From the NCBI RefSeq assembly GCF_019243775.1, contig NZ_CP069157.1:3750729-3814728 (forward strand): a stretch of 64,000 bases of DNA, given 5' to 3'. Shown here in pieces: positions 1 through 64,000 of this stretch. Below the pieces are notes generated by a model. It was not told where the DNA came from, did not search any database, and saw only the letters and a list, made by a program, of their open reading frames with translations. Position 1 is the first letter of the stretch, and each line of letters begins with the position of its first letter. This DNA is from Morganella morganii (lineage in GTDB: Bacteria > Pseudomonadota > Gammaproteobacteria > Enterobacterales > Enterobacteriaceae). The position numbers and the translations under genes were made by a program.

Positions 1-1
1 T

Positions 2-166
2 ATAAAGAGCTTGAAATTACCATTTGGAACAATAGCAATGCATACCTATAATAGCGCAGAAAATATTGAAATAGTTGATTTAAAAATCATAAATATATCT
101 CCTTATTTTTTGTATAGGAACCTTTGCAGAATAATTAAAAAACTAAAAGCAAAAATATTAAAATGA
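2..166 (+). CDS. 3' end of an unidentified O-antigen cluster gene (partial)
   Basis: An open frame enters from the left edge and stops at 164-166, giving 54 C-terminal residues that end in a lysine-rich tail (IIKKLKAKILK). Its TGA overlaps the ATG of the next gene by four bases (ATGA), the usual sign of translational coupling within an operon. Base composition is as AT-rich as the following flippase gene, as expected for an O-antigen cluster. The fragment is too short to name: a sugar transferase or modifying enzyme is the obvious guess from context only. Confidence 0.6.
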   Translation: MKSLKLPFGTIAMHTYNSAENIEIVDLKIINISPYFLYRNLCRIIKKLKAKILK

Positions 167-1631
167 AAAAATCGATAACCTTGAATGGTGTATATAAACT
201 TGCTTTAAATTTATTCAGATTTACCTTACCAGCATTGATAATACCTTATGTATATAGAACATTATCACCTGATAACATCGGTTCTGTTAATTATGCTGAA
301 AGTATATACTCATATTTTAATGCACTCGCCGTTCTCGGATTATCATTCTATGCCATAAGAGAACTAGGTAAAGTAAGAAGCAACAGATTAAAATCTTCTT
401 TTTTATTTTCTAATATCTTTACTATCAATATACTTTTAGTTACCTTTTCGTTATTTCTATATTTATTACTAATCTTCTTTGTAATTAAAGATCCAAAAGT
501 ACAAATCATATCATTGGTTCTTGCTTTAAAGTTATTTTTGCTTGCATTTGATATTGAGTGGGTCAATGAGTCACATGAAGATTATAAATTTATTTCAATA
601 AAAACAATGTTATGCCGCAGCGTATCATTGATTTTAATGTTTTTCCTTATTACATCATCTGACAATTATCTTATCTATGTCTGGCTGAATGTTTTCTTTG
701 ACCTAATAAATGCTCTTTTTTCTTTCTATTATATTGTTTTTTATAAAAAAAAGAGTTTTTTTTCTCATTCAAATTAGTTAGACTCAATAAGTTATTTTCA
801 CATTTTAAAAGGATAGCATCTACATTATTTTTAGTTGATGTTGGTTTTTTATTTTTTGCCTTTGATAAGGTTGCTCTGGGAGCATTTGTTTCTAATACTG
901 AAGTGGCCTATTTTGCACTATCTGAAAAAATTATTGTCTTGGTAGTTGTTATTTCATCAACTATTACTCAAGTTACTTTACCCAGGTTATCTATACTTGC
1001 AAAAACTAACCGCGCGGAATTTTTATTGCTTATAAATAAAATATATACTTCCTTAATGATGATAGTATTACCATCTTTCATCGGTGTATATTTAATGGCT
1101 TCCGAATTTTTATTCATATTCGGCTCTTATGAGTTTATGCCAGCTCTCGATACTATAAAAATATTTTCATTCTACATACTATTTTTTTCACTATTAAAAA
1201 TATTGGCTACTCAAACACTATTTGCACTTAACAAAGAAAAAGTATATATCATTCTTCTTATAGCTTTTGCTTTAGTAAATGCTATCGTGAAATTAGTTTT
1301 CCAAGAAAGTATAAATTCATCTATAAGTATTCTAATTACACTATCACTACTACTACTGATGTCAATTATCATTTACTTCCACATCAGAAATAAAGAAAAA
1401 ATAAAAATACCTATTATTAACAAAAACATATGCATATATATCACTGGCTGCCTGCCTATGTTTTTTATTCCGTTTCTTCGTGAGCACATACATAATGTAT
1501 TTATATTTTCTATTCTGTCTATGATTTTTTCTATATTTTCTTATACAATAGTACTATTGTTTTTTAAAGAATCTATTTCCCAATCTCTCATTAAAAAAAA
1601 TATTGAAACGATAAAATTACCCGGAGTTAAA
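163..1631 (+). pseudogene. wzx: wzx, O-antigen flippase, frame broken at A8/T8 runs
   Basis: Wzx flippases move undecaprenyl-linked O units across the inner membrane. The first 200 or so residues (163-777) are strongly hydrophobic and contain typical Wzx features (residues near IIPYVYRTLSP and a DIEWVNE segment). That frame stops at 775-777, but the -1 frame continues without a stop from 747 through the membrane segments starting VDVGFLFFAFDKVALG. The switch falls at an A8 run (745-752) next to a T8 run (756-763). One added base there would restore one protein of about 490 residues, close to normal Wzx length. The downstream frame has no stop before the next gene and reads into it. Either this is a real pseudogene, a slippage-controlled gene, or a homopolymer error in the sequence. 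The very low GC is normal for O-antigen genes. Confidence 0.8.
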
Positions 1632-2582
1632 ATGATCATCATTATCGGCGGCTCAGGCTTCATTGGTACTCGCCTGTCCACACAATTACAAAAAGACAAT
1701 ATCCCGTTCAAAATCGTTGATATTGAGAAAAGTGCTGCATTTCCTGATCATTGGGAATTTGGGGACGTCACTAAACCGGAATCTCTGGTTGAGCCACTGA
1801 CAGGTTCCGACGTTATTATTAATCTGGCTGCAAAGCACAAAGATAATGTGCATCCTATCAGTCTTTACTATGATGTAAATGTCGATGGCGCTAAACATGT
1901 ATGTGATGTCGCAGCTCAGCTTGGAATCAAACATATCGTCTTTACATCTTCTGTTGCCGTTTACGGTTTTGTTGAAAAAGAAACCGGTGAAGATGGTCAA
2001 TATGAGCCATTCAATGATTACGGTAAATCCAAATTAGCTGCCGAACATGTTTATGATGCCTGGCAGGCAGAAGAAGCAGATCGCACACTGGTGACAATCC
2101 GCCCGACTGTAGTATTTGGTGAAAACAACCGTGGCAATGTCTATAATTTATTCCGCCAGATTGCATCCGGTCGTTTCCTGATGATTGGTGGCGGTAAAAA
2201 CCAAAAATCAATGGCTTATGTTGAAAACATTGCCGCATTCTTAAAATTTGCTACTAACTTTAATTCAGGTCGCCATGTATTTAACTATGTCGATAAACCT
2301 GATTTTAATATGGAAGATCTTACAGATATAATCTGCAAAGCTATGGATAAGCATAAGTCTAATATCCACGTACCATATAGTGTTGGTCTGTTGGGTGGTT
2401 ACTGCTTTGACATTCTGGCAAAAGTGACTGGTAAGGAATTCCCGATAAGCAGCATCCGCATTAAAAAATTCTGTGCCCGTACTCAGTTTAAATCCGATTT
2501 TATTGCTGATACCGGATTTGTTGCCCCAGTGAGCCTGGAACAGGGAATTGCTAATACTGTTCGCCACGAATTTAAGAAGTAA
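1632..2582 (+). CDS. gnu: Gnu-type epimerase (GlcNAc-PP-undecaprenol 4-epimerase family)
   Basis: This is a 316-residue short-chain dehydrogenase/epimerase. It has a GGSGFIG nucleotide-binding loop at residues 6-12, a TSS catalytic serine near 105-107 and a YGKSK motif (Tyr130, Lys134). Whole-length resemblance, including SLYYDVNV, RPTVVFGE, NYVDKPD and GGYCFDILAKVTGK, is to Gnu of E. coli O157, which converts undecaprenyl-PP-GlcNAc to undecaprenyl-PP-GalNAc to start an O unit. I chose the ATG at 1632 because GGAG (1623-1626) sits five bases upstream and the Rossmann fold begins at once. The upstream flippase frame runs into this gene without a stop. UDP-GlcNAc 4-epimerase activity is the main alternative. 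GC is higher than in wzx, closer to the chromosome average. Confidence 0.75.
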   Translation: MIIIIGGSGFIGTRLSTQLQKDNIPFKIVDIEKSAAFPDHWEFGDVTKPESLVEPLTGSDVIINLAAKHKDNVHPISLYYDVNVDGAKHVCDVAAQLGIKHIVFTSSVAVYGFVEKETGEDGQYEPFNDYGKSKLAAEHVYDAWQAEEADRTLVTIRPTVVFGENNRGNVYNLFRQIASGRFLMIGGGKNQKSMAYVENIAAFLKFATNFNSGRHVFNYVDKPDFNMEDLTDIICKAMDKHKSNIHVPYSVGLLGGYCFDILAKVTGKEFPISSIRIKKFCARTQFKSDFIADTGFVAPVSLEQGIANTVRHEFKK

Positions 2583-2637
2583 CATTATAACACCATGTTT
2601 TATTTGATAAACTATTGCCCCTTAAGAGAGGGGTAAT

Positions 2638-3141
2638 ATGCTCAACATCGTCTTATTCGAACCAGAAATACCACCTAACACCGGCAATATCATCCGGTTA
2701 TGTGCCAATACCGGCTTTCGGCTGCATCTTATCCATCCGCTGGGGTTTACCTGGGATGATAAGCGTCTGCGCCGGGCCGGGCTGGATTACAGTGAGTTTG
2801 CGGATATCAAACATCATCATGATTATTACGCCTTTCTCGACAGCGAGGGGCTGAGTTCTGATAATGCGCAGTCGCCAACCGGTAACCGGGTGTTTGCACT
2901 GACCACTAAGGGCACACCTCGTCACAGTAATGTCAGCTATCAGGCCGGTGATTATCTGCTGTTCGGGCCGGAGACTCGTGGGTTGCCGCCTTATGTCCTG
3001 GATAATATGCCTGTGGATCAGAAAATCCGCGTGCCGATGCTGCCGGACAGCCGCAGTATGAATTTATCCAATACCGTTGCAGTAATTGTATTTGAAGCCT
3101 GGCGGCAGCTGGATTATGCAGGGGCGTTATTACGGGATTAA
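2638..3141 (+). CDS. trmL: tRNA (cytidine/uridine-2'-O-)-methyltransferase TrmL
   Basis: TrmL (YibK) methylates the 2'-O of the wobble nucleotide in tRNA-Leu isoacceptors using S-adenosylmethionine. The 167-residue product shows the SPOUT-family signatures: [13 protein letters not shown] near the start, [11 protein letters not shown] in the middle, and [13 protein letters not shown] at the C-terminal knot. Length fits the family. A strong GAGAGGGG ribosome site precedes the ATG. The gene marks the downstream border of the O-antigen locus, as in Proteus and Providencia, and shares a bidirectional terminator with convergent cysE. Confidence 0.95.
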
Positions 3142-3162
3142 TGTGTTCTGTATTTCAGTCAC

Positions 3163-3190
3163 AAAAAAGACAGCCTTGGCTGTCTTTTTT
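3163..3190. terminator. Bidirectional terminator between trmL and cysE
   Basis: A near-perfect inverted repeat, A6 GACAGCC tt GGCTGTC T6, lies between convergent trmL and cysE. It carries A and T tails on both sides, so it can end transcription in both directions. Confidence 0.85.
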
Positions 3191-3214
3191 ACTTTTGGCT
3201 GCTGAATCAGGAAA

Positions 3215-4015
3215 CTAAATCCCCTCACACCCGTTAAAGTGCTGATCCATATCCAAGGACGGTTTATCGCAGCCCGGTTTGCCGACAATCTTTGCCGGTA
3301 CACCTGCAACGGTGGTGTGTGCCGGGACCGGGTGCAGAACCACGGAGCCTGCGCCGATTTTGGCACCGCGTCCGATTTCGATATTGCCGAGGATTTTGGC
3401 ACCAGCACCAATCATCACGCCTTCGCGGACTTTCGGGTGGCGGTCGCCGCCGGTTTTGCCGGTACCACCGAGGGTGACGGATTGCAGGATAGAGACATCA
3501 TTTTCCACCACCGCGGTTTCGCCGATGACAATGCCGGTTGCGTGGTCAAACATAATGCCGTGGCCGATTTTTGCGGCCGGGTGGATATCCACACCAAATG
3601 TCACAGAAACCTGGTTCTGAAGGTAGGTTGCCAGCGCGCGGCGGTTCTGGTTCCACAACCAGTTGGCGATGCGGTATGCCTGTAAGGCGTGGAAGCCTTT
3701 CAGGTAGAGCAGCGGCGTGGAGTATTTATCCACTGCCGGATCCCGCAGGCGGACGGCTTTGATATCCATTGCGGCAGATTTAATCATCTGCGGATCATTG
3801 TGATATGCCTCTTCCACCACTTCACGGACAGAAATTGCCGGCATGGTCGGGGTTGCCAGTTTGTTGGCCAGCATAAAACTGAGCGCGCTGCCCAGATTTT
3901 CATGCTTGAGTAATGTCGCATGGAAAAAACTGGCCAGCATCGGCTCACAATCAGCAAAGTCCCGCGCTTCCTGCTTTATATAGCTCCAGACCTCTTCCAG
4001 TTCTTCGTAGGACAT
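3215..4015 (-). CDS. cysE: Serine O-acetyltransferase CysE
   Basis: CysE acetylates L-serine with acetyl-CoA, the committed step of cysteine synthesis, and is normally feedback-inhibited by cysteine. The 266-residue protein has the N-terminal helical domain (CEPMLASFFHATLLKH) and a C-terminal left-handed beta helix of hexapeptide repeats. Asp143 and His158 sit in the conserved VDIHPAAKIG and FDHATG stretches. The start at 4015 is preceded by GAGG; longer readings of this frame extend into gpsA and are not coding. The gene lies just downstream of gpsA and is probably co-transcribed with it. Confidence 0.97.
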   Translation of the reverse strand: MSYEELEEVWSYIKQEARDFADCEPMLASFFHATLLKHENLGSALSFMLANKLATPTMPAISVREVVEEAYHNDPQMIKSAAMDIKAVRLRDPAVDKYSTPLLYLKGFHALQAYRIANWLWNQNRRALATYLQNQVSVTFGVDIHPAAKIGHGIMFDHATGIVIGETAVVENDVSILQSVTLGGTGKTGGDRHPKVREGVMIGAGAKILGNIEIGRGAKIGAGSVVLHPVPAHTTVAGVPAKIVGKPGCDKPSLDMDQHFNGCEGI

Positions 4016-4049
4016 AATTACCTCACAGACTTCGGATAAAAAAACGGGC

Positions 4050-5063
4050 TTAAAAGTGCTCACCTTCTTCTTTGGTGGCTCGCCCCAACAGGGCACGGGC
4101 AGCTTCGAGCACATCTTTATTGCAGTAGAGTATTTGATAGATTTGCTCGGTGATAGGCATTTCAACGCCTGCACGCTCTGCCAGCGCACGAACTTCTTTG
4201 GTATTACGGTATCCTTCCACCACCTGACCGATGCGCTCCTGTGCTTCATCCACACTCACGCCCTGCCCCATCATCATGCCGAAACGGCGGTTACGGGACT
4301 GGTTGTCAGTACAGGTCAGCACGAGGTCACCCAGGCCGGCCATACCCATAAAGGTAGACGGATCTGCGCCTAATGCCACTCCCAGGCGGGTCATTTCTGC
4401 CAGGCCACGGGTGATAAGCGCGGTTCGCGCATTGGCACCAAACCCCATTCCGTCAGAGATCCCCGCACCAATCGCAATGACGTTTTTCACGGCACCGCCG
4501 AGCTGGATCCCGATAAAATCCGGGTTTTTATAAACGCGGAAGCTTTTGCCGCAGTGGAAAAGCTGCTGAACCTCATCCGCAAAGGCAGGCTCTGTCGCTG
4601 CGACAGCAATCGCCGTCGGCAGTCCGGCAGCCAGCTCTTTGGCAAAAGAGGGACCGGAGATCATGGCCAGCGGAATTTTATCCCCGAGGACTTCACGTAC
4701 CACTTCACCCAGCAGACGCCCGGTTTCCGCTTCCAGACCTTTGGTCGCCCAGATAATCCGGGCATCAGGCCGCAGCAGCGGTTTGACACGTTTGAGCACA
4801 TCCCCGAACACATGGCTCGGCACCACCAGCAGAATATTACGGCTGGCCGCGAGGGCTTTTTCAAGGGAGGCTTCAGGGATCAGGGTATCCGGGAACGGGA
4901 CATCCGGCAGAAATGCCTGATTGGCACGATCAGCCTCAAGCTGACGGATATGTTCCGGGTCATGCCCCCACAGCACCACACGGTGCCCGTTACGGGCCAG
5001 TGTGATCGCTAAAGCGGTGCCGTATGAACCGGCACCGAGTACAGTCATAGAAGCGTCTGTCAT
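4050..5063 (-). CDS. gpsA: Glycerol-3-phosphate dehydrogenase [NAD(P)+] GpsA
   Basis: GpsA reduces dihydroxyacetone phosphate to sn-glycerol-3-phosphate for phospholipid synthesis. The 337 residues begin with a Rossmann loop ([12 protein letters not shown]), followed by ISGPSFAKE and the catalytic lysine region [14 protein letters not shown], then the helical C-terminal domain with [13 protein letters not shown]. Its start codon overlaps the stop of secB by one base (TAATG), which implies translational coupling in a secB-gpsA-cysE operon. Confidence 0.97.
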
Positions 5064-5536
5064 TATGCTTCCTGTGTACCTTCCTGCGCAGCCTGCTGTT
5101 GTTCCTGCTGCTGCAGATAGTTCATGAACAGTGCATCGAAGTTAACCGGTGCCAGGTTCAGCTGAGGGAATGTGCCGCGGCCGACCAGACCTGCGATGCA
5201 CTCACGGGCATACGGGAACAGGATATTCGGGCAGTATGCACCCAGGCAGTGTGCCAGCTGAGTACCTTCCAGACCGCCGATGGTGAAAATACCGGCCTGC
5301 TGAACTTCACACAGGAATGCGGTTTCTTCGCCCATAGTCGCTGTCACAGTGACGCGCAGAACGATTTCATAAACGTCATCAGCCAGTTTGGTTGAGCCGG
5401 TGTCCAGATCCATCTTCACTTCCGGCTGCCACTCCTGCTGGAAAACGGCAGGTGCATTCGGCGCTTCAAAAGAAATATCTTTGGTGTAAACGCGCTGAAT
5501 GTTGAAAGACATTTCTGTGTTTTGTTGTTCTGACAT
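5063..5536 (-). CDS. secB: Protein-export chaperone SecB
   Basis: SecB is a tetrameric cytosolic chaperone that keeps precursor proteins unfolded and delivers them to SecA. The 157-residue acidic product carries the conserved core ([18 protein letters not shown], then [13 protein letters not shown]) and a glutamine-rich acidic C-terminal tail. It heads the secB-gpsA-cysE run. In E. coli grxC lies between yibN and secB; here only a 71-base spacer remains. Confidence 0.97.
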
Positions 5537-5607
5537 AGTGTTACCTTTTGATATCCATATAAAGAGTGTGAGTTACAAAGGGGATGTTCCAATTATCCTT
5601 TGCCGGA

Positions 5608-6045
5608 TTACTTTTTGCTGCGGGAAAGCGGTAAGTTATCACCGGTCCAGCCGGAGAGGCCGTCTTTCAGCACAAATACACGTTCAAAACCGGCTTTGAG
5701 CAGGCTTTCAGCCGGTTTGACCAGCTCCATACCGTTGGCGGAAACCAGGATAACAGGACGGTTTTTGTGTTTTTCCACTTCACCGAGGTTGTTGTCTTTA
5801 ATTTCTGACGGCGTCAGATTGACCGCGTCAATGATATGACCACGGCGGAAATCGTCCCGGGTACGGGTATCCACGACAATCGCTTCTTCTTTATTAATCA
5901 GTGCGATAGCGGTAGAACGCGGAATTGTTTTCACTTTTGAAAACAGTCCTTTGACAGTCAGTACGATGACTGAGATCAGTAACGCGACCCATACAAGGCT
6001 GATAATAGGGTGCTTACTGACAAATGGCATAATTTCTTGCAGCAT
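5608..6045 (-). CDS. yibN: Membrane-anchored rhodanese-like protein YibN
   Basis: A 145-residue protein with one N-terminal transmembrane helix ([17 protein letters not shown]) followed by a cytosolic rhodanese-like domain ([15 protein letters not shown]). I chose the ATG at 6045, which matches the E. coli YibN N-terminus (LQEIM then FV); a TTG 39 bases upstream would only add a poor extension. The position where active rhodaneses carry the catalytic cysteine is occupied by VSANGME, with no cysteine, so sulphur transfer is unlikely. It is the first gene of the leftward run that continues into secB. Confidence 0.9.
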
Positions 6046-6399
6046 GGGGGACAATAACTCCCGTTGGTTAATAACAAAGATCAAAGGGCAGAAGTATACC
6101 TGTGTGCCGGTTCAAATACAGCCGGTCTTGCCCGGGTTATGGCTGTTTTCATCGTAATTTTGCGGCGCATGCCGCGAAAATTCATTTTTCCGACAGACAG
6201 AGGGGTTAATTTACCATTGATTCACGGCTAAGGTAAAAAACAAACGCAACAAATTCGCGGTGAATCTCCGCCGCCGGATTGTCCCGAAGTGTAAATCCCG
6301 GATAACAGGACTGGTAACGCTTTAAATGGCATGGAATAATTGCAGTTTAGAATAGTTAAATACGATCGTTTCTTTGGCGTAACGGCAGGGTCAGATAAA
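6046..6399. other. Divergent intergenic region yibN/envC
   Basis: About 350 bases separate the starts of yibN and envC. No open frame here looks coding. It should hold the two divergent promoters, but I could not single out convincing boxes. In E. coli this spot is occupied by gpmI (gpmM); no trace of that gene is visible. Confidence 0.6.
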
Positions 6400-7683
6400 T
6401 TGGCGCATAAGCACGTTTTCCGCACGCATTCCCGCCGGGTGTCCCCCGGTGTCCGCACATTACTGGCAGCTCTGCTGTTGCCGGTCTCTTTTGCTGTTTC
6501 TGCCGCCAATACAACCACCGCCGATGCCAGCAAGAATGAGCTGAAAAATCTCCAGCTGAATATCGCGGAGAAAGAAAAGAGCGTCAAAGAGCAGCAGGGA
6601 AAACGTGCAAATCTGTTAACCCAGCTGAAAAATCAGGAAAAGGATATCGCCGCTGCCGGTCGTGAACTCTATTCCACACAGAAAACCCTGAAACAGCTCG
6701 ACAGTGAAATCACCACTCTCAGCGCAGAAATCAAACAGCTGGATGCGAAGCAGAAAGCCCAGCGGGCGCTGCTGTCAAAACAGCTAGATGCCGCATTCCG
6801 TCAGGGGCGTCATCAGGGTATTGAACTGATTTTCAAGGGTGAGGAAGGCCAGCGCGATGAGCGGATCCTCGCCTATTACACCTATATCGGTGCCGCGCGG
6901 GAAAAAACCATTGCAGAGCTGGAAGAGACCACGCAGCAGTTGCACGCCCGCCGCCAGACCGAGCAGCAAAAACGCGCAGAGCATAAAAGCCTGCTCGGCA
7001 AACAGCAGACTGAAAAGAAAAAGCTGGATCGTGCCCAGACCGCCCGGAAATCCACCCTGACTGAGCTGGAACGCTCACTGAAAGCTGATCAGAAAGATTT
7101 GCTGGTGATGCGGGAAAACGAAAGCCAGCTGCGCAACAAGATAGCCAAAGCGGAGCGCGAGGCCAAAGCCCGCGCGGAACGCGAAGCCCGTGAAGCCGCC
7201 CGTATCCGCGAGAAACAGGCTCAGGCGAAGAAAAAAGGCTCCACCTATACCCCGACTCAGGACGAGCGTTCGCTGATGTCCCGCACTGGGGGACTGGGCC
7301 GTCCGGCCGGTCAGGCTATCTGGCCGGTTCGTGGTCCGCTGCTGCACCGGTTCGGTGACAGTATCTCCGGCGAACTGCGCTGGAAAGGCATGGTAATCGG
7401 CTCACCGGAAGGCACACAGGTAAAAGCAGTGGCAGATGGCCGGGTCCTGCTGGCAGACTGGCTGCAGGGTTATGGTCTGATGGTGGTGGTCGAGCACGGT
7501 AAAGGGGATATGAGCCTTTACGGCTATAACCAGAGCGCACTGGTGAATGTGGGTGATCAGGTGAAAGCCGGTCAGCCGATCGCACTGGTGGGCAGCAGCG
7601 GGGGTCAGGAAAGACCGGGCCTCTATTTTGAAATCCGGCGCCAGGGACGGACGGTTAACCCGCAGCCCTGGCTGGGGAGATAG
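6400..7683 (+). CDS. envC: Murein hydrolase activator EnvC
   Basis: EnvC is a periplasmic septal-ring factor that activates the amidases AmiA and AmiB during cell division. The protein has a signal peptide (LLAALLLPVSFAVSA), a long charged coiled coil to about residue 290, and a C-terminal LytM/M23 domain (WPVRGPLLHRFG to FEIRRQGRTVNPQPWLGR). As in E. coli, the LytM domain lacks the usual zinc ligands, consistent with activation rather than cleavage. No ATG fits. I favour TTG at 6400, preceded by CAGGG, giving 427 residues (E. coli 419). TTG 6340 and GTG 6439 are alternatives. yibQ follows after six bases. Confidence 0.93.
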   Translation: MAHKHVFRTHSRRVSPGVRTLLAALLLPVSFAVSAANTTTADASKNELKNLQLNIAEKEKSVKEQQGKRANLLTQLKNQEKDIAAAGRELYSTQKTLKQLDSEITTLSAEIKQLDAKQKAQRALLSKQLDAAFRQGRHQGIELIFKGEEGQRDERILAYYTYIGAAREKTIAELEETTQQLHARRQTEQQKRAEHKSLLGKQQTEKKKLDRAQTARKSTLTELERSLKADQKDLLVMRENESQLRNKIAKAEREAKARAEREAREAARIREKQAQAKKKGSTYTPTQDERSLMSRTGGLGRPAGQAIWPVRGPLLHRFGDSISGELRWKGMVIGSPEGTQVKAVADGRVLLADWLQGYGLMVVVEHGKGDMSLYGYNQSALVNVGDQVKAGQPIALVGSSGGQERPGLYFEIRRQGRTVNPQPWLGR

Positions 7684-7689
7684 CACACA

Positions 7690-8763
7690 GTGACTTACCG
7701 GCAGAAAACCAAAAATATCGTACTGACTTCGTTACTTTTTATCACTTCGTCACTGATAACGTTTTCTGCCGCTGCAGCGCAGCTCGCCATTGTGATCGAT
7801 GATTTCGGTTACCGCAAACAGGATGATAACCGCATCCTGGAACTGCCGCCGCAGGTCTCCATTGCTATCCTGCCGAATTCCCCGTTCGGCAAAGAAATGG
7901 CAGAAAAAGCACACCGCCAGGGCCGTGAAATTCTTATCCATATGCCTATGGCACCGATCAGCAAACAGCCGCTGGAGCGCGACACTCTACGCCCGTCCAT
8001 GAGTGCCGCAGAAATTGATACCCTGATTAAAGCTGCGATTGCCCGGGTGCCGTATGCCACCGGCATGAATAACCATATGGGCAGCGCGATGACCTCTGAT
8101 CTGACCGCCATGCAGCATGTGATGGCGTCTCTCTCCGGCTCCGGTTTTTATTTCCTCGACAGTGTGACCATCGGCAGCACCAAAGCGACACAGGCTGCAC
8201 AGGGAACACCGGTTCGCGTACTGCGCCGCCAGGTTTTTCTGGATAATGTGCAGACAGAGGAAGAGACGCGCAAGCAACTGAACCGGGCTGTTGCTCTGGC
8301 ACGCAAACAGGGGTCGGTGATCGCTATCGGGCACCCGCATCCGTCGACGGTCCGCGCACTGCATAAACTCATCCCGCAACTGCCTCCGGATATTGAGCTG
8401 GTATCGCCGGGATATATGCTGACGCATGCCGGTAAACCATCTGCCGTGAAACCGCAGCCGGAGAAACCGGTCGTGCCGGTCAAACCGGTGGTGAAGGAAA
8501 AACCGTGGCTGACACCAATGACTGAGCAGTGTGAGGGTAAAGCAGAAATCGGCGGGGAGTTCTACACCAACTATATCAATCTGCTGACGGAAGCACTCCT
8601 GAGAGATCAGATGAACGGCAAAGTGGCGGAAGTCCTGTTATCCGTCCGCATGGCGCTACCGCAGCCGGATACCGCGCCGCCTGCGGCAAAAGAGTCAGTC
8701 AGCACTGACCTGAAGGCCGCGGAAAAAGTACCGGCTGAACCGGCGGCAGAGACTCAGCGATAG
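7690..8763 (+). CDS. yibQ: Divergent polysaccharide deacetylase YibQ
   Basis: The 357-residue product starts with GTG and a signal peptide ending SAAAAQ. The fold begins with LAIVIDDFGYR and includes PNSPFG, HMPM and GHPHPSTV, typical of the divergent polysaccharide deacetylase family 2. The E. coli homologue is shorter (319 residues). The extra length here is a proline/lysine-rich linker from about residue 255 and an additional C-terminal segment (NLLTEALLRDQMNG) of unknown role. It is co-directional with envC and almost certainly in the same operon, suggesting an envelope or peptidoglycan role. No enzymatic activity can be asserted. Confidence 0.88.
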   Translation: MTYRQKTKNIVLTSLLFITSSLITFSAAAAQLAIVIDDFGYRKQDDNRILELPPQVSIAILPNSPFGKEMAEKAHRQGREILIHMPMAPISKQPLERDTLRPSMSAAEIDTLIKAAIARVPYATGMNNHMGSAMTSDLTAMQHVMASLSGSGFYFLDSVTIGSTKATQAAQGTPVRVLRRQVFLDNVQTEEETRKQLNRAVALARKQGSVIAIGHPHPSTVRALHKLIPQLPPDIELVSPGYMLTHAGKPSAVKPQPEKPVVPVKPVVKEKPWLTPMTEQCEGKAEIGGEFYTNYINLLTEALLRDQMNGKVAEVLLSVRMALPQPDTAPPAAKESVSTDLKAAEKVPAEPAAETQR

Positions 8764-8806
8764 CAGGACCGGGATAACCAGCCCGGCCGACAGTATGATC
8801 AGATTA

Positions 8807-9736
8807 TCACCGGCGGAACATCACACCGGTGACAGCACGGCTTATCCACAGTGTCAGAGCGACACAAACCGCAGTTATAATCCATAACTCAGTCTCCCCG
8901 AAGTGCCGGAAACTGTTGGTGAGTAATACCATATAAACCGTTCCGGCGGTGATCGCCGCCATAACCAGAATACTGAGCACGGTACTGAGCAGAACGGAAA
9001 TTACCAGCGGCCTGATCTGCAATATTCCGCCTGCCACCGGGAACCGCTGACGGACAGCAATAAAAACAATACCGCACGAAATCAGCAGACCCGCCGCGGT
9101 GGTATACGCATTATCAGACAGCGGTGCCGGTATGCCGCCGGGGAGGTGCGGTGTTATCACCGCCGTCAGAAATAATGCGATCATCCACATCAGATACACC
9201 ATCCCGCAACTGAACAACAGTGCGTAAATATCCGGAGTTTTTCCGTCCGGGATAACTGCAGGATGGCTGACTTTAAGATAATATTTCGCCACCAGACGGG
9301 TCGCGATACCCAGTAATACAAATGAGATCAGGTACAGGCCAATATCTGCGGTTTTGACCAGCAGAATAACGTCAGCAAACTCCGCTTTCTCCGCAATCAT
9401 TGTCGCCATCAGATGACTGAGCCATTCCGCTTTGAGGCTGCCGAGGATCATGTTTGCTGTATACAGAAAGAGAGTAAGACCGATAACTGCCAGAACAGTT
9501 TTACGATTCAGTTGTGTTATCCGGTAATGATAAAAAAATAATGATGTCAGAGTAAAAAGCCCGGTCAGCTGAATCAGCTGAAAAGCAAATACTTTTGACA
9601 AATAGGCCGCTAATGATAATTCAGGATAGCGGACACTGACATCCGGGTAAGAAACCAGGATCAGCGAACCACTCAGAATAAGTGCATAGGCCAGTACAAA
9701 TAATAGCGGTAACCGGAAAACAGTGGTCGGGTTCAT
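8807..9736 (-). CDS. Unknown integral membrane protein
   Basis: I do not recognise this 309-residue protein. It is highly hydrophobic with about seven or eight predicted membrane spans (for example LPLLFVLAYALILSGSLI and LVISVLLSTVLSILVMA) and no obvious enzymatic or transport signature. The start at 9736 is preceded by AAAGGAA at good distance; the longer frame upstream adds a charged, implausible N-terminus. It stands alone between yibQ (convergent) and hldD (divergent), in a place where many enterobacteria have other genes, so it is probably an accessory gene. Confidence 0.75.
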   Translation of the reverse strand: MNPTTVFRLPLLFVLAYALILSGSLILVSYPDVSVRYPELSLAAYLSKVFAFQLIQLTGLFTLTSLFFYHYRITQLNRKTVLAVIGLTLFLYTANMILGSLKAEWLSHLMATMIAEKAEFADVILLVKTADIGLYLISFVLLGIATRLVAKYYLKVSHPAVIPDGKTPDIYALLFSCGMVYLMWMIALFLTAVITPHLPGGIPAPLSDNAYTTAAGLLISCGIVFIAVRQRFPVAGGILQIRPLVISVLLSTVLSILVMAAITAGTVYMVLLTNSFRHFGETELWIITAVCVALTLWISRAVTGVMFRR

Positions 9737-9961
9737 GCATATTCCTTTAAAGTCCGGAGACACTGTCCGGCCGGATAACATAATAAGATAACGTAATAAA
9801 TAGTGTTCACGGTATAACAGATCATCAGCGGAAAACAACCCGGTAACACGGGAGATCTTCCTGCCGCTGCAATTTTTCATCCACGTCAGACCCCCTTCAA
9901 TGCTATGATAAAAGCAGTGATTTTTTCATTTTCTTGAATGAACCGAACAGAGGAATGCGTG

Positions 9962-10900
9962 ATGATTATTGTCACCGGCGGTGCCGGATTTATCGGCAGC
10001 AATATTGTAAAAGCACTGAATGATGACGGTTACACTGATATTTTAGTCGTGGATAACCTGAAAGACGGCACCAAATTTGTCAATCTGGTCGATCTGAATA
10101 TCGCCGATTACATGGATAAAGAAGATTTTATCGCCGGTATTGTGGCCGGGGATGATTTCGGGGATGTCGAGGCTGTATTCCATGAAGGTGCCTGCTCATC
10201 CACTACCGAGTGGGACGGTAAGTACATGATGGATAATAACTATCAGTACTCCAAAGAGCTGCTGCATTATTGTCTGGATCGTCAGATCCCGTTCCTGTAT
10301 GCCTCTTCTGCCGCCACCTACGGCGGGCGCAGCGATAACTTTATTGAAGATCGGCAGTACGAAAAACCATTGAATGTGTATGGTTATTCCAAATTCCTGT
10401 TTGATCAGTATGTCCGTGAAATTCTGCCGGAAGCAGAGTCCCAGATCTGCGGTTTCCGTTATTTCAACGTCTACGGCCCGCGTGAAGGCCATAAAGGCAG
10501 CATGGCGAGTGTCGCTTTCCATCTGAATAATCAGATTTTAAACGGCGAAAACCCGAAATTATTCTCCGGCAGTGAAAACTTCCTGCGTGATTTCATCTAT
10601 GTGGGTGATGTGGCAGATGTAAATCTGTGGTTCTGGAAAAATGCCAAATCCGGTATTTTCAACTGCGGTACCGGCCGTGCGGAATCTTTCCAGGCTGTCG
10701 CTGATGCTGTGACCGGTTTCCACAGCGAACGCCAGTGCGCGCTCGATTACATCCCGTTCCCGGAAAAACTGAAAGGCCGCTATCAGGCGTATACCCAGGC
10801 TGACCTGACCAATCTGCGTGCAGCCGGTTACCCGGGTGAGTTCAAAACGGTCGCCGAAGGTGTCCGTGAATATATGGCTTGGTTAAATCAGGGGAATTAA
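9962..10900 (+). CDS. hldD: ADP-L-glycero-D-manno-heptose 6-epimerase HldD
   Basis: HldD makes the heptose nucleotide used to build the LPS inner core. The 312-residue protein has the NAD(P)-binding GGAGFIGSN loop at the N-terminus, [19 protein letters not shown], the ASSAATYGG serine region and the YGYSK catalytic pair, matching E. coli HldD over its length (310 residues). The ATG at 9962 follows GAGG; an in-frame ATG at 9938 is less likely. It starts the hldD-waaF-waaC operon. Confidence 0.97.
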
Positions 10901-10910
10901 TTAAACGCAC

Positions 10911-11972
10911 ATGAAAATTCTGGTGATCGGGCCGTCGTGGGTCGGTGATATGATGATGTCACAAAGCCTTTACCGTACCCTGAAAACACGTTATCCGCAG
11001 GCAACAATTGATGTGATGGCACCCGCGTGGTGCCGTCCGCTGCTGGCAAAAATGCCGGAAGTGGATGAGGCTGTCGCTATGCCGATCGGCCACGGTGCAC
11101 TGGCACTCGGTGAGCGCCGCCGTCTCGGTCATTCCCTGCGTGATAATAAGTATGATCGTGCTTATGTGCTGCCGAACTCGTTAAAATCGGCACTAGTGCC
11201 GTTTTTTGCGAAAATCCCTGTGCGCACCGGCTGGCTGGGCGAAATGCGTTACGGCCTGCTCAACGATCACCGGAAACTCGACAAAGCCGCTTTTCCGCTG
11301 ATGGTGCAGCGTTATGTTGCCCTCGCGTATGATAAAGCGGATGTCCCTGCCGCCGCCGCTCTGCCGCAGCCCCTGCTGTGGCCGAAGCTGGTGGTGCGTG
11401 ATGAGGATATTGCCGAGAGCATGGCTGCGTTTAATATCAGTGATCACCGCCCGGTCGTCGGTTTTTGTCCGGGGGCCGAATTTGGCCCGGCCAAACGCTG
11501 GCCGCATTATCACTACGGTGAATTAGCGAAGAAACTGATTGATGAGCGTGATTTTCAGATAGTCCTGTTCGGCTCAGAAAAAGATCACGCTGCCGGTGAG
11601 GAAATCCTCGCCATGCTCAGTGATGAGCAACGCGAAAACTGTCTGAACCTGGCCGGAAAAACCTCACTGGAACAGGCGGTGAATCTGATCGCCGGTTGTC
11701 ATGCCATTATCACCAATGATTCCGGTCTGATGCATGTGGCTGCCGCACTGGATCGCCCGCTGGTCGCCTTATACGGCCCGAGCAGCCCGGATTTCACGCC
11801 GCCGCTGTCAGAGAAAGCCCGCGTTATCCGCCTGATCACCGGTTATCATAAAGTCCGCAAAGGGGATGCCCATGAGGGCTACCATCAGAGCCTGATTGAT
11901 ATTCAGCCGGAGCAGGTTCTGTCTGAACTGGATGATTTGCTGAAGAGTTCCCCGCCATGCGCCGTGTGTTAA
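10911..11972 (+). CDS. waaF: ADP-heptose:LPS heptosyltransferase II WaaF
   Basis: A GT9-family heptosyltransferase that adds the second heptose to HepI-Kdo2-lipid A on the cytosolic face of the inner membrane. The 353 residues begin KILVIGPSWVGDMMM and contain CPGAEFGPAKRWP and TNDSGLMHVAAAL, the heptose-nucleotide-binding half of GT9 enzymes. It starts ten bases after hldD and overlaps waaC by 16 bases. Confidence 0.96.
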   Translation: MKILVIGPSWVGDMMMSQSLYRTLKTRYPQATIDVMAPAWCRPLLAKMPEVDEAVAMPIGHGALALGERRRLGHSLRDNKYDRAYVLPNSLKSALVPFFAKIPVRTGWLGEMRYGLLNDHRKLDKAAFPLMVQRYVALAYDKADVPAAAALPQPLLWPKLVVRDEDIAESMAAFNISDHRPVVGFCPGAEFGPAKRWPHYHYGELAKKLIDERDFQIVLFGSEKDHAAGEEILAMLSDEQRENCLNLAGKTSLEQAVNLIAGCHAIITNDSGLMHVAAALDRPLVALYGPSSPDFTPPLSEKARVIRLITGYHKVRKGDAHEGYHQSLIDIQPEQVLSELDDLLKSSPPCAVC

Positions 11973-12934
11973 TCGTCAAAACCTCGTCGATGGGGGATGT
12001 GCTGCATACCCTGCCCGCACTGACCGATGCCGTGCAGGTATTCCCGGCTCTCACCTTTGACTGGGTGGTTGAAGAGGGTTTTGCCCAGATCCCGGGCTGG
12101 CACTCTGCTGTTGATCGCGTCATTCCGGTTGCTATCCGCCGCTGGCGGAAAAACTGGTTCCGCCGCGATATCCGTGATGAACGCCGCCGGTTCCGCGACG
12201 CTGTTCAGTCACAGACCTATGATGCGGTGATTGATGCACAGGGGCTGATTAAAAGTGCCCTGCTGGTTACCCGGCTGGCACGCGGCCGCAAACACGGCTA
12301 CGACCGGCACAGTATCCGCGAGCCGCTGGCGAGCTTTTTCTATGATGAGAAACACGCTGTCAGCAAAACACAGCATGCTGTTGAGCGGATCCGTCAGCTT
12401 TTTGCCCTGAGCCTCGGCTATGAAAAACCGCAGACACAGGGTGATTACGCGATTGCCGCCCATTTTCTGAATAACCGTGCGGTATCGCCGGATGCCGTGC
12501 CGTATCTGGTCTGTCTCCACGCCACCACCCGTGATACCAAACACTGGCCGGAATCACACTGGCGGGCGCTGTTTGCCCAGTTGGCTGATACTGATCTGCA
12601 TGTCCGCCTGCCGTGGGGTGCACCGCATGAACAGGAACGGGCACTGCGTCTGGCGGAAGGATTCACCCATGTGCATGTACTGCCGAAATTATCACTGGCG
12701 GATGTGGCGGCAGAAATTGCCGGTGCGGAAGGGGTGATTTCAGTCGATACCGGGCTGAGCCACCTGACGGCCGCGCTGGATAAACCCAATATCACCCTGT
12801 ACGGCCCGACGGACCCGGGGCTGATCGGTGGTTACGGTAAGGGGCAGTTTGCCCTGACATCAAAGGACGGGGATTTATCCTCTGTCAGTGCGGATGATGT
12901 GCTCGCCGCCATGGCAGAGCACATGCCGCGTTAA
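11957..12934 (+). CDS. waaC: LPS heptosyltransferase I WaaC
   Basis: WaaC transfers the first heptose onto Kdo2-lipid A. The 325-residue GT9 protein starts MRRVLIVKTSSMGDVLHTLP and carries LHATTRDTKHWP and VDTGLSHLTAALDKP. It overlaps the end of waaF, so the two are coupled. Its stop is two bases from the convergent wabN stop, leaving no room for a separate terminator hairpin. Confidence 0.96.
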   Translation: MRRVLIVKTSSMGDVLHTLPALTDAVQVFPALTFDWVVEEGFAQIPGWHSAVDRVIPVAIRRWRKNWFRRDIRDERRRFRDAVQSQTYDAVIDAQGLIKSALLVTRLARGRKHGYDRHSIREPLASFFYDEKHAVSKTQHAVERIRQLFALSLGYEKPQTQGDYAIAAHFLNNRAVSPDAVPYLVCLHATTRDTKHWPESHWRALFAQLADTDLHVRLPWGAPHEQERALRLAEGFTHVHVLPKLSLADVAAEIAGAEGVISVDTGLSHLTAALDKPNITLYGPTDPGLIGGYGKGQFALTSKDGDLSSVSADDVLAAMAEHMPR

Positions 12935-12936
12935 GA

Positions 12937-13914
12937 TTATGATGCGTGACGCTGTGCGAGTTTGCGCTGATAAAACTCCGCCAGCGTCATCCCTTCCGCC
13001 CGCTGGGCGATATACGCAAACAGTTGCTCCAGATCATCATACAGTGCATCAATCGCCGCCTCATCCCTGAATGTCGGGCTGCCGCCCGGCATAAATTCGG
13101 ATGAATGCAGCATAAATTCAATGTGAGAGTTTCCCTGCGCCAGACAGGCATCCACCACCTGCTGCATCTGTGCCAGATTCCCGCCTTTCGGCCGCAGCCA
13201 GTTCACGGACGGCGAGCGTTTTTTGCCGCGTAACTTATCATAAAACTGTTTCAGGCCGTTCATCAGCGGGGAATGGCGGAACTGTACGCTCATCGGTACC
13301 TGTAACAGCGCTGAATCCCCGGGACGGCGGATATCATTCAGATCCATAAAATACGCTTCAGACGGAAAATTCAGGTAATTGGTGCCGCCGTTACCGATGG
13401 GTGCCGGTGCTCCCGGAGTATATGCCCAGTTCACCCGTGGTGTCACAGAGCAGTCTGTCTGATAACCAAATTCTGCCAGCAAACGGGCATATTTTTCATT
13501 GAATGCCCAGCGGCCCGCGCGGTGGCTGAGCATTTTAGTCTGTAATTTATCTTCCAGCAGCGATGTCATGACGTTAACTTTTTCTTTCATCACATCATCA
13601 GGGTATTCAATCAGGTAAGGCTGGAAGCGATCATCGTCTGACGTCAGTGCCTTCAGCGGCGGGCTGTTCCAGGCATGCAGATGCATGCCGATCTCCCCGG
13701 TCTGCCGGGCAATCACATCCTGCGCAAATTCAATATAGGCATCATCCGTTGCCATTTCATAGTTGGTCAGCCAGACCGGCTTAAAGCTGTATTTCTCGCA
13801 CAATGCCTGAAAGCGCGGTAAAAACCGGGTATTCTGCGTGGTGATCACCGGACCGGATTCCCAGAGGTTATCCCCTTCCGTATCAAGGGTAATGATAAAA
13901 GCGGGTTTCGCCAT
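12937..13914 (-). CDS. wabN: LPS core GlcNAc deacetylase WabN
   Basis: A 325-residue polysaccharide-deacetylase-like protein starting AKPAFIITLDTEGDN. The likely metal/acid residues are Asp11, the histidines in MHLHAW (78 and 80) and His131 in SHRAGRWAF. In Klebsiella and Serratia, WabN removes the acetyl group from the core GlcNAc added by WabH, giving glucosamine. Here it sits directly downstream of a wabH-like gene in the same order. GAGGAGC precedes the ATG at 13914. The assignment rests on family plus context; substrate is inferred. Confidence 0.82.
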   Translation of the reverse strand: MAKPAFIITLDTEGDNLWESGPVITTQNTRFLPRFQALCEKYSFKPVWLTNYEMATDDAYIEFAQDVIARQTGEIGMHLHAWNSPPLKALTSDDDRFQPYLIEYPDDVMKEKVNVMTSLLEDKLQTKMLSHRAGRWAFNEKYARLLAEFGYQTDCSVTPRVNWAYTPGAPAPIGNGGTNYLNFPSEAYFMDLNDIRRPGDSALLQVPMSVQFRHSPLMNGLKQFYDKLRGKKRSPSVNWLRPKGGNLAQMQQVVDACLAQGNSHIEFMLHSSEFMPGGSPTFRDEAAIDALYDDLEQLFAYIAQRAEGMTLAEFYQRKLAQRHAS

Positions 13915-13925
13915 AGTTGTGCTCC

Positions 13926-15047
13926 TCACGCGTGTGTTGACGGGACTGGCTGAATTAAATCACAGTACTGGCTGACAATCGTCTGCTGCTCAAATTTCTG
14001 ATACATCTCAGGGGTGATCACCGGCGGGTGTTCATAAACCAGACGGATTTTTTCCGCCAGACTCACCGGTGTCATATCTGAAAGATACGCTGCCAGTTCG
14101 CCGGTCATGATCTCGCCGATTCCTCCCGGGCAATGGGTACTGACCACCGGTGTGCCGCAGATCAGTGATTCGATCAGAACAGAAGAAAGTCCTTCACTGT
14201 CAGAGCTTAATACCACAGCTTTCGCACCTCGGATAATCGGCATCGGTTTTGACTGAAAACCGATAAATTCCACCCTCTCTTCCAGCCCCAGTTCAGCTAC
14301 CTGGTTTTTCAGTGTTTGTGTGGCAGACTGGCTGCCCTGTCCCGCCAGCAGCAGTTTGCACGGCAGATTAGCCAGTGCAAACGCGGTCAGTAACCGATCC
14401 TGCCGTTTCACCTCATGAAAACGCCCGAGGTGAACCATGTAATCCTGCCCCTGGTACGGGTTATCTTTCTGCGACTGGTACTGAATATCCGCAACATCAA
14501 ACGGGTTATAAATGGTCACGCACTGCTGCGGCGTCACGCCTACGTTTTCACACAGATCCCGGCACACCGCACCGGAGACGCCAATAATATTCCGTCCGTT
14601 ATACACCCGGCGGATTTTTTCCTGTTTCAGACGGCGGCGAAGGCCGGTTTTATTGCCGAGATAACTGGCTGAAAACATGCCGTGGAGGCAGAACCAGACA
14701 TTCAGCCCGGTCAGTGCCTGTGATGCGGCGACAATACGGTCAGTTTTATGCAGATTGGACACCACCAGTACCGGTTTACCTTTGCGGGCAAACAGATCAG
14801 ATAAGAAAGCATCCATTTTTCCGGCACGGCGCCGGATTTCAGTCTGGCGGTGGAACAAGCCACGGTAAGTATCCGCAGAGACCTGATAATCCACCCCTTC
14901 CGGGATATCATAATCGCGGGTATTGCTGAGAGATAACAGAGTGACATCATAACCGGTCAGAACCAGCCCGTGGCTCAGGCTCAGCACCACCCGTTCAGCA
15001 CCGCCGCCCGGTAAACCGTCAATAATAAATAAAATATGCTGTTTCAT
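13926..15047 (-). CDS. wabH: GT4 glycosyltransferase, WabH-like (core GlcNAc transferase)
   Basis: This 373-residue GT4 glycosyltransferase has an N-terminal acceptor domain (FIIDGLPGGGAERVV) and the nucleotide-sugar domain with HLGRFHEVKRQDRLL and SSDSEGLSSVLIESL (the E-x7-E region). In Klebsiella-type cores WabH adds GlcNAc to the GalA placed by WabG. Position between wabN and wabG supports this. The start at 15047 overlaps the wabG stop (TAATG). A different donor sugar cannot be excluded. Confidence 0.8.
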   Translation of the reverse strand: MKQHILFIIDGLPGGGAERVVLSLSHGLVLTGYDVTLLSLSNTRDYDIPEGVDYQVSADTYRGLFHRQTEIRRRAGKMDAFLSDLFARKGKPVLVVSNLHKTDRIVAASQALTGLNVWFCLHGMFSASYLGNKTGLRRRLKQEKIRRVYNGRNIIGVSGAVCRDLCENVGVTPQQCVTIYNPFDVADIQYQSQKDNPYQGQDYMVHLGRFHEVKRQDRLLTAFALANLPCKLLLAGQGSQSATQTLKNQVAELGLEERVEFIGFQSKPMPIIRGAKAVVLSSDSEGLSSVLIESLICGTPVVSTHCPGGIGEIMTGELAAYLSDMTPVSLAEKIRLVYEHPPVITPEMYQKFEQQTIVSQYCDLIQPVPSTHA

Positions 15048-16174
15048 TATGCCAGGACCCGCCCGTAGAGATCGATAAGCTGCTGTGATAACGCCGCCGG
15101 TGTATAAGGTAAAACCCGCTGCCGTGCACATTCAGACATCCGGCTGCTCAGGTGATCACAGGGCAGTTGCGAGACCGCCTCTGCCAGACCGCCAATATCC
15201 AGCGCATCACAGACAAAACCCTCTTCACCCTGTGAGATAAATTCCGCCCCGCCGCAGGTGGTACTGGTGATCACCGGCAGTGCGCAGGCCATCGCCTCGG
15301 GTACCACATTCGGGAACGGATCATACAGTGTCGGCAGCAGCAGCCCGTCACTCATCTGATAAAACGGCAGTGTCTGTTTCTGCATACCCGCAAAACGGAT
15401 GCGATCCGCACAACCCAGGGATGCTGCCAGCTGTCGATATTTTTTTTCTGCCTTATCCTGACCGACCACCAGCAGATACGCATCATTGCGGCTGACCGCC
15501 ATAATCGCCGCCGCCAGTCCTTTGCGTTCAAACCCGGAACCGACATACACCAGACATTTTGCCGCCGCCGGGATCTGATAAGTCTGCCGGAGCGCGAGAC
15601 GCTCTGATTCCGGCAGCGGATGGAACTTTTCAGAATCAATCCCGTTATAGATGACGGTTATTTGCGACTCTGACAAACCAAAGTCTTCCATCACCTCTTT
15701 TTTTACCATTTCCGAATTACAAATCACCTGCTTAAAGTGCGGATCATGGTACATCTCCTGCTCCGCCTTCATCACATAACGGTGGTACGGCGAGGCAAAC
15801 AACAGTTTTGCCCGCCAGGCGGGCAGTACCCGCGCCCGCTGTAACAGCCAGCGGCGGTGCACACCGTCCCCGGCCCGGAAAATATCACAGCCGGCAATGC
15901 GTTCATGGCTCTGAACAATATCAAATTTTTCATTCTGCCAGCAGGCACGGGCAGCGTTGGCAAATCCCCGCTCACGGCTGATCCGTCCCCATTTCGGCGG
16001 ATTCACCACATGAATATGCCAGCCGGGAGCCGCAGCACCCTGCCAGGAACGGGTGATAACATTCAGCTCCAGATTCCGGTTATCCAGTGCTTCCAGCGCC
16101 CGGGATACAAAACGCTCCGCGCCGCCGTCCGGGCGGTATTTCTGACGAACAATCGCCAGACGCATATTTTTCAT
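15047..16174 (-). CDS. wabG: GT4 glycosyltransferase WabG (core galacturonic acid transferase)
   Basis: WabG transfers galacturonic acid to HepII of the inner core, a step known to matter for outer-membrane integrity in Klebsiella. The 375-residue protein starts with MRLAIVRQKYRPDGGAERFV and contains YVGSGFERKGL and PTLYDPFPNVVPEAMACALP, strong GT4 signatures seen in WabG/WaaG relatives. GGAGATATTT precedes the ATG. The start overlaps the waaQ stop by four bases, so waaQ-wabG-wabH-wabN form one leftward operon. WaaG-type glucosyl transfer is the main alternative. Confidence 0.85.
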   Translation of the reverse strand: MKNMRLAIVRQKYRPDGGAERFVSRALEALDNRNLELNVITRSWQGAAAPGWHIHVVNPPKWGRISRERGFANAARACWQNEKFDIVQSHERIAGCDIFRAGDGVHRRWLLQRARVLPAWRAKLLFASPYHRYVMKAEQEMYHDPHFKQVICNSEMVKKEVMEDFGLSESQITVIYNGIDSEKFHPLPESERLALRQTYQIPAAAKCLVYVGSGFERKGLAAAIMAVSRNDAYLLVVGQDKAEKKYRQLAASLGCADRIRFAGMQKQTLPFYQMSDGLLLPTLYDPFPNVVPEAMACALPVITSTTCGGAEFISQGEEGFVCDALDIGGLAEAVSQLPCDHLSSRMSECARQRVLPYTPAALSQQLIDLYGRVLA

Positions 16175-17244
16175 AAATATCTCCGTGCCGCGGTAATCAC
16201 TGCGTCTGCCGGAATCGGACTCAGGTAACGTTCGTCCGTCCTTGTGTCCACGTCATCCGGGTCCGGCTGTTCCCCGTAATCCGATGCTTTAATAATTTCA
16301 CCGGTTGCCTGCCACGGCGACCAGAACACCAGTTTCGTCGGGCCGAACAGAGCCACCATCGGCGTTTGCAGGGCGGCAGCCATGTGCATCGGCACAGAAT
16401 CCACACCGATAAACAGTTTTGCACGATCAATCAGTGCCGCGAGCTGCGGCAACGTCAGTTCTCCGGCAACGGACACAATTTTTCCGTCGGCAACAGCCTG
16501 CTGACAGGGCGCAAGAATAGATTCAATCATCGCTTTTTCGCGCGGATCCGGCCCGCTGCTGAGCACAATCTGGTGCCCGTCATCCGCCAGTGTGCGGATA
16601 ACCTCACTCATCTTGTCGTCATCCCAGCATTTATAGAACCAGCGGGATGTCGGCTGTACCACAATATAGTCACCGGTCACCTGTTTGCGCTGCAAAAGCT
16701 GTTCAGTCTTCTGCCGGTCTTCCTCTGAACAGGCCATGGTGACATGGTTATCAGTCACCGGCAGATTCAGCGGGGTTAATCCGTTAAGATTCTGCTCCAC
16801 CGTATGCATGGTCAGTTCCTGTGAGGTATCTGCCAGCAGGGTGTAACATTTTTTCCAGAAAATACTCTGCCGTTTCCGCAGATCCAGCCCGATACGGATA
16901 CGGGCACCGGTGAAACGGGTCACAATCGCGCTGTACCACTGATCAGCCAGATTCACCACGAGGTCATAACGGCGGCGGCGCAGTGATTTCAGTAAATGCC
17001 ACTCATGCCCGATACGTTTGCAGGTTCCCTCTTTACGCCAGGCTCTGTCCATGGCAAAAATATGGCTGATGCCGGGATGGCGGCTGAGCATCGGTGCTGT
17101 TTCCTGATACAGCAGGACATCAACCTCAGCATCCGGGTAATTCGCTTTCAGAGTATTAATCACCGGCGTTATCAGCAGCATATCGCCGTGATGACGGAGT
17201 TTTATTACTAAAATACGCTGTACCGGCGCTGATGCTGTTTGCAT
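16171..17244 (-). CDS. waaQ: LPS heptosyltransferase III WaaQ
   Basis: WaaQ adds the side-branch HepIII to HepII of the inner core. The 357-residue GT9 protein has ILVIKLRHHGDMLLITPV at the N-terminus and VQPTSRWFYKCWDDDKM and GVDSVPMHMAAAL in the donor domain; the tryptophan-rich SRWFYKCW stretch is characteristic of WaaQ. It is first in the leftward core operon. I searched the upstream 220 bases for the RfaH ops element and found no good match. Confidence 0.94.
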   Translation of the reverse strand: MQTASAPVQRILVIKLRHHGDMLLITPVINTLKANYPDAEVDVLLYQETAPMLSRHPGISHIFAMDRAWRKEGTCKRIGHEWHLLKSLRRRRYDLVVNLADQWYSAIVTRFTGARIRIGLDLRKRQSIFWKKCYTLLADTSQELTMHTVEQNLNGLTPLNLPVTDNHVTMACSEEDRQKTEQLLQRKQVTGDYIVVQPTSRWFYKCWDDDKMSEVIRTLADDGHQIVLSSGPDPREKAMIESILAPCQQAVADGKIVSVAGELTLPQLAALIDRAKLFIGVDSVPMHMAAALQTPMVALFGPTKLVFWSPWQATGEIIKASDYGEQPDPDDVDTRTDERYLSPIPADAVITAARRYL

Positions 17245-17468
17245 AAGAGTTCCATTTGGGTCAGACAGAAATCAGGGAATAAGGTGTATCAATCTCTGAG
17301 GCACAGATTACCACAAATCGTTCCCGGCAGTATTAACAGATAGCGCAGTGTGTTGTGCCGGGCAGCGGGGATCCCGCCGTCAGCGACGCCGGGTTTATGC
17401 TTTTTAATGCGCTATTCGTGTTAGTTTTATGCTACTATTGCCGCAATCTTATCTGCGAAACTGATAAA

Positions 17469-18745
17469 ATGTTACTGCGTGTATACCAGGTTCTGCTTTA
17501 CCTGATCCAACCTCTTATCTGGTTACGTCTGTTATGGCGCAGCCGCCGCTCCCCGGCCTACCGCAGACGCTGGGGCGAACGTTATGGTTTCTGTAAAGGA
17601 AAAACCGGCACCGGCGGTATCATCCTGCACTCGGTTTCTGTCGGCGAAACACTCGCCGCAGTGCCGCTGGTCCGAGCATTGCGCCACCATTATCCGACGT
17701 TACCTATCACTGTCACCACTATGACACCGACCGGCTCAGAGCGGGTTTTATCAGCATTAGGTGATGATGTTTATCACGTCTATCTGCCTTACGACTTGCC
17801 GGGGTCAATGAAACGGTTTTTCAATACTGTTCAGCCGAAACTGGTGATCGTGATGGAAACCGAACTGTGGCCAAACATGATAACCGAGCTGCACCGCCGG
17901 AAAATTCCGCTGGTGATCGCCAATGCCCGCCTGTCAGCGCGCTCGGCCGCCGGTTATAAGAAAGCAGGCAGTTTCGTAAAAACCATCCTGAACCGGATCA
18001 CCCTGGTGGCCGCGCAGAATCAGGAAGACGGGGAACGCTTTATTGAGCTCGGCCTGCGCCGCCAGCAACTGCATGTGACCGGCAGCCTGAAGTTCGATAT
18101 TTCTGTCACACCGGAACTGGCCGCCAAAGCCGTCACACTGCGCCGTCAGTGGGCTGCCCGCCGTCCGGTCTGGATCGCAACCAGCACTCATGAAGGCGAA
18201 GAGGAAATTATCCTCAGTGCCCATAAAACCCTGCTGAACCACTTTCCGAACCTGCTGCTGATCCTGGTGCCGCGCCATCCGGAACGGTTTGCCAAAGCAA
18301 GGGAACTGACCGAAAAAGCCGGTCTGACCTACGTCATGCGCAGCAGCAACACGATTCCTTCACCGGAAACACAGGTGGTGGTCGGAGACACTATGGGTGA
18401 ACTGATGCTGCTGTACGGACTGGCAGATATCGCGTTTGTCGGCGGCAGCCTGGTTGAACGCGGCGGACATAACCCGCTGGAAGCTGCCGCGCACGCCCTG
18501 CCGGTACTGATGGGACCGCACACCTTCAACTTCAAAAATATCTGCGGCAAATTACAGCAGGCCGATGCCCTGCTGACAGTCACCGATGAACAGAGTCTGA
18601 GTGACGCTGTCAGTAATCTGCTCAATGATGAGGATTACCGGCTGTACTGCGGACGGCACGCCGCTGAGGTACTTCATGAAAATCAGGGCGCACTGCACCG
18701 TCTGATGCAACTGCTCGGGCCTTATCTGCCACCGCGGAGCCACTG

Positions 18746-18746
<1 letters not shown>
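17469..18746 (+). CDS. waaA: 3-deoxy-D-manno-octulosonic acid transferase WaaA (KdtA)
   Basis: WaaA adds Kdo residues to lipid IVA, an essential early LPS step at the inner membrane. The 425 residues equal the E. coli length. They include an N-terminal membrane anchor ([15 protein letters not shown]), [38 protein letters not shown] and [18 protein letters not shown] chose ATG 17469 by this match; an open frame extends 114 bases upstream without similarity. It overlaps waaE by one base and starts a waaA-waaE-coaD operon divergent from waaQ. Confidence 0.96.
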
Positions 18747-20007
<1,261 letters not shown>

Positions 20008-20817
20008 TCAGTGCTGACAGGCGGGGCAGAAAAACGTGCTCCGCTGACCGACTTTCACCACTTCAATCTTCTGTCCGCAGTTTGCACAGCACTCTCCCTG
20101 TTTTCCGTACACAAACAGTTCCTGAGCAAAATAACCGGGTTTTCCGTCCGACTGTAAAAAATCTTTCAGCGTGGTACCACCCTGTCTGATGGATTCCGTC
20201 AGCACCTGCTTTATGGTGGCAACCAGGCGGGCAACCTCATCTTCAGTCAGATCTTTGGCAGGACGCAACGGATGAATGCGGGATAAAAAGAGGGATTCAT
20301 TAGCATAAATATTCCCCACCCCCACCACAATTTTATTATCCATCAGCCAGCTTTTGACTGGTGTGTTTCGTTTGCGGGATTTGGCGAACAGATACGCGGC
20401 GTCAAAATCATCACTCAGCGGCTCCGGCCCCAAATTCGCCAGTACCGGACAGGTTGCCAGATCATCTGCCCACAACCAGGCACCAAAACGGCGCGGGTCG
20501 GTATAGCGCAGAATTTTACCGTCACCGAGCACCATATCCACATGGTCGTGTTTCTCTTCCGGCGTTTCTTCCAAAAGAATACGTAAACTGCCGGACATTC
20601 CCAGATGAATGATAATCCACCCTTCCGGCAACTCAATCAGCAGATATTTCGCACGGCGCTGCACACTGAGCACCGGCCGGTCACTCAGGCGCTCAATCTG
20701 CTCTGACACCGGCCAGCGCAGCCGCCGGTTCCGGACTTCAACATAACGCACTGTATTACCGACCAGATGCGGCTCAATGCCGCGCCGGCTGGTTTCGACC
20801 TCGGGTAATTCCGGCAC
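20008..20817 (-). CDS. mutM: Formamidopyrimidine-DNA glycosylase MutM (Fpg)
   Basis: MutM excises 8-oxoguanine and nicks the abasic site. The GTG at 20817 follows GAGGAGG and gives 269 residues, the E. coli length, with the catalytic proline at position 2 and [17 protein letters not shown] at the N-terminus. The C-terminal zinc finger is present ([11 protein letters not shown] to FFCPACQH). Longer readings would bury the catalytic proline and are excluded. The gene is separated from waaL by only ten bases. Confidence 0.97.
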
Positions 20818-20827
20818 AGATACCTCC

Positions 20828-22078
20828 TCAGCGATCAATCGGCAGCGGCTGTTCTGCGGTATCTTCTTTACCGCCGGTCACCAGGGCCACTGCAATACAC
20901 AGGAGATAAACAGTAATACTCTCACGACTGAAGAACAAGACATCTGTCAGACCATAACCGGCCAGGCATAATGTAATCATTATCAGCAATACGTTCTTAT
21001 TACGAATACCGGCATACAACAGAGAGAGATAAATCAGCACCAGCAGCACACCACCGATAACCCCCTGCAATGACAACACCTCAATCAGTTCACTGTGCAG
21101 ATGTATCGTCAGGTAGACAGTGATTGAATCACTGATTGCACCGGCAGCTATTTTTTCTGAAATAAAATCATTACGGGCCTGAAAAGATTCCCCCATCGGG
21201 GCATGCTTAAACGCAGATAACCCTGCATACCACATGGTATAACGGTCACCCAGCGATCCCCCCGGCTTTGTCACATCATAACCCTGAGTTTCAGTGATTG
21301 CCTCATTAATACGGGATTTATATAAAAACTCATATGATGTACCGGCAAAAATTAGCAGAAGTACCACAACCATGCTTATTTTTTTTATATTCAGGCTCTT
21401 CCGGAAAACAATGACAGTATAAAAAACTGAAAGCAGAAGATAAATAGCTATTGCGGCACGGGTTTGTGTCAGAATAATAATCGCATTTGAAACAATCAGA
21501 TTAGTAAAAAATAATGAAATATTCAGTTTATTTTTCACCCGCGAACAAAAATGAAGGCTGACAAAAAATATCGCACTGATAAAGTATGCAGTTACTGTTG
21601 CCCGGTTTGTATCCAGCTCAACTCTGTCTTTATGCAAAACAAAGATATCATAAAGCGCATACAATAAAATATAGAGCGGTAATACCTTAATGACAGATGA
21701 AATATATTTGTTACTGAAAAAACACTTCAACTCATTTTTTAATAAAATACAAACACAAAAAATAAATGCTCCGAGTATGATTCTCGATGCTGTGGGAGAG
21801 TAGTTTTTATAAATACTCAACCCGTCATCATTCATCAGAAATGACCAGGCAACCCGGGAAATACCAAACAACAGGAACGATACTGCAACAAGCAACACAG
21901 CACGGTCACGGAAAAGTGACATTTTTTTGAAAAAGACCAGCCAGAGTGTCACGATAACAGATAAATAACTCAGTATAAAATAAGAGTCCCGTGACAAGGT
22001 ATCCACGAAAGAAGCAATAACCATTGAGAAAGTCATCAGCATACCAATGAGAATTGGTAATGTTCTGCTTGTGAACAT
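20828..22078 (-). CDS. waaL: O-antigen ligase WaaL
   Basis: WaaL joins undecaprenyl-PP-linked O antigen to lipid A-core in the periplasm. The 416-residue protein has about twelve membrane spans, a TQTRAA stretch (conserved arginine) in the middle, and a large periplasmic loop with [18 protein letters not shown] holding the conserved histidine. Both are signatures of the Wzy_C/WaaL family. It is more AT-rich than mutM and adjoins a glycosyltransferase gene with no spacer, so the pair looks like an exchanged LPS module. Confidence 0.88.
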
Positions 22079-23011
22079 TTAAAAAACTCCTGCTGATTTT
22101 ATTTTTAAAAACATAATTTTTCTGCTTAATCTTACTTTAGAGCTGAACAGAAAGCGGAATATTTTAATATTATTAAACCGATCCATAACAAAATGGGGAA
22201 GCTTACGTTTATTATTTCTTGATAAATAATCAGAACATACTTTAACGAACAACCCTTCAAACATCACTTTTTCATTTTTATTTTTTACAAAGAAGCTTTC
22301 CATTGATAAAACAATTTGCAGGAAAAGAACGGTTTTATTCATACTTTTCTCTGTGGATAAGCTGCCGCGATGTTTATAGTAGCAATAAATCTGAGTATCT
22401 GTGATCAGAATATTCTGAGCAGCGCAAATAACATTTGCTGTAATAACCACATCTTCATAGCAATAAATTTCAGGGAACATATCATCTGTCAGGATATCCC
22501 TGCGGATAAACCGGCCGAGTAAATGACCTTTTACCGTCTTATGTTCCAGATAGAGTTCTTTTAACCTGTCCTGAGTGATTGATACTACAGGTTTATCCTC
22601 AATTTCTAATACCGGATTACGATCATGATGTTCATCCAGACGGGTTATCAGCAGATCAAACGGATGCTCCCGCATAATGTCCATAACCCGGCTCAGTGCA
22701 CCATTTTTCAGCATATCATCACTGTCTAACGCTGTGATATATTCGCCGCGGGATAATGAATATGCATAATGGCGGACTTTCCCGACATTAGAAAAGTTAA
22801 CTGTTTCAACGACTTTAATAAAGTTTCGTGGCTGATAATGGTTGATAAGATCCAGCGATTTATCGGTGGAGCCATCATTAATAATGATCGCTTCAACCTG
22901 CTCCGGAGAACCATTCTCATTCAGGGCATTATCCAGACTCTCTAACGCGGCCAAGATTGATGACTCCGCATTATGTACTGCAATCATGACCGAAATAACC
23001 GGGTTACTCAT
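22079..23011 (-). CDS. Family 2 glycosyltransferase (LPS/core)
   Basis: A 310-residue GT2 glycosyltransferase: VMIAVHNAESSILAALESL at the N-terminus, INDGSTDKSL near residue 50 and the metal-binding ALDSDDML near 95-100. The C-terminal third is basic, suggesting membrane association. I prefer ATG 23011 (GGAATATGAT upstream) over the ATG 15 bases earlier. It directly precedes waaL with no spacer, so outer-core extension is likely; donor and acceptor are unknown. Confidence 0.82.
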   Translation of the reverse strand: MSNPVISVMIAVHNAESSILAALESLDNALNENGSPEQVEAIIINDGSTDKSLDLINHYQPRNFIKVVETVNFSNVGKVRHYAYSLSRGEYITALDSDDMLKNGALSRVMDIMREHPFDLLITRLDEHHDRNPVLEIEDKPVVSITQDRLKELYLEHKTVKGHLLGRFIRRDILTDDMFPEIYCYEDVVITANVICAAQNILITDTQIYCYYKHRGSLSTEKSMNKTVLFLQIVLSMESFFVKNKNEKVMFEGLFVKVCSDYLSRNNKRKLPHFVMDRFNNIKIFRFLFSSKVRLSRKIMFLKIKSAGVF

Positions 23012-23441
23012 ATCATATTCCAACATTCGTTTTTATCTGCGAAGTAAACTGATTCAGATTCTGGCTGTCACTGGCACGCCAACTCAGTAATCATATAAAA
23101 ACTATATAAAAATAATAAATAAATCAGCCGTTATAGTTGTATGTTCTGATAAAACAATAGTACCCGTAAATGATACAACAATCTGAATATTTTAATACTC
23201 TTACAATCAGTATTTAAGATAAGTATCCGATTTATCTGCCATTTTATCTCCAATTAACGTTTGGAAAGATATCGTTTTATATAAAAACACCAATAATTTA
23301 TAAAATAGCAATATATTATATCAACTAACCCAGAGAGTGAAAACAGATGACAATATTACCCTCTGTCAATCAAGCGTTCACCTGTAAACAGGCAATAAAA
23401 AACCCGGCCGAGGCCGGGTTTTTTCAATCAGGAAGCAGAAA
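23012..23441. other. AT-rich intergenic region, GT2 gene to rpmG
   Basis: About 400 AT-rich bases upstream of the waaL-linked glycosyltransferase gene. They hold its promoter (not resolved) and, at the right-hand end, the rpmG terminator. An open frame at 23347-23550 lies antisense to rpmG and is not credible as a gene. Confidence 0.6.
23397..23424 (-). terminator. rpmBG terminator
   Basis: A6 CCCGGCC ga GGCCGGG T6: a strong GC hairpin with U tail just downstream of rpmG. The A run on the other side makes it potentially bidirectional. Confidence 0.9.
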
Positions 23442-23612
<171 letters not shown>

Positions 23613-23620
23613 TCAGCTCC

Positions 23621-23878
<258 letters not shown>

Positions 23879-24104
23879 TCAGCTCGAGCTTTGTATTGGG
23901 TGAGGCTGCCTCGTCAGGCTTAGGAGCCCATCTCAGCTTACTTTTGACTCGCCGGGAAATTGCTCTGTCAACCAGCAAAAATATGCTGAGATAGGCTCTT
24001 CTCGCCAAACCCAAGATCCTCAAAGGTGGCGTAGTATACGCTTTCCGGCGCAAACGCTCAAGACCCGAACAGTAAAGATCGTGTGTTTCTGCGAAAAAAA
24101 CTGC

Positions 24105-24779
24105 TCAGATCAGCTCGTGTTCTGCAAACGAAAACATATTGAATTTCCCGATAATCAGGTGATCCAACACGTTAATCCCCACCAACTCACATGCCTGAAC
24201 AATTTTTTTTGTCAGCAGACGGTCAGCCCGGCTGGGGTTTTCGTTACCGGAGGGGTGATTATGCGCCAGAATCACAGAAACTGCATTCACTTTGAGCGCC
24301 AGGCGCAAAATCTCTCTGGGATGTACTTCCACACAGTTTACCGTCCCTGAAAACATCTCCTCGTAACGTATAAGTTGGTTCTGATTATTGAGAAAAAGTA
24401 CTGCAAAGACTTCCCGCTCCTGCCCGGCCATCCGCTGGTTAAGATACGCCTTTACAGTACAGGCACTGCTGAGAAATTGCGTTTCCTGAAACTGACTGCT
24501 GAAATAGCGCCTGGACAACTCGACAATCGCCTGCATCTGGCAAAACTTACTGTCCCCTATCCCGGGCAGAGGCTTAAACTCCTCATACCCTGCTGTCAGC
24601 AACCGGTGCAGTGACCCGAAGACGTCCAGCAGATACTCCGCAAACTGCCGCACCGGCCGCTCACGGGTACCGGTACGCAAAAAAATAGCCAGCAGTTCTG
24701 AATCACTCAGAACAGATGCCCCGTAAGCAATCAGTTTTTCTCTCGGCATCAGTGCCGTATTTCCGGTTATGTTATCCAT
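24105..24779 (-). CDS. radC: RadC/YicR family JAB-domain protein
   Basis: A 224-residue protein with an N-terminal helix-hairpin-helix-like region (ELLAIFLRTGTRERPV, LPGIGDSKFCQMQAI) and a C-terminal JAB1/MPN metalloprotease-like domain with the metal motif SVILAHNHPSGNENPSRAD. Its place between coaBC and rpmB is the standard enterobacterial one. Despite the name, a role in recombinational repair is not supported for the E. coli protein; the biochemical function is unknown. Confidence 0.93.
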   Translation of the reverse strand: MDNITGNTALMPREKLIAYGASVLSDSELLAIFLRTGTRERPVRQFAEYLLDVFGSLHRLLTAGYEEFKPLPGIGDSKFCQMQAIVELSRRYFSSQFQETQFLSSACTVKAYLNQRMAGQEREVFAVLFLNNQNQLIRYEEMFSGTVNCVEVHPREILRLALKVNAVSVILAHNHPSGNENPSRADRLLTKKIVQACELVGINVLDHLIIGKFNMFSFAEHELI

Positions 24780-24975
24780 TTTTCCCCCGCCGTTTTCTCT
24801 GCTTTACCGGAAAAAGTATGTCAGTACCGGCGGTTTTTTCGCATAAAACACGCCATTTTTGCGAGACGCGCCGAAGAAAAAACATTATTTAGCTGGATAA
24901 ATACACAGCACCCTACCTATACGGCGGTGTTGTGGTAAAATCGCGTATCTCCGAAAAATAACTGGATAAAACACA

Positions 24976-26190
24976 ATGTCCGAACTGACAGGAAAACAGA
25001 TAGTTCTGGGTATCAGTGGTGGTATCGCAGCCTATAAAGCCCCTGAGATTGTCCGCCGTCTGCGTGACCGGGGTGCGGTTGTCCGTGTCGCCATGACACC
25101 TGCGGCAACCGCATTTATCACCCCGCTGACACTCCAGGCCGTTTCCGGCTTCCCGGTGGCCGAAAGCGTTCTTGACCCGGCTGCAGAAGCGGCAATGGGT
25201 CATATTGAGCTGGGGAAATGGGCGGATCTCATTATTCTCGCGCCCGCCACGGCTGACCTGATTGCCCGCCTGAGCGCCGGCATGGCAAATGACCTGGTCA
25301 CCACTATCTGCCTGGCATCTGATGCCACTATTGCCGTTTCACCGGCCATGAACCAGCAGATGTACCGCGCACAGACCACTCAGGAAAATCTCGCGCACCT
25401 GGAACAGCTCGGTTTTGCGGTCTGGGGACCGGACAGCGGCAGCCAGGCCTGCGGTGATGTTGGTCCGGGACGCATGCTGGATCCGTCAGAGATAGTCTCA
25501 CGGGCAGAACAGCACTTCCGTAAAAAACAGGATATGTCCGGCATCCGTCTGGCCATTACCGCCGGGCCGACGCGCGAAGCACTCGACCCGGTGCGTTTTA
25601 TCAGCAATCACAGCTCCGGCAAAATGGGTTTTGCCATTGCAGCGGCTGCCGCAGCACGCGGCGCGGATGTCACACTGATTGCCGGGCCTGTCACACTACC
25701 GACACCAGCGGGTGTTAAACGTATTGATGTCAGCAGTGCCTGTGAAATGAATGATGCCGCACAGAAAACAGCCCCGCAGCAGGATATTTTTATCGGCTGT
25801 GCTGCCGTCGCGGATTACCGCGCCAAAGCGGTTGCGCCTGAGAAAATTAAAAAACAGGGCGACGAAATCACCTTCACGATGGTGAAAAATCCGGATGTGA
25901 TCGCCGGTGTCGGTGCACTGGAAAAAAACCGGCCATTTGTGATTGGATTTGCAGCTGAAACCCAAAATGTGGAAGAATACGCGCGCGGCAAGTTGGTGAA
26001 AAAGCAGCTCGATATGATTTGCGCCAATGACGTTTCTGTTGAAAACCAAGGCTTTAACAGTGATAACAATGCCCTGCATCTGTACTGGCATACCGGCGAT
26101 ATCAGCTTACCGAACATGAGCAAATCCGAGCTCAGCCACCATTTACTGGACGAAATACTGAAACACTATGACCAAAAAAATCGACATTAA
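24976..26190 (+). CDS. coaBC: Bifunctional CoaBC (PPC synthetase/decarboxylase)
   Basis: CoaBC carries out two steps of coenzyme A synthesis: condensation of phosphopantothenate with cysteine and FMN-dependent decarboxylation. The 404 residues have the N-terminal flavoprotein decarboxylase ([16 protein letters not shown], the histidine of [19 protein letters not shown] and the cysteine of [13 protein letters not shown]) and the C-terminal synthetase ([18 protein letters not shown]). It overlaps dut by 23 bases, the conserved dfp-dut arrangement. Confidence 0.97.
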
Positions 26191-26626
26191 GATTCTTGAT
26201 CCGCGCATCGGCGGGGAATTTCCGTTACCGGCCTACGCCACGCCGGGTTCTGCGGGTCTGGACTTACGTGCCTGCCTGGATGAAGCCACTGAACTGAAGC
26301 CGGGCCAGACACTGTTACTGCCGACCGGCCTTGCCGTCCATATTGCAGACCCGTCCCTGGCGGCAATGGTACTGCCGCGTTCCGGCCTCGGCCACAAACA
26401 TGGCGTGGTTCTCGGCAACCTGGTGGGCTTAATCGACTCTGATTATCAGGGACAACTGATGGTATCCGTCTGGAACCGTGGCGACACCACCTTCACGATT
26501 GAACCGGGCGAACGTATCGCACAGATGATTATCGTTCCTGTTGTTCAGGCTGAATTCAATATTGTTGAAGAATTTACCGAAAGCGAGCGCGGAGCCGGCG
26601 GATTTGGCCATTCAGGCCGTCAATAA
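26168..26626 (+). CDS. dut: dUTP diphosphatase Dut
   Basis: Dut hydrolyses dUTP to dUMP, keeping uracil out of DNA and feeding dTMP synthesis. The 152-residue trimeric dUTPase shows its five motifs, including [35 protein letters not shown] and the C-terminal [10 protein letters not shown]. It overlaps coaBC and precedes slmA by about 100 bases. Confidence 0.97.
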
Positions 26627-26730
26627 TACTAATAACGCCGTTATTTCCGTCGCTTTTCTGACAGCAGTACTGGTGTACGGCTGTCAGTCGGCAGATTTGT
26701 TTTTGCGTTAACGCAGGGGTTTTATCTGAC

Positions 26731-27324
26731 ATGGCAGAAAGTACAAAAAAGAAGAACAGGCGCGAGGAGATCCTGCAGGCGCTTGCGCTGATGCTTGAGT
26801 CCAGTGACGGCAGTCAGCGTATAACAACCGCCAAACTTGCCGCCAGTGTGGGTGTTTCAGAAGCAGCGCTCTATCGTCATTTTTCCAGCAAAACAAAAAT
26901 GTTCGACAGCCTGATCGTATTTATTGAGGACTCACTGATTTCGCGGATAAACCTCATCCTTCAGGATGAAAAAGAGACTATCTCGCGGATAAAACTGATT
27001 CTGATGCTGATTCTGGGATTCTCGGAAAAGAACCCCGGCCTGACCCGTATCATGACCGGTCACGCACTGATGTTTGAGCAGGATAAATTACAGAGCAGAA
27101 TTAATCAGTTGTATGAACGAATCGAAGCTCAGTTGCGTCAGGTCTTAAAAGAAAAGCGGATCCGTGACGGCAGCGGTTTTACTTATGACGAAAGCCTGTT
27201 AGCATCTCAGTTGCTCGCCTTTTGCGAAGGCATGCTGTCCCGTTTTGTACGCTCAGAATTTAAGTACCGGCCAACACAGGAATTTGAAGCCCGCTGGCCG
27301 CTGATCCTTGCACAACTTCAGTAA
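26731..27324 (+). CDS. slmA: Nucleoid occlusion factor SlmA
   Basis: SlmA binds specific chromosomal sites and blocks FtsZ ring assembly over the nucleoid. It is a 197-residue TetR-fold protein with an N-terminal HTH ([20 protein letters not shown]) and the helical dimer domain. Order coaBC-dut-slmA-pyrE is conserved in enterobacteria. A terminator hairpin follows. Confidence 0.96.
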
Positions 27325-27347
27325 TACCGTTTTTAGTTAAACTACTC

Positions 27348-27383
27348 ACCCCGCCCGTTTTATTGGGCGAGGGCTTTTTTTTT
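27348..27383 (+). terminator. slmA terminator
   Basis: CCCCGCCC, a short T-rich loop and GGGCGAGGG, followed by nine T. The stem has a small bulge. It lies between convergent slmA and pyrE. Confidence 0.75.
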
Positions 27384-27397
27384 GCCTGCTGTCCGGC

Positions 27398-28045
27398 TCA
27401 GATCTCAATCCCGTACTGCTCACGGTAAGCCCGTACAGCCTGTAAATGGCTGTCCATCTGCGGATCTTCCGCCAGATAGCTGATTAAATCATTCAGTGTG
27501 ATAATGGAAAATACCTGACAACCGTAATCGCGCTCCACTTCCTGGACGGCGGATAACTCGCCTTTGCCTTTTTCCTGACGATCAAGACTCAGCATCACAC
27601 CGGTAAGCGAAGCATTGTTTTGTCTGATGATTTCCATCGACTCACGGATCGCCGTTCCGGCGGTGATCACATCATCCACCACCACAATCCGTCCGCTCAG
27701 CGGGCTGCCGACCAATGTTCCGCCTTCCCCGTGATCTTTGGCTTCCTTACGGTTAAAACAGTACGGCATATCAAGATCATGATGCTCGGCCAGTGCGACG
27801 GCTGTCGTCGTTGCAATCGGAATACCCTTGTAGGCAGGCCCGAACAGGACATCATACTGTACGCCGCTGTCGCATAATGCTGCCGCATAAAAGCGTCCGA
27901 GCAGTGCCAAATCCCGCCCTGTATTGAATAACCCGGCATTGAAGAAATACGGGCTTTTCCGGCCGGATTTCAGCGTAAATTCACCAAATTTCAGTACCTG
28001 TTTTTTCATCGCAAGTTCAATAAATTCGCGCTGATAAGCTTTCAT
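27398..28045 (-). CDS. pyrE: Orotate phosphoribosyltransferase PyrE
   Basis: PyrE makes orotidine 5'-phosphate from orotate and PRPP in pyrimidine synthesis. The 215-residue protein has the PRPP-binding loop [16 protein letters not shown] and the N-terminal [18 protein letters not shown]. It lies downstream of rph across an attenuator, so its expression should rise when UTP is low. Confidence 0.97.
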
Positions 28046-28095
28046 CGGGATCTCCTGATTCTGATTGACGGATAACGTGCCTGAATCACAGGCAT

Positions 28096-28120
28096 AAAAA
28101 AGGCGACTATCACGTCGCCT
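28096..28120 (-). promoter_or_regulatory. pyrE attenuator (rho-independent hairpin)
   Basis: On the minus strand, AGGCGAC, a short loop and GTCGCCT followed by a U run form an intrinsic terminator between rph and pyrE. It begins only five bases after the rph stop codon (28126-28128). That is the E. coli rph-pyrE arrangement, in which a ribosome closely following RNA polymerase disrupts the hairpin when UTP is scarce. Confidence 0.85.
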
Positions 28121-28125
28121 TCTGA

Positions 28126-28854
28126 TTAATTTTCTAATGCCGCCTTCTGAGCGGAGAAAATGGTTTCCAGCCCGCCTCTTGCGAGGGCCAGTAACGACAA
28201 CAACTCATCATGACTGAACGGCGCACCTTCTGCCGTACCCTGGACTTCAATCATCCGTCCGTCATCAATCATGACCACATTCATATCGGTTTCTGCCGCA
28301 GAATCCTCGACATATTCCAGATCACAACGCGGCTCGCCGTCCACGATACCGACAGAAACGGCGGCAACCATGGATTTCAGCGGGCTGGCTTTCAGCTGAC
28401 CTTTCGCGACCATCTGATTCAGGGCATCAGCCAGTGCCACACAGGCGCCACTGATCGCAGCGGTACGGGTACCGCCGTCAGCCTGGATAACATCACAGTC
28501 GAGGGTGATGGTGAACTCGCCCAGTTTGGTCAGATCAACCGCAGCACGCAGTGAACGTGCGATCAGGCGCTGGATTTCCATTGTGCGGCCGGTCTGTTTG
28601 CCACGGGCGGCCTCGCGGGCATTACGGGAATTGGTTGCGCGCGGCAGCATGCCGTATTCGGCTGTGATCCAGCCCTGTCCCTGACCTTTCAGGAAACGCG
28701 GTACACCTTCTTCAACGGAGGCATTACATAACACTTTAGTGTCACCGAACTCGACCAGCACAGAGCCTTCGGCATGTTTGGTATAATGACGGGTGATAGT
28801 AATAGGACGCACCTGGTCTGTTCCCCGGCCAGCGGGACGTGATGACTGACTCAT
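28126..28854 (-). CDS. rph: Ribonuclease PH
   Basis: RNase PH trims tRNA 3' ends by phosphorolysis. The 242-residue protein carries [13 protein letters not shown], the phosphate-binding region [16 protein letters not shown] and [16 protein letters not shown]. It is full length through the final KAALEN, unlike the frameshifted rph of E. coli K-12, so translation reaches the pyrE attenuator as required. Confidence 0.97.
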
Positions 28855-28978
28855 AGTGATTCTCCGGTTCAGTTAACTGTTGGGGGCGCATTATACGGCT
28901 TAAACCGGTGAATGCCTATGCCTTAACACCATAACAGCGCTATAATCAGAGCAATAAATCCATCACAGGACAGATATC

Positions 28979-29842
28979 ATGATCCGTAGTATGACCGCGT
29001 TTGCCCGTCAGGAAGTCAAACGCCCGTGGGGCACTGCCGCATGGGAACTCCGCTCTGTTAACCAGCGCTACCTTGAAACCTACATCCGCCTGCCGGAACA
29101 GCTCCGCAGCCTGGAGCCGGTGATCCGCGAGCGTCTGCGTCAGCGTCTGACCCGTGGTAAAGTTGAGTGTAACCTCCGCTTTGACCTGAGCAGTAACGCG
29201 CAAAGCGGGCTGAATATGAATGAAGACCTGGCAAAACAGCTGGTTGCTGCCGCAAACTGGGTTAAAAACTACAGTCACGAAGGGGAAATCAATCCGCTGG
29301 AAATTCTGCGCTGGCCGGGTGTGATGTCCGCACAGGAGCAGGATCTGGACACCATCAGTGAAGAACTGCTGGCCGCTCTCGATAACACCATCACCGCCTT
29401 TATCGATGCCCGCGAACGTGAAGGTGCGGCACTGAAGACCTTAATCGAACAGCGCCTCGACGGTGTAACCGAAGAAGTCCGCAAAGTCCGTGCACAGATG
29501 CCGGATATCCTGTTATGGCAGCGTGAGCGCCTGCAGAGCAAACTGGATGACGCACAGATTCAGGTCGATCCGAACCGCCTCGAGCAGGAACTGATCCTGC
29601 TGGCACAGCGCATTGACGTGGCGGAAGAGTTAGATCGCCTCGATGCCCATGTGAAAGAAACCCATAATATCCTGAAGAAGAAAGAGGCCGTCGGCCGCCG
29701 TCTGGACTTTATGATGCAGGAGTTCAACCGCGAATCGAACACCCTCGCCTCAAAATCCATCAATGCCGATATCACCAGTTCAGCGATTGAACTGAAAGTG
29801 CTGATTGAGCAGATGCGTGAGCAAATTCAGAATATTGAGTAA
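28979..29842 (+). CDS. yicC: YicC family endoribonuclease
   Basis: A 287-residue YicC protein: MIRSMTAFARQEVKRPWGT at the start and the C-terminal DUF1732 region with EVDRL-like RIDVAEELDRLDAHV and RRLDFMMQEFNRESNTLASK. E. coli YicC is reported as an endoribonuclease that influences sRNA RyhB decay. It is divergent from rph, the usual order. Confidence 0.93.
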   Translation: MIRSMTAFARQEVKRPWGTAAWELRSVNQRYLETYIRLPEQLRSLEPVIRERLRQRLTRGKVECNLRFDLSSNAQSGLNMNEDLAKQLVAAANWVKNYSHEGEINPLEILRWPGVMSAQEQDLDTISEELLAALDNTITAFIDAREREGAALKTLIEQRLDGVTEEVRKVRAQMPDILLWQRERLQSKLDDAQIQVDPNRLEQELILLAQRIDVAEELDRLDAHVKETHNILKKKEAVGRRLDFMMQEFNRESNTLASKSINADITSSAIELKVLIEQMREQIQNIE

Positions 29843-29871
29843 CGCTTCACAGTAACTCAGTACACATCCAT

Positions 29872-29907
29872 AAGCCGGCTGATGCTCTGTATCCGCCGGT
29901 TTTTTTA
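29872..29907 (+). terminator. yicC terminator
   Basis: CCGGC, a 15-base loop and GCCGG followed by seven T, 30 bases after the yicC stop. The stem is short but the U tail is good. Confidence 0.65.
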
Positions 29908-29988
29908 TTGTCAGAACAATACTCAATGGTACTCATGAGGACAAAATGAACAGTACTAGGCACTCTCCGCAATATATTGAATTAATGG

Positions 29989-30315
29989 ATGTCATTGTTT
30001 CATACAAAAACTGAAACACGCCTGCTGCAGAAAATCCGCAGTGAAAAAATGTCAGATAAAGAAAAAGAAAACTTGTATAAAGAACTCACTGATGTTCAGA
30101 AAAACAGGAAATTTGGTAAATCAGTTACTGTCTTCAAAAAAGTGTGGAAAATCATGGTAGCGTATTCTTTCTTTGCCGTTTCTCTTATTGTTATAGTTGA
30201 TACTTATTGGGAAAATATCGTTAAACCACTTTTTTATCTTTTTCCGGGGGCTTTTCGTGGCGCCGGGTCTCGGTGCACTGCTCGCCGCGTCTGCCACGGC
30301 TTACGATATCGTTAA
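29989..30315 (+). CDS. Small membrane protein fused to a lysE remnant, unknown
   Basis: The frame encodes a lysine/glutamate-rich cytosolic stretch (KIRSEKMSDKEKENLYKELT) and one membrane helix (MVAYSFFAVSLIVIVD), then runs out of frame into the lysE remnant from about 30245. The last 20 or so residues are therefore junk. A better ribosome site (GAGGACAAA) precedes an ATG at 29946 in another frame. That reads 22 codons (NSTRHSPQYIELMDVIVSY) and stops at 30012-30014, so the gene may itself be frameshifted near 30000. Base composition is lower in GC than yicC. No function can be given. Confidence 0.35.
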   Translation: MSLFHTKTETRLLQKIRSEKMSDKEKENLYKELTDVQKNRKFGKSVTVFKKVWKIMVAYSFFAVSLIVIVDTYWENIVKPLFYLFPGAFRGAGSRCTARRVCHGLRYR

Positions 30316-30638
30316 ATGGTGCGGGGCACTTTATCTGCTCTGGCTGGGTATTCAGTTAATTCTGCACCCCCGTCAATCATTCAGTACAACACAAGGGGAT
30401 ATTTTATGTCTCTTTCCTGCCGCAGTTTATTCCTGCCGGACAGCCGCTGATAGCCCGGACATTTCTGCTCGTCACTATTCATGTGGTTATCGGTACGCTC
30501 TGGTCATTGACTCTGATTATGATGACCGGTTACGCCTCACGCCTGCTGAAATCACGGCGCTTTATCCGGTGGATGGATCGCCTGACCGGCGGACTTTTTA
30601 TGTTTTTTGCCGTGAAGCTGGCACTCAGTCACCGGTAA
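30245..30638 (+). pseudogene. LysE/RhtB amino acid exporter remnant
   Basis: Two pieces of a LysE/RhtB-family exporter are visible. An internal piece (VAPGLGALLAASATAYDIVK then CGALYLLWLGIQLILHP) is in one frame. A C-terminal piece (VSFLPQFIPAGQPLIARTF then WMDRLTGGLFMFFAVKLALS), starting near 30408, is in another and ends at the stop 30636-30638. The N-terminal third is missing, replaced by the unrelated AT-rich segment before 30245. The loop between the two pieces is shortened by about twenty residues. This is a decayed gene. Confidence 0.8.
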
Positions 30639-30689
30639 GTCCGTATACTGACAGCCCGCTGAGATAAGCGGGCTGTCAGGCTGTGCTGA

Positions 30690-32090
30690 TTAAACTTCCT
30701 CTTCCCTCACGGATTCTTCAATATCATCCGGTTCGGTTTCCTTACTGATCGGAATAATTAAATTCAGAATAATAGCGGTCACACCGCCCATACAGATCGG
30801 GTTTTCTGCCAGCGCGTAAAGGGATGTCGGCAGGACGTGGAAAACCGCCGGGTCATAAGAGACACCCAACCCCAGCCCCAGTGAGGTCGCCACAATCAGG
30901 GTTTCGCGGCGGCGCAGACCGTTGGACAGAATAATACGGATCCCGGCAATGGCAATCATGGAGAACATCAGTGTCATCGCACCACCCAGCACCGGTGCCG
31001 GAATCGTCGTAAAGAACCAGCCGATCCCCGGAAACAGCCCCAGGATCACCAGGATAACCGCAATGATTTTCCCGACATGGCGGGAAGCCACCCCGGTCAT
31101 CTGAATAACCCCGTTGTTCTGGGCAAAGGTGGTCAGCGGCAGAGAGCTCATCGCGGAAGCCGCCACAGACACCAGACCATCCGCCATTACCCCGCCTTTC
31201 AGACGAGACTGGAATTCCTGTCCCTGAATTTTCTGCCCGGACACCAGCGCGGTTGCCGTCAGGTCACCGACCGCCTCCAGCACACTGAGCAGATAAATAA
31301 TAGCGACCACCAGGAAGTGAGCGAAGTTAAACGAGAAACCATATTTAAACGGTACCGGGATCGTGATAAACGCGGCTTTGCTCATCTGACTGAAATCCAC
31401 CATCCCCAGGAACAGGGCGCAGATATAACCGACAATCAGCCCGATCGCGATCCCGCCCATGCGCAGCAGCGGGCTTTTACAGCAGTTAAACCCGATAACA
31501 ACCAGCAGAACCAGTAACCCGACACCGATATTCTGATAATCACCGAAGGTGCCGGAGGACTTGGCGGAGAAGCCGCCGCCGAAATCAATAATCCCGACTT
31601 TTATCAGGCTCAGCCCGATCATCAGAACCACAATACCGCTGACTGTCGGGGTGATGACACGACGCAGATAGGGCAGGATAAAAGACGATCCCACAACTAA
31701 GAATGCGCCGGCAAACGAGATACCGAAGATAGTGGACAGTAACAGCTCTTCATCAACACCATCAGCCCGCATGCTGGTTCCGATGGCAATCATCACTGTC
31801 ACAAATGAAAAGTTAACGGACTGAATCGATAATAACCCCGAACCAACCATGCCGTAGCGGTTTACCTGCAACCATGTGCCGACACCGGAGGCGATCATAG
31901 CCATGGAAACAAGATACGCATTGGTCTCAGGCGATAGCTGTAAGGCCGTGCCGACAATCAGCGCCGGTGTGACCATCGGAACGAAAATGGCCAGCAGATG
32001 GGTCACGGCACCAATAATCGCCTGTAAAAACGGGGGTTTATCTTCGAGCTGGTAAATAAGATCAGATGCTGTGTTTTGTTGATCAGACAT
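30690..32090 (-). CDS. xanQ: Xanthine permease XanQ
   Basis: A proton-coupled xanthine transporter of the NAT/NCS2 family in the inner membrane. The 466 residues match E. coli XanQ (YgfO) closely, including SDLIYQLEDKPPFLQAI, YGMVGSGLLSIQSVNFSF and the NAT signature QNNGVIQMTGVASR. About 14 membrane spans are present. GGAGAGAAGAG precedes the ATG. It stands alone with a 320-base upstream region, so it is probably separately regulated. Confidence 0.93.
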   Translation of the reverse strand: MSDQQNTASDLIYQLEDKPPFLQAIIGAVTHLLAIFVPMVTPALIVGTALQLSPETNAYLVSMAMIASGVGTWLQVNRYGMVGSGLLSIQSVNFSFVTVMIAIGTSMRADGVDEELLLSTIFGISFAGAFLVVGSSFILPYLRRVITPTVSGIVVLMIGLSLIKVGIIDFGGGFSAKSSGTFGDYQNIGVGLLVLLVVIGFNCCKSPLLRMGGIAIGLIVGYICALFLGMVDFSQMSKAAFITIPVPFKYGFSFNFAHFLVVAIIYLLSVLEAVGDLTATALVSGQKIQGQEFQSRLKGGVMADGLVSVAASAMSSLPLTTFAQNNGVIQMTGVASRHVGKIIAVILVILGLFPGIGWFFTTIPAPVLGGAMTLMFSMIAIAGIRIILSNGLRRRETLIVATSLGLGLGVSYDPAVFHVLPTSLYALAENPICMGGVTAIILNLIIPISKETEPDDIEESVREEEV

Positions 32091-32410
32091 CTCTTCTCTC
32101 CTGTACGTGAATTTGACTATCTGACTCTGTTAATAACTATCTGTTTTATTTAGGACTCTTGTGGAGAACAGACGGCTGTCATGCAATCTGTATCAACAGA
32201 TAAAGCAATAACCACACCAGGAGGGCGGATTAGCGGGGAGAAGGGTTATAAAATGTGATTAATAACGGAATTTTTGATCACTTTGTGAAATTGTTCACTA
32301 TTCGTACTGAACATCTCACGACAGCGGGGTTTTTCAGCGCAGATATCATTATGAGAATAATGATTAATAAATAATCAAATTGATAACCGCCGGGAACCGG
32401 CGGCTGAACA
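32091..32410. other. Intergenic region upstream of xanQ
   Basis: No coding frame. It holds a candidate CRP site (32284-32299), a perfect 8-bp inverted repeat ATCATTAT-GAGA-ATAATGAT (32345-32364) and, next to the tehA stop, a CCGCCGG-GAA-CCGGCGG hairpin (32388-32404) that could help end tehA transcription although its U tail is poor. Confidence 0.6.
32284..32299 (-). promoter_or_regulatory. Candidate CRP binding site upstream of xanQ
   Basis: TGTGA-N6-TCACT, one base from the CRP consensus TGTGA-N6-TCACA. It lies about 194 bases before the xanQ start. No matching promoter boxes were fixed, so the distance cannot be judged. Confidence 0.4.
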
Positions 32411-33403
32411 TTAATTCTCTTCGCGGATACGGGCGCGGGTGATTTGCTTTCTGACCAGCAGACGCAGCGAATTCACCACCAGCAACAGAATAAAGGCGTT
32501 GGAAAAAATAAACAGGGTGAATGCCAGCAGGTGAATAAATTCATTATCTGAAGACATACTGATATTCAGAGAGGATTTTGCCAGTGCCGACACTCCGAAT
32601 GAAAAGCTCCAGAATGACAGGGTAAATGCCTGTTGTGTAAACCAGGGGATGAGCCGGATCATAAACACCAGTTGCAGTAACCCGTAGCCGAGCAGCATTT
32701 TGGCAAAGAAATCAATATGATTCTGGTTTACCGCCAGATAGGCGCTGCATGCCACCAGTGCCGGAGCCAGCTGAATACCGAAAGAGAGACGCGATTTTTC
32801 ATCCATCAGCCCGTCACTGCGGATCCGTTTCAGAATCGCCGGTTCCAGGCTCAGCCAGGAGAAAACGCCTGCACCGAAGAAAAGAATACCGAGGTCGGTA
32901 AAACCGAGTGCGCCGCACGCCATGGCGCAGATAAAATTATTGGCGACAGTCGGAAGATAGAGTACCGGGGTGGTCGCCGCTTTCGGGTATTCCCCTTTCC
33001 ACTGGGAGCCGACCAGCCACGCGGCGTAAGACAGTTGTGCTACTGCGCCGAGGGAAAATAATCCGGTGGAAAACAGCGGGAAGTATGGTGTCAGCCCCAT
33101 CGCCACCAGAACAGTAGTTGCCGGTAACAGGCTGGAGAACCCGCTGGCGACCGGATGACGGAACTCGTCGGTCATTTTTCCCGGGAAACAGAAACTGCGG
33201 ATAATAAACAGAGAGATCAGCACCAACCAGACCGCACAACCGGCACCAATAATCACCTCACCGATGATTGCCGGATACCCCTGCTCAGCCGCTGCGTAAC
33301 GCCATGCCATCCCGGTGCCGATCAGCCCCAGGACCATGCCGAAATACCCGGCCGAAAACCGGGAAGAAACGGATTTAATCTTATTTATCAGTGTAATGCT
33401 CAT
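32411..33403 (-). CDS. tehA: TehA/SLAC1-type transporter
   Basis: A 330-residue ten-helix TDT-family protein closely matching E. coli TehA (SAGYFGMVLGLIGTGMAWRY, LYLPTVANNFICAMACGALG, GAGVFSWLSLEPAILKR, SFWSFSFGVSALA). The family forms anion channels; E. coli tehA gives tellurite resistance when overexpressed with tehB. No tehB methyltransferase lies next to it here. Confidence 0.9.
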   Translation of the reverse strand: MSITLINKIKSVSSRFSAGYFGMVLGLIGTGMAWRYAAAEQGYPAIIGEVIIGAGCAVWLVLISLFIIRSFCFPGKMTDEFRHPVASGFSSLLPATTVLVAMGLTPYFPLFSTGLFSLGAVAQLSYAAWLVGSQWKGEYPKAATTPVLYLPTVANNFICAMACGALGFTDLGILFFGAGVFSWLSLEPAILKRIRSDGLMDEKSRLSFGIQLAPALVACSAYLAVNQNHIDFFAKMLLGYGLLQLVFMIRLIPWFTQQAFTLSFWSFSFGVSALAKSSLNISMSSDNEFIHLLAFTLFIFSNAFILLLVVNSLRLLVRKQITRARIREEN

Positions 33404-33510
33404 ATCTGTTCTGCTCTGTCATCATACAATCGCCGGAGCGGCAGCCCCGGAGACTAAATAATAATACAAATTTTATAATTTATTTTGATAAGAGTCATTC
33501 TGTATACATG

Positions 33511-33972
33511 TTAAATCACATCATTTTTTCCGGCAGTTCCCGGTACCAGCCCAGCCAGTCCCCAGTGATGGGTGATCTCACGGATAATCAGTAAAAACGC
33601 CGTGAATTGTTTGTCTGACGGGAGTGATGTTGATGATACCGGGCTGCCGCTGATGACATTTACGATTTCATTAAACGCGCGTTCTGTTTCCTCAGTGGAT
33701 AAGAAGCCCGCGTCATCACCGGTCAGTAAATAGTTTAGCCGCGGATCCGGGCAATGCAAAATCAGATCTCCCGCCGGTAATGCCGCCCGCGCCGGGATAA
33801 TCCGGTTTTCAATATGCTCAATTGCCACTTCCGCTTCATAAGCTGTCACCGGCGAGTGCTGAAAAACAAACCCGTCAATCACACTGTCACCGAGCGGAAG
33901 CCGCACATCAGCCTCCGCAGAAAAAATCCGGGTTTCTGTTGCTGTTATCTGTAATGTCAGGTGCGTTACCAT
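33511..33972 (-). CDS. Unknown cytosolic protein
   Basis: A 153-residue protein I cannot place. It has no signal peptide or membrane helix. The first 60 residues look beta-rich (MVTHLTLQITATETRIFSA) and the rest helical and acidic. A near-ideal ribosome site (GGAGG, five bases before the ATG) supports it as a real gene. It is divergent from the DUF411 gene and could share control with it. Confidence 0.65.
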   Translation of the reverse strand: MVTHLTLQITATETRIFSAEADVRLPLGDSVIDGFVFQHSPVTAYEAEVAIEHIENRIIPARAALPAGDLILHCPDPRLNYLLTGDDAGFLSTEETERAFNEIVNVISGSPVSSTSLPSDKQFTAFLLIIREITHHWGLAGLVPGTAGKNDVI

Positions 33973-34027
33973 TATGACCTCCGTTTAAACCTTTACACTT
34001 CTCCGCATAACTATACGTTCCCCTGTA

Positions 34028-34058
34028 TTGACCTTCCCCTAAGGTAAACCATTAATCT
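34028..34058 (+). promoter_or_regulatory. MerR/CueR-type promoter of the DUF411 gene
   Basis: TTGACC (34028-34033) and TAATCT (34053-34058) are separated by 19 bases, the over-long spacer typical of MerR-family targets. The left part TTGACCTTCCCCT equals the start of the E. coli copA promoter bound by CueR, but the right half-site (expected GGAAGGT) is poorly conserved. The predicted transcript start would leave about 30 bases of leader. A copper/silver-type sensor is inferred. Confidence 0.5.
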
Positions 34059-34093
34059 CATCATTATTATCCGACTCATTACAGGGAATACCG

Positions 34094-34537
34094 ATGAAAA
34101 AATCCGTCTGGGCGTTATCTTTATTATTAACCACACTTTCTGCCGGTGCCATGGCAGCGAAAGGAACCGTCACCGTGTATAAATCCCCGACCTGCGGCTG
34201 CTGCGGCCAGTGGGCGGAAGGGGTGGAAAAAGCCGGTTACGATGTGGAAACCAATATTATTCCGCAGGCACAGCTGGAGAAAATGATGCTTGATTCCGGC
34301 GCCACCGCGAACCTGATGAGCTGTCACCTCGCCACGCTGAACGGCAAATATGTGATTGGCCACGTCCCGGCGGACAGCCTGGATGCCATTGATACGCTGC
34401 CGGAAAGTGCCAAAGGAATTTCGGTTCCGGGGATGCCGGTCGGCAGCCTGGGTATGGAATACAAGGATATGAAAGAGCCGTATGATGTGGTCGCCTATGA
34501 TGCGGACGGAAAGCAGACGGTATTCCGCAGCTATTGA
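34094..34537 (+). CDS. DUF411 metal-associated periplasmic protein
   Basis: A 147-residue exported protein: signal peptide (VWALSLLLTTLSAGAMA) then the DUF411 domain with SPTCGCCGQWAEGVEKAGY, LMSCHLATLNGKYVIGHVPA and KGISVPGMPVGSLGME. The CGCC and SCH cysteines/histidine are the likely metal ligands. DUF411 proteins often accompany copper or silver resistance genes, which fits the MerR-type promoter just upstream; a direct role in copper handling is inferred. It overlaps the end of the convergent lysR gene by seven bases. Confidence 0.88.
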   Translation: MKKSVWALSLLLTTLSAGAMAAKGTVTVYKSPTCGCCGQWAEGVEKAGYDVETNIIPQAQLEKMMLDSGATANLMSCHLATLNGKYVIGHVPADSLDAIDTLPESAKGISVPGMPVGSLGMEYKDMKEPYDVVAYDADGKQTVFRSY

Positions 34538-35439
34538 TTTTTATCCTGATCCCGCAGCGAACTTTCAAGAAAATGCAGGAATTTGTCGACAACCGGTAAC
34601 ACCTCACGGCGGCTGGCATAAACGGCTCTCAGTTCGATGGGAGCCGGTTCTTCATTCAGCCGGACAGCCTGTAATGTACCGTCACGGAAAGCCTGCTGAC
34701 ACAAATGCGTGGTCAGAATCGCAAAACCCAGCCCTTCAACAGCCGCCGCCGCTGCCAGTGCCGCACCGTTAACCTGATAGCGGCTGTTAATGCGCACAGT
34801 CAGCCATCCGCCGTCCGGTTTACGGAAAATCCACGGCTGACCGTTCAGGGCACTCAGGCTGGAAATACAGGGCAGCCGGGGCAGCTCAGCGGCAGAAACC
34901 GGGATACCGGTCCGCGCCAGTAATGACGGCGCTGCCACCACCACACACGACCATGACTGAATCAGACGGCTGTGATAACTGCTGTCTGCCATCTCCCCGC
35001 GCTGATAAGTCAGCAGCAGATCGATATCATCACTGATAATATCCGCCGGAGTCAGCCGGGTGTCACACCGGATCTGCAAATCCGGATGCAGTGCGGCAAA
35101 ACGGGCCAGTACCGGCGCCAGCATTTCTCCGCAGCCTTCACCGGGCACCGTCAGCCGGAAACAGCCGGTCAGCACATTATCATTGCGGATCTGTGAAAAA
35201 GTTTCCCGCAGCATGAAGTCCGTTTTTCCGGCGCACTGATACAGTTGCTGCCCCTGTGCCGTCAGGCGCATACGCCGGGTTGTCCGTTCAATCAGGCGGC
35301 AGCCGGTCTGGGTTTCCAGCTGTCTGATGGCCCGGCTGACATTGGATGACGGCATACCCAGCCGGGTGGCCGCACCGGTAAAACTGCCCAGCTCCGCCAC
35401 CGCCAGAAAAACCGGCAGTAAATTCAGATCGACCGCCAT
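34531..35439 (-). CDS. LysR family transcriptional regulator
   Basis: A 302-residue LysR regulator. The N-terminal winged HTH runs from DLNLLPVFLAVAELGSFTGA to SNVSRAIRQLETQTGCRLIE; the effector domain follows. I chose ATG 35439 by the standard LysR N-terminus. No obvious target is divergent from it; its upstream neighbour is accA on the same strand. Effector unknown. Confidence 0.88.
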   Translation of the reverse strand: MAVDLNLLPVFLAVAELGSFTGAATRLGMPSSNVSRAIRQLETQTGCRLIERTTRRMRLTAQGQQLYQCAGKTDFMLRETFSQIRNDNVLTGCFRLTVPGEGCGEMLAPVLARFAALHPDLQIRCDTRLTPADIISDDIDLLLTYQRGEMADSSYHSRLIQSWSCVVVAAPSLLARTGIPVSAAELPRLPCISSLSALNGQPWIFRKPDGGWLTVRINSRYQVNGAALAAAAAVEGLGFAILTTHLCQQAFRDGTLQAVRLNEEPAPIELRAVYASRREVLPVVDKFLHFLESSLRDQDKNQ

Positions 35440-35502
35440 GACCGCGTCCCCGTTGTGAGAGATATTCACCCATATTGTTATCACAAACAGGTTAATCTGT
35501 CC

Positions 35503-36462
35503 TCAGCAATAGCCGAAAGACATTAATTTCTGATAGCGCTGTGCCAGTAATTCGTCTTCCGGTAAGGCGGATAACACTGCCAGATCCTGCAACAGCTGCT
35601 CACGCAGGTTATCCGCCGCCTGCTGATAGTTGCGGTGAGCACCGCCCGCCGGTTCGGGAATAATGGTATCGATAATACCGAGCGCCTTCAGGCGCGGGGC
35701 GGTCATCCCCATGGTTTCAGCAGCCTGCGGCGCTTTATCCGCGCTTTTCCACAGAATAGAGGCGCACCCTTCCGGCGAAATCGCCGCATAGGTACTGTAT
35801 TGCAGCATATTGATGCGATCACCGACACCAATCCCCAGCGCCCCGCCGGAGCAGCCTTCGCCGGTGATAGAGCAGATAACCGGCGTTTTCAGCCGCGATA
35901 ACTCCAGCAGGTTACGGGCAATCGCCTCTGCCTGTCCGCGCTCTTCCGCGCCCACGCCGGGATAGGCACCGGCGGAATCGATAAACATCAGCACCGGCAT
36001 ATGAAAACGTTCAGCTATTTTCATCAGACGCAGCGCCTTGCGGTAGCCTTCCGGTGACGGCATGCCGAAATTGCGCAGTAACTTTTCTTTGGTATCCCGC
36101 CCTTTCTGATGACCGATAACCATCACCGGACGGCCTTCAAGGCGTGCCAGCCCGCCGACAATTGCTTTATCATCCGCAAAGGCGCGATCACCGGCAAGCG
36201 CCTGAAAATCCGTAAAAATAAGACTGATATAATCCAGGGTATAGGGCCGCAGCGGGTGACGGGCCAGCCGGACAATCTCCCATGCACCGAGATCCGCATA
36301 AATCGATTGAGTCAGTTTTTCGCATTTTTTCCGCAGGCAGGCAATTTCATCATCCGGATCAAACCCCAAATCGCTGCTGCGCTCTTTAAATGACTGCAAT
36401 GCGGCGATTTTTTCTTCCAGCTCAATGATTGGTTTTTCAAATTCGAGATGATACTGAGACAT
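35503..36462 (-). CDS. accA: Acetyl-CoA carboxylase carboxyltransferase alpha AccA
   Basis: AccA forms with AccD the carboxyltransferase that makes malonyl-CoA for fatty acid synthesis. The 319 residues match E. coli length, with [15 protein letters not shown] at the start, [13 protein letters not shown], and the oxyanion-hole region [15 protein letters not shown]. The start at 36462 gives this length; an upstream ATG at 36471 is possible. In E. coli accA follows dnaE; here it stands alone between lysR and an MFS gene. Confidence 0.96.
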
Positions 36463-36564
36463 AGCGGACATTACCCTGACAGAAAACATCCGGTCAGTGT
36501 AAAAAAACGCCGGAACGGGATACAGTCCTCATTCCGGCATACACTATTATCAGAAACGGGATAA

Positions 36565-37968
36565 TCAGCCGTAAGAAATGGCCGCGCAGCGACGGGCGGT
36601 GAAAATCGCAATCAGCGGGGCAATGGCCAGTAACATCATCAGCCAGTAGGCTGAAGACATCACACCCGTCAATGTACCGTCATTGAAACCATTGACGTTA
36701 ACAATCATTCCCGCCAGCGCCGCACCCAGTGCCGTGGCAAAAAGCTGCACGGTGGTGATGGAAGCGGCGGCGATCTCTTTATCCGCAGGCGCTGCAACCT
36801 GTAAAATCCGGGTCAGCAGATGCGGCCAGCCGAACCCGATCCCGAACCCGACCAGCGATAACCCCAGCAGGATCGGCGACATGATGCCCCATGTGCCGGC
36901 AGACGGTACAGAGAGCGTCAGTGCCAGCAGGACCAGCCCCGCCAGCACAAAAACCGGCCCGAGCAGAATACTGGCGCGCATTTTCGCCCCTTTCCATCCG
37001 GCGCTGATGATCTCACTGACAGTCCAGCCCAGCGCCATCAGCGCACTCATATAACCGGATGCCAGCGGCGACTGACCGTGCAGGCGCTGCAGGAAGTACG
37101 GCACGAACACTTCACAGGTCATACCGATCGCCAGCAGAGAAATAGTGATATACAGCGCGGCATGATGGCTGCCGCGCCGGAAGGTGTTTTCCGGCAGTAA
37201 CCGGATGCGGCTGCGCTGCTCAATCAGCGCGAGCACAATCAGTAACAGCAGCGAGACCACCACGCCGCCCACATTCAGGAACACATCCGGGCTGAGGCTC
37301 CCGGCGGAGACCACCAGCACTGCGGCAGTCAGCAATGTCAGCTGGATCAGGGGAAGACACGGCCGGGTGCCGTCATCTTTCTGCTTTTTCGGCATAATCG
37401 TAAGCAAAAAGAGCCCATAGATAACCATCAGCGGCAACATCACACCAAAAGCAAAACGCCAGGCGTTTAACTGGGCAAAAATACCCCCGACTGCCGGACC
37501 GACCAATGTGGCAACACCCCACATCCCGGAAATCAGTGCCATGGCTCTCGGCCACAGCGCCGGAACATAAACTAAATTGATCATGGCATAAGACAGTGCG
37601 AACATAACACCGCCGCCGAAGCCCTGAATGGTGCGCCCCAGCAGCATAATTTCCATCCGGGGAGCCAGTGCACAGGCCAGGCTGCCGGCGAAAAAGGCCA
37701 CCACCGATATAAGGTAGGCGATACGGGCACCGTATACGGCAAGCAGCCGGGCGGAGAGTACAGAACCGATAATGGATGCCGCCACAAACAGTGTGGTATT
37801 CCAGGCATACAGATTCAGGCCGCCGATATCAGCAACAACGGATGGCAAAATGGTGGTCGCCATTAAGATATTAACGGCGTGAATAACAACACCGAACGAG
37901 AGAGCGATTGAAATCGCAGCGTTTTTCCCTGAGAAAAGGTCACGCCAGCGGCTGTCATCGGGCAACAT
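36565..37968 (-). CDS. MFS multidrug-type exporter (DHA2-like, 14 spans)
   Basis: A 467-residue major facilitator with about 14 membrane spans. Typical elements include LLGRTIQGFGGGVMFALSYA (motif C-like region) and GMWGVATLVGPAVGGIFAQ. AAGGATGG precedes ATG 37968; the longer frame upstream is not coding. It is divergent from a regulator gene with 89 bases between them, so that regulator may control it. Substrate unknown. Confidence 0.85.
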   Translation of the reverse strand: MLPDDSRWRDLFSGKNAAISIALSFGVVIHAVNILMATTILPSVVADIGGLNLYAWNTTLFVAASIIGSVLSARLLAVYGARIAYLISVVAFFAGSLACALAPRMEIMLLGRTIQGFGGGVMFALSYAMINLVYVPALWPRAMALISGMWGVATLVGPAVGGIFAQLNAWRFAFGVMLPLMVIYGLFLLTIMPKKQKDDGTRPCLPLIQLTLLTAAVLVVSAGSLSPDVFLNVGGVVVSLLLLIVLALIEQRSRIRLLPENTFRRGSHHAALYITISLLAIGMTCEVFVPYFLQRLHGQSPLASGYMSALMALGWTVSEIISAGWKGAKMRASILLGPVFVLAGLVLLALTLSVPSAGTWGIMSPILLGLSLVGFGIGFGWPHLLTRILQVAAPADKEIAAASITTVQLFATALGAALAGMIVNVNGFNDGTLTGVMSSAYWLMMLLAIAPLIAIFTARRCAAISYG

Positions 37969-38057
37969 AGAACCATCCTTTAGTCTTGTGATACTTTGCT
38001 GAATACGATAAATTAAACAAGAATTAACTTGGATAAATAAATACCGGGCACGAGAAT

Positions 38058-38717
38058 ATGTCAAGAACTAACCTGGAAAGCAACCTCAGTTCCGCACAAT
38101 CTGTCGGAGAAAAATTGCTTATTCTCCTGAAAAAGCATGGCCCGATGCAGGCATCCGAGGCCGGGGAACACCTGGGTACCACCGGGGAAGCTGCCCGTCA
38201 GCAGTTTACCAAACTGGCCCGGGACGGCATGGTTGAGGCACATTCCGAATGCCGGGGTGTCGGCCGTCCGGTGCAGCGCTGGCACCTGACCGCACTGGGC
38301 AATAAACGCTTTCCGGATTGTCACGCTGAGCTGACGGTCAAAATCCTGACCACCATCCGCCGCGAACTCGGCGAGGATGCTATCGGCAAAATTATTACCG
38401 CCCGTGAGAATGAAGCCCGCCGCGACTATTTTGATAAACTTCAGGGCGCAGAAACTCTGGAAGAACGCATTATCCGCCTCGTTGCCATCCGCACAGAGGA
38501 AGGCTATATGGCGCAATGGGAAAAAGAACCGGAAGGAAGCTGGCTGATTATTGAAAATCACTGTCCTATCTGCTCCGCCGCCCGCATGTGTCAGGGATTC
38601 TGCCGCGCCGAGCTGGAACTCTTTCAGACAGTTTTAAATGCAAGTGTGGAACGGGTCGAATATTTACTCACGGATTCTCGCCGCTGCGTATATCGTGTGA
38701 TACAACAGGAAGATTAA
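38058..38717 (+). CDS. SufR-like winged-helix regulator with C-terminal Cys cluster
   Basis: A 219-residue regulator. The N-terminal winged helix (ASEAGEHLGTTGEAARQQFT, about residues 32-51) is followed by GVGRPVQRWHLTALG, the wing region common in this family. The C-terminal half has ENHCPICSAARMCQGFC, placing Cys169, Cys172, Cys178 and Cys182 as a probable Fe-S or metal site, as in SufR-type regulators. It is divergent from an MFS exporter and followed after 38 bases by a molybdate-binding Mop protein. Ligand and targets are unknown. Confidence 0.8.
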   Translation: MSRTNLESNLSSAQSVGEKLLILLKKHGPMQASEAGEHLGTTGEAARQQFTKLARDGMVEAHSECRGVGRPVQRWHLTALGNKRFPDCHAELTVKILTTIRRELGEDAIGKIITARENEARRDYFDKLQGAETLEERIIRLVAIRTEEGYMAQWEKEPEGSWLIIENHCPICSAARMCQGFCRAELELFQTVLNASVERVEYLLTDSRRCVYRVIQQED

Positions 38718-38755
38718 CCATTTCAGTTAATCACTAAAAGGAAAGAGGTCACACA

Positions 38756-39184
38756 ATGAAAATTTCCGCACGTAACCAGCTCACCGGTAAAGTCTCCCGC
38801 GTTGTTGCCGGCGCTGTTAATAATGAAGTGGAATTAACACTTGAGCATGGTGAAATTCTGACAACCGTCATCACCAAAGAGAGCTGTGACGTATTAGGGA
38901 TCCGCGAAGGAAAAGAAGCGGTCGCGATTATTAAAGCGCCGTGGGTGGTACTGGCAAATCCGGATTGCGGCCTGCGTTTTTCCGCCCGCAACCAGTTCCG
39001 CGGCAAAATCAGCAAAATGGTGAACGGTGCGGTCAACAGCACGATTCATCTGAGAACCGAAAAAGGGCTGCCGCTGACAGCGGTTATTACCAATGAAAGC
39101 CGCGACGAAATGGAATTACATGAAGGTAATGAAATTGTCGCACTGATAAAAGCTTCCAGCGTTATTTTAGCCACTAAAGCCTGA
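38756..39184 (+). CDS. Di-Mop (TOBE) molybdate-binding protein, molbindin
   Basis: The 142 residues consist of two Mop/TOBE domains in tandem: ISARNQLTGKVSRVVAGAVN (2-21 onward) and FSARNQFRGKISKMVNGAVN (about 75 onward). Both end in the IIKAPWVVLA / LIKASSVILA pattern. Proteins of this layout (ModG, molbindin) bind molybdate or tungstate oxyanions and store them as multimers. AAAGGAAAGAGG precedes the ATG. It may buffer molybdenum for enzymes such as the molybdopterin-dependent formate dehydrogenase encoded 7 kb away. Confidence 0.9.
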   Translation: MKISARNQLTGKVSRVVAGAVNNEVELTLEHGEILTTVITKESCDVLGIREGKEAVAIIKAPWVVLANPDCGLRFSARNQFRGKISKMVNGAVNSTIHLRTEKGLPLTAVITNESRDEMELHEGNEIVALIKASSVILATKA

Positions 39185-39200
39185 TTCCGGCATACCGTGC

Positions 39201-39230
39201 AAAACAGGCCGCATTTGCGGCCTGTTTTAT
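39201..39230 (+). terminator. Terminator after the Mop gene
   Basis: AAACAGGCCGC-ATTT-GCGGCCTGTTTT, a perfect 11-bp stem with U tail. The A run on the other side lets it also serve the convergent pseudogene. Confidence 0.9.
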
Positions 39231-39243
39231 TATCTGCCGGTCA

Positions 39244-40044
39244 TTACTCCGCCTGAAGCTGTTCAGGGAAAACCGTATTATAACTGCTGACCAGATTACC
39301 GATATCCAGCGCTGTTTTACCGTTGTCTGCCAGCCTTGCAGATAGCACCGTACCTGCCGGGCCTGCCGCAATCAGAAAGAGATCAATCTCTTTTTTCATC
39401 AGACACTGTTCGGTCAGCTGATCAATATCGTTATAAGCATCGGTGTCTTTTACCCGCCCAGATATCCATCCGGGCATCCGCCAGTTTTTTACCGGACTGA
39501 TAAAAACCGTCCGGAGTCGTGGCGCGGGTATCACCGTAAACCGGTTGATCAAGATAACATTTTGTCAGAAACCAGTACTGAGACCAGAATTTAAGCCATG
39601 AATCGTTCTCAGTCTGCATACCCGGAACACACACCAGTGTATTGTAATTACCGGTGCTGATATTCCGTAATTCATACATCAGCATTTTATTCAGCAGATC
39701 ACGGTACTGATGAGATTCAATCGCACAGGTCAGCTCCGTCTGTTTACGGGCATAAAAATCGGCAGCGATATCATTATAAAAACCGATAATCTCATTGGTA
39801 ATTCCGCGGGCTATCGAGACAGTATCTGTTTCATCCAGCGGGATCCGGCTGAATTCATATTTCTTATTCCGGCCGTCATAAATCAGTGTTTTAAAATCAA
39901 AATCACGTTTAAGGCTCTTCTGAAAAAGATCCGGAGATTCATAATCCCTGAATACCAGCCATACATTTTTGCATTTCTGACGTAATAGCCCGGGAATTTC
40001 TCTTTATTGAATTCACTGACAAAATTTTCCAAATCGATCTTCAT
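39244..40044 (-). pseudogene. GT-D fold glycosyltransferase (DUF1792-like), two frameshifts
   Basis: Reading from ATG 40044, twelve or so codons (MKIDLENFVSEFNK) are in frame. The coding sense then moves to another frame near 40003-40000 (REIPGLLRQKCKNVWLVFRD onward). It moves back to the first frame near 39450-39460 (RVKDTDAYNDIDQL onward) and ends at 39244-39246. The C-terminal part IDLFLIAAGPAGTVLSARL with TALDIGNLVSSYN is typical of the GT-D (DUF1792, SP_1767-like) domain. The two single-base changes have opposite sign, so frame is regained, but the unshifted frame has an early stop. It begins 24 bases after selB. Confidence 0.8.
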
Positions 40045-40068
40045 GTCTTAAATCCTTTTTGAAGAAAA

Positions 40069-41931
40069 TCAGAATAGTCCCTCATCCCGCAAAATATGTT
40101 TGTCCCCTCTGCGGCGGGTAAAACCGGTCCTGTCAAAAAACTCCAGAATCTGTACGGCCAGCTTACGCCCCATGCCGTATTTATCCCTGAATTGTGCCGC
40201 GCCGATACCTTCTTCATGTGTCTGATTATATTCACGGATAACCTGCGCGAATTCCGTGATTTGTGACCGGTGATAATAGCGGTCAGGCACAATCGCCATA
40301 ATATGACCCAGCTGTGCGGCTTTTTTCAGAAACTGACGGGCGGTGGTTTCATCAATGCCGAGTTTAACGGCCAGATCACGAACCCACCACGGCTCCTGCT
40401 GAAACAGCGGTTCCGCACTGTGCCAGAGCGCGTCCTGTGCCGGATCGAAAGCCAGACCGAATCCGGGCAGATGGAGCCAGCCACGGGTTCTGACAATCTG
40501 TTTTTCATCCAGTAATTGTGCAATAACCGGAAATACGATGGAATCAGAAAGCACCGGTAATGCCATCCGTTTCAGCCTGTCACGGCCGACGCCCATCTGG
40601 TCGCTGTGTGACTGATGATAATCCGCCAGAGTAGCCAGCAGAATGGCTTTTGCCGTTTCAACCCGTTGTGCCGAAAGGGCATAACCGTCGTTGATCAGCA
40701 GATTCAGCCCGGCAGTACATTCCGCCAGTTTTTCCGCTGTCAGCTGCCGCGCCCAGGCAAACACCGGCAGAGAAATTTCCCCGCGCGGCAGTTCGCACAT
40801 CAGGACATCGCGATCATCCTGTGCCGCTGCCCGTTCTGATAACCACGCCAGAAATTCCGGGCGACGTTTTCCGCGTCGCGGGGAAGACAAATTCAGCACA
40901 CGGGCACCCGCCAGTGTGCGCTGCGCACTGATATCGCGCAGGATCAGCCGGTCTTCCTCCGCCAGCCAGAGCGGGGTATCAAGGGTAATTTCCGCCAGCA
41001 GCGGACGGATGTTATCGTCACTCAGGAGGGAAACCCGCCCGGTGATATGGCTGGCGCCGTGGTGAATATGCACCGGCTGCCAGCTTTTCAGACCTTCATC
41101 TGTTTCAATTTCCGCCAGAATGCGGTGTGCAGACTGCACCGGTTTTTCGCTCAGCAGCCAGTCACCGCGGGAAACCGTCTCTTTGCTGACATCACCGCTC
41201 AGGTTGATCGCCACACGGTCACCGGCCTGAGCCTGCTCCTGCTGGCGGTTCTGGGCATGAATACCGCGCACACGGACAGATTTGTCACTGCCGGTCACCC
41301 ATAAAGTGTCACCGGTGCTGACACGCCCGGCCAGCGCGGTACCGGTCACCACCAGCCCCGCCCCTTTGACACTGAAAACACGGTCAATCGCCATCCGGAA
41401 ACGTTTTTCTGTCCGGCTTTCTGAAGATTGCTGCTGATGGTGCAAACGCAGATGGGCCCGCAGTGCATCCAGCCCTTCGCCGGTATGGGATGAGGTGACA
41501 AAGACCGGGCTTTCCGGCCAGCCGTCAGATAACAGCAGTTCTGTGATTTCCTGCCGGACTTCCTCAACCCGCTCCGCCGGGACGCGATCGGCTTTGGTCA
41601 GCACCACAGAGATTTGCGGACGCCCTGCCAGGCGCAGAATCGCCAGATGCTCGCGGGTCTGTGCCATCACTCCGTCGTCGCAGGCAATAATCAGCAGGAT
41701 ATGGCGGATCCCGCCGATACCCGCCAGCATATTGCCGAGAAACTTTTCATGGCCCGGCACATCCACAAAGCCGATAACCGTATCATCATCCTGCGGCCAG
41801 TAGGCATAGCCGAGGTCGATGGTCATTCCGCGTTTTTTCTCTTCCGGCAGATGGGTGGTATCCACGCCGGTTACCGCCTGAATAAGAGCCGTTTTTCCGT
41901 GGTCAACATGGCCGGCTGTAGCAAAAATCAT
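40069..41931 (-). CDS. selB: Selenocysteine-specific elongation factor SelB
   Basis: SelB is a GTPase that brings Sec-tRNA to UGA codons marked by a SECIS hairpin. The 620-residue protein has the EF-Tu-like GTPase ([38 protein letters not shown]), two beta-barrel domains and C-terminal winged helices that bind the SECIS RNA. It overlaps selA by four bases. Its natural client fdoG lies 6 kb away in the same leftward block. Confidence 0.97.
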
Positions 41932-43310
41932 GGTAACAGTGCCTGTAAAAGTCGGTTTTCATCTTCAAGGCAACGCAGATCCCACCACAGACGCCCGTCA
42001 CTCACCCGCCCGATCACCGGAATGGTCAGCTGACGGTGAGACTGCGTCAGGGTGGCTAAGGCGCTGCCTTTTCCGTTTTGCGGGGTAAACGTCACTGCCC
42101 AGCCGGGCAGGCGTTCCACCGGCAGGGATCCGCTGCCAATCTGCGAGGAGCAGGGCTCTGCGCGGATCACCCATTCATCACCGTAATATGCCTGAATTTT
42201 CGGCACAAGCCGTTGTGCCATATCATAAATATCGTCAGCAGACCGGGTGAGCAGGCGCAGTGACGGCAGTGTCTGCGCCAGTTTTTCCGGACGGCGGTAC
42301 AGACGAAGCGTGGCATCCAGCGCCGCCAGAGTCATTTTATCTGCCCGCAGGGCGCGTTTGAGCGGATGGCGCTGTATTGCCTCAATCCACGCTTTTTTGC
42401 CGAGAATAATCCCCGCCTGCGGCCCGCCGAGCAGTTTATCACCGGAGAAAGTCACAATATCAATGCCCTGCGCCAGATAGCGCTGCGGCATCGGCTCTTC
42501 CGGCAATCCCCACTGTGTCATATCAATCAGAGCACCGCTGCCGAGATCAATCACTGACGGGATAGTATATTCCCGGCCGAGTTCCGCCAGTTCCTGCCCG
42601 GAGACCTCTGCCGTAAAACCTTCAATATGATAATTACTGGTGTGGACTTTCATCAGCAGCGCCGTCTGCTCACTGACGGCATTTTTATAATCATGCAGAT
42701 GGGTCCGGTTTGTGGTGCCGACCTCAACCAGACGACAGCCCGCCTGGCTCATCACTTCCGGCACGCGGAAGGCACCGCCGATTTCCACCAGCTCACCGCG
42801 GGAAACAATCACTTCCCGCCCGGCGGCCATCGTCGCCAGCACCAGTAATACCGCCGCCGCATTATTATTGACGATACAGGCCGCTTCCGCGCCGGTCAGC
42901 TGACACAGGCGCTCCGCGACAATGCTGTCGCGGTGACCGCGCCCGGCATCATCAAGGGAATATTCGAGCGTGACCGGCCAGCGCATGGCATTGGTCACCG
43001 CCTCAATAGCCGCTTCCGCCTGTAATGCCCGGCCGAGATTGGTGTGCAGCACGGTACCGGTCAGGTTAATGACCGGCCGCAGTGCTTCCCGATCGCTGTC
43101 CAGACGGCGGGACAGTTCATCCGCCCAGCAACCGTGCCAGTCCGGCAGCTGCTGCCGCTCACGGATCGCGTCACGTGCATCATCCTGCATCTCCCGCAGC
43201 ACACCGACGATACAGGTCTGTCCGTACTGTTCTGTCAGTGCGGCAACCGGTGTTTCATGTAATAACCCGTCAATGGCAGGTATCTGACTGTATAATGCAC
43301 GTTCGTTCAT
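41928..43310 (-). CDS. selA: L-seryl-tRNA(Sec) selenium transferase SelA
   Basis: A PLP enzyme that converts Ser-tRNA(Sec) to Sec-tRNA(Sec) using selenophosphate. The 460 residues include [19 protein letters not shown], the [13 protein letters not shown] cofactor pocket and the PLP-lysine region [16 protein letters not shown]. Its stop overlaps the selB start (ATGA). fdhE precedes it by 20 bases. Confidence 0.97.
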
Positions 43311-43330
43311 AGCGGACTCACTTCACTGAC

Positions 43331-44257
43331 TTATTCATTCGGGAACAGGAACGGGTTGATACTGCTGCGGGCAAAACCTTCTTCTTCCATCCGGGCATCC
43401 AGGATCAGGGTTGCCAGGTCATCCGCCACGGTATCCACTTTCGCGTCTTTTTCCTGTGACAGAATTTTCAGGTAACTGCCGCAATCACCACAGCTTTCTG
43501 CTTTCACCGCCGCCTGCTCACTTTCCAGTGACCAGTAATTCAGATCACGGGTCTGTTCGCAGTTGGTGCACTTAATACGGACCACATGCCATTCGGTTTC
43601 ACATAATCCGCAGTGCAGATAACGCAGCCCCTGCGTGGTGCCGATCTGGATCACGCCGGAGACCGGCATTGCCGCACAGACCGGGCAGAACTGACGGTGT
43701 TCACCGTGCTCTTCGCGGCCTTTGCCCGGGATCATCGACGCCATCTGCGCCCAGTACAGGGATAATGCGGCCCAGATAAACACGGACTTATCCGGTGATA
43801 CAGCGGAAAATTCCTGATTAAACAAGGCCGTTGCCATGTCTTCCAGCTCATTCTCAGAGGCTTTGTCCAGGTTTTCCAGAGTCGGGCGGGCATGATCCGG
43901 CGCGACCGGCAGCAGCTCGGCAATAATGCTTTTCAGCAGTTTGCGCCAGTGTTCAGTGCGCTGAAAAGTGTGGCAGTCGAGCAGGGCTTTGCCCGGCATA
44001 TTGGCGGCCATCAGGGCATCCATATCCATTTCAAGCGGATTGTCATACAGGGCTTTCTGCTGGGCGCGGGTGATTTCAGCCGCAAATTCCAGGTAATCTG
44101 CAAACGGGTTATCTTTGGCCAGCTCATCAAAACGTTCGGCACGGCGCTGATACAGATTCTTCAGATTAGGAAACAGTACGGCCGGGATAAAGCCAATCCC
44201 TTTTTCATTTTTCTGAGCCTGTCCCAGCTCTTCTTTGGATACAATTCGGATACTCAT
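43331..44257 (-). CDS. fdhE: Formate dehydrogenase accessory protein FdhE
   Basis: FdhE is needed for maturation of the respiratory formate dehydrogenases and interacts with the catalytic subunit. The 308 residues contain four cysteine pairs of rubredoxin type in the C-terminal half: [23 protein letters not shown] and CGDCGSYLK. It follows fdoI with a hairpin between and precedes selA, so it probably belongs to the same leftward transcript with partial termination. Confidence 0.96.
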
Positions 44258-44343
44258 GATATTGCTCTTCTTCTGATATGGAGAGGATAAGCCGGTCCGG
44301 CAAGTAAAACCCTATTATGAACCGGCTGCCTTAAAATGTCGAA

Positions 44344-44366
44344 AAGGCAGGGAAATCCCTGCCTTC
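44344..44366 (-). terminator. Hairpin between fdoI and fdhE
   Basis: AAGGCAGGG-ATTT-CCCTGCCTTTT on the minus strand, a perfect 9-bp stem with a short U tail after fdoI. It may reduce read-through so that fdoGHI is expressed above fdhE-selA-selB. Confidence 0.7.
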
Positions 44367-44396
44367 TGAATGGTCACACGAGAATAGTAAAAACGG

Positions 44397-45047
44397 TCAC
44401 TGACCTTTTTTATCCTCTTCGCGCTCTTTTGCCACAATCTGACGGTACCAGCGCGGGTGATGTTTCTTCGCCCAGCCGCGCGTTACCCAGCCTTCCGTCA
44501 TCGCACGCACTGACCCTTTCACCCAGATTGCCGCATACGCGTGAACAATAATAGTGATGATCAGCCCGATAGCGGAAATGGAGTGTACCAGCAGCGCGAT
44601 ACGGATCACCGGAATGGAGAAATACTCCGCAAAGTAAGGACGCCAGATAACGATACCGCTCAGCAGCAGCAGGAACAGGCAGATACTGGCCGCCCAGTAC
44701 ACCCCTTTCTGACCGAGGTTATACTGACCGACATCACCGGCTTCCTCATTCTTCATGATTTTGCCGATCTGCTTCGCCCACTCGATATCATCACGGTTGA
44801 TAAAGTTGTGTTTAAAATAACGGAAAAACATAAACACAAACAGTAAGAACATCACCACACCGGTAAACGGATGCAGCAGACGTGATAACTGCGGGGTACC
44901 CAGAATGTTCATAAACCAGTTAAGCGACGGGAAGAAAAACCCGAGCCCGCTGATGGCCGTGAACAGAAAACAAATGACCACAGCCCAGTGATTGATACGC
45001 GCAATGGGTTTGTGGCGGATAATTTTTTCGCGATCATCCTGTTGCAT
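44397..45047 (-). CDS. fdoI: Formate dehydrogenase cytochrome b556 subunit FdoI
   Basis: The gamma subunit anchors formate dehydrogenase in the inner membrane and passes electrons to menaquinone or ubiquinone. The 216-residue protein has four membrane spans and the haem-binding histidines of this family (HKPIARINHWAVVICF near the start, LLHPFTGVVMF and VHSISAIGLIITIIVHAYAA). Its start overlaps the fdoH stop by one base. Confidence 0.95.
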   Translation of the reverse strand: MQQDDREKIIRHKPIARINHWAVVICFLFTAISGLGFFFPSLNWFMNILGTPQLSRLLHPFTGVVMFLLFVFMFFRYFKHNFINRDDIEWAKQIGKIMKNEEAGDVGQYNLGQKGVYWAASICLFLLLLSGIVIWRPYFAEYFSIPVIRIALLVHSISAIGLIITIIVHAYAAIWVKGSVRAMTEGWVTRGWAKKHHPRWYRQIVAKEREEDKKGQ

Positions 45048-45988
45048 TATTTCTGCTCCTCCTGACCTGCTGATTGCTCAGTCTTTGCCGGAACATCCTG
45101 AATATCTTTCAGGGCCTCTTCTTCCTCGCGTTTTGATACCCGGTTCGGGCCGATACCCACATAATGGAAGATTGCCGCCGCAAAGGTTGCCGCAAAACCG
45201 ACTGCTGCCAGTGGTTTCCACGCACCTTTCCAGAATTTCACCGCAGCACTGATCTCGGGGTTCTCCGGCAGGCCGTGATATAACTGCGGCTTATCAGCGT
45301 GGTGCAGCACATACATCACATGCGTACCGCCGACACCCTGCGGATCATAAAGACCGGCTTTGGCATAACCACGGCTTTGCAGCTCAGTCACACGATCACC
45401 GGCCAGCGCTTTCATATCCTCTTTCGAGCCGAAATGAATCGCCCCGGTCGGACAGGTTTTCACACACGCCGGTTCCTGACCCACATCCACGCGGTCAACA
45501 CACAGTGTGCATTTATAAGCGCGGTTATCTTCTTCGTTGATACGCGGCACATTAAACGGACAGCCCGCGATACAGTAACCGCAGCCGATACAGTGCTCTG
45601 ACTGGAAGTCGACAATCCCGTTGGCATACTGAATGATTGCGCCCTCTGCCGGACAGGCTTTCAGACAGCCCGGGTCCGCACAGTGCATACAACCATCTTT
45701 GCGGATCAGCCACTCAAATTTGCCATTCTCTTCCACTTCGGAGAAACGCATGACAGTCCATGACTTGGCGGACAGATCCTGCGGGTTATCATACACCCCC
45801 ACGTTGGTACCGATTTTGTCACGGATGTCGTTCCACTCCGAACAGGCCACCTGACAGGCTTTACAGCCGATACAGGTGGTCACGTCGATAAGCTTCGCCA
45901 CTTCTTCCTTAAAATCCCGCACCTGAGGTGCGGGGGTCAGGGAATTGGTGGCAGAGCGACGAATAATGTCCTGTGATTGCATTGACAT
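45047..45988 (-). CDS. fdoH: Formate dehydrogenase iron-sulfur subunit FdoH
   Basis: The beta subunit carries four [4Fe-4S] clusters linking FdoG to FdoI. The 313 residues include the ferredoxin motifs [45 protein letters not shown] and [20 protein letters not shown], and one C-terminal membrane helix ([20 protein letters not shown]). It follows fdoG by eleven bases. Confidence 0.97.
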
Positions 45989-45999
45989 AATTTATCTCC

Positions 46000-48900
46000 T
46001 TACACCTTTTCCACATTAACCAGGAAGGCTTTAAATTCAGGCGTCTGGGTGTTCGCATCCCCGACAAACGGTGTCAGTGTGTTGGTAATAAAGCCTTTCA
46101 CCGCCACACCCTCAAAGCCCCAGTGAATCGGAATACCGATGGTATCCACTTTTTGACCATTCACATCCAGGGTACGGATGCGTTTGGTGACCACTGCTTT
46201 CGCCTTGATATAACCGCGTTTGGAGCTGACTCTTACCGTATCGCCATGGGAAATGCCTTTCTCATTCGCGAGACGCTCACCGATTTCGATAAACTGCTGC
46301 GGCTGAGTGATAGCATTTAACCGTGAATGCTTGGTCCAGTAGTGGAAGTGCTCCGTCAGACGGTAAGTTGTACCAACATACGGGAATTCCGCTGCTTTAC
46401 CCATCTGCGCCCAGTCATCTTTGAAGACACGGGCTGCCGGGTTGGAGACCACATCCGGATGCAGCGGGTTAGTGCCGAGCGGGGTTTCAATCGGCTCGTA
46501 GTGCTCAGGGAACGGCCCTTCCGCCATCTTATCGATAGCAAACAGGCGGCCCATCCCTTCCGGCTGCATGATAAACGGCCCGACATCCGAATCCGGCGCG
46601 GCATTGCTGTAGTCCGGCACATCCATACCGATCCACTTGCTGCCGTTCCATTCCAGAATCTGACGTTTCGGATCCCACGGTTTACCCGCCGGGTCCGCAG
46701 ATGCACGGTTATAAATGACGCGGCGGTTCAGCGGCCATGCCCACGCCCAGCCGAGGGTATTACCCAGTCCGGTCGGGTCAGCGTTGTCACGGCGTGCCAT
46801 CTGGTTACCCTGCGGTGTCCAGCTGCCGGCGAAAATCCAGCATCCGCTTGCCGTGGTACCGTCGTCACGCAGCTGTGCGAAGGAGGTGAGCTGCTCGCCT
46901 TTCTTCACAATAACATTGCCGTCAGCATCTTTCAGATCGACCAGCGCCAGACCATTACTCTCCTGAGCGACTTCTTCCGGTGTCGGATTATCGCGGTCGA
47001 AGTAGTTCCAGGTCATGTTCAGTACCTGCTCAGGTACCTTACCGCCTTCCGCTTCATACAGCTTGCGGACACGGTGGAAAATCCCGGAGAGGATTTCGCC
47101 GTCGCTGATAGCTTCGCCCGGGGCATCCGCGCCTTTCCAGTGCCACTGTAACCAGCGGGCAGAGTTAACGATAGAGCCGTTCTCTTCCGCGAAACAGCAG
47201 GACGGCAGACGGAACACCGTGGTCTGAATCTGTGCCGGATCCACATCGTTCATCTCGCCGTGGTTCTGCCAGAAGTTCGATGTTTCGGTATTCAGCGGGT
47301 CAACGGTGATCAGGAACTTCAGTTTTGAAAGCGCCTTAACCACTTTGTTTTTGTTCGGGAATGAGGCTAACGGGTTAAAGCCCTGGCAGATATAGCCATT
47401 CACTTCCCCTTTATCCATCATGTCGAAATAACGCAGAACGTCGTAGCCTTTATCCCACTTCGGCAGCCAGTCAAAGCCCCAGTTATTCTCTTTCTGCGCT
47501 TTGTCGCCGTAGAAGGTTTTCATCAGGCTGACAAAGAACTTCGGATAGTTGCCCCAGTAGTTAACCTGGCCCTGTACCGTTGGTTTCGGTGTGTTGGCAG
47601 CCAGATAACTTTCCAGTGACGTCTGTTTGTCAGACGGCAGCGTCAGGTAGCCCGGCAGGCTCTGAGACAGCAGGCCCAGGTCGGTTAAGCCCTGGATATT
47701 GGAGTGACCGCGCAGCGCGTTCACGCCGCCGCCCAGCATCCCCATGTTACCCAGCAGCAGCTGGATCATGGCCATGGTACGGATGTTCTGCGCACCGACA
47801 GTGTGCTGTGTCCAGCCCAGTGCATACAGGAATGAGGCGGTTTTATCTTTCGCGCTGGTTTCGCCGATATATTCACAGACTTTCAGGAAATCTTCTTTCG
47901 GCGTCCCGCAGATATTGGTCACCACATCCGGGGTATAACGGCTGACGTGCTCTTTCAGCTTGTTCCACACACAACGCGGATGCTGCAGTGTGGTATCGCG
48001 TTTCGCAAAGCCGTTTTCATCCAGTTCGTAATTCCAGGTGGTTTTATCGTACTGGCGTGTTTCAGGATCATAACCGGTGAACAGCCCGTTTTTAAAATCG
48101 TAATCTTCACGGACGATCAGGCTGGCGTTGGTGTACGCCTCAACATATTCACGGTTGATTTTTTCATTTTCCATCAGGTACTTAATGACACCTGACAGAA
48201 ACGCAATATCAGTACCGGAACGGATAGGCGTGTAGAAATCCGCCACAGCCGCTGTACGGGTAAAGCGCGGGTCAATAACGATCAGTTTGGCATTGTTATG
48301 AATTTTGGCTTCCATCGCCCAGCGGAACCCGACAGGGTGAGCTTCCGCAGCGTTTCCGCCCATCACAACAACAAGGTTGGCATTTTTAATATCAACCCAG
48401 TGGTTGGTCATGGCACCGCGACCAAATGTCGGAGCAAGACTTGCTACCGTAGGTCCGTGTCAGACACGCGCCTGGTTATCCACGGCAAGCATGCCGAGGG
48501 CGCGGGAGAATTTCTGGGTGACAAATCCGGTTTCGTTACTGGCAGCAGATGCGCATAACATCCCGGTGGTTAACCAGCGGTTGACGGTAACGCCATCGCT
48601 GTTCTTTTCAATAAAGTTAGTATCGCGGTCATCTTTAATCAGGCGGGCGATACGATCAAACGCCTCATTCCACGAGATACGTTTCCACTCGTTGGTGCCC
48701 GGCTCACGGACTTCAGGATACTTAAGACGACTTTCGCTGTGGATAAAATCGATCAGACCTGCGCCTTTCGGGCACAGTGCGCCGCGGTTTACCGGATGAT
48801 CCGGGTCCCCTTCAATGTGAAAAATAGATTCTTTGGCGTTTTTTGCCCCGTCACCCAGACTGTACATTAACAGCCCGCAGCCGACGGAACAGTACGTGCA

Positions 48901-49047
48901 GGTATTACGGGTTTCACGTGCGCGTAAAAGCTTATACTGACGTGAACCGGCAATAGCGACCGCCGGGGCAAAGCCCAGAGCCGCCGCCGTTGTACCCGCC
49001 ATACCGCCAGCGCAGATCTTAAAGAACTGCCTTCTGCTGACTTGCAT
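46000..49047 (-). CDS. fdoG: Formate dehydrogenase-O major subunit FdoG (selenoprotein)
   Basis: The alpha subunit oxidises formate at a molybdenum bis-MGD site on the periplasmic side. The full gene is 1016 codons including an in-frame UGA at 48460-48462 that is read as selenocysteine: NQARV-Sec-HGPTVASLAPTFGR is exactly the FdnG/FdoG context, and a SECIS hairpin follows. A Tat signal peptide (SRRQFFK) starts the protein, followed by a [4Fe-4S] motif beginning CTYCSVGCG. Without Sec decoding it would be miscalled as two genes. The neighbouring fdhE and fdhD favour FdoG over FdnG. Confidence 0.96.
48431..48462 (-). promoter_or_regulatory. UGA selenocysteine codon and bacterial SECIS element
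   Basis: UGA at 48462-48460, then eleven bases later GG-U-AGCA-AGUCU-UGCU-CC (48448-48431). The stem, the bulged U and the GU in the loop are the features recognised by SelB in E. coli formate dehydrogenase mRNAs. Confidence 0.92.
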
Positions 49048-49213
49048 GGAGATCTCCTTATTACATTGCTCTTATGCCGCTGCAAAATAAGCCACAGCGA
49101 ACTTTCTTTTTATCCGCACAGTGGTGCGTGCGATCAGGTTCATTGCCTGGTGGAATGGTGTAAACTTTTACCCATACTATTATTATGTATTATTAAGCGC
49201 AGGAATTCATCTG

Positions 49214-50044
49214 ATGGATGACATTTATTCCATAGAATCGTTACATAATTGCCTAATTCGCGGTGCGCATCTCACAAATGTGCAACAAAAAGGTAAACCC
49301 GGGCATAATGAAAATGACTGGGTCGCGGAAGAGACACCGGTTGCCCTGGTGTACAACGGTATCTCCCATGTGGTGATGATGGCCAGCCCGAAAAACCTCG
49401 GCGATTTTGCGGTCGGTTTTTCCCTTTCCGAAGGCATTATTGAATCCGCTGATGAAATCCGCGGGATTGATATTACGGATGCCTGCCACGGCGGATTTGA
49501 AGTCCACGTTGAATTATCCGCCCGCCGTTTTGCCGGACTGAAAGAGCGCCGCCGCAATATGGCCGGGCGCACCGGCTGCGGCATCTGCGGCACCGAGCAG
49601 ATCAGCGAGATTTTCCGCCCGATCACACCGCTGGATTTCACACAGACTTTTTCTCTCAACCATCTCGATGAGGCACTCAGCCAGCTGCCGCAGGTACAGG
49701 AAATCGGAAAGCTGACCGGCTGCACTCACGCCGCAGGCTGGATTTCCCCGCAGGGTGAATTACTGGGCGGTTGTGAAGATGTCGGCCGTCATGTGGCGCT
49801 GGATAAACTGCTGGGTATGCGGGCAAAAGCACAGTGGACTGATGGCGCGGTGCTGGTATCCAGCCGCGCCAGCTATGAAATGGTGCAGAAAAGTGCGCAG
49901 TGCGGCGCGGAAATTCTGTTCGCGGTTTCTGCCCCGACCACGCTGGCAATTGAAACCGCCAAACGCTGCCGCCTGACACTGGCCGGTTTCTGTAAAAAAG
50001 GACGGGCCACCATCTATACCCACCCTGAACGGCTGATCCCCTGA
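49214..50044 (+). CDS. fdhD: Formate dehydrogenase sulfurtransferase FdhD
   Basis: FdhD delivers sulphur from IscS to the molybdenum cofactor of formate dehydrogenases. The 276-residue protein has the essential CxxC in [12 protein letters not shown], plus [20 protein letters not shown] and [33 protein letters not shown] segments. ATG 49214 has AGGA upstream; a longer open frame begins at 49121 but is hydrophobic and unlike the family. It is divergent from fdoG. Confidence 0.95.
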
Positions 50045-50809
50045 CTATTCAGCCAGCGGATGATATATCCACAGGTTCGGCTCATGGTAAATGACCCGGT
50101 CCGTTTCAGGATCGGCCTGAACCGGTACCAAAGCCCCCGGCACAATGTACTGACCGGCGTGCGGAAAGGCCATGCCGGTCCATTCAGACCAGTTATCAGC
50201 GGAGGATGTAATATCCATCGAACGCATAGCCGGTTTGATAATCTGCCCGCCCAGCCGGACATGTGTGCGGATCCACGGGTCAAACGGCTCACCCTGCGGG
50301 GTCTGCCACTGACAATATTCCGCGAAATCCTGTAACGGATACTGTGCCTTAAACGTAGGGCGCACCGGAACCACCACGCCCTTCAGCCCGGCTTGTGCAA
50401 CGGCCGCTTTCAGCGCGGTGATAAGCTGTGCAGGGATACCGCGTCCGCGAAAATCCGGGTCAACGGTCACTGACAGTGCGGATACAAATGTCGGTTTCCG
50501 GGTATCGGTTGCCCCCTGCGTCAGCACCGCATCCCAGCCCTCATCCGGCAGATCAGTCAGCGGTGCATCTTCCGGAAAATAAAACGGAATCGCACTCAGA
50601 AGCCCGACGACCTGCTCCTCTCCGGCAATGGTTACAACCGCAACCTGCTGAAAAGGCAAGTTTTCCTCACGATAAAGTGCATCCCAGTACTGGTCAGAAA
50701 CCGGACTGGATAACATAAACAATGGCCATTGTTCCGCAATCAGTGCTTCCGCGCTGTCCAGCAGCGATTCATGACACTGTGCAACACTGAGGATCCGGAC
50801 TGATGACAT
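50045..50809 (-). CDS. GNAT family N-acetyltransferase
   Basis: A 254-residue protein with a GNAT core: FVSALSVTVDPDFRGRGIPA (acetyl-CoA loop, R-G-R-G-I) around residues 110-130 after the VVGLLSAIPFYF strand. The first 100 residues and the last 80 are unlike the best-known GNATs. GGAG precedes the ATG. It is convergent with fdhD (stops adjacent). Substrate unknown. Confidence 0.75.
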   Translation of the reverse strand: MSSVRILSVAQCHESLLDSAEALIAEQWPLFMLSSPVSDQYWDALYREENLPFQQVAVVTIAGEEQVVGLLSAIPFYFPEDAPLTDLPDEGWDAVLTQGATDTRKPTFVSALSVTVDPDFRGRGIPAQLITALKAAVAQAGLKGVVVPVRPTFKAQYPLQDFAEYCQWQTPQGEPFDPWIRTHVRLGGQIIKPAMRSMDITSSADNWSEWTGMAFPHAGQYIVPGALVPVQADPETDRVIYHEPNLWIYHPLAE

Positions 50810-50908
50810 GTACTTCTCCGCTAATCAGGGTGATTCCGGTATGTTACCGGTTTTCCGGGCAGAAAACTTAATACAACCTTTATTGCTGATACCTTATTTG
50901 TACTTACA

Positions 50909-51343
50909 TCAGCGGTCACGCGACGAAAAATAAAATCCCTTTCCTGTCCGTTTTCCGTCTTTATCCAGAATCTCGTAATACTCTTCCGTCACCACGGACT
51001 GCCCTTTATCCCAGCGTCCGGTATCTGACAGATTATCTGCACGGTAAACATCCCCGACTATGCGGTACTGCCGTCCTTTATAACGGATGTGTTTCGTCGC
51101 TCCGGGGGAAAACTGGCGCGTAACCTCGGTGTACTGCCCGTTACCGTCACGCCGCAGGCCGATCAGCCGCAGACCTTTTGTTGCCGGGTCATTATTAACC
51201 GCACCGGGCACCGGCATAGCCGGTGTCAGGGTAATCACCTCATAACGCTCAGAAAAATCACTTCTCCCGGTTTGCGGCCATGTGGCCGATGCGGATCCGC
51301 AGGCCAGCACCGTTAACAGCAAAAATATCAGCGTTTGTTTCAT
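50909..51343 (-). CDS. Small exported protein, unknown
   Basis: A 144-residue protein with a signal peptide (LIFLLLTVLACGSASA) and a basic, beta-rich mature part (IRYKGRQYRIVGDVYRADNL). The only cysteine lies in the signal region and does not form a clear lipobox. It is divergent from the haem-uptake operon across a 440-base AT-rich region that contains a Fur box. I do not recognise the family. Confidence 0.65.
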   Translation of the reverse strand: MKQTLIFLLLTVLACGSASATWPQTGRSDFSERYEVITLTPAMPVPGAVNNDPATKGLRLIGLRRDGNGQYTEVTRQFSPGATKHIRYKGRQYRIVGDVYRADNLSDTGRWDKGQSVVTEEYYEILDKDGKRTGKGFYFSSRDR

Positions 51344-51783
51344 TGTCAGACTATCCGTTCAGCTTAAAACACCGGACAGTATGAAACATAAATACCAAAT
51401 CAAATGCGATAATAACCATTAATTAAATACATTATTATTACGTTTAAAATCTCTCCATCAATAAAATAAAAAATAATCATCACTTTTAATGATATTTATG
51501 AATTAATAACCCGGTTTACCGCACAGAAAAACTCTGAATGTGCATCACATATTTTCATTCTTATATTTGAAATAAATCTGTCACAAAAAATAAAAAATTG
51601 TGATTTTTTAATTCGTTATTTAATTAGCATTCTAATCAAATTATTCTCATTGCAAACAAATGATAATAATTCTCATTTACAGAAAATTCATTCTCCTTTA
51701 TCGTTTATTTGCTTCCGGCAATCATACCGGAAAAAGGCATTTCACTCATCCGGTCATTCATTAAATTACAAGGAGTTTAGTTT
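51344..51783. other. AT-rich promoter region of the haem-uptake operon
   Basis: A very AT-rich non-coding stretch of 440 bases. It contains a good Fur box at 51659-51677 and a lone half-box ATTCTCATT at 51643-51651. No credible small gene was found. Confidence 0.7.
51659..51677 (+). promoter_or_regulatory. Fur box
   Basis: AATGATAAT-A-ATTCTCATT: a 9-1-9 inverted repeat with one mismatch between arms, the classical Fur operator. It is about 105 bases before the hemophilin-like gene and predicts repression of the operon by iron-loaded Fur. Confidence 0.8.
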
Positions 51784-52563
51784 ATGAATACATTTAATAT
51801 GAAAACCCCGCTGGCGACACTGGTTACCCTGTGTGCCGCATTCTCCGCGGTACAGGCTCAGGCTGATGCGGGCTATGGATCATCATCTGCCGAAGGCTTA
51901 AGTAACTATATATCTGTCGGCGTAACCGCTGCATCAGAGCGTCAGGGGCATCCGTCACCGGGCGGAGAACCGGGAATTGGTTATTCCGGCATGCACAACG
52001 GAACCAAAGTCAGCTTTGCCGGACTGCAGGGACCCAACCGTGCAACACCAAACGATAACGGTGTTTCTGTTATCACCTCAACTCCGCAGTCACACCGCAG
52101 TATGGGCTCTTTTAATTTTGCCAAAATAGCCGATGCCGATATTTATTACGGTGAATGGGTTTCCGGTACTGATTTCAGCGATGATTCCCATATGGTGTAT
52201 TACGCCGGGAAAGATATTACCGCCGCCATGCCATCCGAAGGGACGGCACAGTACAGCATTAAAGGACTCAGCGGGTACAGCAGCGGTGAACAGATCAGCG
52301 GTACATTCAGTACGGATTTTGATGCCAATACCTTTAGCGGCTCTCTAAGCTCAACCGAGCTCAGCTACAGCCTGAGCGGGGATATCAGTGGTTCAACCTT
52401 TGATGGAACCGCATCTGTCAGCACCACCGGTACCGATACCACAGCCGTCAGCGGTACGACCAACGGGCATTTCTTTGGTGACAATGCACAGCAGGTTGCC
52501 GGTTATGCTGAGTTCAGCAGTGATAAAGCGAAGAATATCGCGTTCGGCGGAACCAAGTCTTAA
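51784..52563 (+). CDS. Hemophilin-like Slam-dependent secreted haem-binding protein
   Basis: A 259-residue protein with a signal peptide (LATLVTLCAAFSAVQAQADA) and no lipobox cysteine, so the mature form is probably soluble. The C-terminal 120 residues are a beta-rich barrel with serine/threonine-rich hairpins ending GHFFGDNAQQVAGYAEFSS and IAFGGTK. That is the TbpB-type barrel signature recognised by Slam exporters. Hemophilins of Haemophilus and Acinetobacter have this layout with an N-terminal haem pocket; here histidines occur near residues 56-72. AAGGAG precedes the ATG. Haem as ligand is inferred from the family and from the Fur box, Slam, receptor and TonB around it. Confidence 0.78.
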   Translation: MNTFNMKTPLATLVTLCAAFSAVQAQADAGYGSSSAEGLSNYISVGVTAASERQGHPSPGGEPGIGYSGMHNGTKVSFAGLQGPNRATPNDNGVSVITSTPQSHRSMGSFNFAKIADADIYYGEWVSGTDFSDDSHMVYYAGKDITAAMPSEGTAQYSIKGLSGYSSGEQISGTFSTDFDANTFSGSLSSTELSYSLSGDISGSTFDGTASVSTTGTDTTAVSGTTNGHFFGDNAQQVAGYAEFSSDKAKNIAFGGTKS

Positions 52564-52626
52564 TTCATTATTGATACATTTCATCAGGAACAGATTATCT
52601 GTTCCTGGTGTTTAGCGGATATAAAT

Positions 52627-53979
52627 ATGTCATCGCAGATAAAGTTAATTTACGGATTTATTCTTTTTTTATTATTACTTGCTTTTTCATTACCGGTATC
52701 TGCAACCATACAAAAAAATAATCATTCAGAGAATGATAATACTGCACGAAATTTATATCTCTCACTAAAGAAAAATAACCTCAAAGCAATTTATCATTAC
52801 TTATCTGTTTATCAGCAGGAACATCAGGCTGACCCGTTACTGATAATCTTCAGCCAGGCAAAACTGGCCTATTTAAACCAGCGCCCCGGGGTTGCAATCC
52901 GGTTATATAACACTATTCTGCAACAGAAACCCCATTTCTTTACCGCACAACTGGAACTGGCCCGCAGCTACCGGGCTGATCGTCAGCTCGGGAACGCCTT
53001 GCTTTTGTTCCGGGAACTGAGCCAGCGCCTGCCGGTGACCTCTCCCCACTATCCGGAGATTACCCGCGCCATTACCGAACTCACCCGGGCACTCAGTTGG
53101 TCATTACTGCTCAGCGCCGGTAGCCATTACACGGATAACTATTATCAGACTCCACTGCCGAAAACACACTGCCTGCACTACAGCCCCGATGGTTCCTGTT
53201 ACGCCAGCCTTATTCCGCAGATCCCCCACACCGTCTTACAATGGCGCAGCGACTGGGATCTGCGCAGGCTGACGCCGCTGTCCGGCTCCCATTTTCTGAC
53301 GCAGCACTACCGGGTATCCACCCGGTATGATGCCGCGAATCAGGCAGCCAATACCTTAACACTGACTGCTAAAACGGGTTATCACTATCAGGATCACCAT
53401 ACTTTATGGCAACTGACTCCGCTGCTGGAGCAGCATTTTTCCGCCGGGCGCCGTTTTTCCTCAGCTTACGGCTTACAAACGTATCTGAATCAGCAACTCA
53501 GCCCGGAGTGGTCTCTCGGCGGATTGGCTGCACTTCGACAGCACCGTTATCAGCCTTATCTGCATTCACATAACGGCACTGAATACCAGTTGATACCACA
53601 GATAACCTGGCGTCCGCATCCGGCAGCCACGCTGTATTTACAGGCAGAAACCACCGTCCACAAAAAAAATGATCCCTATAAACATTACCAGACGGCTGCC
53701 CTGCATACCGGCCTGACCTATCTGTGGCACCCTTTTGTGTCCCAGTCTGTTCATGCCGTTTACACCCGTAAACGTTATCACCATACACATCCGTTACACC
53801 GCCAGGCCAGGGAGGATCTCACCCGACAGTACAGTACAACACTCGCGCTCTATCCGCCGTCATTCGCGCAAATTTCACCTCAGCTTTCACTGATCCACAC
53901 CCGCAACCGCAGTTCTGTCCCATGGCTTTATAGCTACCGGCAGACTGAAATCATGCTGCGTTTTGAACGGCTGTTTTAA
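52627..53979 (+). CDS. Slam (DUF560, type XI secretion) outer-membrane exporter
   Basis: A 450-residue outer-membrane protein. After the signal peptide come tetratricopeptide-like helices (about residues 40-150, for example PGVAIRLYNTILQQKPHFFT and QLELARSYRADRQLGNAL). The rest forms a beta barrel ending in phenylalanine (EIMLRFERLF). This is the Slam/DUF560 plan of Neisseria Slam, Acinetobacter HsmA and Xenorhabdus NilB/HrpB, which move a TbpB-barrel cargo across the outer membrane. The likely cargo is the protein encoded immediately upstream. Confidence 0.85.
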   Translation: MSSQIKLIYGFILFLLLLAFSLPVSATIQKNNHSENDNTARNLYLSLKKNNLKAIYHYLSVYQQEHQADPLLIIFSQAKLAYLNQRPGVAIRLYNTILQQKPHFFTAQLELARSYRADRQLGNALLLFRELSQRLPVTSPHYPEITRAITELTRALSWSLLLSAGSHYTDNYYQTPLPKTHCLHYSPDGSCYASLIPQIPHTVLQWRSDWDLRRLTPLSGSHFLTQHYRVSTRYDAANQAANTLTLTAKTGYHYQDHHTLWQLTPLLEQHFSAGRRFSSAYGLQTYLNQQLSPEWSLGGLAALRQHRYQPYLHSHNGTEYQLIPQITWRPHPAATLYLQAETTVHKKNDPYKHYQTAALHTGLTYLWHPFVSQSVHAVYTRKRYHHTHPLHRQAREDLTRQYSTTLALYPPSFAQISPQLSLIHTRNRSSVPWLYSYRQTEIMLRFERLF

Positions 53980-54019
53980 CCCTTTCTGATTATTTATTTT
54001 TTATCATCCGGGAATCGTT

Positions 54020-56962
54020 ATGTCTTCGCATTCACCATTATCTGGTCACCCATATAAAACAATCACACTGCTTCTGCCCGTGTTATTTATCCCGCTGCCG
54101 GGACTGGCGGCAGAGGAAAAAGATCAGCACCTGGGCGATATTACGCTCCGTAATGAACAGACCGCTGCTGACAGCGCCAAAGATAAAATCTATGACAAAA
54201 ATGTCTCCACCCTGATCCTCACCAAAGAAGAAATAGAGCGCTATAAAGGCGCCTCTGCCGCCGATATTCTCAAAGGCGCCAACGGGGTATTCAGCGGTGA
54301 TGCCCGCAACGGCAACGCGCTGGATGTCAATATCCGCGGAATACAGGGGCCGGGCCGTGTACCGGTCACCATCGACGGCACCGAACAGGCCGTGACGGTG
54401 TACCGGGGTTATAACGGTGCCAATAACCGTAACTACCTTGACCCGATACTGATCAGTGAAATTGAGATTGAAAAAGGCCCGTCCCTTAACCCGCTCCTGA
54501 AAACGTCGGTAGGCGGCGGTGTTGCCATGAAAACGCTCACTATCAATGACGTGGTGAAAAACGGTGACCAGTTTGGTGCTGCACTGATGCTGGAAAACAG
54601 CAGTAACACCACCAAAGCCCGGATACCCAATCTGGGGCTCGGGGAAGATTACCGCCTTGTGGATAATATGCAATTTGATTGGCTTATCATTGACGACCCC
54701 GGCACCCATTTAACCCCGGAAAATCGTGATAATGCCCCCACACTGAATAAAAGCGACTACGCCTGGCGTCTGGCAGTGGGTACCCGTCAGGAAAATATGG
54801 ATCTGCTGCTGGCTTATGCTTACCGCGACCGGGGAAACTATTTTGCCGGTAAACGCCACAGCGAAAACTATAATGATGAAATGTCTGACAGTGATATCGG
54901 TATTTTGCAAATGTCGAATATGACTTACGACCCGTATATGCCGTTTGTGTCCCGTATTTACCGCAAGGGTAATGAAGTTCCCAATACATCGGCAAAAACG
55001 GAATCCTGGCTGATAAAAAATACCTGGTATCTGAATGATGACCACGCGCTGCAACTCAGCTGGCGCGATACCCGCTCGGATTTCGGCGATATTATGCCTT
55101 CCCGGCTGGGCTGGATCCGCGCTGAGGATAATATTATTCCGCAGTGGCCGCTGGCTGACCTGCATGCACAGGCCGGTTATCTTCACCTGAAATCCCAACC
55201 GGCACATTTTACCTATATTGATGCAGATATCCGCCTGTGGACCACCCTGACCACCAGCAATACCAACTCCGGCGGCGGCTGGCCGCGTTACCCGAAGAAT
55301 ATGGACTACGGCTATAAACAGGGGGATATCAACACCATCAACCCGGCAATCGATGGAACACTGATTAACACCGCTGCCCTGAATGTACAGAATCAGCGCT
55401 ACGGGCTGGATTTCAGCAATAAGTTTGCTTTTACCCCGGAACTGTCGGTGACTCTGGCCGCCAATATGCAGTTTGAGCATCTGGACAGTAATACCAGCCT
55501 GGAAAACTATAAACTCTTTATGTTCGCTGTTCCCGCCCGTAAAGGCCGCCGCTTTGAATATCAGCAATCCGTCAGCCTGGACTGGCAGCCGGTCTCCTGG
55601 CTGTCACTTAGTGCCGGCGGCAGACAAGCCGTATACTGGAGTGTGGATGATCTCTCCAATGAGTGCGCCGCCCGCAAAGACCCCTACTGCAAACAAAACT
55701 ATGAAGTTACCGGTTATTACCTGAATTATTTCCGGAATATGACCGAAATAGAATCACAGGTTTATAAAAAACGGCAGCAGGGTATGTGGCACGAACTGAC
55801 CCCGGAAGAAAAACAAGCAACATGGGGAAAAATTTTTCAGTCTATATACCCAAAATGGCGTCGTGATTACCTCAACAACCGGAAAGACCGGCCAATGGTA
55901 CATGAGCAGGCATTCTGGCCGGTGGATACCAGTGACGGACGCCTGAAACAGAAAGACCGGCCGGATATCGATACCGCATTACGGGGTATTGATCCCTATA
56001 CCGGGCAGGAAACCTATCTCTATGAGTATGGCAGCCTCCCTATTTCGCACGGTGACAGAGAACTTCAGGCAGTCACCCACACCTGGAAAGAAAAACCCCG
56101 CCGCCAGGCTAGCGCCTGGACACCGATGCTGTCTGCCTCGGTGCATCTGACTGATGATCTGCGTCTGTATGGCCGCTATGCGGAAACCGTACGTATGCCG
56201 AGCCTGTTTGAGGATACTGTCGGGTTTTCCGGTTCCTCTGTCCCGCATATCGGTTACCGTTATAAACCGGAACGTGCGGTAACACGGGAATACGGTGTAG
56301 TTTTTAACGGGAAATCACTGCTTCATGCTGACCGCCATGCAGATATCCGGCTGAACTACTTCCATACGGATATCCTCAATGTCTTTGATCGTGATAATTA
56401 TTTCCGTTTTACACAGATGGATAAGCAGATCCTGAAAGGGATTGAAATCCAGGCCCGTTATGATCATGGCTGGATCTTCAGTGATCTGGGGGTGACCTAT
56501 AACCTCACCAATAAAGTCTGTGATGAAACATCCCATGCCTTTATGGATCCGACCGGGCTGAAAGATATCCCGTCATGCATTGACGGCGGTTATCCGGGCG
56601 GGTTCCTGCGCACCCAAATCCAGCCGCACTACTCTGTGACCTTTAACCTCGGCGGGCGTTTATTGCAGGAGTCATTAGAAATCGGCAGTCGCTGGCTCTA
56701 CCACAGTGCGGTGGAAAACAGCCAGGAGAAACGTCTGATGACGATTGTCCCTAACCAATACAGCAATTTTAATAACTACCCGATGCGCTGGAATTCGGTA
56801 CTGACTGTGGATGCTTACGCCAAATATAAAATCACACCGGATGTTACCCTCGAACTGACGGCCACCAACCTGACCAATGAATATTACCTCGACCCGCTCA
56901 CCCGTTCGATGATGCCTGCACCGGGCCGGGCCGTAAAATTCAATGTTTCCGCGAGGTTCTGA
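54020..56962 (+). CDS. TonB-dependent outer-membrane receptor (probable haem/hemophilin receptor)
   Basis: A 980-residue TonB-dependent receptor. It has a signal peptide (ITLLLPVLFIPLPGLAA) and a plug domain ([55 protein letters not shown]). The long 22-strand barrel has large loops and ends in FNVSARF. Two cysteine pairs occur in extracellular-loop-like regions (CAARKDPYC and CDETSHAF...SCIDGG). The classic haem-receptor FRAP and NPNL motifs are not visible; the equivalent position reads ETVRMPSLFED. Position 40 bases after the Slam gene suggests it takes haem from the secreted protein. Confidence 0.88.
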   Translation: MSSHSPLSGHPYKTITLLLPVLFIPLPGLAAEEKDQHLGDITLRNEQTAADSAKDKIYDKNVSTLILTKEEIERYKGASAADILKGANGVFSGDARNGNALDVNIRGIQGPGRVPVTIDGTEQAVTVYRGYNGANNRNYLDPILISEIEIEKGPSLNPLLKTSVGGGVAMKTLTINDVVKNGDQFGAALMLENSSNTTKARIPNLGLGEDYRLVDNMQFDWLIIDDPGTHLTPENRDNAPTLNKSDYAWRLAVGTRQENMDLLLAYAYRDRGNYFAGKRHSENYNDEMSDSDIGILQMSNMTYDPYMPFVSRIYRKGNEVPNTSAKTESWLIKNTWYLNDDHALQLSWRDTRSDFGDIMPSRLGWIRAEDNIIPQWPLADLHAQAGYLHLKSQPAHFTYIDADIRLWTTLTTSNTNSGGGWPRYPKNMDYGYKQGDINTINPAIDGTLINTAALNVQNQRYGLDFSNKFAFTPELSVTLAANMQFEHLDSNTSLENYKLFMFAVPARKGRRFEYQQSVSLDWQPVSWLSLSAGGRQAVYWSVDDLSNECAARKDPYCKQNYEVTGYYLNYFRNMTEIESQVYKKRQQGMWHELTPEEKQATWGKIFQSIYPKWRRDYLNNRKDRPMVHEQAFWPVDTSDGRLKQKDRPDIDTALRGIDPYTGQETYLYEYGSLPISHGDRELQAVTHTWKEKPRRQASAWTPMLSASVHLTDDLRLYGRYAETVRMPSLFEDTVGFSGSSVPHIGYRYKPERAVTREYGVVFNGKSLLHADRHADIRLNYFHTDILNVFDRDNYFRFTQMDKQILKGIEIQARYDHGWIFSDLGVTYNLTNKVCDETSHAFMDPTGLKDIPSCIDGGYPGGFLRTQIQPHYSVTFNLGGRLLQESLEIGSRWLYHSAVENSQEKRLMTIVPNQYSNFNNYPMRWNSVLTVDAYAKYKITPDVTLELTATNLTNEYYLDPLTRSMMPAPGRAVKFNVSARF

Positions 56963-56965
56963 TTT

Positions 56966-57763
56966 ATGTACGGCGCAATAGCATTACCGCATCCGCCTTT
57001 CCTGTTTTCCCGGGAAAGAACCGGAACGTGGCAGCAGATGGTTTCTGCTGCTGCGATCGGTGTGTGTTTCTCCGTCGCCGGGCTGCTCATCACGGGCAGC
57101 CCCCCGGTGACCGCCCCGCAACAGCATCAGATTGATAACCGGGGACAAACCCCGGCGGTTTCCGTTGCCATTCAGATGAGTGCAGCACCGGCATATCAGG
57201 AGACAGAGCCGGAGGAGGAACAATTACCACCACCACAGGAATCACCGTCTCAGGCAGAACTGGCAACCACCCGCCGGAAAACACCGGAGAAAACAACCAA
57301 ACCACCATCAGCAAAACCGGCAGTAAACGCTGTGAACAAAAAAACGGAGAAATCAGAACCGATCACCACAAAAACCACCGCGGATACCGGAGAGGATAAA
57401 ACCACACAGCAGCAGTCCGGCGGACAGGCAGTATCCCCGACAAATTCTGCCACCGCAGGAGCCGATAACCGGAAAGCACAGGAGGATTACTTTAACCTGC
57501 TGCGGCAAAAAATTGAGGAGCAAAAACATTACCCCCGCCGAGCCCGCAGCGCCGGGCAGCGGGGGATCAGCACCATTTCCTTTTCTCTCGACGATAACGG
57601 CAAACCTTTTGCACCGGTCGTTACCCGCTCTTCCGGTTATGAATTACTGGATAACGCCGCAATGGATGCTGTCATCAGGGTTGCTGCTGTCGGTACGCCG
57701 CCACCAGGTGCAAAACGGAGGGTGACATTCTCATTACGTTTTCAGCTGAACAAGGGTTTTTAA
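56966..57763 (+). CDS. TonB family energy-transducing protein
   Basis: A 265-residue TonB. It has one N-terminal membrane helix (MVSAAAIGVCFSVAGLLI), a proline/lysine/threonine-rich periplasmic spacer (EPEEEQLPPPQESPSQAE onward) and the C-terminal domain (HYPRRARSAGQRGISTISFS, YELLDNAAMDAVIRVA, FSLRFQL). It starts three bases after the receptor stop, so it is a dedicated TonB for this operon. No exbB or exbD is nearby; the chromosomal pair must be shared. Confidence 0.9.
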   Translation: MYGAIALPHPPFLFSRERTGTWQQMVSAAAIGVCFSVAGLLITGSPPVTAPQQHQIDNRGQTPAVSVAIQMSAAPAYQETEPEEEQLPPPQESPSQAELATTRRKTPEKTTKPPSAKPAVNAVNKKTEKSEPITTKTTADTGEDKTTQQQSGGQAVSPTNSATAGADNRKAQEDYFNLLRQKIEEQKHYPRRARSAGQRGISTISFSLDDNGKPFAPVVTRSSGYELLDNAAMDAVIRVAAVGTPPPGAKRRVTFSLRFQLNKGF

Positions 57764-57810
57764 CGGCTGAGTGTATTCACGACAGTGATTATTTCTTGTG
57801 CACACAGAGC

Positions 57811-57836
57811 TAATAGGTATACTGGTCTACCTATTA
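57811..57836. promoter_or_regulatory. Palindromic operator upstream of the tetR gene
   Basis: TAATAGGTA-N8-TACCTATTA, a perfect 9-bp inverted repeat 23 bases before the TetR start, overlapping the likely promoter. It is best explained as the autoregulatory site of the adjacent regulator. Confidence 0.7.
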
Positions 57837-57859
57837 ATTAAACACAAGAGATTTTCCGG

Positions 57860-58453
57860 ATGAAAGACACCGACGCAACACAGACCCGGCTCAGTGCCAG
57901 AGACCGTTTACTGGAAGCCGCAGGCATCTTATTTTACAACGAGGGCATTGCGGCAACCGGTATTGATACGATCACCAAAAAGGCCGGTGTCGCTAAAAAA
58001 AGTCTGTATAACAATTTCAGCTCCAAAGCTGAGTTGGTAACCACTTACATCCGGCTGCGGCATGAAGAATGGCTGGCGTTATATGATGTCCGTCTGCAAC
58101 AGGCAACAACCCCGGTACAGCGGATCCTGGCGGTATTTGATGCTTATCACGACCATGCTGAGTTTGCCTATGAACGGGGATTCCGGGGATGCGGCCTGCT
58201 GAACGCAGCCGCTGAGTTTCCGGCCGGCAGTGAGGAACGTCGCGAAGTGTGTGCTCACAAATCTGAAGTAGCTGATATTATCCACAAGAACCTTTATCAG
58301 TTGCTGCCGGAAGACACCGCGAAAGCAGAGCAACTGACCGCACACCTGGCGTTCTTACTGGAAGGTGCGATTGTACTCGCCGGGCTGGAAGAGCACGGGG
58401 CACGGGTATTACAGGCTGCCGCCATGGCAAAAACCATGCTGGAGGCGCTGTGA
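57860..58453 (+). CDS. TetR/AcrR family regulator
   Basis: A 197-residue TetR regulator with the N-terminal HTH (GIAATGIDTITKKAGVAKKSLYNNF) and a ligand domain with two cysteines (RGCGLL, VCAHKS). It overlaps the exporter gene downstream by four bases and has a perfect palindrome in front, so it probably represses its own operon, including the EamA transporter. Inducer unknown. Confidence 0.9.
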   Translation: MKDTDATQTRLSARDRLLEAAGILFYNEGIAATGIDTITKKAGVAKKSLYNNFSSKAELVTTYIRLRHEEWLALYDVRLQQATTPVQRILAVFDAYHDHAEFAYERGFRGCGLLNAAAEFPAGSEERREVCAHKSEVADIIHKNLYQLLPEDTAKAEQLTAHLAFLLEGAIVLAGLEEHGARVLQAAAMAKTMLEAL

Positions 58454-59397
58454 TCCAGACACCCAAAGGCCACTTTGCCGGAATTGCCGTCATTATCCTG
58501 GCCTCCTTCTTATGGGGAACCACCGGGGTTTCTGCCACCTTCGCACCGGATGTCAGTCCTGTTGCTATCGGTGCTGCCGCCATGGGTTTCGGCGGGTTGC
58601 TCCAGGCCGCGATTGCCATCACACCGATCCGCCGCAGCCTCGGCACTTTCCGGCAGCAATGGCATTTGCTGTTATTGGGTGCCGTTGCTGTTGCCGTATA
58701 TCCGCTCGCCTTTTACGGCTCAATGCGACTGGCCGGGGTGACTATCGGCACCGTAGTATCGATCGGAACGGCACCGGTTTTATCGGCAATTATTGAAATT
58801 ATCATGGACGGAGCCCGCATGACACTGCGCTGGTTGAGCGGTGCAGTACTCGGCCTGACAGGTATTGCGCTTCTTTCCCTTTCCGGCGGCACGGAACAGA
58901 TTGCTGCAGCGGATGCATCCGCCACACTGACAGGTGTCATACTGGGATTACTCGCCGCCTTTACTTATGCGCTTTATTCCTGGGCCGCGCGCCGCCTGAT
59001 GCAGCGCAACATTCCGTCACGGGCAGCTATGGGCGGTATTTTCGGGATCGGGGGATTACTGCTGATGCCAGTATTAGCACTTTACGGCGCACCATTCCTG
59101 GATTCGTGGCAGAACGCCGCAGTCGGCATTTACATGGCTTGTGTACCGATGTTTCTGGGCTATGTCTGTTTCGGTTATGCACTGGCACGTATTCCCGCCA
59201 GTACCGCCACCACAATTACACTGCTGGAACCGGTTGTCGCCGCCGCACTCGCCGCCATTATTGTCGGCGAACAACTCACCACCGCCGGCTGGGCCGGAGT
59301 CGCACTGATTTTCACCTGTCTGGTCTGTATTACACTACCTGCCCGGCGTAAGACACAGGCAGTGAATGTGGCTGTCGTTAAACCGAATCAGTGTTAG
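58450..59397 (+). CDS. EamA/DMT family transporter
   Basis: A 315-residue ten-helix drug/metabolite transporter with two EamA repeats (IILASFLWGTTGVSATFAP and VILGLLAAFTYALYSWAAR). The GTG start (58450) overlaps the TetR stop (GTGA). Co-transcription with the regulator suggests small-molecule export under ligand control. Substrate unknown. It ends eleven bases before convergent mnmE. Confidence 0.88.
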   Translation: MIQTPKGHFAGIAVIILASFLWGTTGVSATFAPDVSPVAIGAAAMGFGGLLQAAIAITPIRRSLGTFRQQWHLLLLGAVAVAVYPLAFYGSMRLAGVTIGTVVSIGTAPVLSAIIEIIMDGARMTLRWLSGAVLGLTGIALLSLSGGTEQIAAADASATLTGVILGLLAAFTYALYSWAARRLMQRNIPSRAAMGGIFGIGGLLLMPVLALYGAPFLDSWQNAAVGIYMACVPMFLGYVCFGYALARIPASTATTITLLEPVVAAALAAIIVGEQLTTAGWAGVALIFTCLVCITLPARRKTQAVNVAVVKPNQC

Positions 59398-59408
59398 GGT
59401 TTGTCAGC

Positions 59409-60788
59409 TTACTTCCCGATACAAAAACTCGAGAAAATGCGCCCGAGCAGATCGTCGGAGGTAAATTCACCGGTGATTTCGCTCAGTGCCTGCTGGGCGA
59501 GACGCAATTCTTCTGCCAGTAATTCGCCGGAGCGGGCAACTACTAACTGCTCGTGACCGGAGATCAGATGCTCTGCCGCAGTGTTCAGTGCCTGTAAATG
59601 ACGGCGGCGGGCGAGGAATCCGCCTTCAGTGTTGCCTTCAAATCCCATGGTGGTTTTCAGGTGATCGCGCAGCAAATCAATACCGTGGCCTTCGCGGGCA
59701 GAAAGTTTAATCAGCGTATCGCCGTTCCGCTCTGTGATACCGGTGGTTTCCCCGGTGATATCGGTTTTATTGCGGATAATGGTGACCGGGATACCGGCCG
59801 GTAAGCGGGACATAAATTCCGGCCAGATTTGCTCCGGGGTCTGTTCATCCACCGTGGTACCGTCCACCATAAACAGGACGCGGTCTGCCTGTGCAATTTC
59901 CTGCCAGGCGCGTTCAATACCAATCCGCTCCACTTCATCCCCGGCTTCGCGCAGCCCGGCGGTATCAATGATATGCAGCGGCATACCGTCGATATGAATA
60001 TGTTCACGCAGCACATCACGGGTGGTTCCGGCAATATCAGTGACAATCGCAGCTTCGCGTCCGGCAAGAGCATTCAGCAGGCTGGATTTTCCGGCATTCG
60101 GGCGCCCGGCAATCACCACTTTCATCCCTTCACGCAGCAGGCTGCCCTGACGCGCCTGAGAACGAACCCGTTCCAGGTCAGCAATAACGGTATCGAGTTT
60201 GGCTTCAATCACACCATCCGAGAGAAAATCAATTTCCTCATCCGGGAAGTCGATTGCTGCTTCGACATAAATCCGCAGGTTAGTGAGTGCTTCCACCATC
60301 TGATGCACTTCCCCGGAGAAAGCGCCCTGTAATGAATTCATCGCCGAACGGGCCGCCTGTTCCGAACTGGCATCAATCAGGTCAGCAATGGCTTCCGCCT
60401 GTGCCAGATCCAGTTTGTCATTAAGGAATGCACGCTCTGAAAACTCACCGGGATTGGCAATGCGGATATTATCGATAAGCAGAATACGTTTTAACAATAA
60501 ATCGAGGATAACCGGTCCGCCGTGCCCCTGGAGTTCCAGCACATCCTCACCGGTAAAGGAGTTCGGGCCGGGGAAGAAAATTGCAATCCCCTGATCCAGC
60601 ACTTTGCCGGTTTCATCACGGAAAGGCAGATAATCGGCATAACGCGCTTTCGGGAGTTTCCCCAGTACAATCTGAGCCACCTGTGCCGCCTGCGGGCCGG
60701 ACACACGCAAAATACCGACTCCGCCGCGTCCCGGCGGGGTTGCCTGTGCCACAATGGTATCGGTGCTCTGAATTTCAGCGTTATTCAT
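59409..60788 (-). CDS. mnmE: tRNA uridine-5-carboxymethylaminomethyl GTPase MnmE
   Basis: MnmE works with MnmG to modify U34 of several tRNAs. The 459-residue protein has the folate-binding N-terminal domain ([18 protein letters not shown]), the G domain ([21 protein letters not shown]) and the C-terminal FCIGK with the catalytic cysteine. I chose ATG 60788; ATG 60794 is also possible. It lies downstream of yidC, the conserved order. Confidence 0.96.
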
Positions 60789-60824
60789 GACCATGTCTCT
60801 CTTTCTCACCGTGTGATAAACAAT

Positions 60825-60849
60825 AAAGGCGGTCAATATGACCGCCTTT
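60825..60849 (-). terminator. Terminator between yidC and mnmE
   Basis: AAAGGCGGTC-N5-GACCGCCTTT, a perfect 10-bp stem followed by a T-rich stretch on the minus strand. A second GACCGGC/GCCGGTC hairpin (60864-60888) overlaps the yidC stop codon. Confidence 0.7.
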
Positions 60850-60886
60850 AAATAATACTATAAGACCGGCAGAGATTCCCCGCCGG

Positions 60887-62518
60887 TCACGGGCTTATTT
60901 TTTTGTCGCGGCTGTGAAGACCGCGTTTTTCCAGGCCGCGATAGATAATCTGCTGCTGGAGGATAGTCACCAGGTTACTGACGATATAGTACAGCACCAG
61001 ACCTGACGGGAACCACAGGAAGAAGACTGTGAAGATCACCGGCATAAAGGTGAAAATCTTCTGCTGTAACGGGTCGGTGACCGCTGTCGGAGACAGTTTC
61101 TGGATCACGAACATCGTTGCACCCATCAGAATCGGCAGGATGTAGTACGGATCCTGTGCGGATAAGTCATGGATCCAGCCGATAAACGGCGCGTGACGCA
61201 GTTCCACCGAGCCCATCAGCATGTAATACAGTGCCAGGAAGATAGGCATCTGGATGATCAGCGGTAAGCAGCCACCCAGCGGGTTCACTTTCTCTTCTTT
61301 GTACAGCGCCATCATTTCCTGACTCATGCGCTGTTTATCATCACCGATGCGCTCACGCATTGCTTTCAGCTTCGGCTGAAGCATACGCATTTTCGCCATT
61401 GAGGTGTATTGCGCACGGGTCAGCGGATACATGATACCGCGGACGATAAAGGTGATAACGATGATGGAGAAGCCCCAGTTACCGATGAAGCTGTGGATAA
61501 ACTTCAGTAACTTGAACAGCGGCTGAGAAATGAACCATAACCAGCCGTAATCAACGGTTAAGTCCAGATGCGGTGCCACGGCTTCCATTTCGTTCTGCAG
61601 TTCCGGTCCGACCCACAGTGTTGCGTTATATTTCGCTTCGCTGTTTGCCCCGATACGGATTGCATCACTCTTATAGCCGATGAATGCATCGCCGGTTTTG
61701 GCACTGTACAGCGTATAGAAGTTATTGGTGGTGCCTTTCTCAGGAACCCACGCTGTCGCAAAATACTGCTGTAACATCGCTACCCAGCCAACATTGCTGT
61801 TGATGTTCAGTGGTTTATCTTCGATATCACTGAAGCTGTATTTTTTGTAGTTAGTGTCTTCAGACGAGTACGCCGCACCACGGTAGGTATGCAGCGCAAA
61901 GTTGCTGCTGCCGTTGTTAAGACGTTCCGGTAAATTCACAGATTGTTTTAACTGACCGAAAAACGCCATTTCCAGCGGAGCTGAGGTGTCGTTTTTGATG
62001 GTGTAATCAACACTGATGGCATAGTCTTTGCGCTTCAGAGTATAGGTTTTCACATACGTGACACCATCCAGAACGAAAGTCAGAGGAACACGCAGTTCAT
62101 CCTGGCCTTCCGCCAGCACAAATGTATCGCTTTCAGTGGTATACAGCGGGCGATCTTTGTAATTATTCGGGTTGTCCGGACCATTCACACCGGTTAAACC
62201 ACTGATTGCCTGGTAGGCAAATTCAGGAGTTGTTTCCAGTAAACGGAACGGATCTGCGGATTTTAAGGTTGCCGGGTAAGCCAAAAGGTCAGCTTCATCA
62301 ATATCACCGCCGCGCAGATTGATGTTCAGTGACAGCACATCTGTTTTGACCGTAATATATTTGTTCTGCCCGCTGCTTTCACCACTTGGCGTTGTCGTCT
62401 GCTGCGTTGCCTGAGTAGCCGCGTTAAGTGCTTGTGTCTTATCACTTTCCCACGTCTGCCATGCAAAGAAGGATACGAGTAGCAAAGCGATGAATAGAAG
62501 ATTACGTTGCGAATCCAT
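60887..62518 (-). CDS. yidC: Membrane protein insertase YidC
   Basis: YidC inserts and folds inner-membrane proteins, alone or with SecYEG. The 543 residues have an N-terminal anchor ([17 protein letters not shown]), a large periplasmic beta domain and the conserved five-helix core ([20 protein letters not shown] with the key arginine; [20 protein letters not shown]). It follows yidD by two bases. Confidence 0.97.
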
Positions 62519-62520
62519 CG

Positions 62521-62778
62521 TTAATGTTCTCTGTTATCATCATTTTTAGGTGGGACAGGATCATCACCACCTTCGTGTAAAGGGTGGCATTTTAATACGC
62601 GTTTCACCGTTAACCAACCGCCTTTTATCATACCAAACCTGCGCAATGCCTCAATTCCGTATTGCGAGCATGTTGGTGTGAAGCGGCAACGTGGTCCCAG
62701 CAGCGGACTTATCACCAGCTGGTAACCTCTGATTAACAGGATCAGGAAGCGTGCGCCAAGCGACTGTGACGACGCCAT
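62521..62778 (-). CDS. yidD: Membrane protein insertion efficiency factor YidD
   Basis: An 85-residue YidD protein with the family signature [20 protein letters not shown] and the [12 protein letters not shown] tail. It overlaps the end of rnpA by 37 bases and sits just upstream of yidC, as in most bacteria. Confidence 0.95.
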
Positions 62779-63102
62779 AACTTACCCAATGCTTCCGTAA
62801 TCTCGCGATTACTCAACTCCGATACCCCTTTTCTTACCAGAAGCACGAAATCCATATCGGGCAACTCATGTTGGTGCAGACGAAAGTATTCACGCGCTAA
62901 CCGTTTGATGCGGTTGCGCTCATGAGCCCGTTTAACGTTTTTTTTTAGCGACGGTAAGACCAATGCGGGGATGTTCCAGCTCATTACGGCGTCCCAGAAG
63001 TGTTATTTCAGGAGTACTTGCCCGTTGTGGTTGCCGGAAGACAAAGTTGAAATGCTCGGGAGTTAACAAACGTAACTCCCTCGGAAAAGCGAGCTTAACC
63101 AC
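62742..63102 (-). CDS. rnpA: Ribonuclease P protein component RnpA (frame broken at A9)
   Basis: RnpA is the protein subunit of RNase P. From GTG 63102 the frame reads [20 protein letters not shown] onward to IGLTVAKK. It then breaks at a run of nine A (coding strand; T9 at 62938-62946), after which the rest ([20 protein letters not shown]) continues in the next frame to the stop at 62742. With eight A the gene would encode 119 residues, the E. coli length. Because rnpA is essential, an extra A from sequencing, or transcript slippage, is far likelier than real loss. It overlaps yidD and follows rpmH. Confidence 0.9.
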
Positions 63103-63117
63103 GTATGGTTAGCTTTA

Positions 63118-64000
<883 letters not shown>

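Follow-up and report, generated by a model that had tools for sequence, protein, structure and literature searches.

Morganella morganii, an opportunistic pathogen, very probably carries an operon for haem scavenging in which a cargo protein of the hemophilin (HphA/HrpC) family is predicted to pass out of the cell via a Slam (type XI) exporter, to hold haem between two histidines, and to deliver it to a TonB-dependent receptor of its own. Haem as the ligand and secretion as a working process are what the protein families suggest. The kind of iron-scavenging kit is known; new here are the Morganella member and a mosaic haem clamp in the cargo, no report of such a clamp having been found in the literature searched. 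The operon lies in the window, as we call the whole 64-kb stretch of DNA analyzed, with which the 3.81-Mb genome, a single contig, ends. The original prediction named a Fur box, cargo, Slam, receptor, and TonB, in that order, and all five are in place among the following features:

51661..51675, + strand: predicted Fur box, the 7-1-7 inverted repeat TGATAAT-A-ATTCTCA, from a pattern scan
51770..51775, + strand: ribosome-binding site of the cargo gene, AAGGAG, read from the sequence
51784..52563, + strand: cargo open reading frame, hemophilin/HphA/HrpC family, 259 amino acids, from Pfam, NCBIfam, and fold
52582..52610, + strand: RNA hairpin between the cargo and exporter genes, 13-bp stem and 3-nt loop, from folding and covariation
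52627..53979, + strand: Slam/T11SS outer-membrane exporter, 450 amino acids, N-terminal TPR region and C-terminal barrel family, from Pfam
54020..56962, + strand: HrpA-type TonB-dependent receptor, 980 amino acids, from Pfam and homology
56966..57763, + strand: TonB-family protein, 265 amino acids, from PF03544

The gaps between the genes are 63 bp from cargo to Slam, 40 bp from Slam to receptor, and 3 bp from receptor to TonB. For comparison, there are four M. morganii loci (the window, called W, and L002, L004, and L006) and two of M. psychrotolerans (L003 and L005). What might turn the operon on? The Fur box starts 123 bp 5' of the cargo start codon and has one mismatch to the 7-1-7 pattern. 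No other site in the 64 kb fits the pattern with one mismatch or fewer, none of 100 shuffles gave such a site, and all 15 bases of the box are identical in five aligned Morganella relatives. In four of four Photorhabdus loci, a mismatch-free 7-1-7 repeat lies upstream of the cargo gene. The regulatory site that had been claimed is thus borne out as a predicted one. The AAGGAG of the cargo ribosome-binding site is present in all six rows of the Morganella alignment. Elsewhere in the window, the site at 1628-1646 agrees with the Fur consensus at 16 of 19 positions and has the top score by that measure on the + strand, which was the strand scanned. Just past the operon (59409-60836) is a gene that we take to be mnmE, encoding a tRNA-modifying GTPase. 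A tRNA-modifying GTPase is listed among the genes co-occurring with cluster 1 T11SS (PMC12282271, partial text).

The cargo matches the haem-clamp domain HphA_N (PF22828, 97.2 bits; cutoff, 22), the barrel domain HphA_C (PF22829, 44.5 bits; cutoff, 31), and the TbpB-type barrel (PF01298, 42.5 bits; cutoff, 26), for which it is the only match in the genome, encoded beside Slam. It also scores 109.1 bits with NCBIfam NF041636 (cutoff, 80). A signal peptide (residues ~1-27) is followed by the variable haem clamp (~28-110), linking strands, and a TbpB-type barrel (~148-259). The original prediction would have been undermined by an unrelated fold for this 259-residue protein and had proposed structure prediction against hemophilin/HphA; the modeled fold is closest to hemophilins, and the sequence match is of the same type. 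The AlphaFold model has a pLDDT below 50 at residues 1-83, so the clamp is effectively unmodeled. Which residues might hold the haem? His104 aligns with HphA His106 (numbering by arithmetic) and is retained by 30 of the 31 Morganella-type cargos, the remaining one having Tyr; His56 is retained by all 31 (and by 24 of 24 in another count). His56 sits in the loop region matching HphA His43, a match by region rather than by residue-level alignment, and in the S. maltophilia structure 8gmm the loop His is two residues off from that position. These two are the predicted haem ligands, His56 being only a likely one. Each of six Morganella genomes gave a single cargo match and no second whole copy, in a search that short donor pieces could escape. 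Two different cargo alleles (P0016 and P0032) come with a longest contig of identical length (4,097,492), a sign that a single M. morganii strain may have a pair of cargo genes, and one genome of the same family has three tandem HphA_N matches (G132:C6:100553-102982), a possible array of haemophore genes.

The exporter was originally called a Slam/DUF560 protein with a Slam barrel. The Pfam search proposed for it agrees, with PF04575 at 112.3 bits (cutoff, 22) and PF24575 at 59.2 bits (cutoff, 35.2), and this open reading frame is the only PF04575 match in the genome. The barrel stands as a family match well over the cutoff but not as a confident model: the helical TPR part was good and the barrel poor, and the model (mean pLDDT, 45) was set aside. 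No PDB chain matching Slam by sequence was found. Upstream of the exporter gene, the hairpin region (52561-52630) folds at -19.8 kcal/mol (z, -4.2), and 0 of 200 shuffles are as low. Over the six Morganella loci (five distinct rows), 98.5% of cells pair, compared with 35 to 46% when the hairpin is slid. Three of the 13 pairs have changed on both sides, which 4 of 500 shuffles reach; the paired fraction is reached by 17 of 500 and the number of pair types by 213 of 500. The 3' tail of the hairpin is TTT only. All four Photorhabdus loci have a different hairpin in the same place, with a T-rich tail, as seen without a shuffle control. The hairpin might lower exporter expression relative to that of the cargo. 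In the same spacer, the M. psychrotolerans loci (L003:8800-8915 and L005:8800-8900) have ~110 to 125 bp more than M. morganii, with the look of a small repeat element.

The 980-residue protein is a TonB-dependent receptor, as had been predicted, with plug (PF07715, 52.9 bits; cutoff, 23.9) and barrel (PF00593, 91.9 bits; cutoff, 27) domains, and it closely resembles the Xenorhabdus HrpA type, being 50% identical over 99% to an X. nematophila heme receptor (P0054). From a search in which 7,992 candidates sharing most words were scored, the best 120 of 840 receptors were used; among these, the Xenorhabdus and Photorhabdus receptors are 47 to 51% identical to that of the window, and the Arsenophonus, Proteus, Providencia, and unnamed ones 40 to 44%. 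With the NCBIfam TonB-hemin model (TIGR01785), the receptor scores 197 bits and is not filed there because the cutoff is 316.85. The Pfam scan gave no STN domain. The nearest solved structure by sequence is HasR (3ddr), and Tyr131 of the receptor aligns with HasR His189 (3ddr chain position 189), which we take to be the plug haem ligand. Position 131 is Tyr in all 121 receptors (the window receptor and the best 120 of 840), and none of the window receptor's His residues is strictly conserved across these 121. Among nine sequences, variability along the receptor peaks at 581-620 (0.43 to 0.47), with 0.27 at 621-640 and a mean of 0.10, and this hypervariable segment (~581-620) is presumably extracellular. 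The last gene, 3 bp behind, had been put down as a dedicated TonB. Its family is clear (PF03544, 49.8 bits; cutoff, 24.6), but "dedicated" comes from gene order, the genome having five TonB_C matches, four of them over the cutoff; going by that order, it likely serves the adjoining receptor.

How might these parts work together? Low iron would take Fur off its box and allow the operon to be transcribed. The cargo would cross the inner membrane by Sec, be cut by signal peptidase I, and be recognized through its C-terminal barrel by Slam, which would set it free unanchored; release rather than anchoring is proposed because of the family and the missing lipobox. Outside, the N-terminal clamp would take haem, perhaps from host haemoproteins, by means of His104 and likely His56. 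The receptor would then accept the haem, with TonB powering uptake, and entry into the cytoplasm would likely fall to the chromosomal HemS-HmuTUV set, which is without a receptor beside it. The conserved hairpin and the strong ribosome-binding site of the cargo gene might hold cargo expression above that of the exporter.

Could the cargo instead stay on the surface as an anchored lipoprotein co-receptor, like TbpB or HpuA, and not act as a free haemophore? Its NCBI name, "Slam-dependent surface lipoprotein," says as much, NF041636 being over the cutoff and several relatives being so named, and the HphA of A. baumannii is released in spite of its lipobox motif (PMC8560813, partial text). The secreted TbpB-barrel protein without a lipobox that had been predicted is nonetheless what the PF01298 match and the reading of the N terminus support: the sole Cys, residue 17 (LVTLC), is preceded by Leu, leaving no lipobox, and after it comes a plausible signal peptidase I site (AQA followed by DA). 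Moreover, soluble cargo with a signal peptidase I signal is the rule (97.8%) in T11SS subcluster 1B (PMC8406197, partial text), and the fold, as mentioned, is nearest to hemophilins. Anchoring is very improbable. Somewhat less so, though still with a slim chance, is that the same machinery collects for the receptor mainly something other than free haem, such as a haemoprotein, another tetrapyrrole, or a metal. The clamp is the most variable part of the cargo, T11SS cargo has been named for other ligands, as with the cobalt receptor protein CrpC (PMC12282271, partial text), and HphA also binds haemoglobin (PMC8560813, partial text). Against this stand the score of the HphA_N haem-binding model (97 bits) and the near-complete conservation of the two histidines, with a single Tyr at position 104 the only departure.

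A third reading, to which we give about as small a chance, is that the operon is breaking down across the genus and remains functional in some strains only. Cargo, Slam, and receptor are present in all six Morganella species genomes, and four of the six have at least one interrupted operon frame: Slam in G002, G003, and G005 (loci L002, L003, and L004), the receptor in G003 and G004 (L003 and L005), and TonB in G002 (L002). However, neither the window nor L006 has a break in any of the four frames, the cargo is intact in six of six, and the protein database holds a full-length Slam cluster of 449 members and a full-length receptor cluster of 578. At least two of the break sites fall at short homopolymer runs, one in the signal-peptide region of Slam (L004) and one in the hypervariable segment of the receptor (L003 and L005), so sequencing error or switching is possible; the breaks could reflect error, decay, or phase switching. 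A released haem scavenger served by its own receptor is the reading we keep. The trait is patchy: of 198 genomes sampled from across the family, 8 have HphA_N. Four of four Photorhabdus loci have the same cargo-Slam-receptor-TonB order, with identities of ~40 to 45% for the cargo, 23 to 26% for Slam, 47 to 48% for the receptor, and 33 to 35% for TonB.

How does the haemophore vary between strains? Whole-gene comparison shows little contrast, the window being 87 to 94% identical to L002, L004, and L006 in the cargo, 90 to 95% in Slam, and 92 to 95% in the receptor. A single database clustered at 90% holds, at ≥75% identity, 32 clusters of cargo relatives (two under 250 amino acids; three fragments left out) and, among candidates sharing most words, 8 of receptor relatives and 4 of Slam relatives, two of these truncated. 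Within the cargo, mean pairwise difference in a set of 31 (the window and 30 clusters) is 0.30 at residues 28-60, 0.20 at 67-110, 0.06 at 111-147, and 0.10 at 148-259. A PHI-like site-compatibility permutation test on these 31 gave 0 of 1,000 permutations as low as observed, which points to recombination in the cargo, and the result was again 0 of 1,000 for the 29 cargos left when two M. psychrotolerans-like ones were removed. This sequence comparison indicates local recombination as the way in which the clamp diversifies, to a greater degree than the barrel. Among the four M. morganii loci, clamp dN (residues 28-110) is 0.016 to 0.193 over six pairs, with 0.179 to 0.193 for the four that set W or L006 against L002 or L004, and dN for residues 111-259 is 0.031 to 0.049. 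Positive selection was considered and is not claimed, because dN/dS does not reach 1 in any of the genes or in the clamp, and the whole-gene ratio of TonB (0.20 to 0.33) is above that of the cargo (0.14 to 0.25).

The two M. psychrotolerans cargos are 95.4% identical in codons 111-259 and 98 to 100% in three windows over codons 17-47, and only 71 to 73% in two windows over codons 41-63. At codons 49-63, one is nearest W (0.82 versus 0.69 to 0.71) and the other nearest L002/L004 (0.84 to 0.87 versus 0.67), a cross-species identity of about the between-species level of the remaining cargo gene. Over codons 41-55, the W-like one resembles no M. morganii locus (0.69 each). In these six loci, two from M. 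psychrotolerans and four from M. morganii, two clamp segment types look common to both species, which could also be old gene flow or convergence. A possible but doubtful interpretation is that the clamp is an old recombining balanced polymorphism, in which a small number of alternative peptide segments surrounding the invariant His56 have been reshuffled among strains and are common to M. morganii and M. psychrotolerans, on top of a better-conserved barrel and along with the hypervariable, presumably exposed receptor segment. The cargo would thus be a strain-private or immune-variable scavenger, its exporter and receptor maybe switched by slipping homopolymer runs. The patchwork variation between strains may reflect long-lasting selection. 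Such natural variants make it possible to ask whether the tuning of the haemophore is toward its own receptor, toward host haemoproteins, or toward antibodies, and which region of a Slam cargo tolerates change.

How does the operon compare with known systems? X. nematophila HrpA, HrpB, and HrpC, with TonB, provide the same four functions; the likeness rests on the receptor, as described above, and on Xenorhabdus cargos (37 to 44% identical to the Morganella cargo), not on HrpC and HrpB themselves. HrpB raises HrpC release in E. coli (PMC8406197, partial text). Relative to X. nematophila, the mosaic clamp polymorphism is Morganella's, in a comparison made within Morganella alone. A. baumannii has HphA, HsmA, HphR, and TonB in its hemO cluster, whereas the Morganella genome gave no match to the haem oxygenase model PF01126 (3 of 14 control genomes did), and an Acinetobacter-like haem oxygenase partner was discarded; HphA also carries the lipobox motif that the Morganella cargo lacks. 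The hemophilin of H. haemolyticus (Hpl) uses one His (PMC8560813, partial text), compared with two conserved in Morganella. Further hemophilin comparators were the V. harveyi, S. maltophilia, and H. parainfluenzae HphA structures. The HasA/HasR/HasB system of Serratia has a secreted haemophore with its own receptor and its own TonB, exported by a type I ABC exporter. The Morganella operon is like it in having its own receptor and TonB, with HasR the nearest solved receptor, and unlike it in the Slam exporter, in Tyr131 in place of HasR His189, and in the absence of HasA and STN matches. A HasA-type system was set aside as PF06438 had no match, a weak absence because control genomes likewise gave none. 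The HphA, hemophilin, and HrpC systems are already characterized (PMC8560813, PMC8406197, and PMC12282271; partial texts). The literature searched yielded no work on a Morganella haemophore secreted by Slam; two 2024 J Bacteriol papers on the hemophilin family may list the genus. "Morganella" together with hemophilin or surface lipoprotein assembly led only to PMC8406197, where the match in the main text, available in part, is the family name Morganellaceae.

What would carry haem farther inward? At 1.62 Mb in the same genome (L070:6122-9807), HemS (244 bits) is encoded together with a FecCD permease, a periplasmic binding protein, and an ABC protein, and none of the 16 Plug-domain genes is near this set. 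In the 18 kb around hemS, the only Fur-like site with up to two mismatches (L070:5371-5385) is not upstream of hemS. None of the 14 receptors scanned with NCBIfam is over the TonB-hemin cutoff, a negative that is not decisive because 9 of the 14 are cut at the locus end and the window receptor is also below the cutoff; the other two Plug matches are that receptor, scanned separately, and a short fragment. In the published account, M. morganii KT lists hmuSTUV with no receptor named for it, a "possible haeme-binding system" (MM1650-MM1651, MM1650 being a TonB-dependent receptor), and 12 further TonB-dependent receptors (PMC3521468, partial text), and strain UM869 lists chuS and chuU (PMC10298637, partial text). 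The operon makes a strong candidate for the step that takes haem across the outer membrane, and other receptors could also feed HmuTUV, such as, perhaps, the MM1650-MM1651 system of KT.

The neighborhood of another TonB gene (G000, 3.348 Mb) was tried as a second haemophore cluster and rejected, Pfam giving an STN receptor, an SbmA-like ABC protein, and an M16 peptidase. There (L071:5278-15119; 3.348 to 3.358 Mb), TonB, the STN-type receptor, the SbmA-like protein, and the peptidase adjoin in an arrangement suggestive of protein scavenging, with two genes that we take to encode an ECF sigma factor and a FecR-like protein; the cluster presumably resembles a Fus-like protein-scavenging system.
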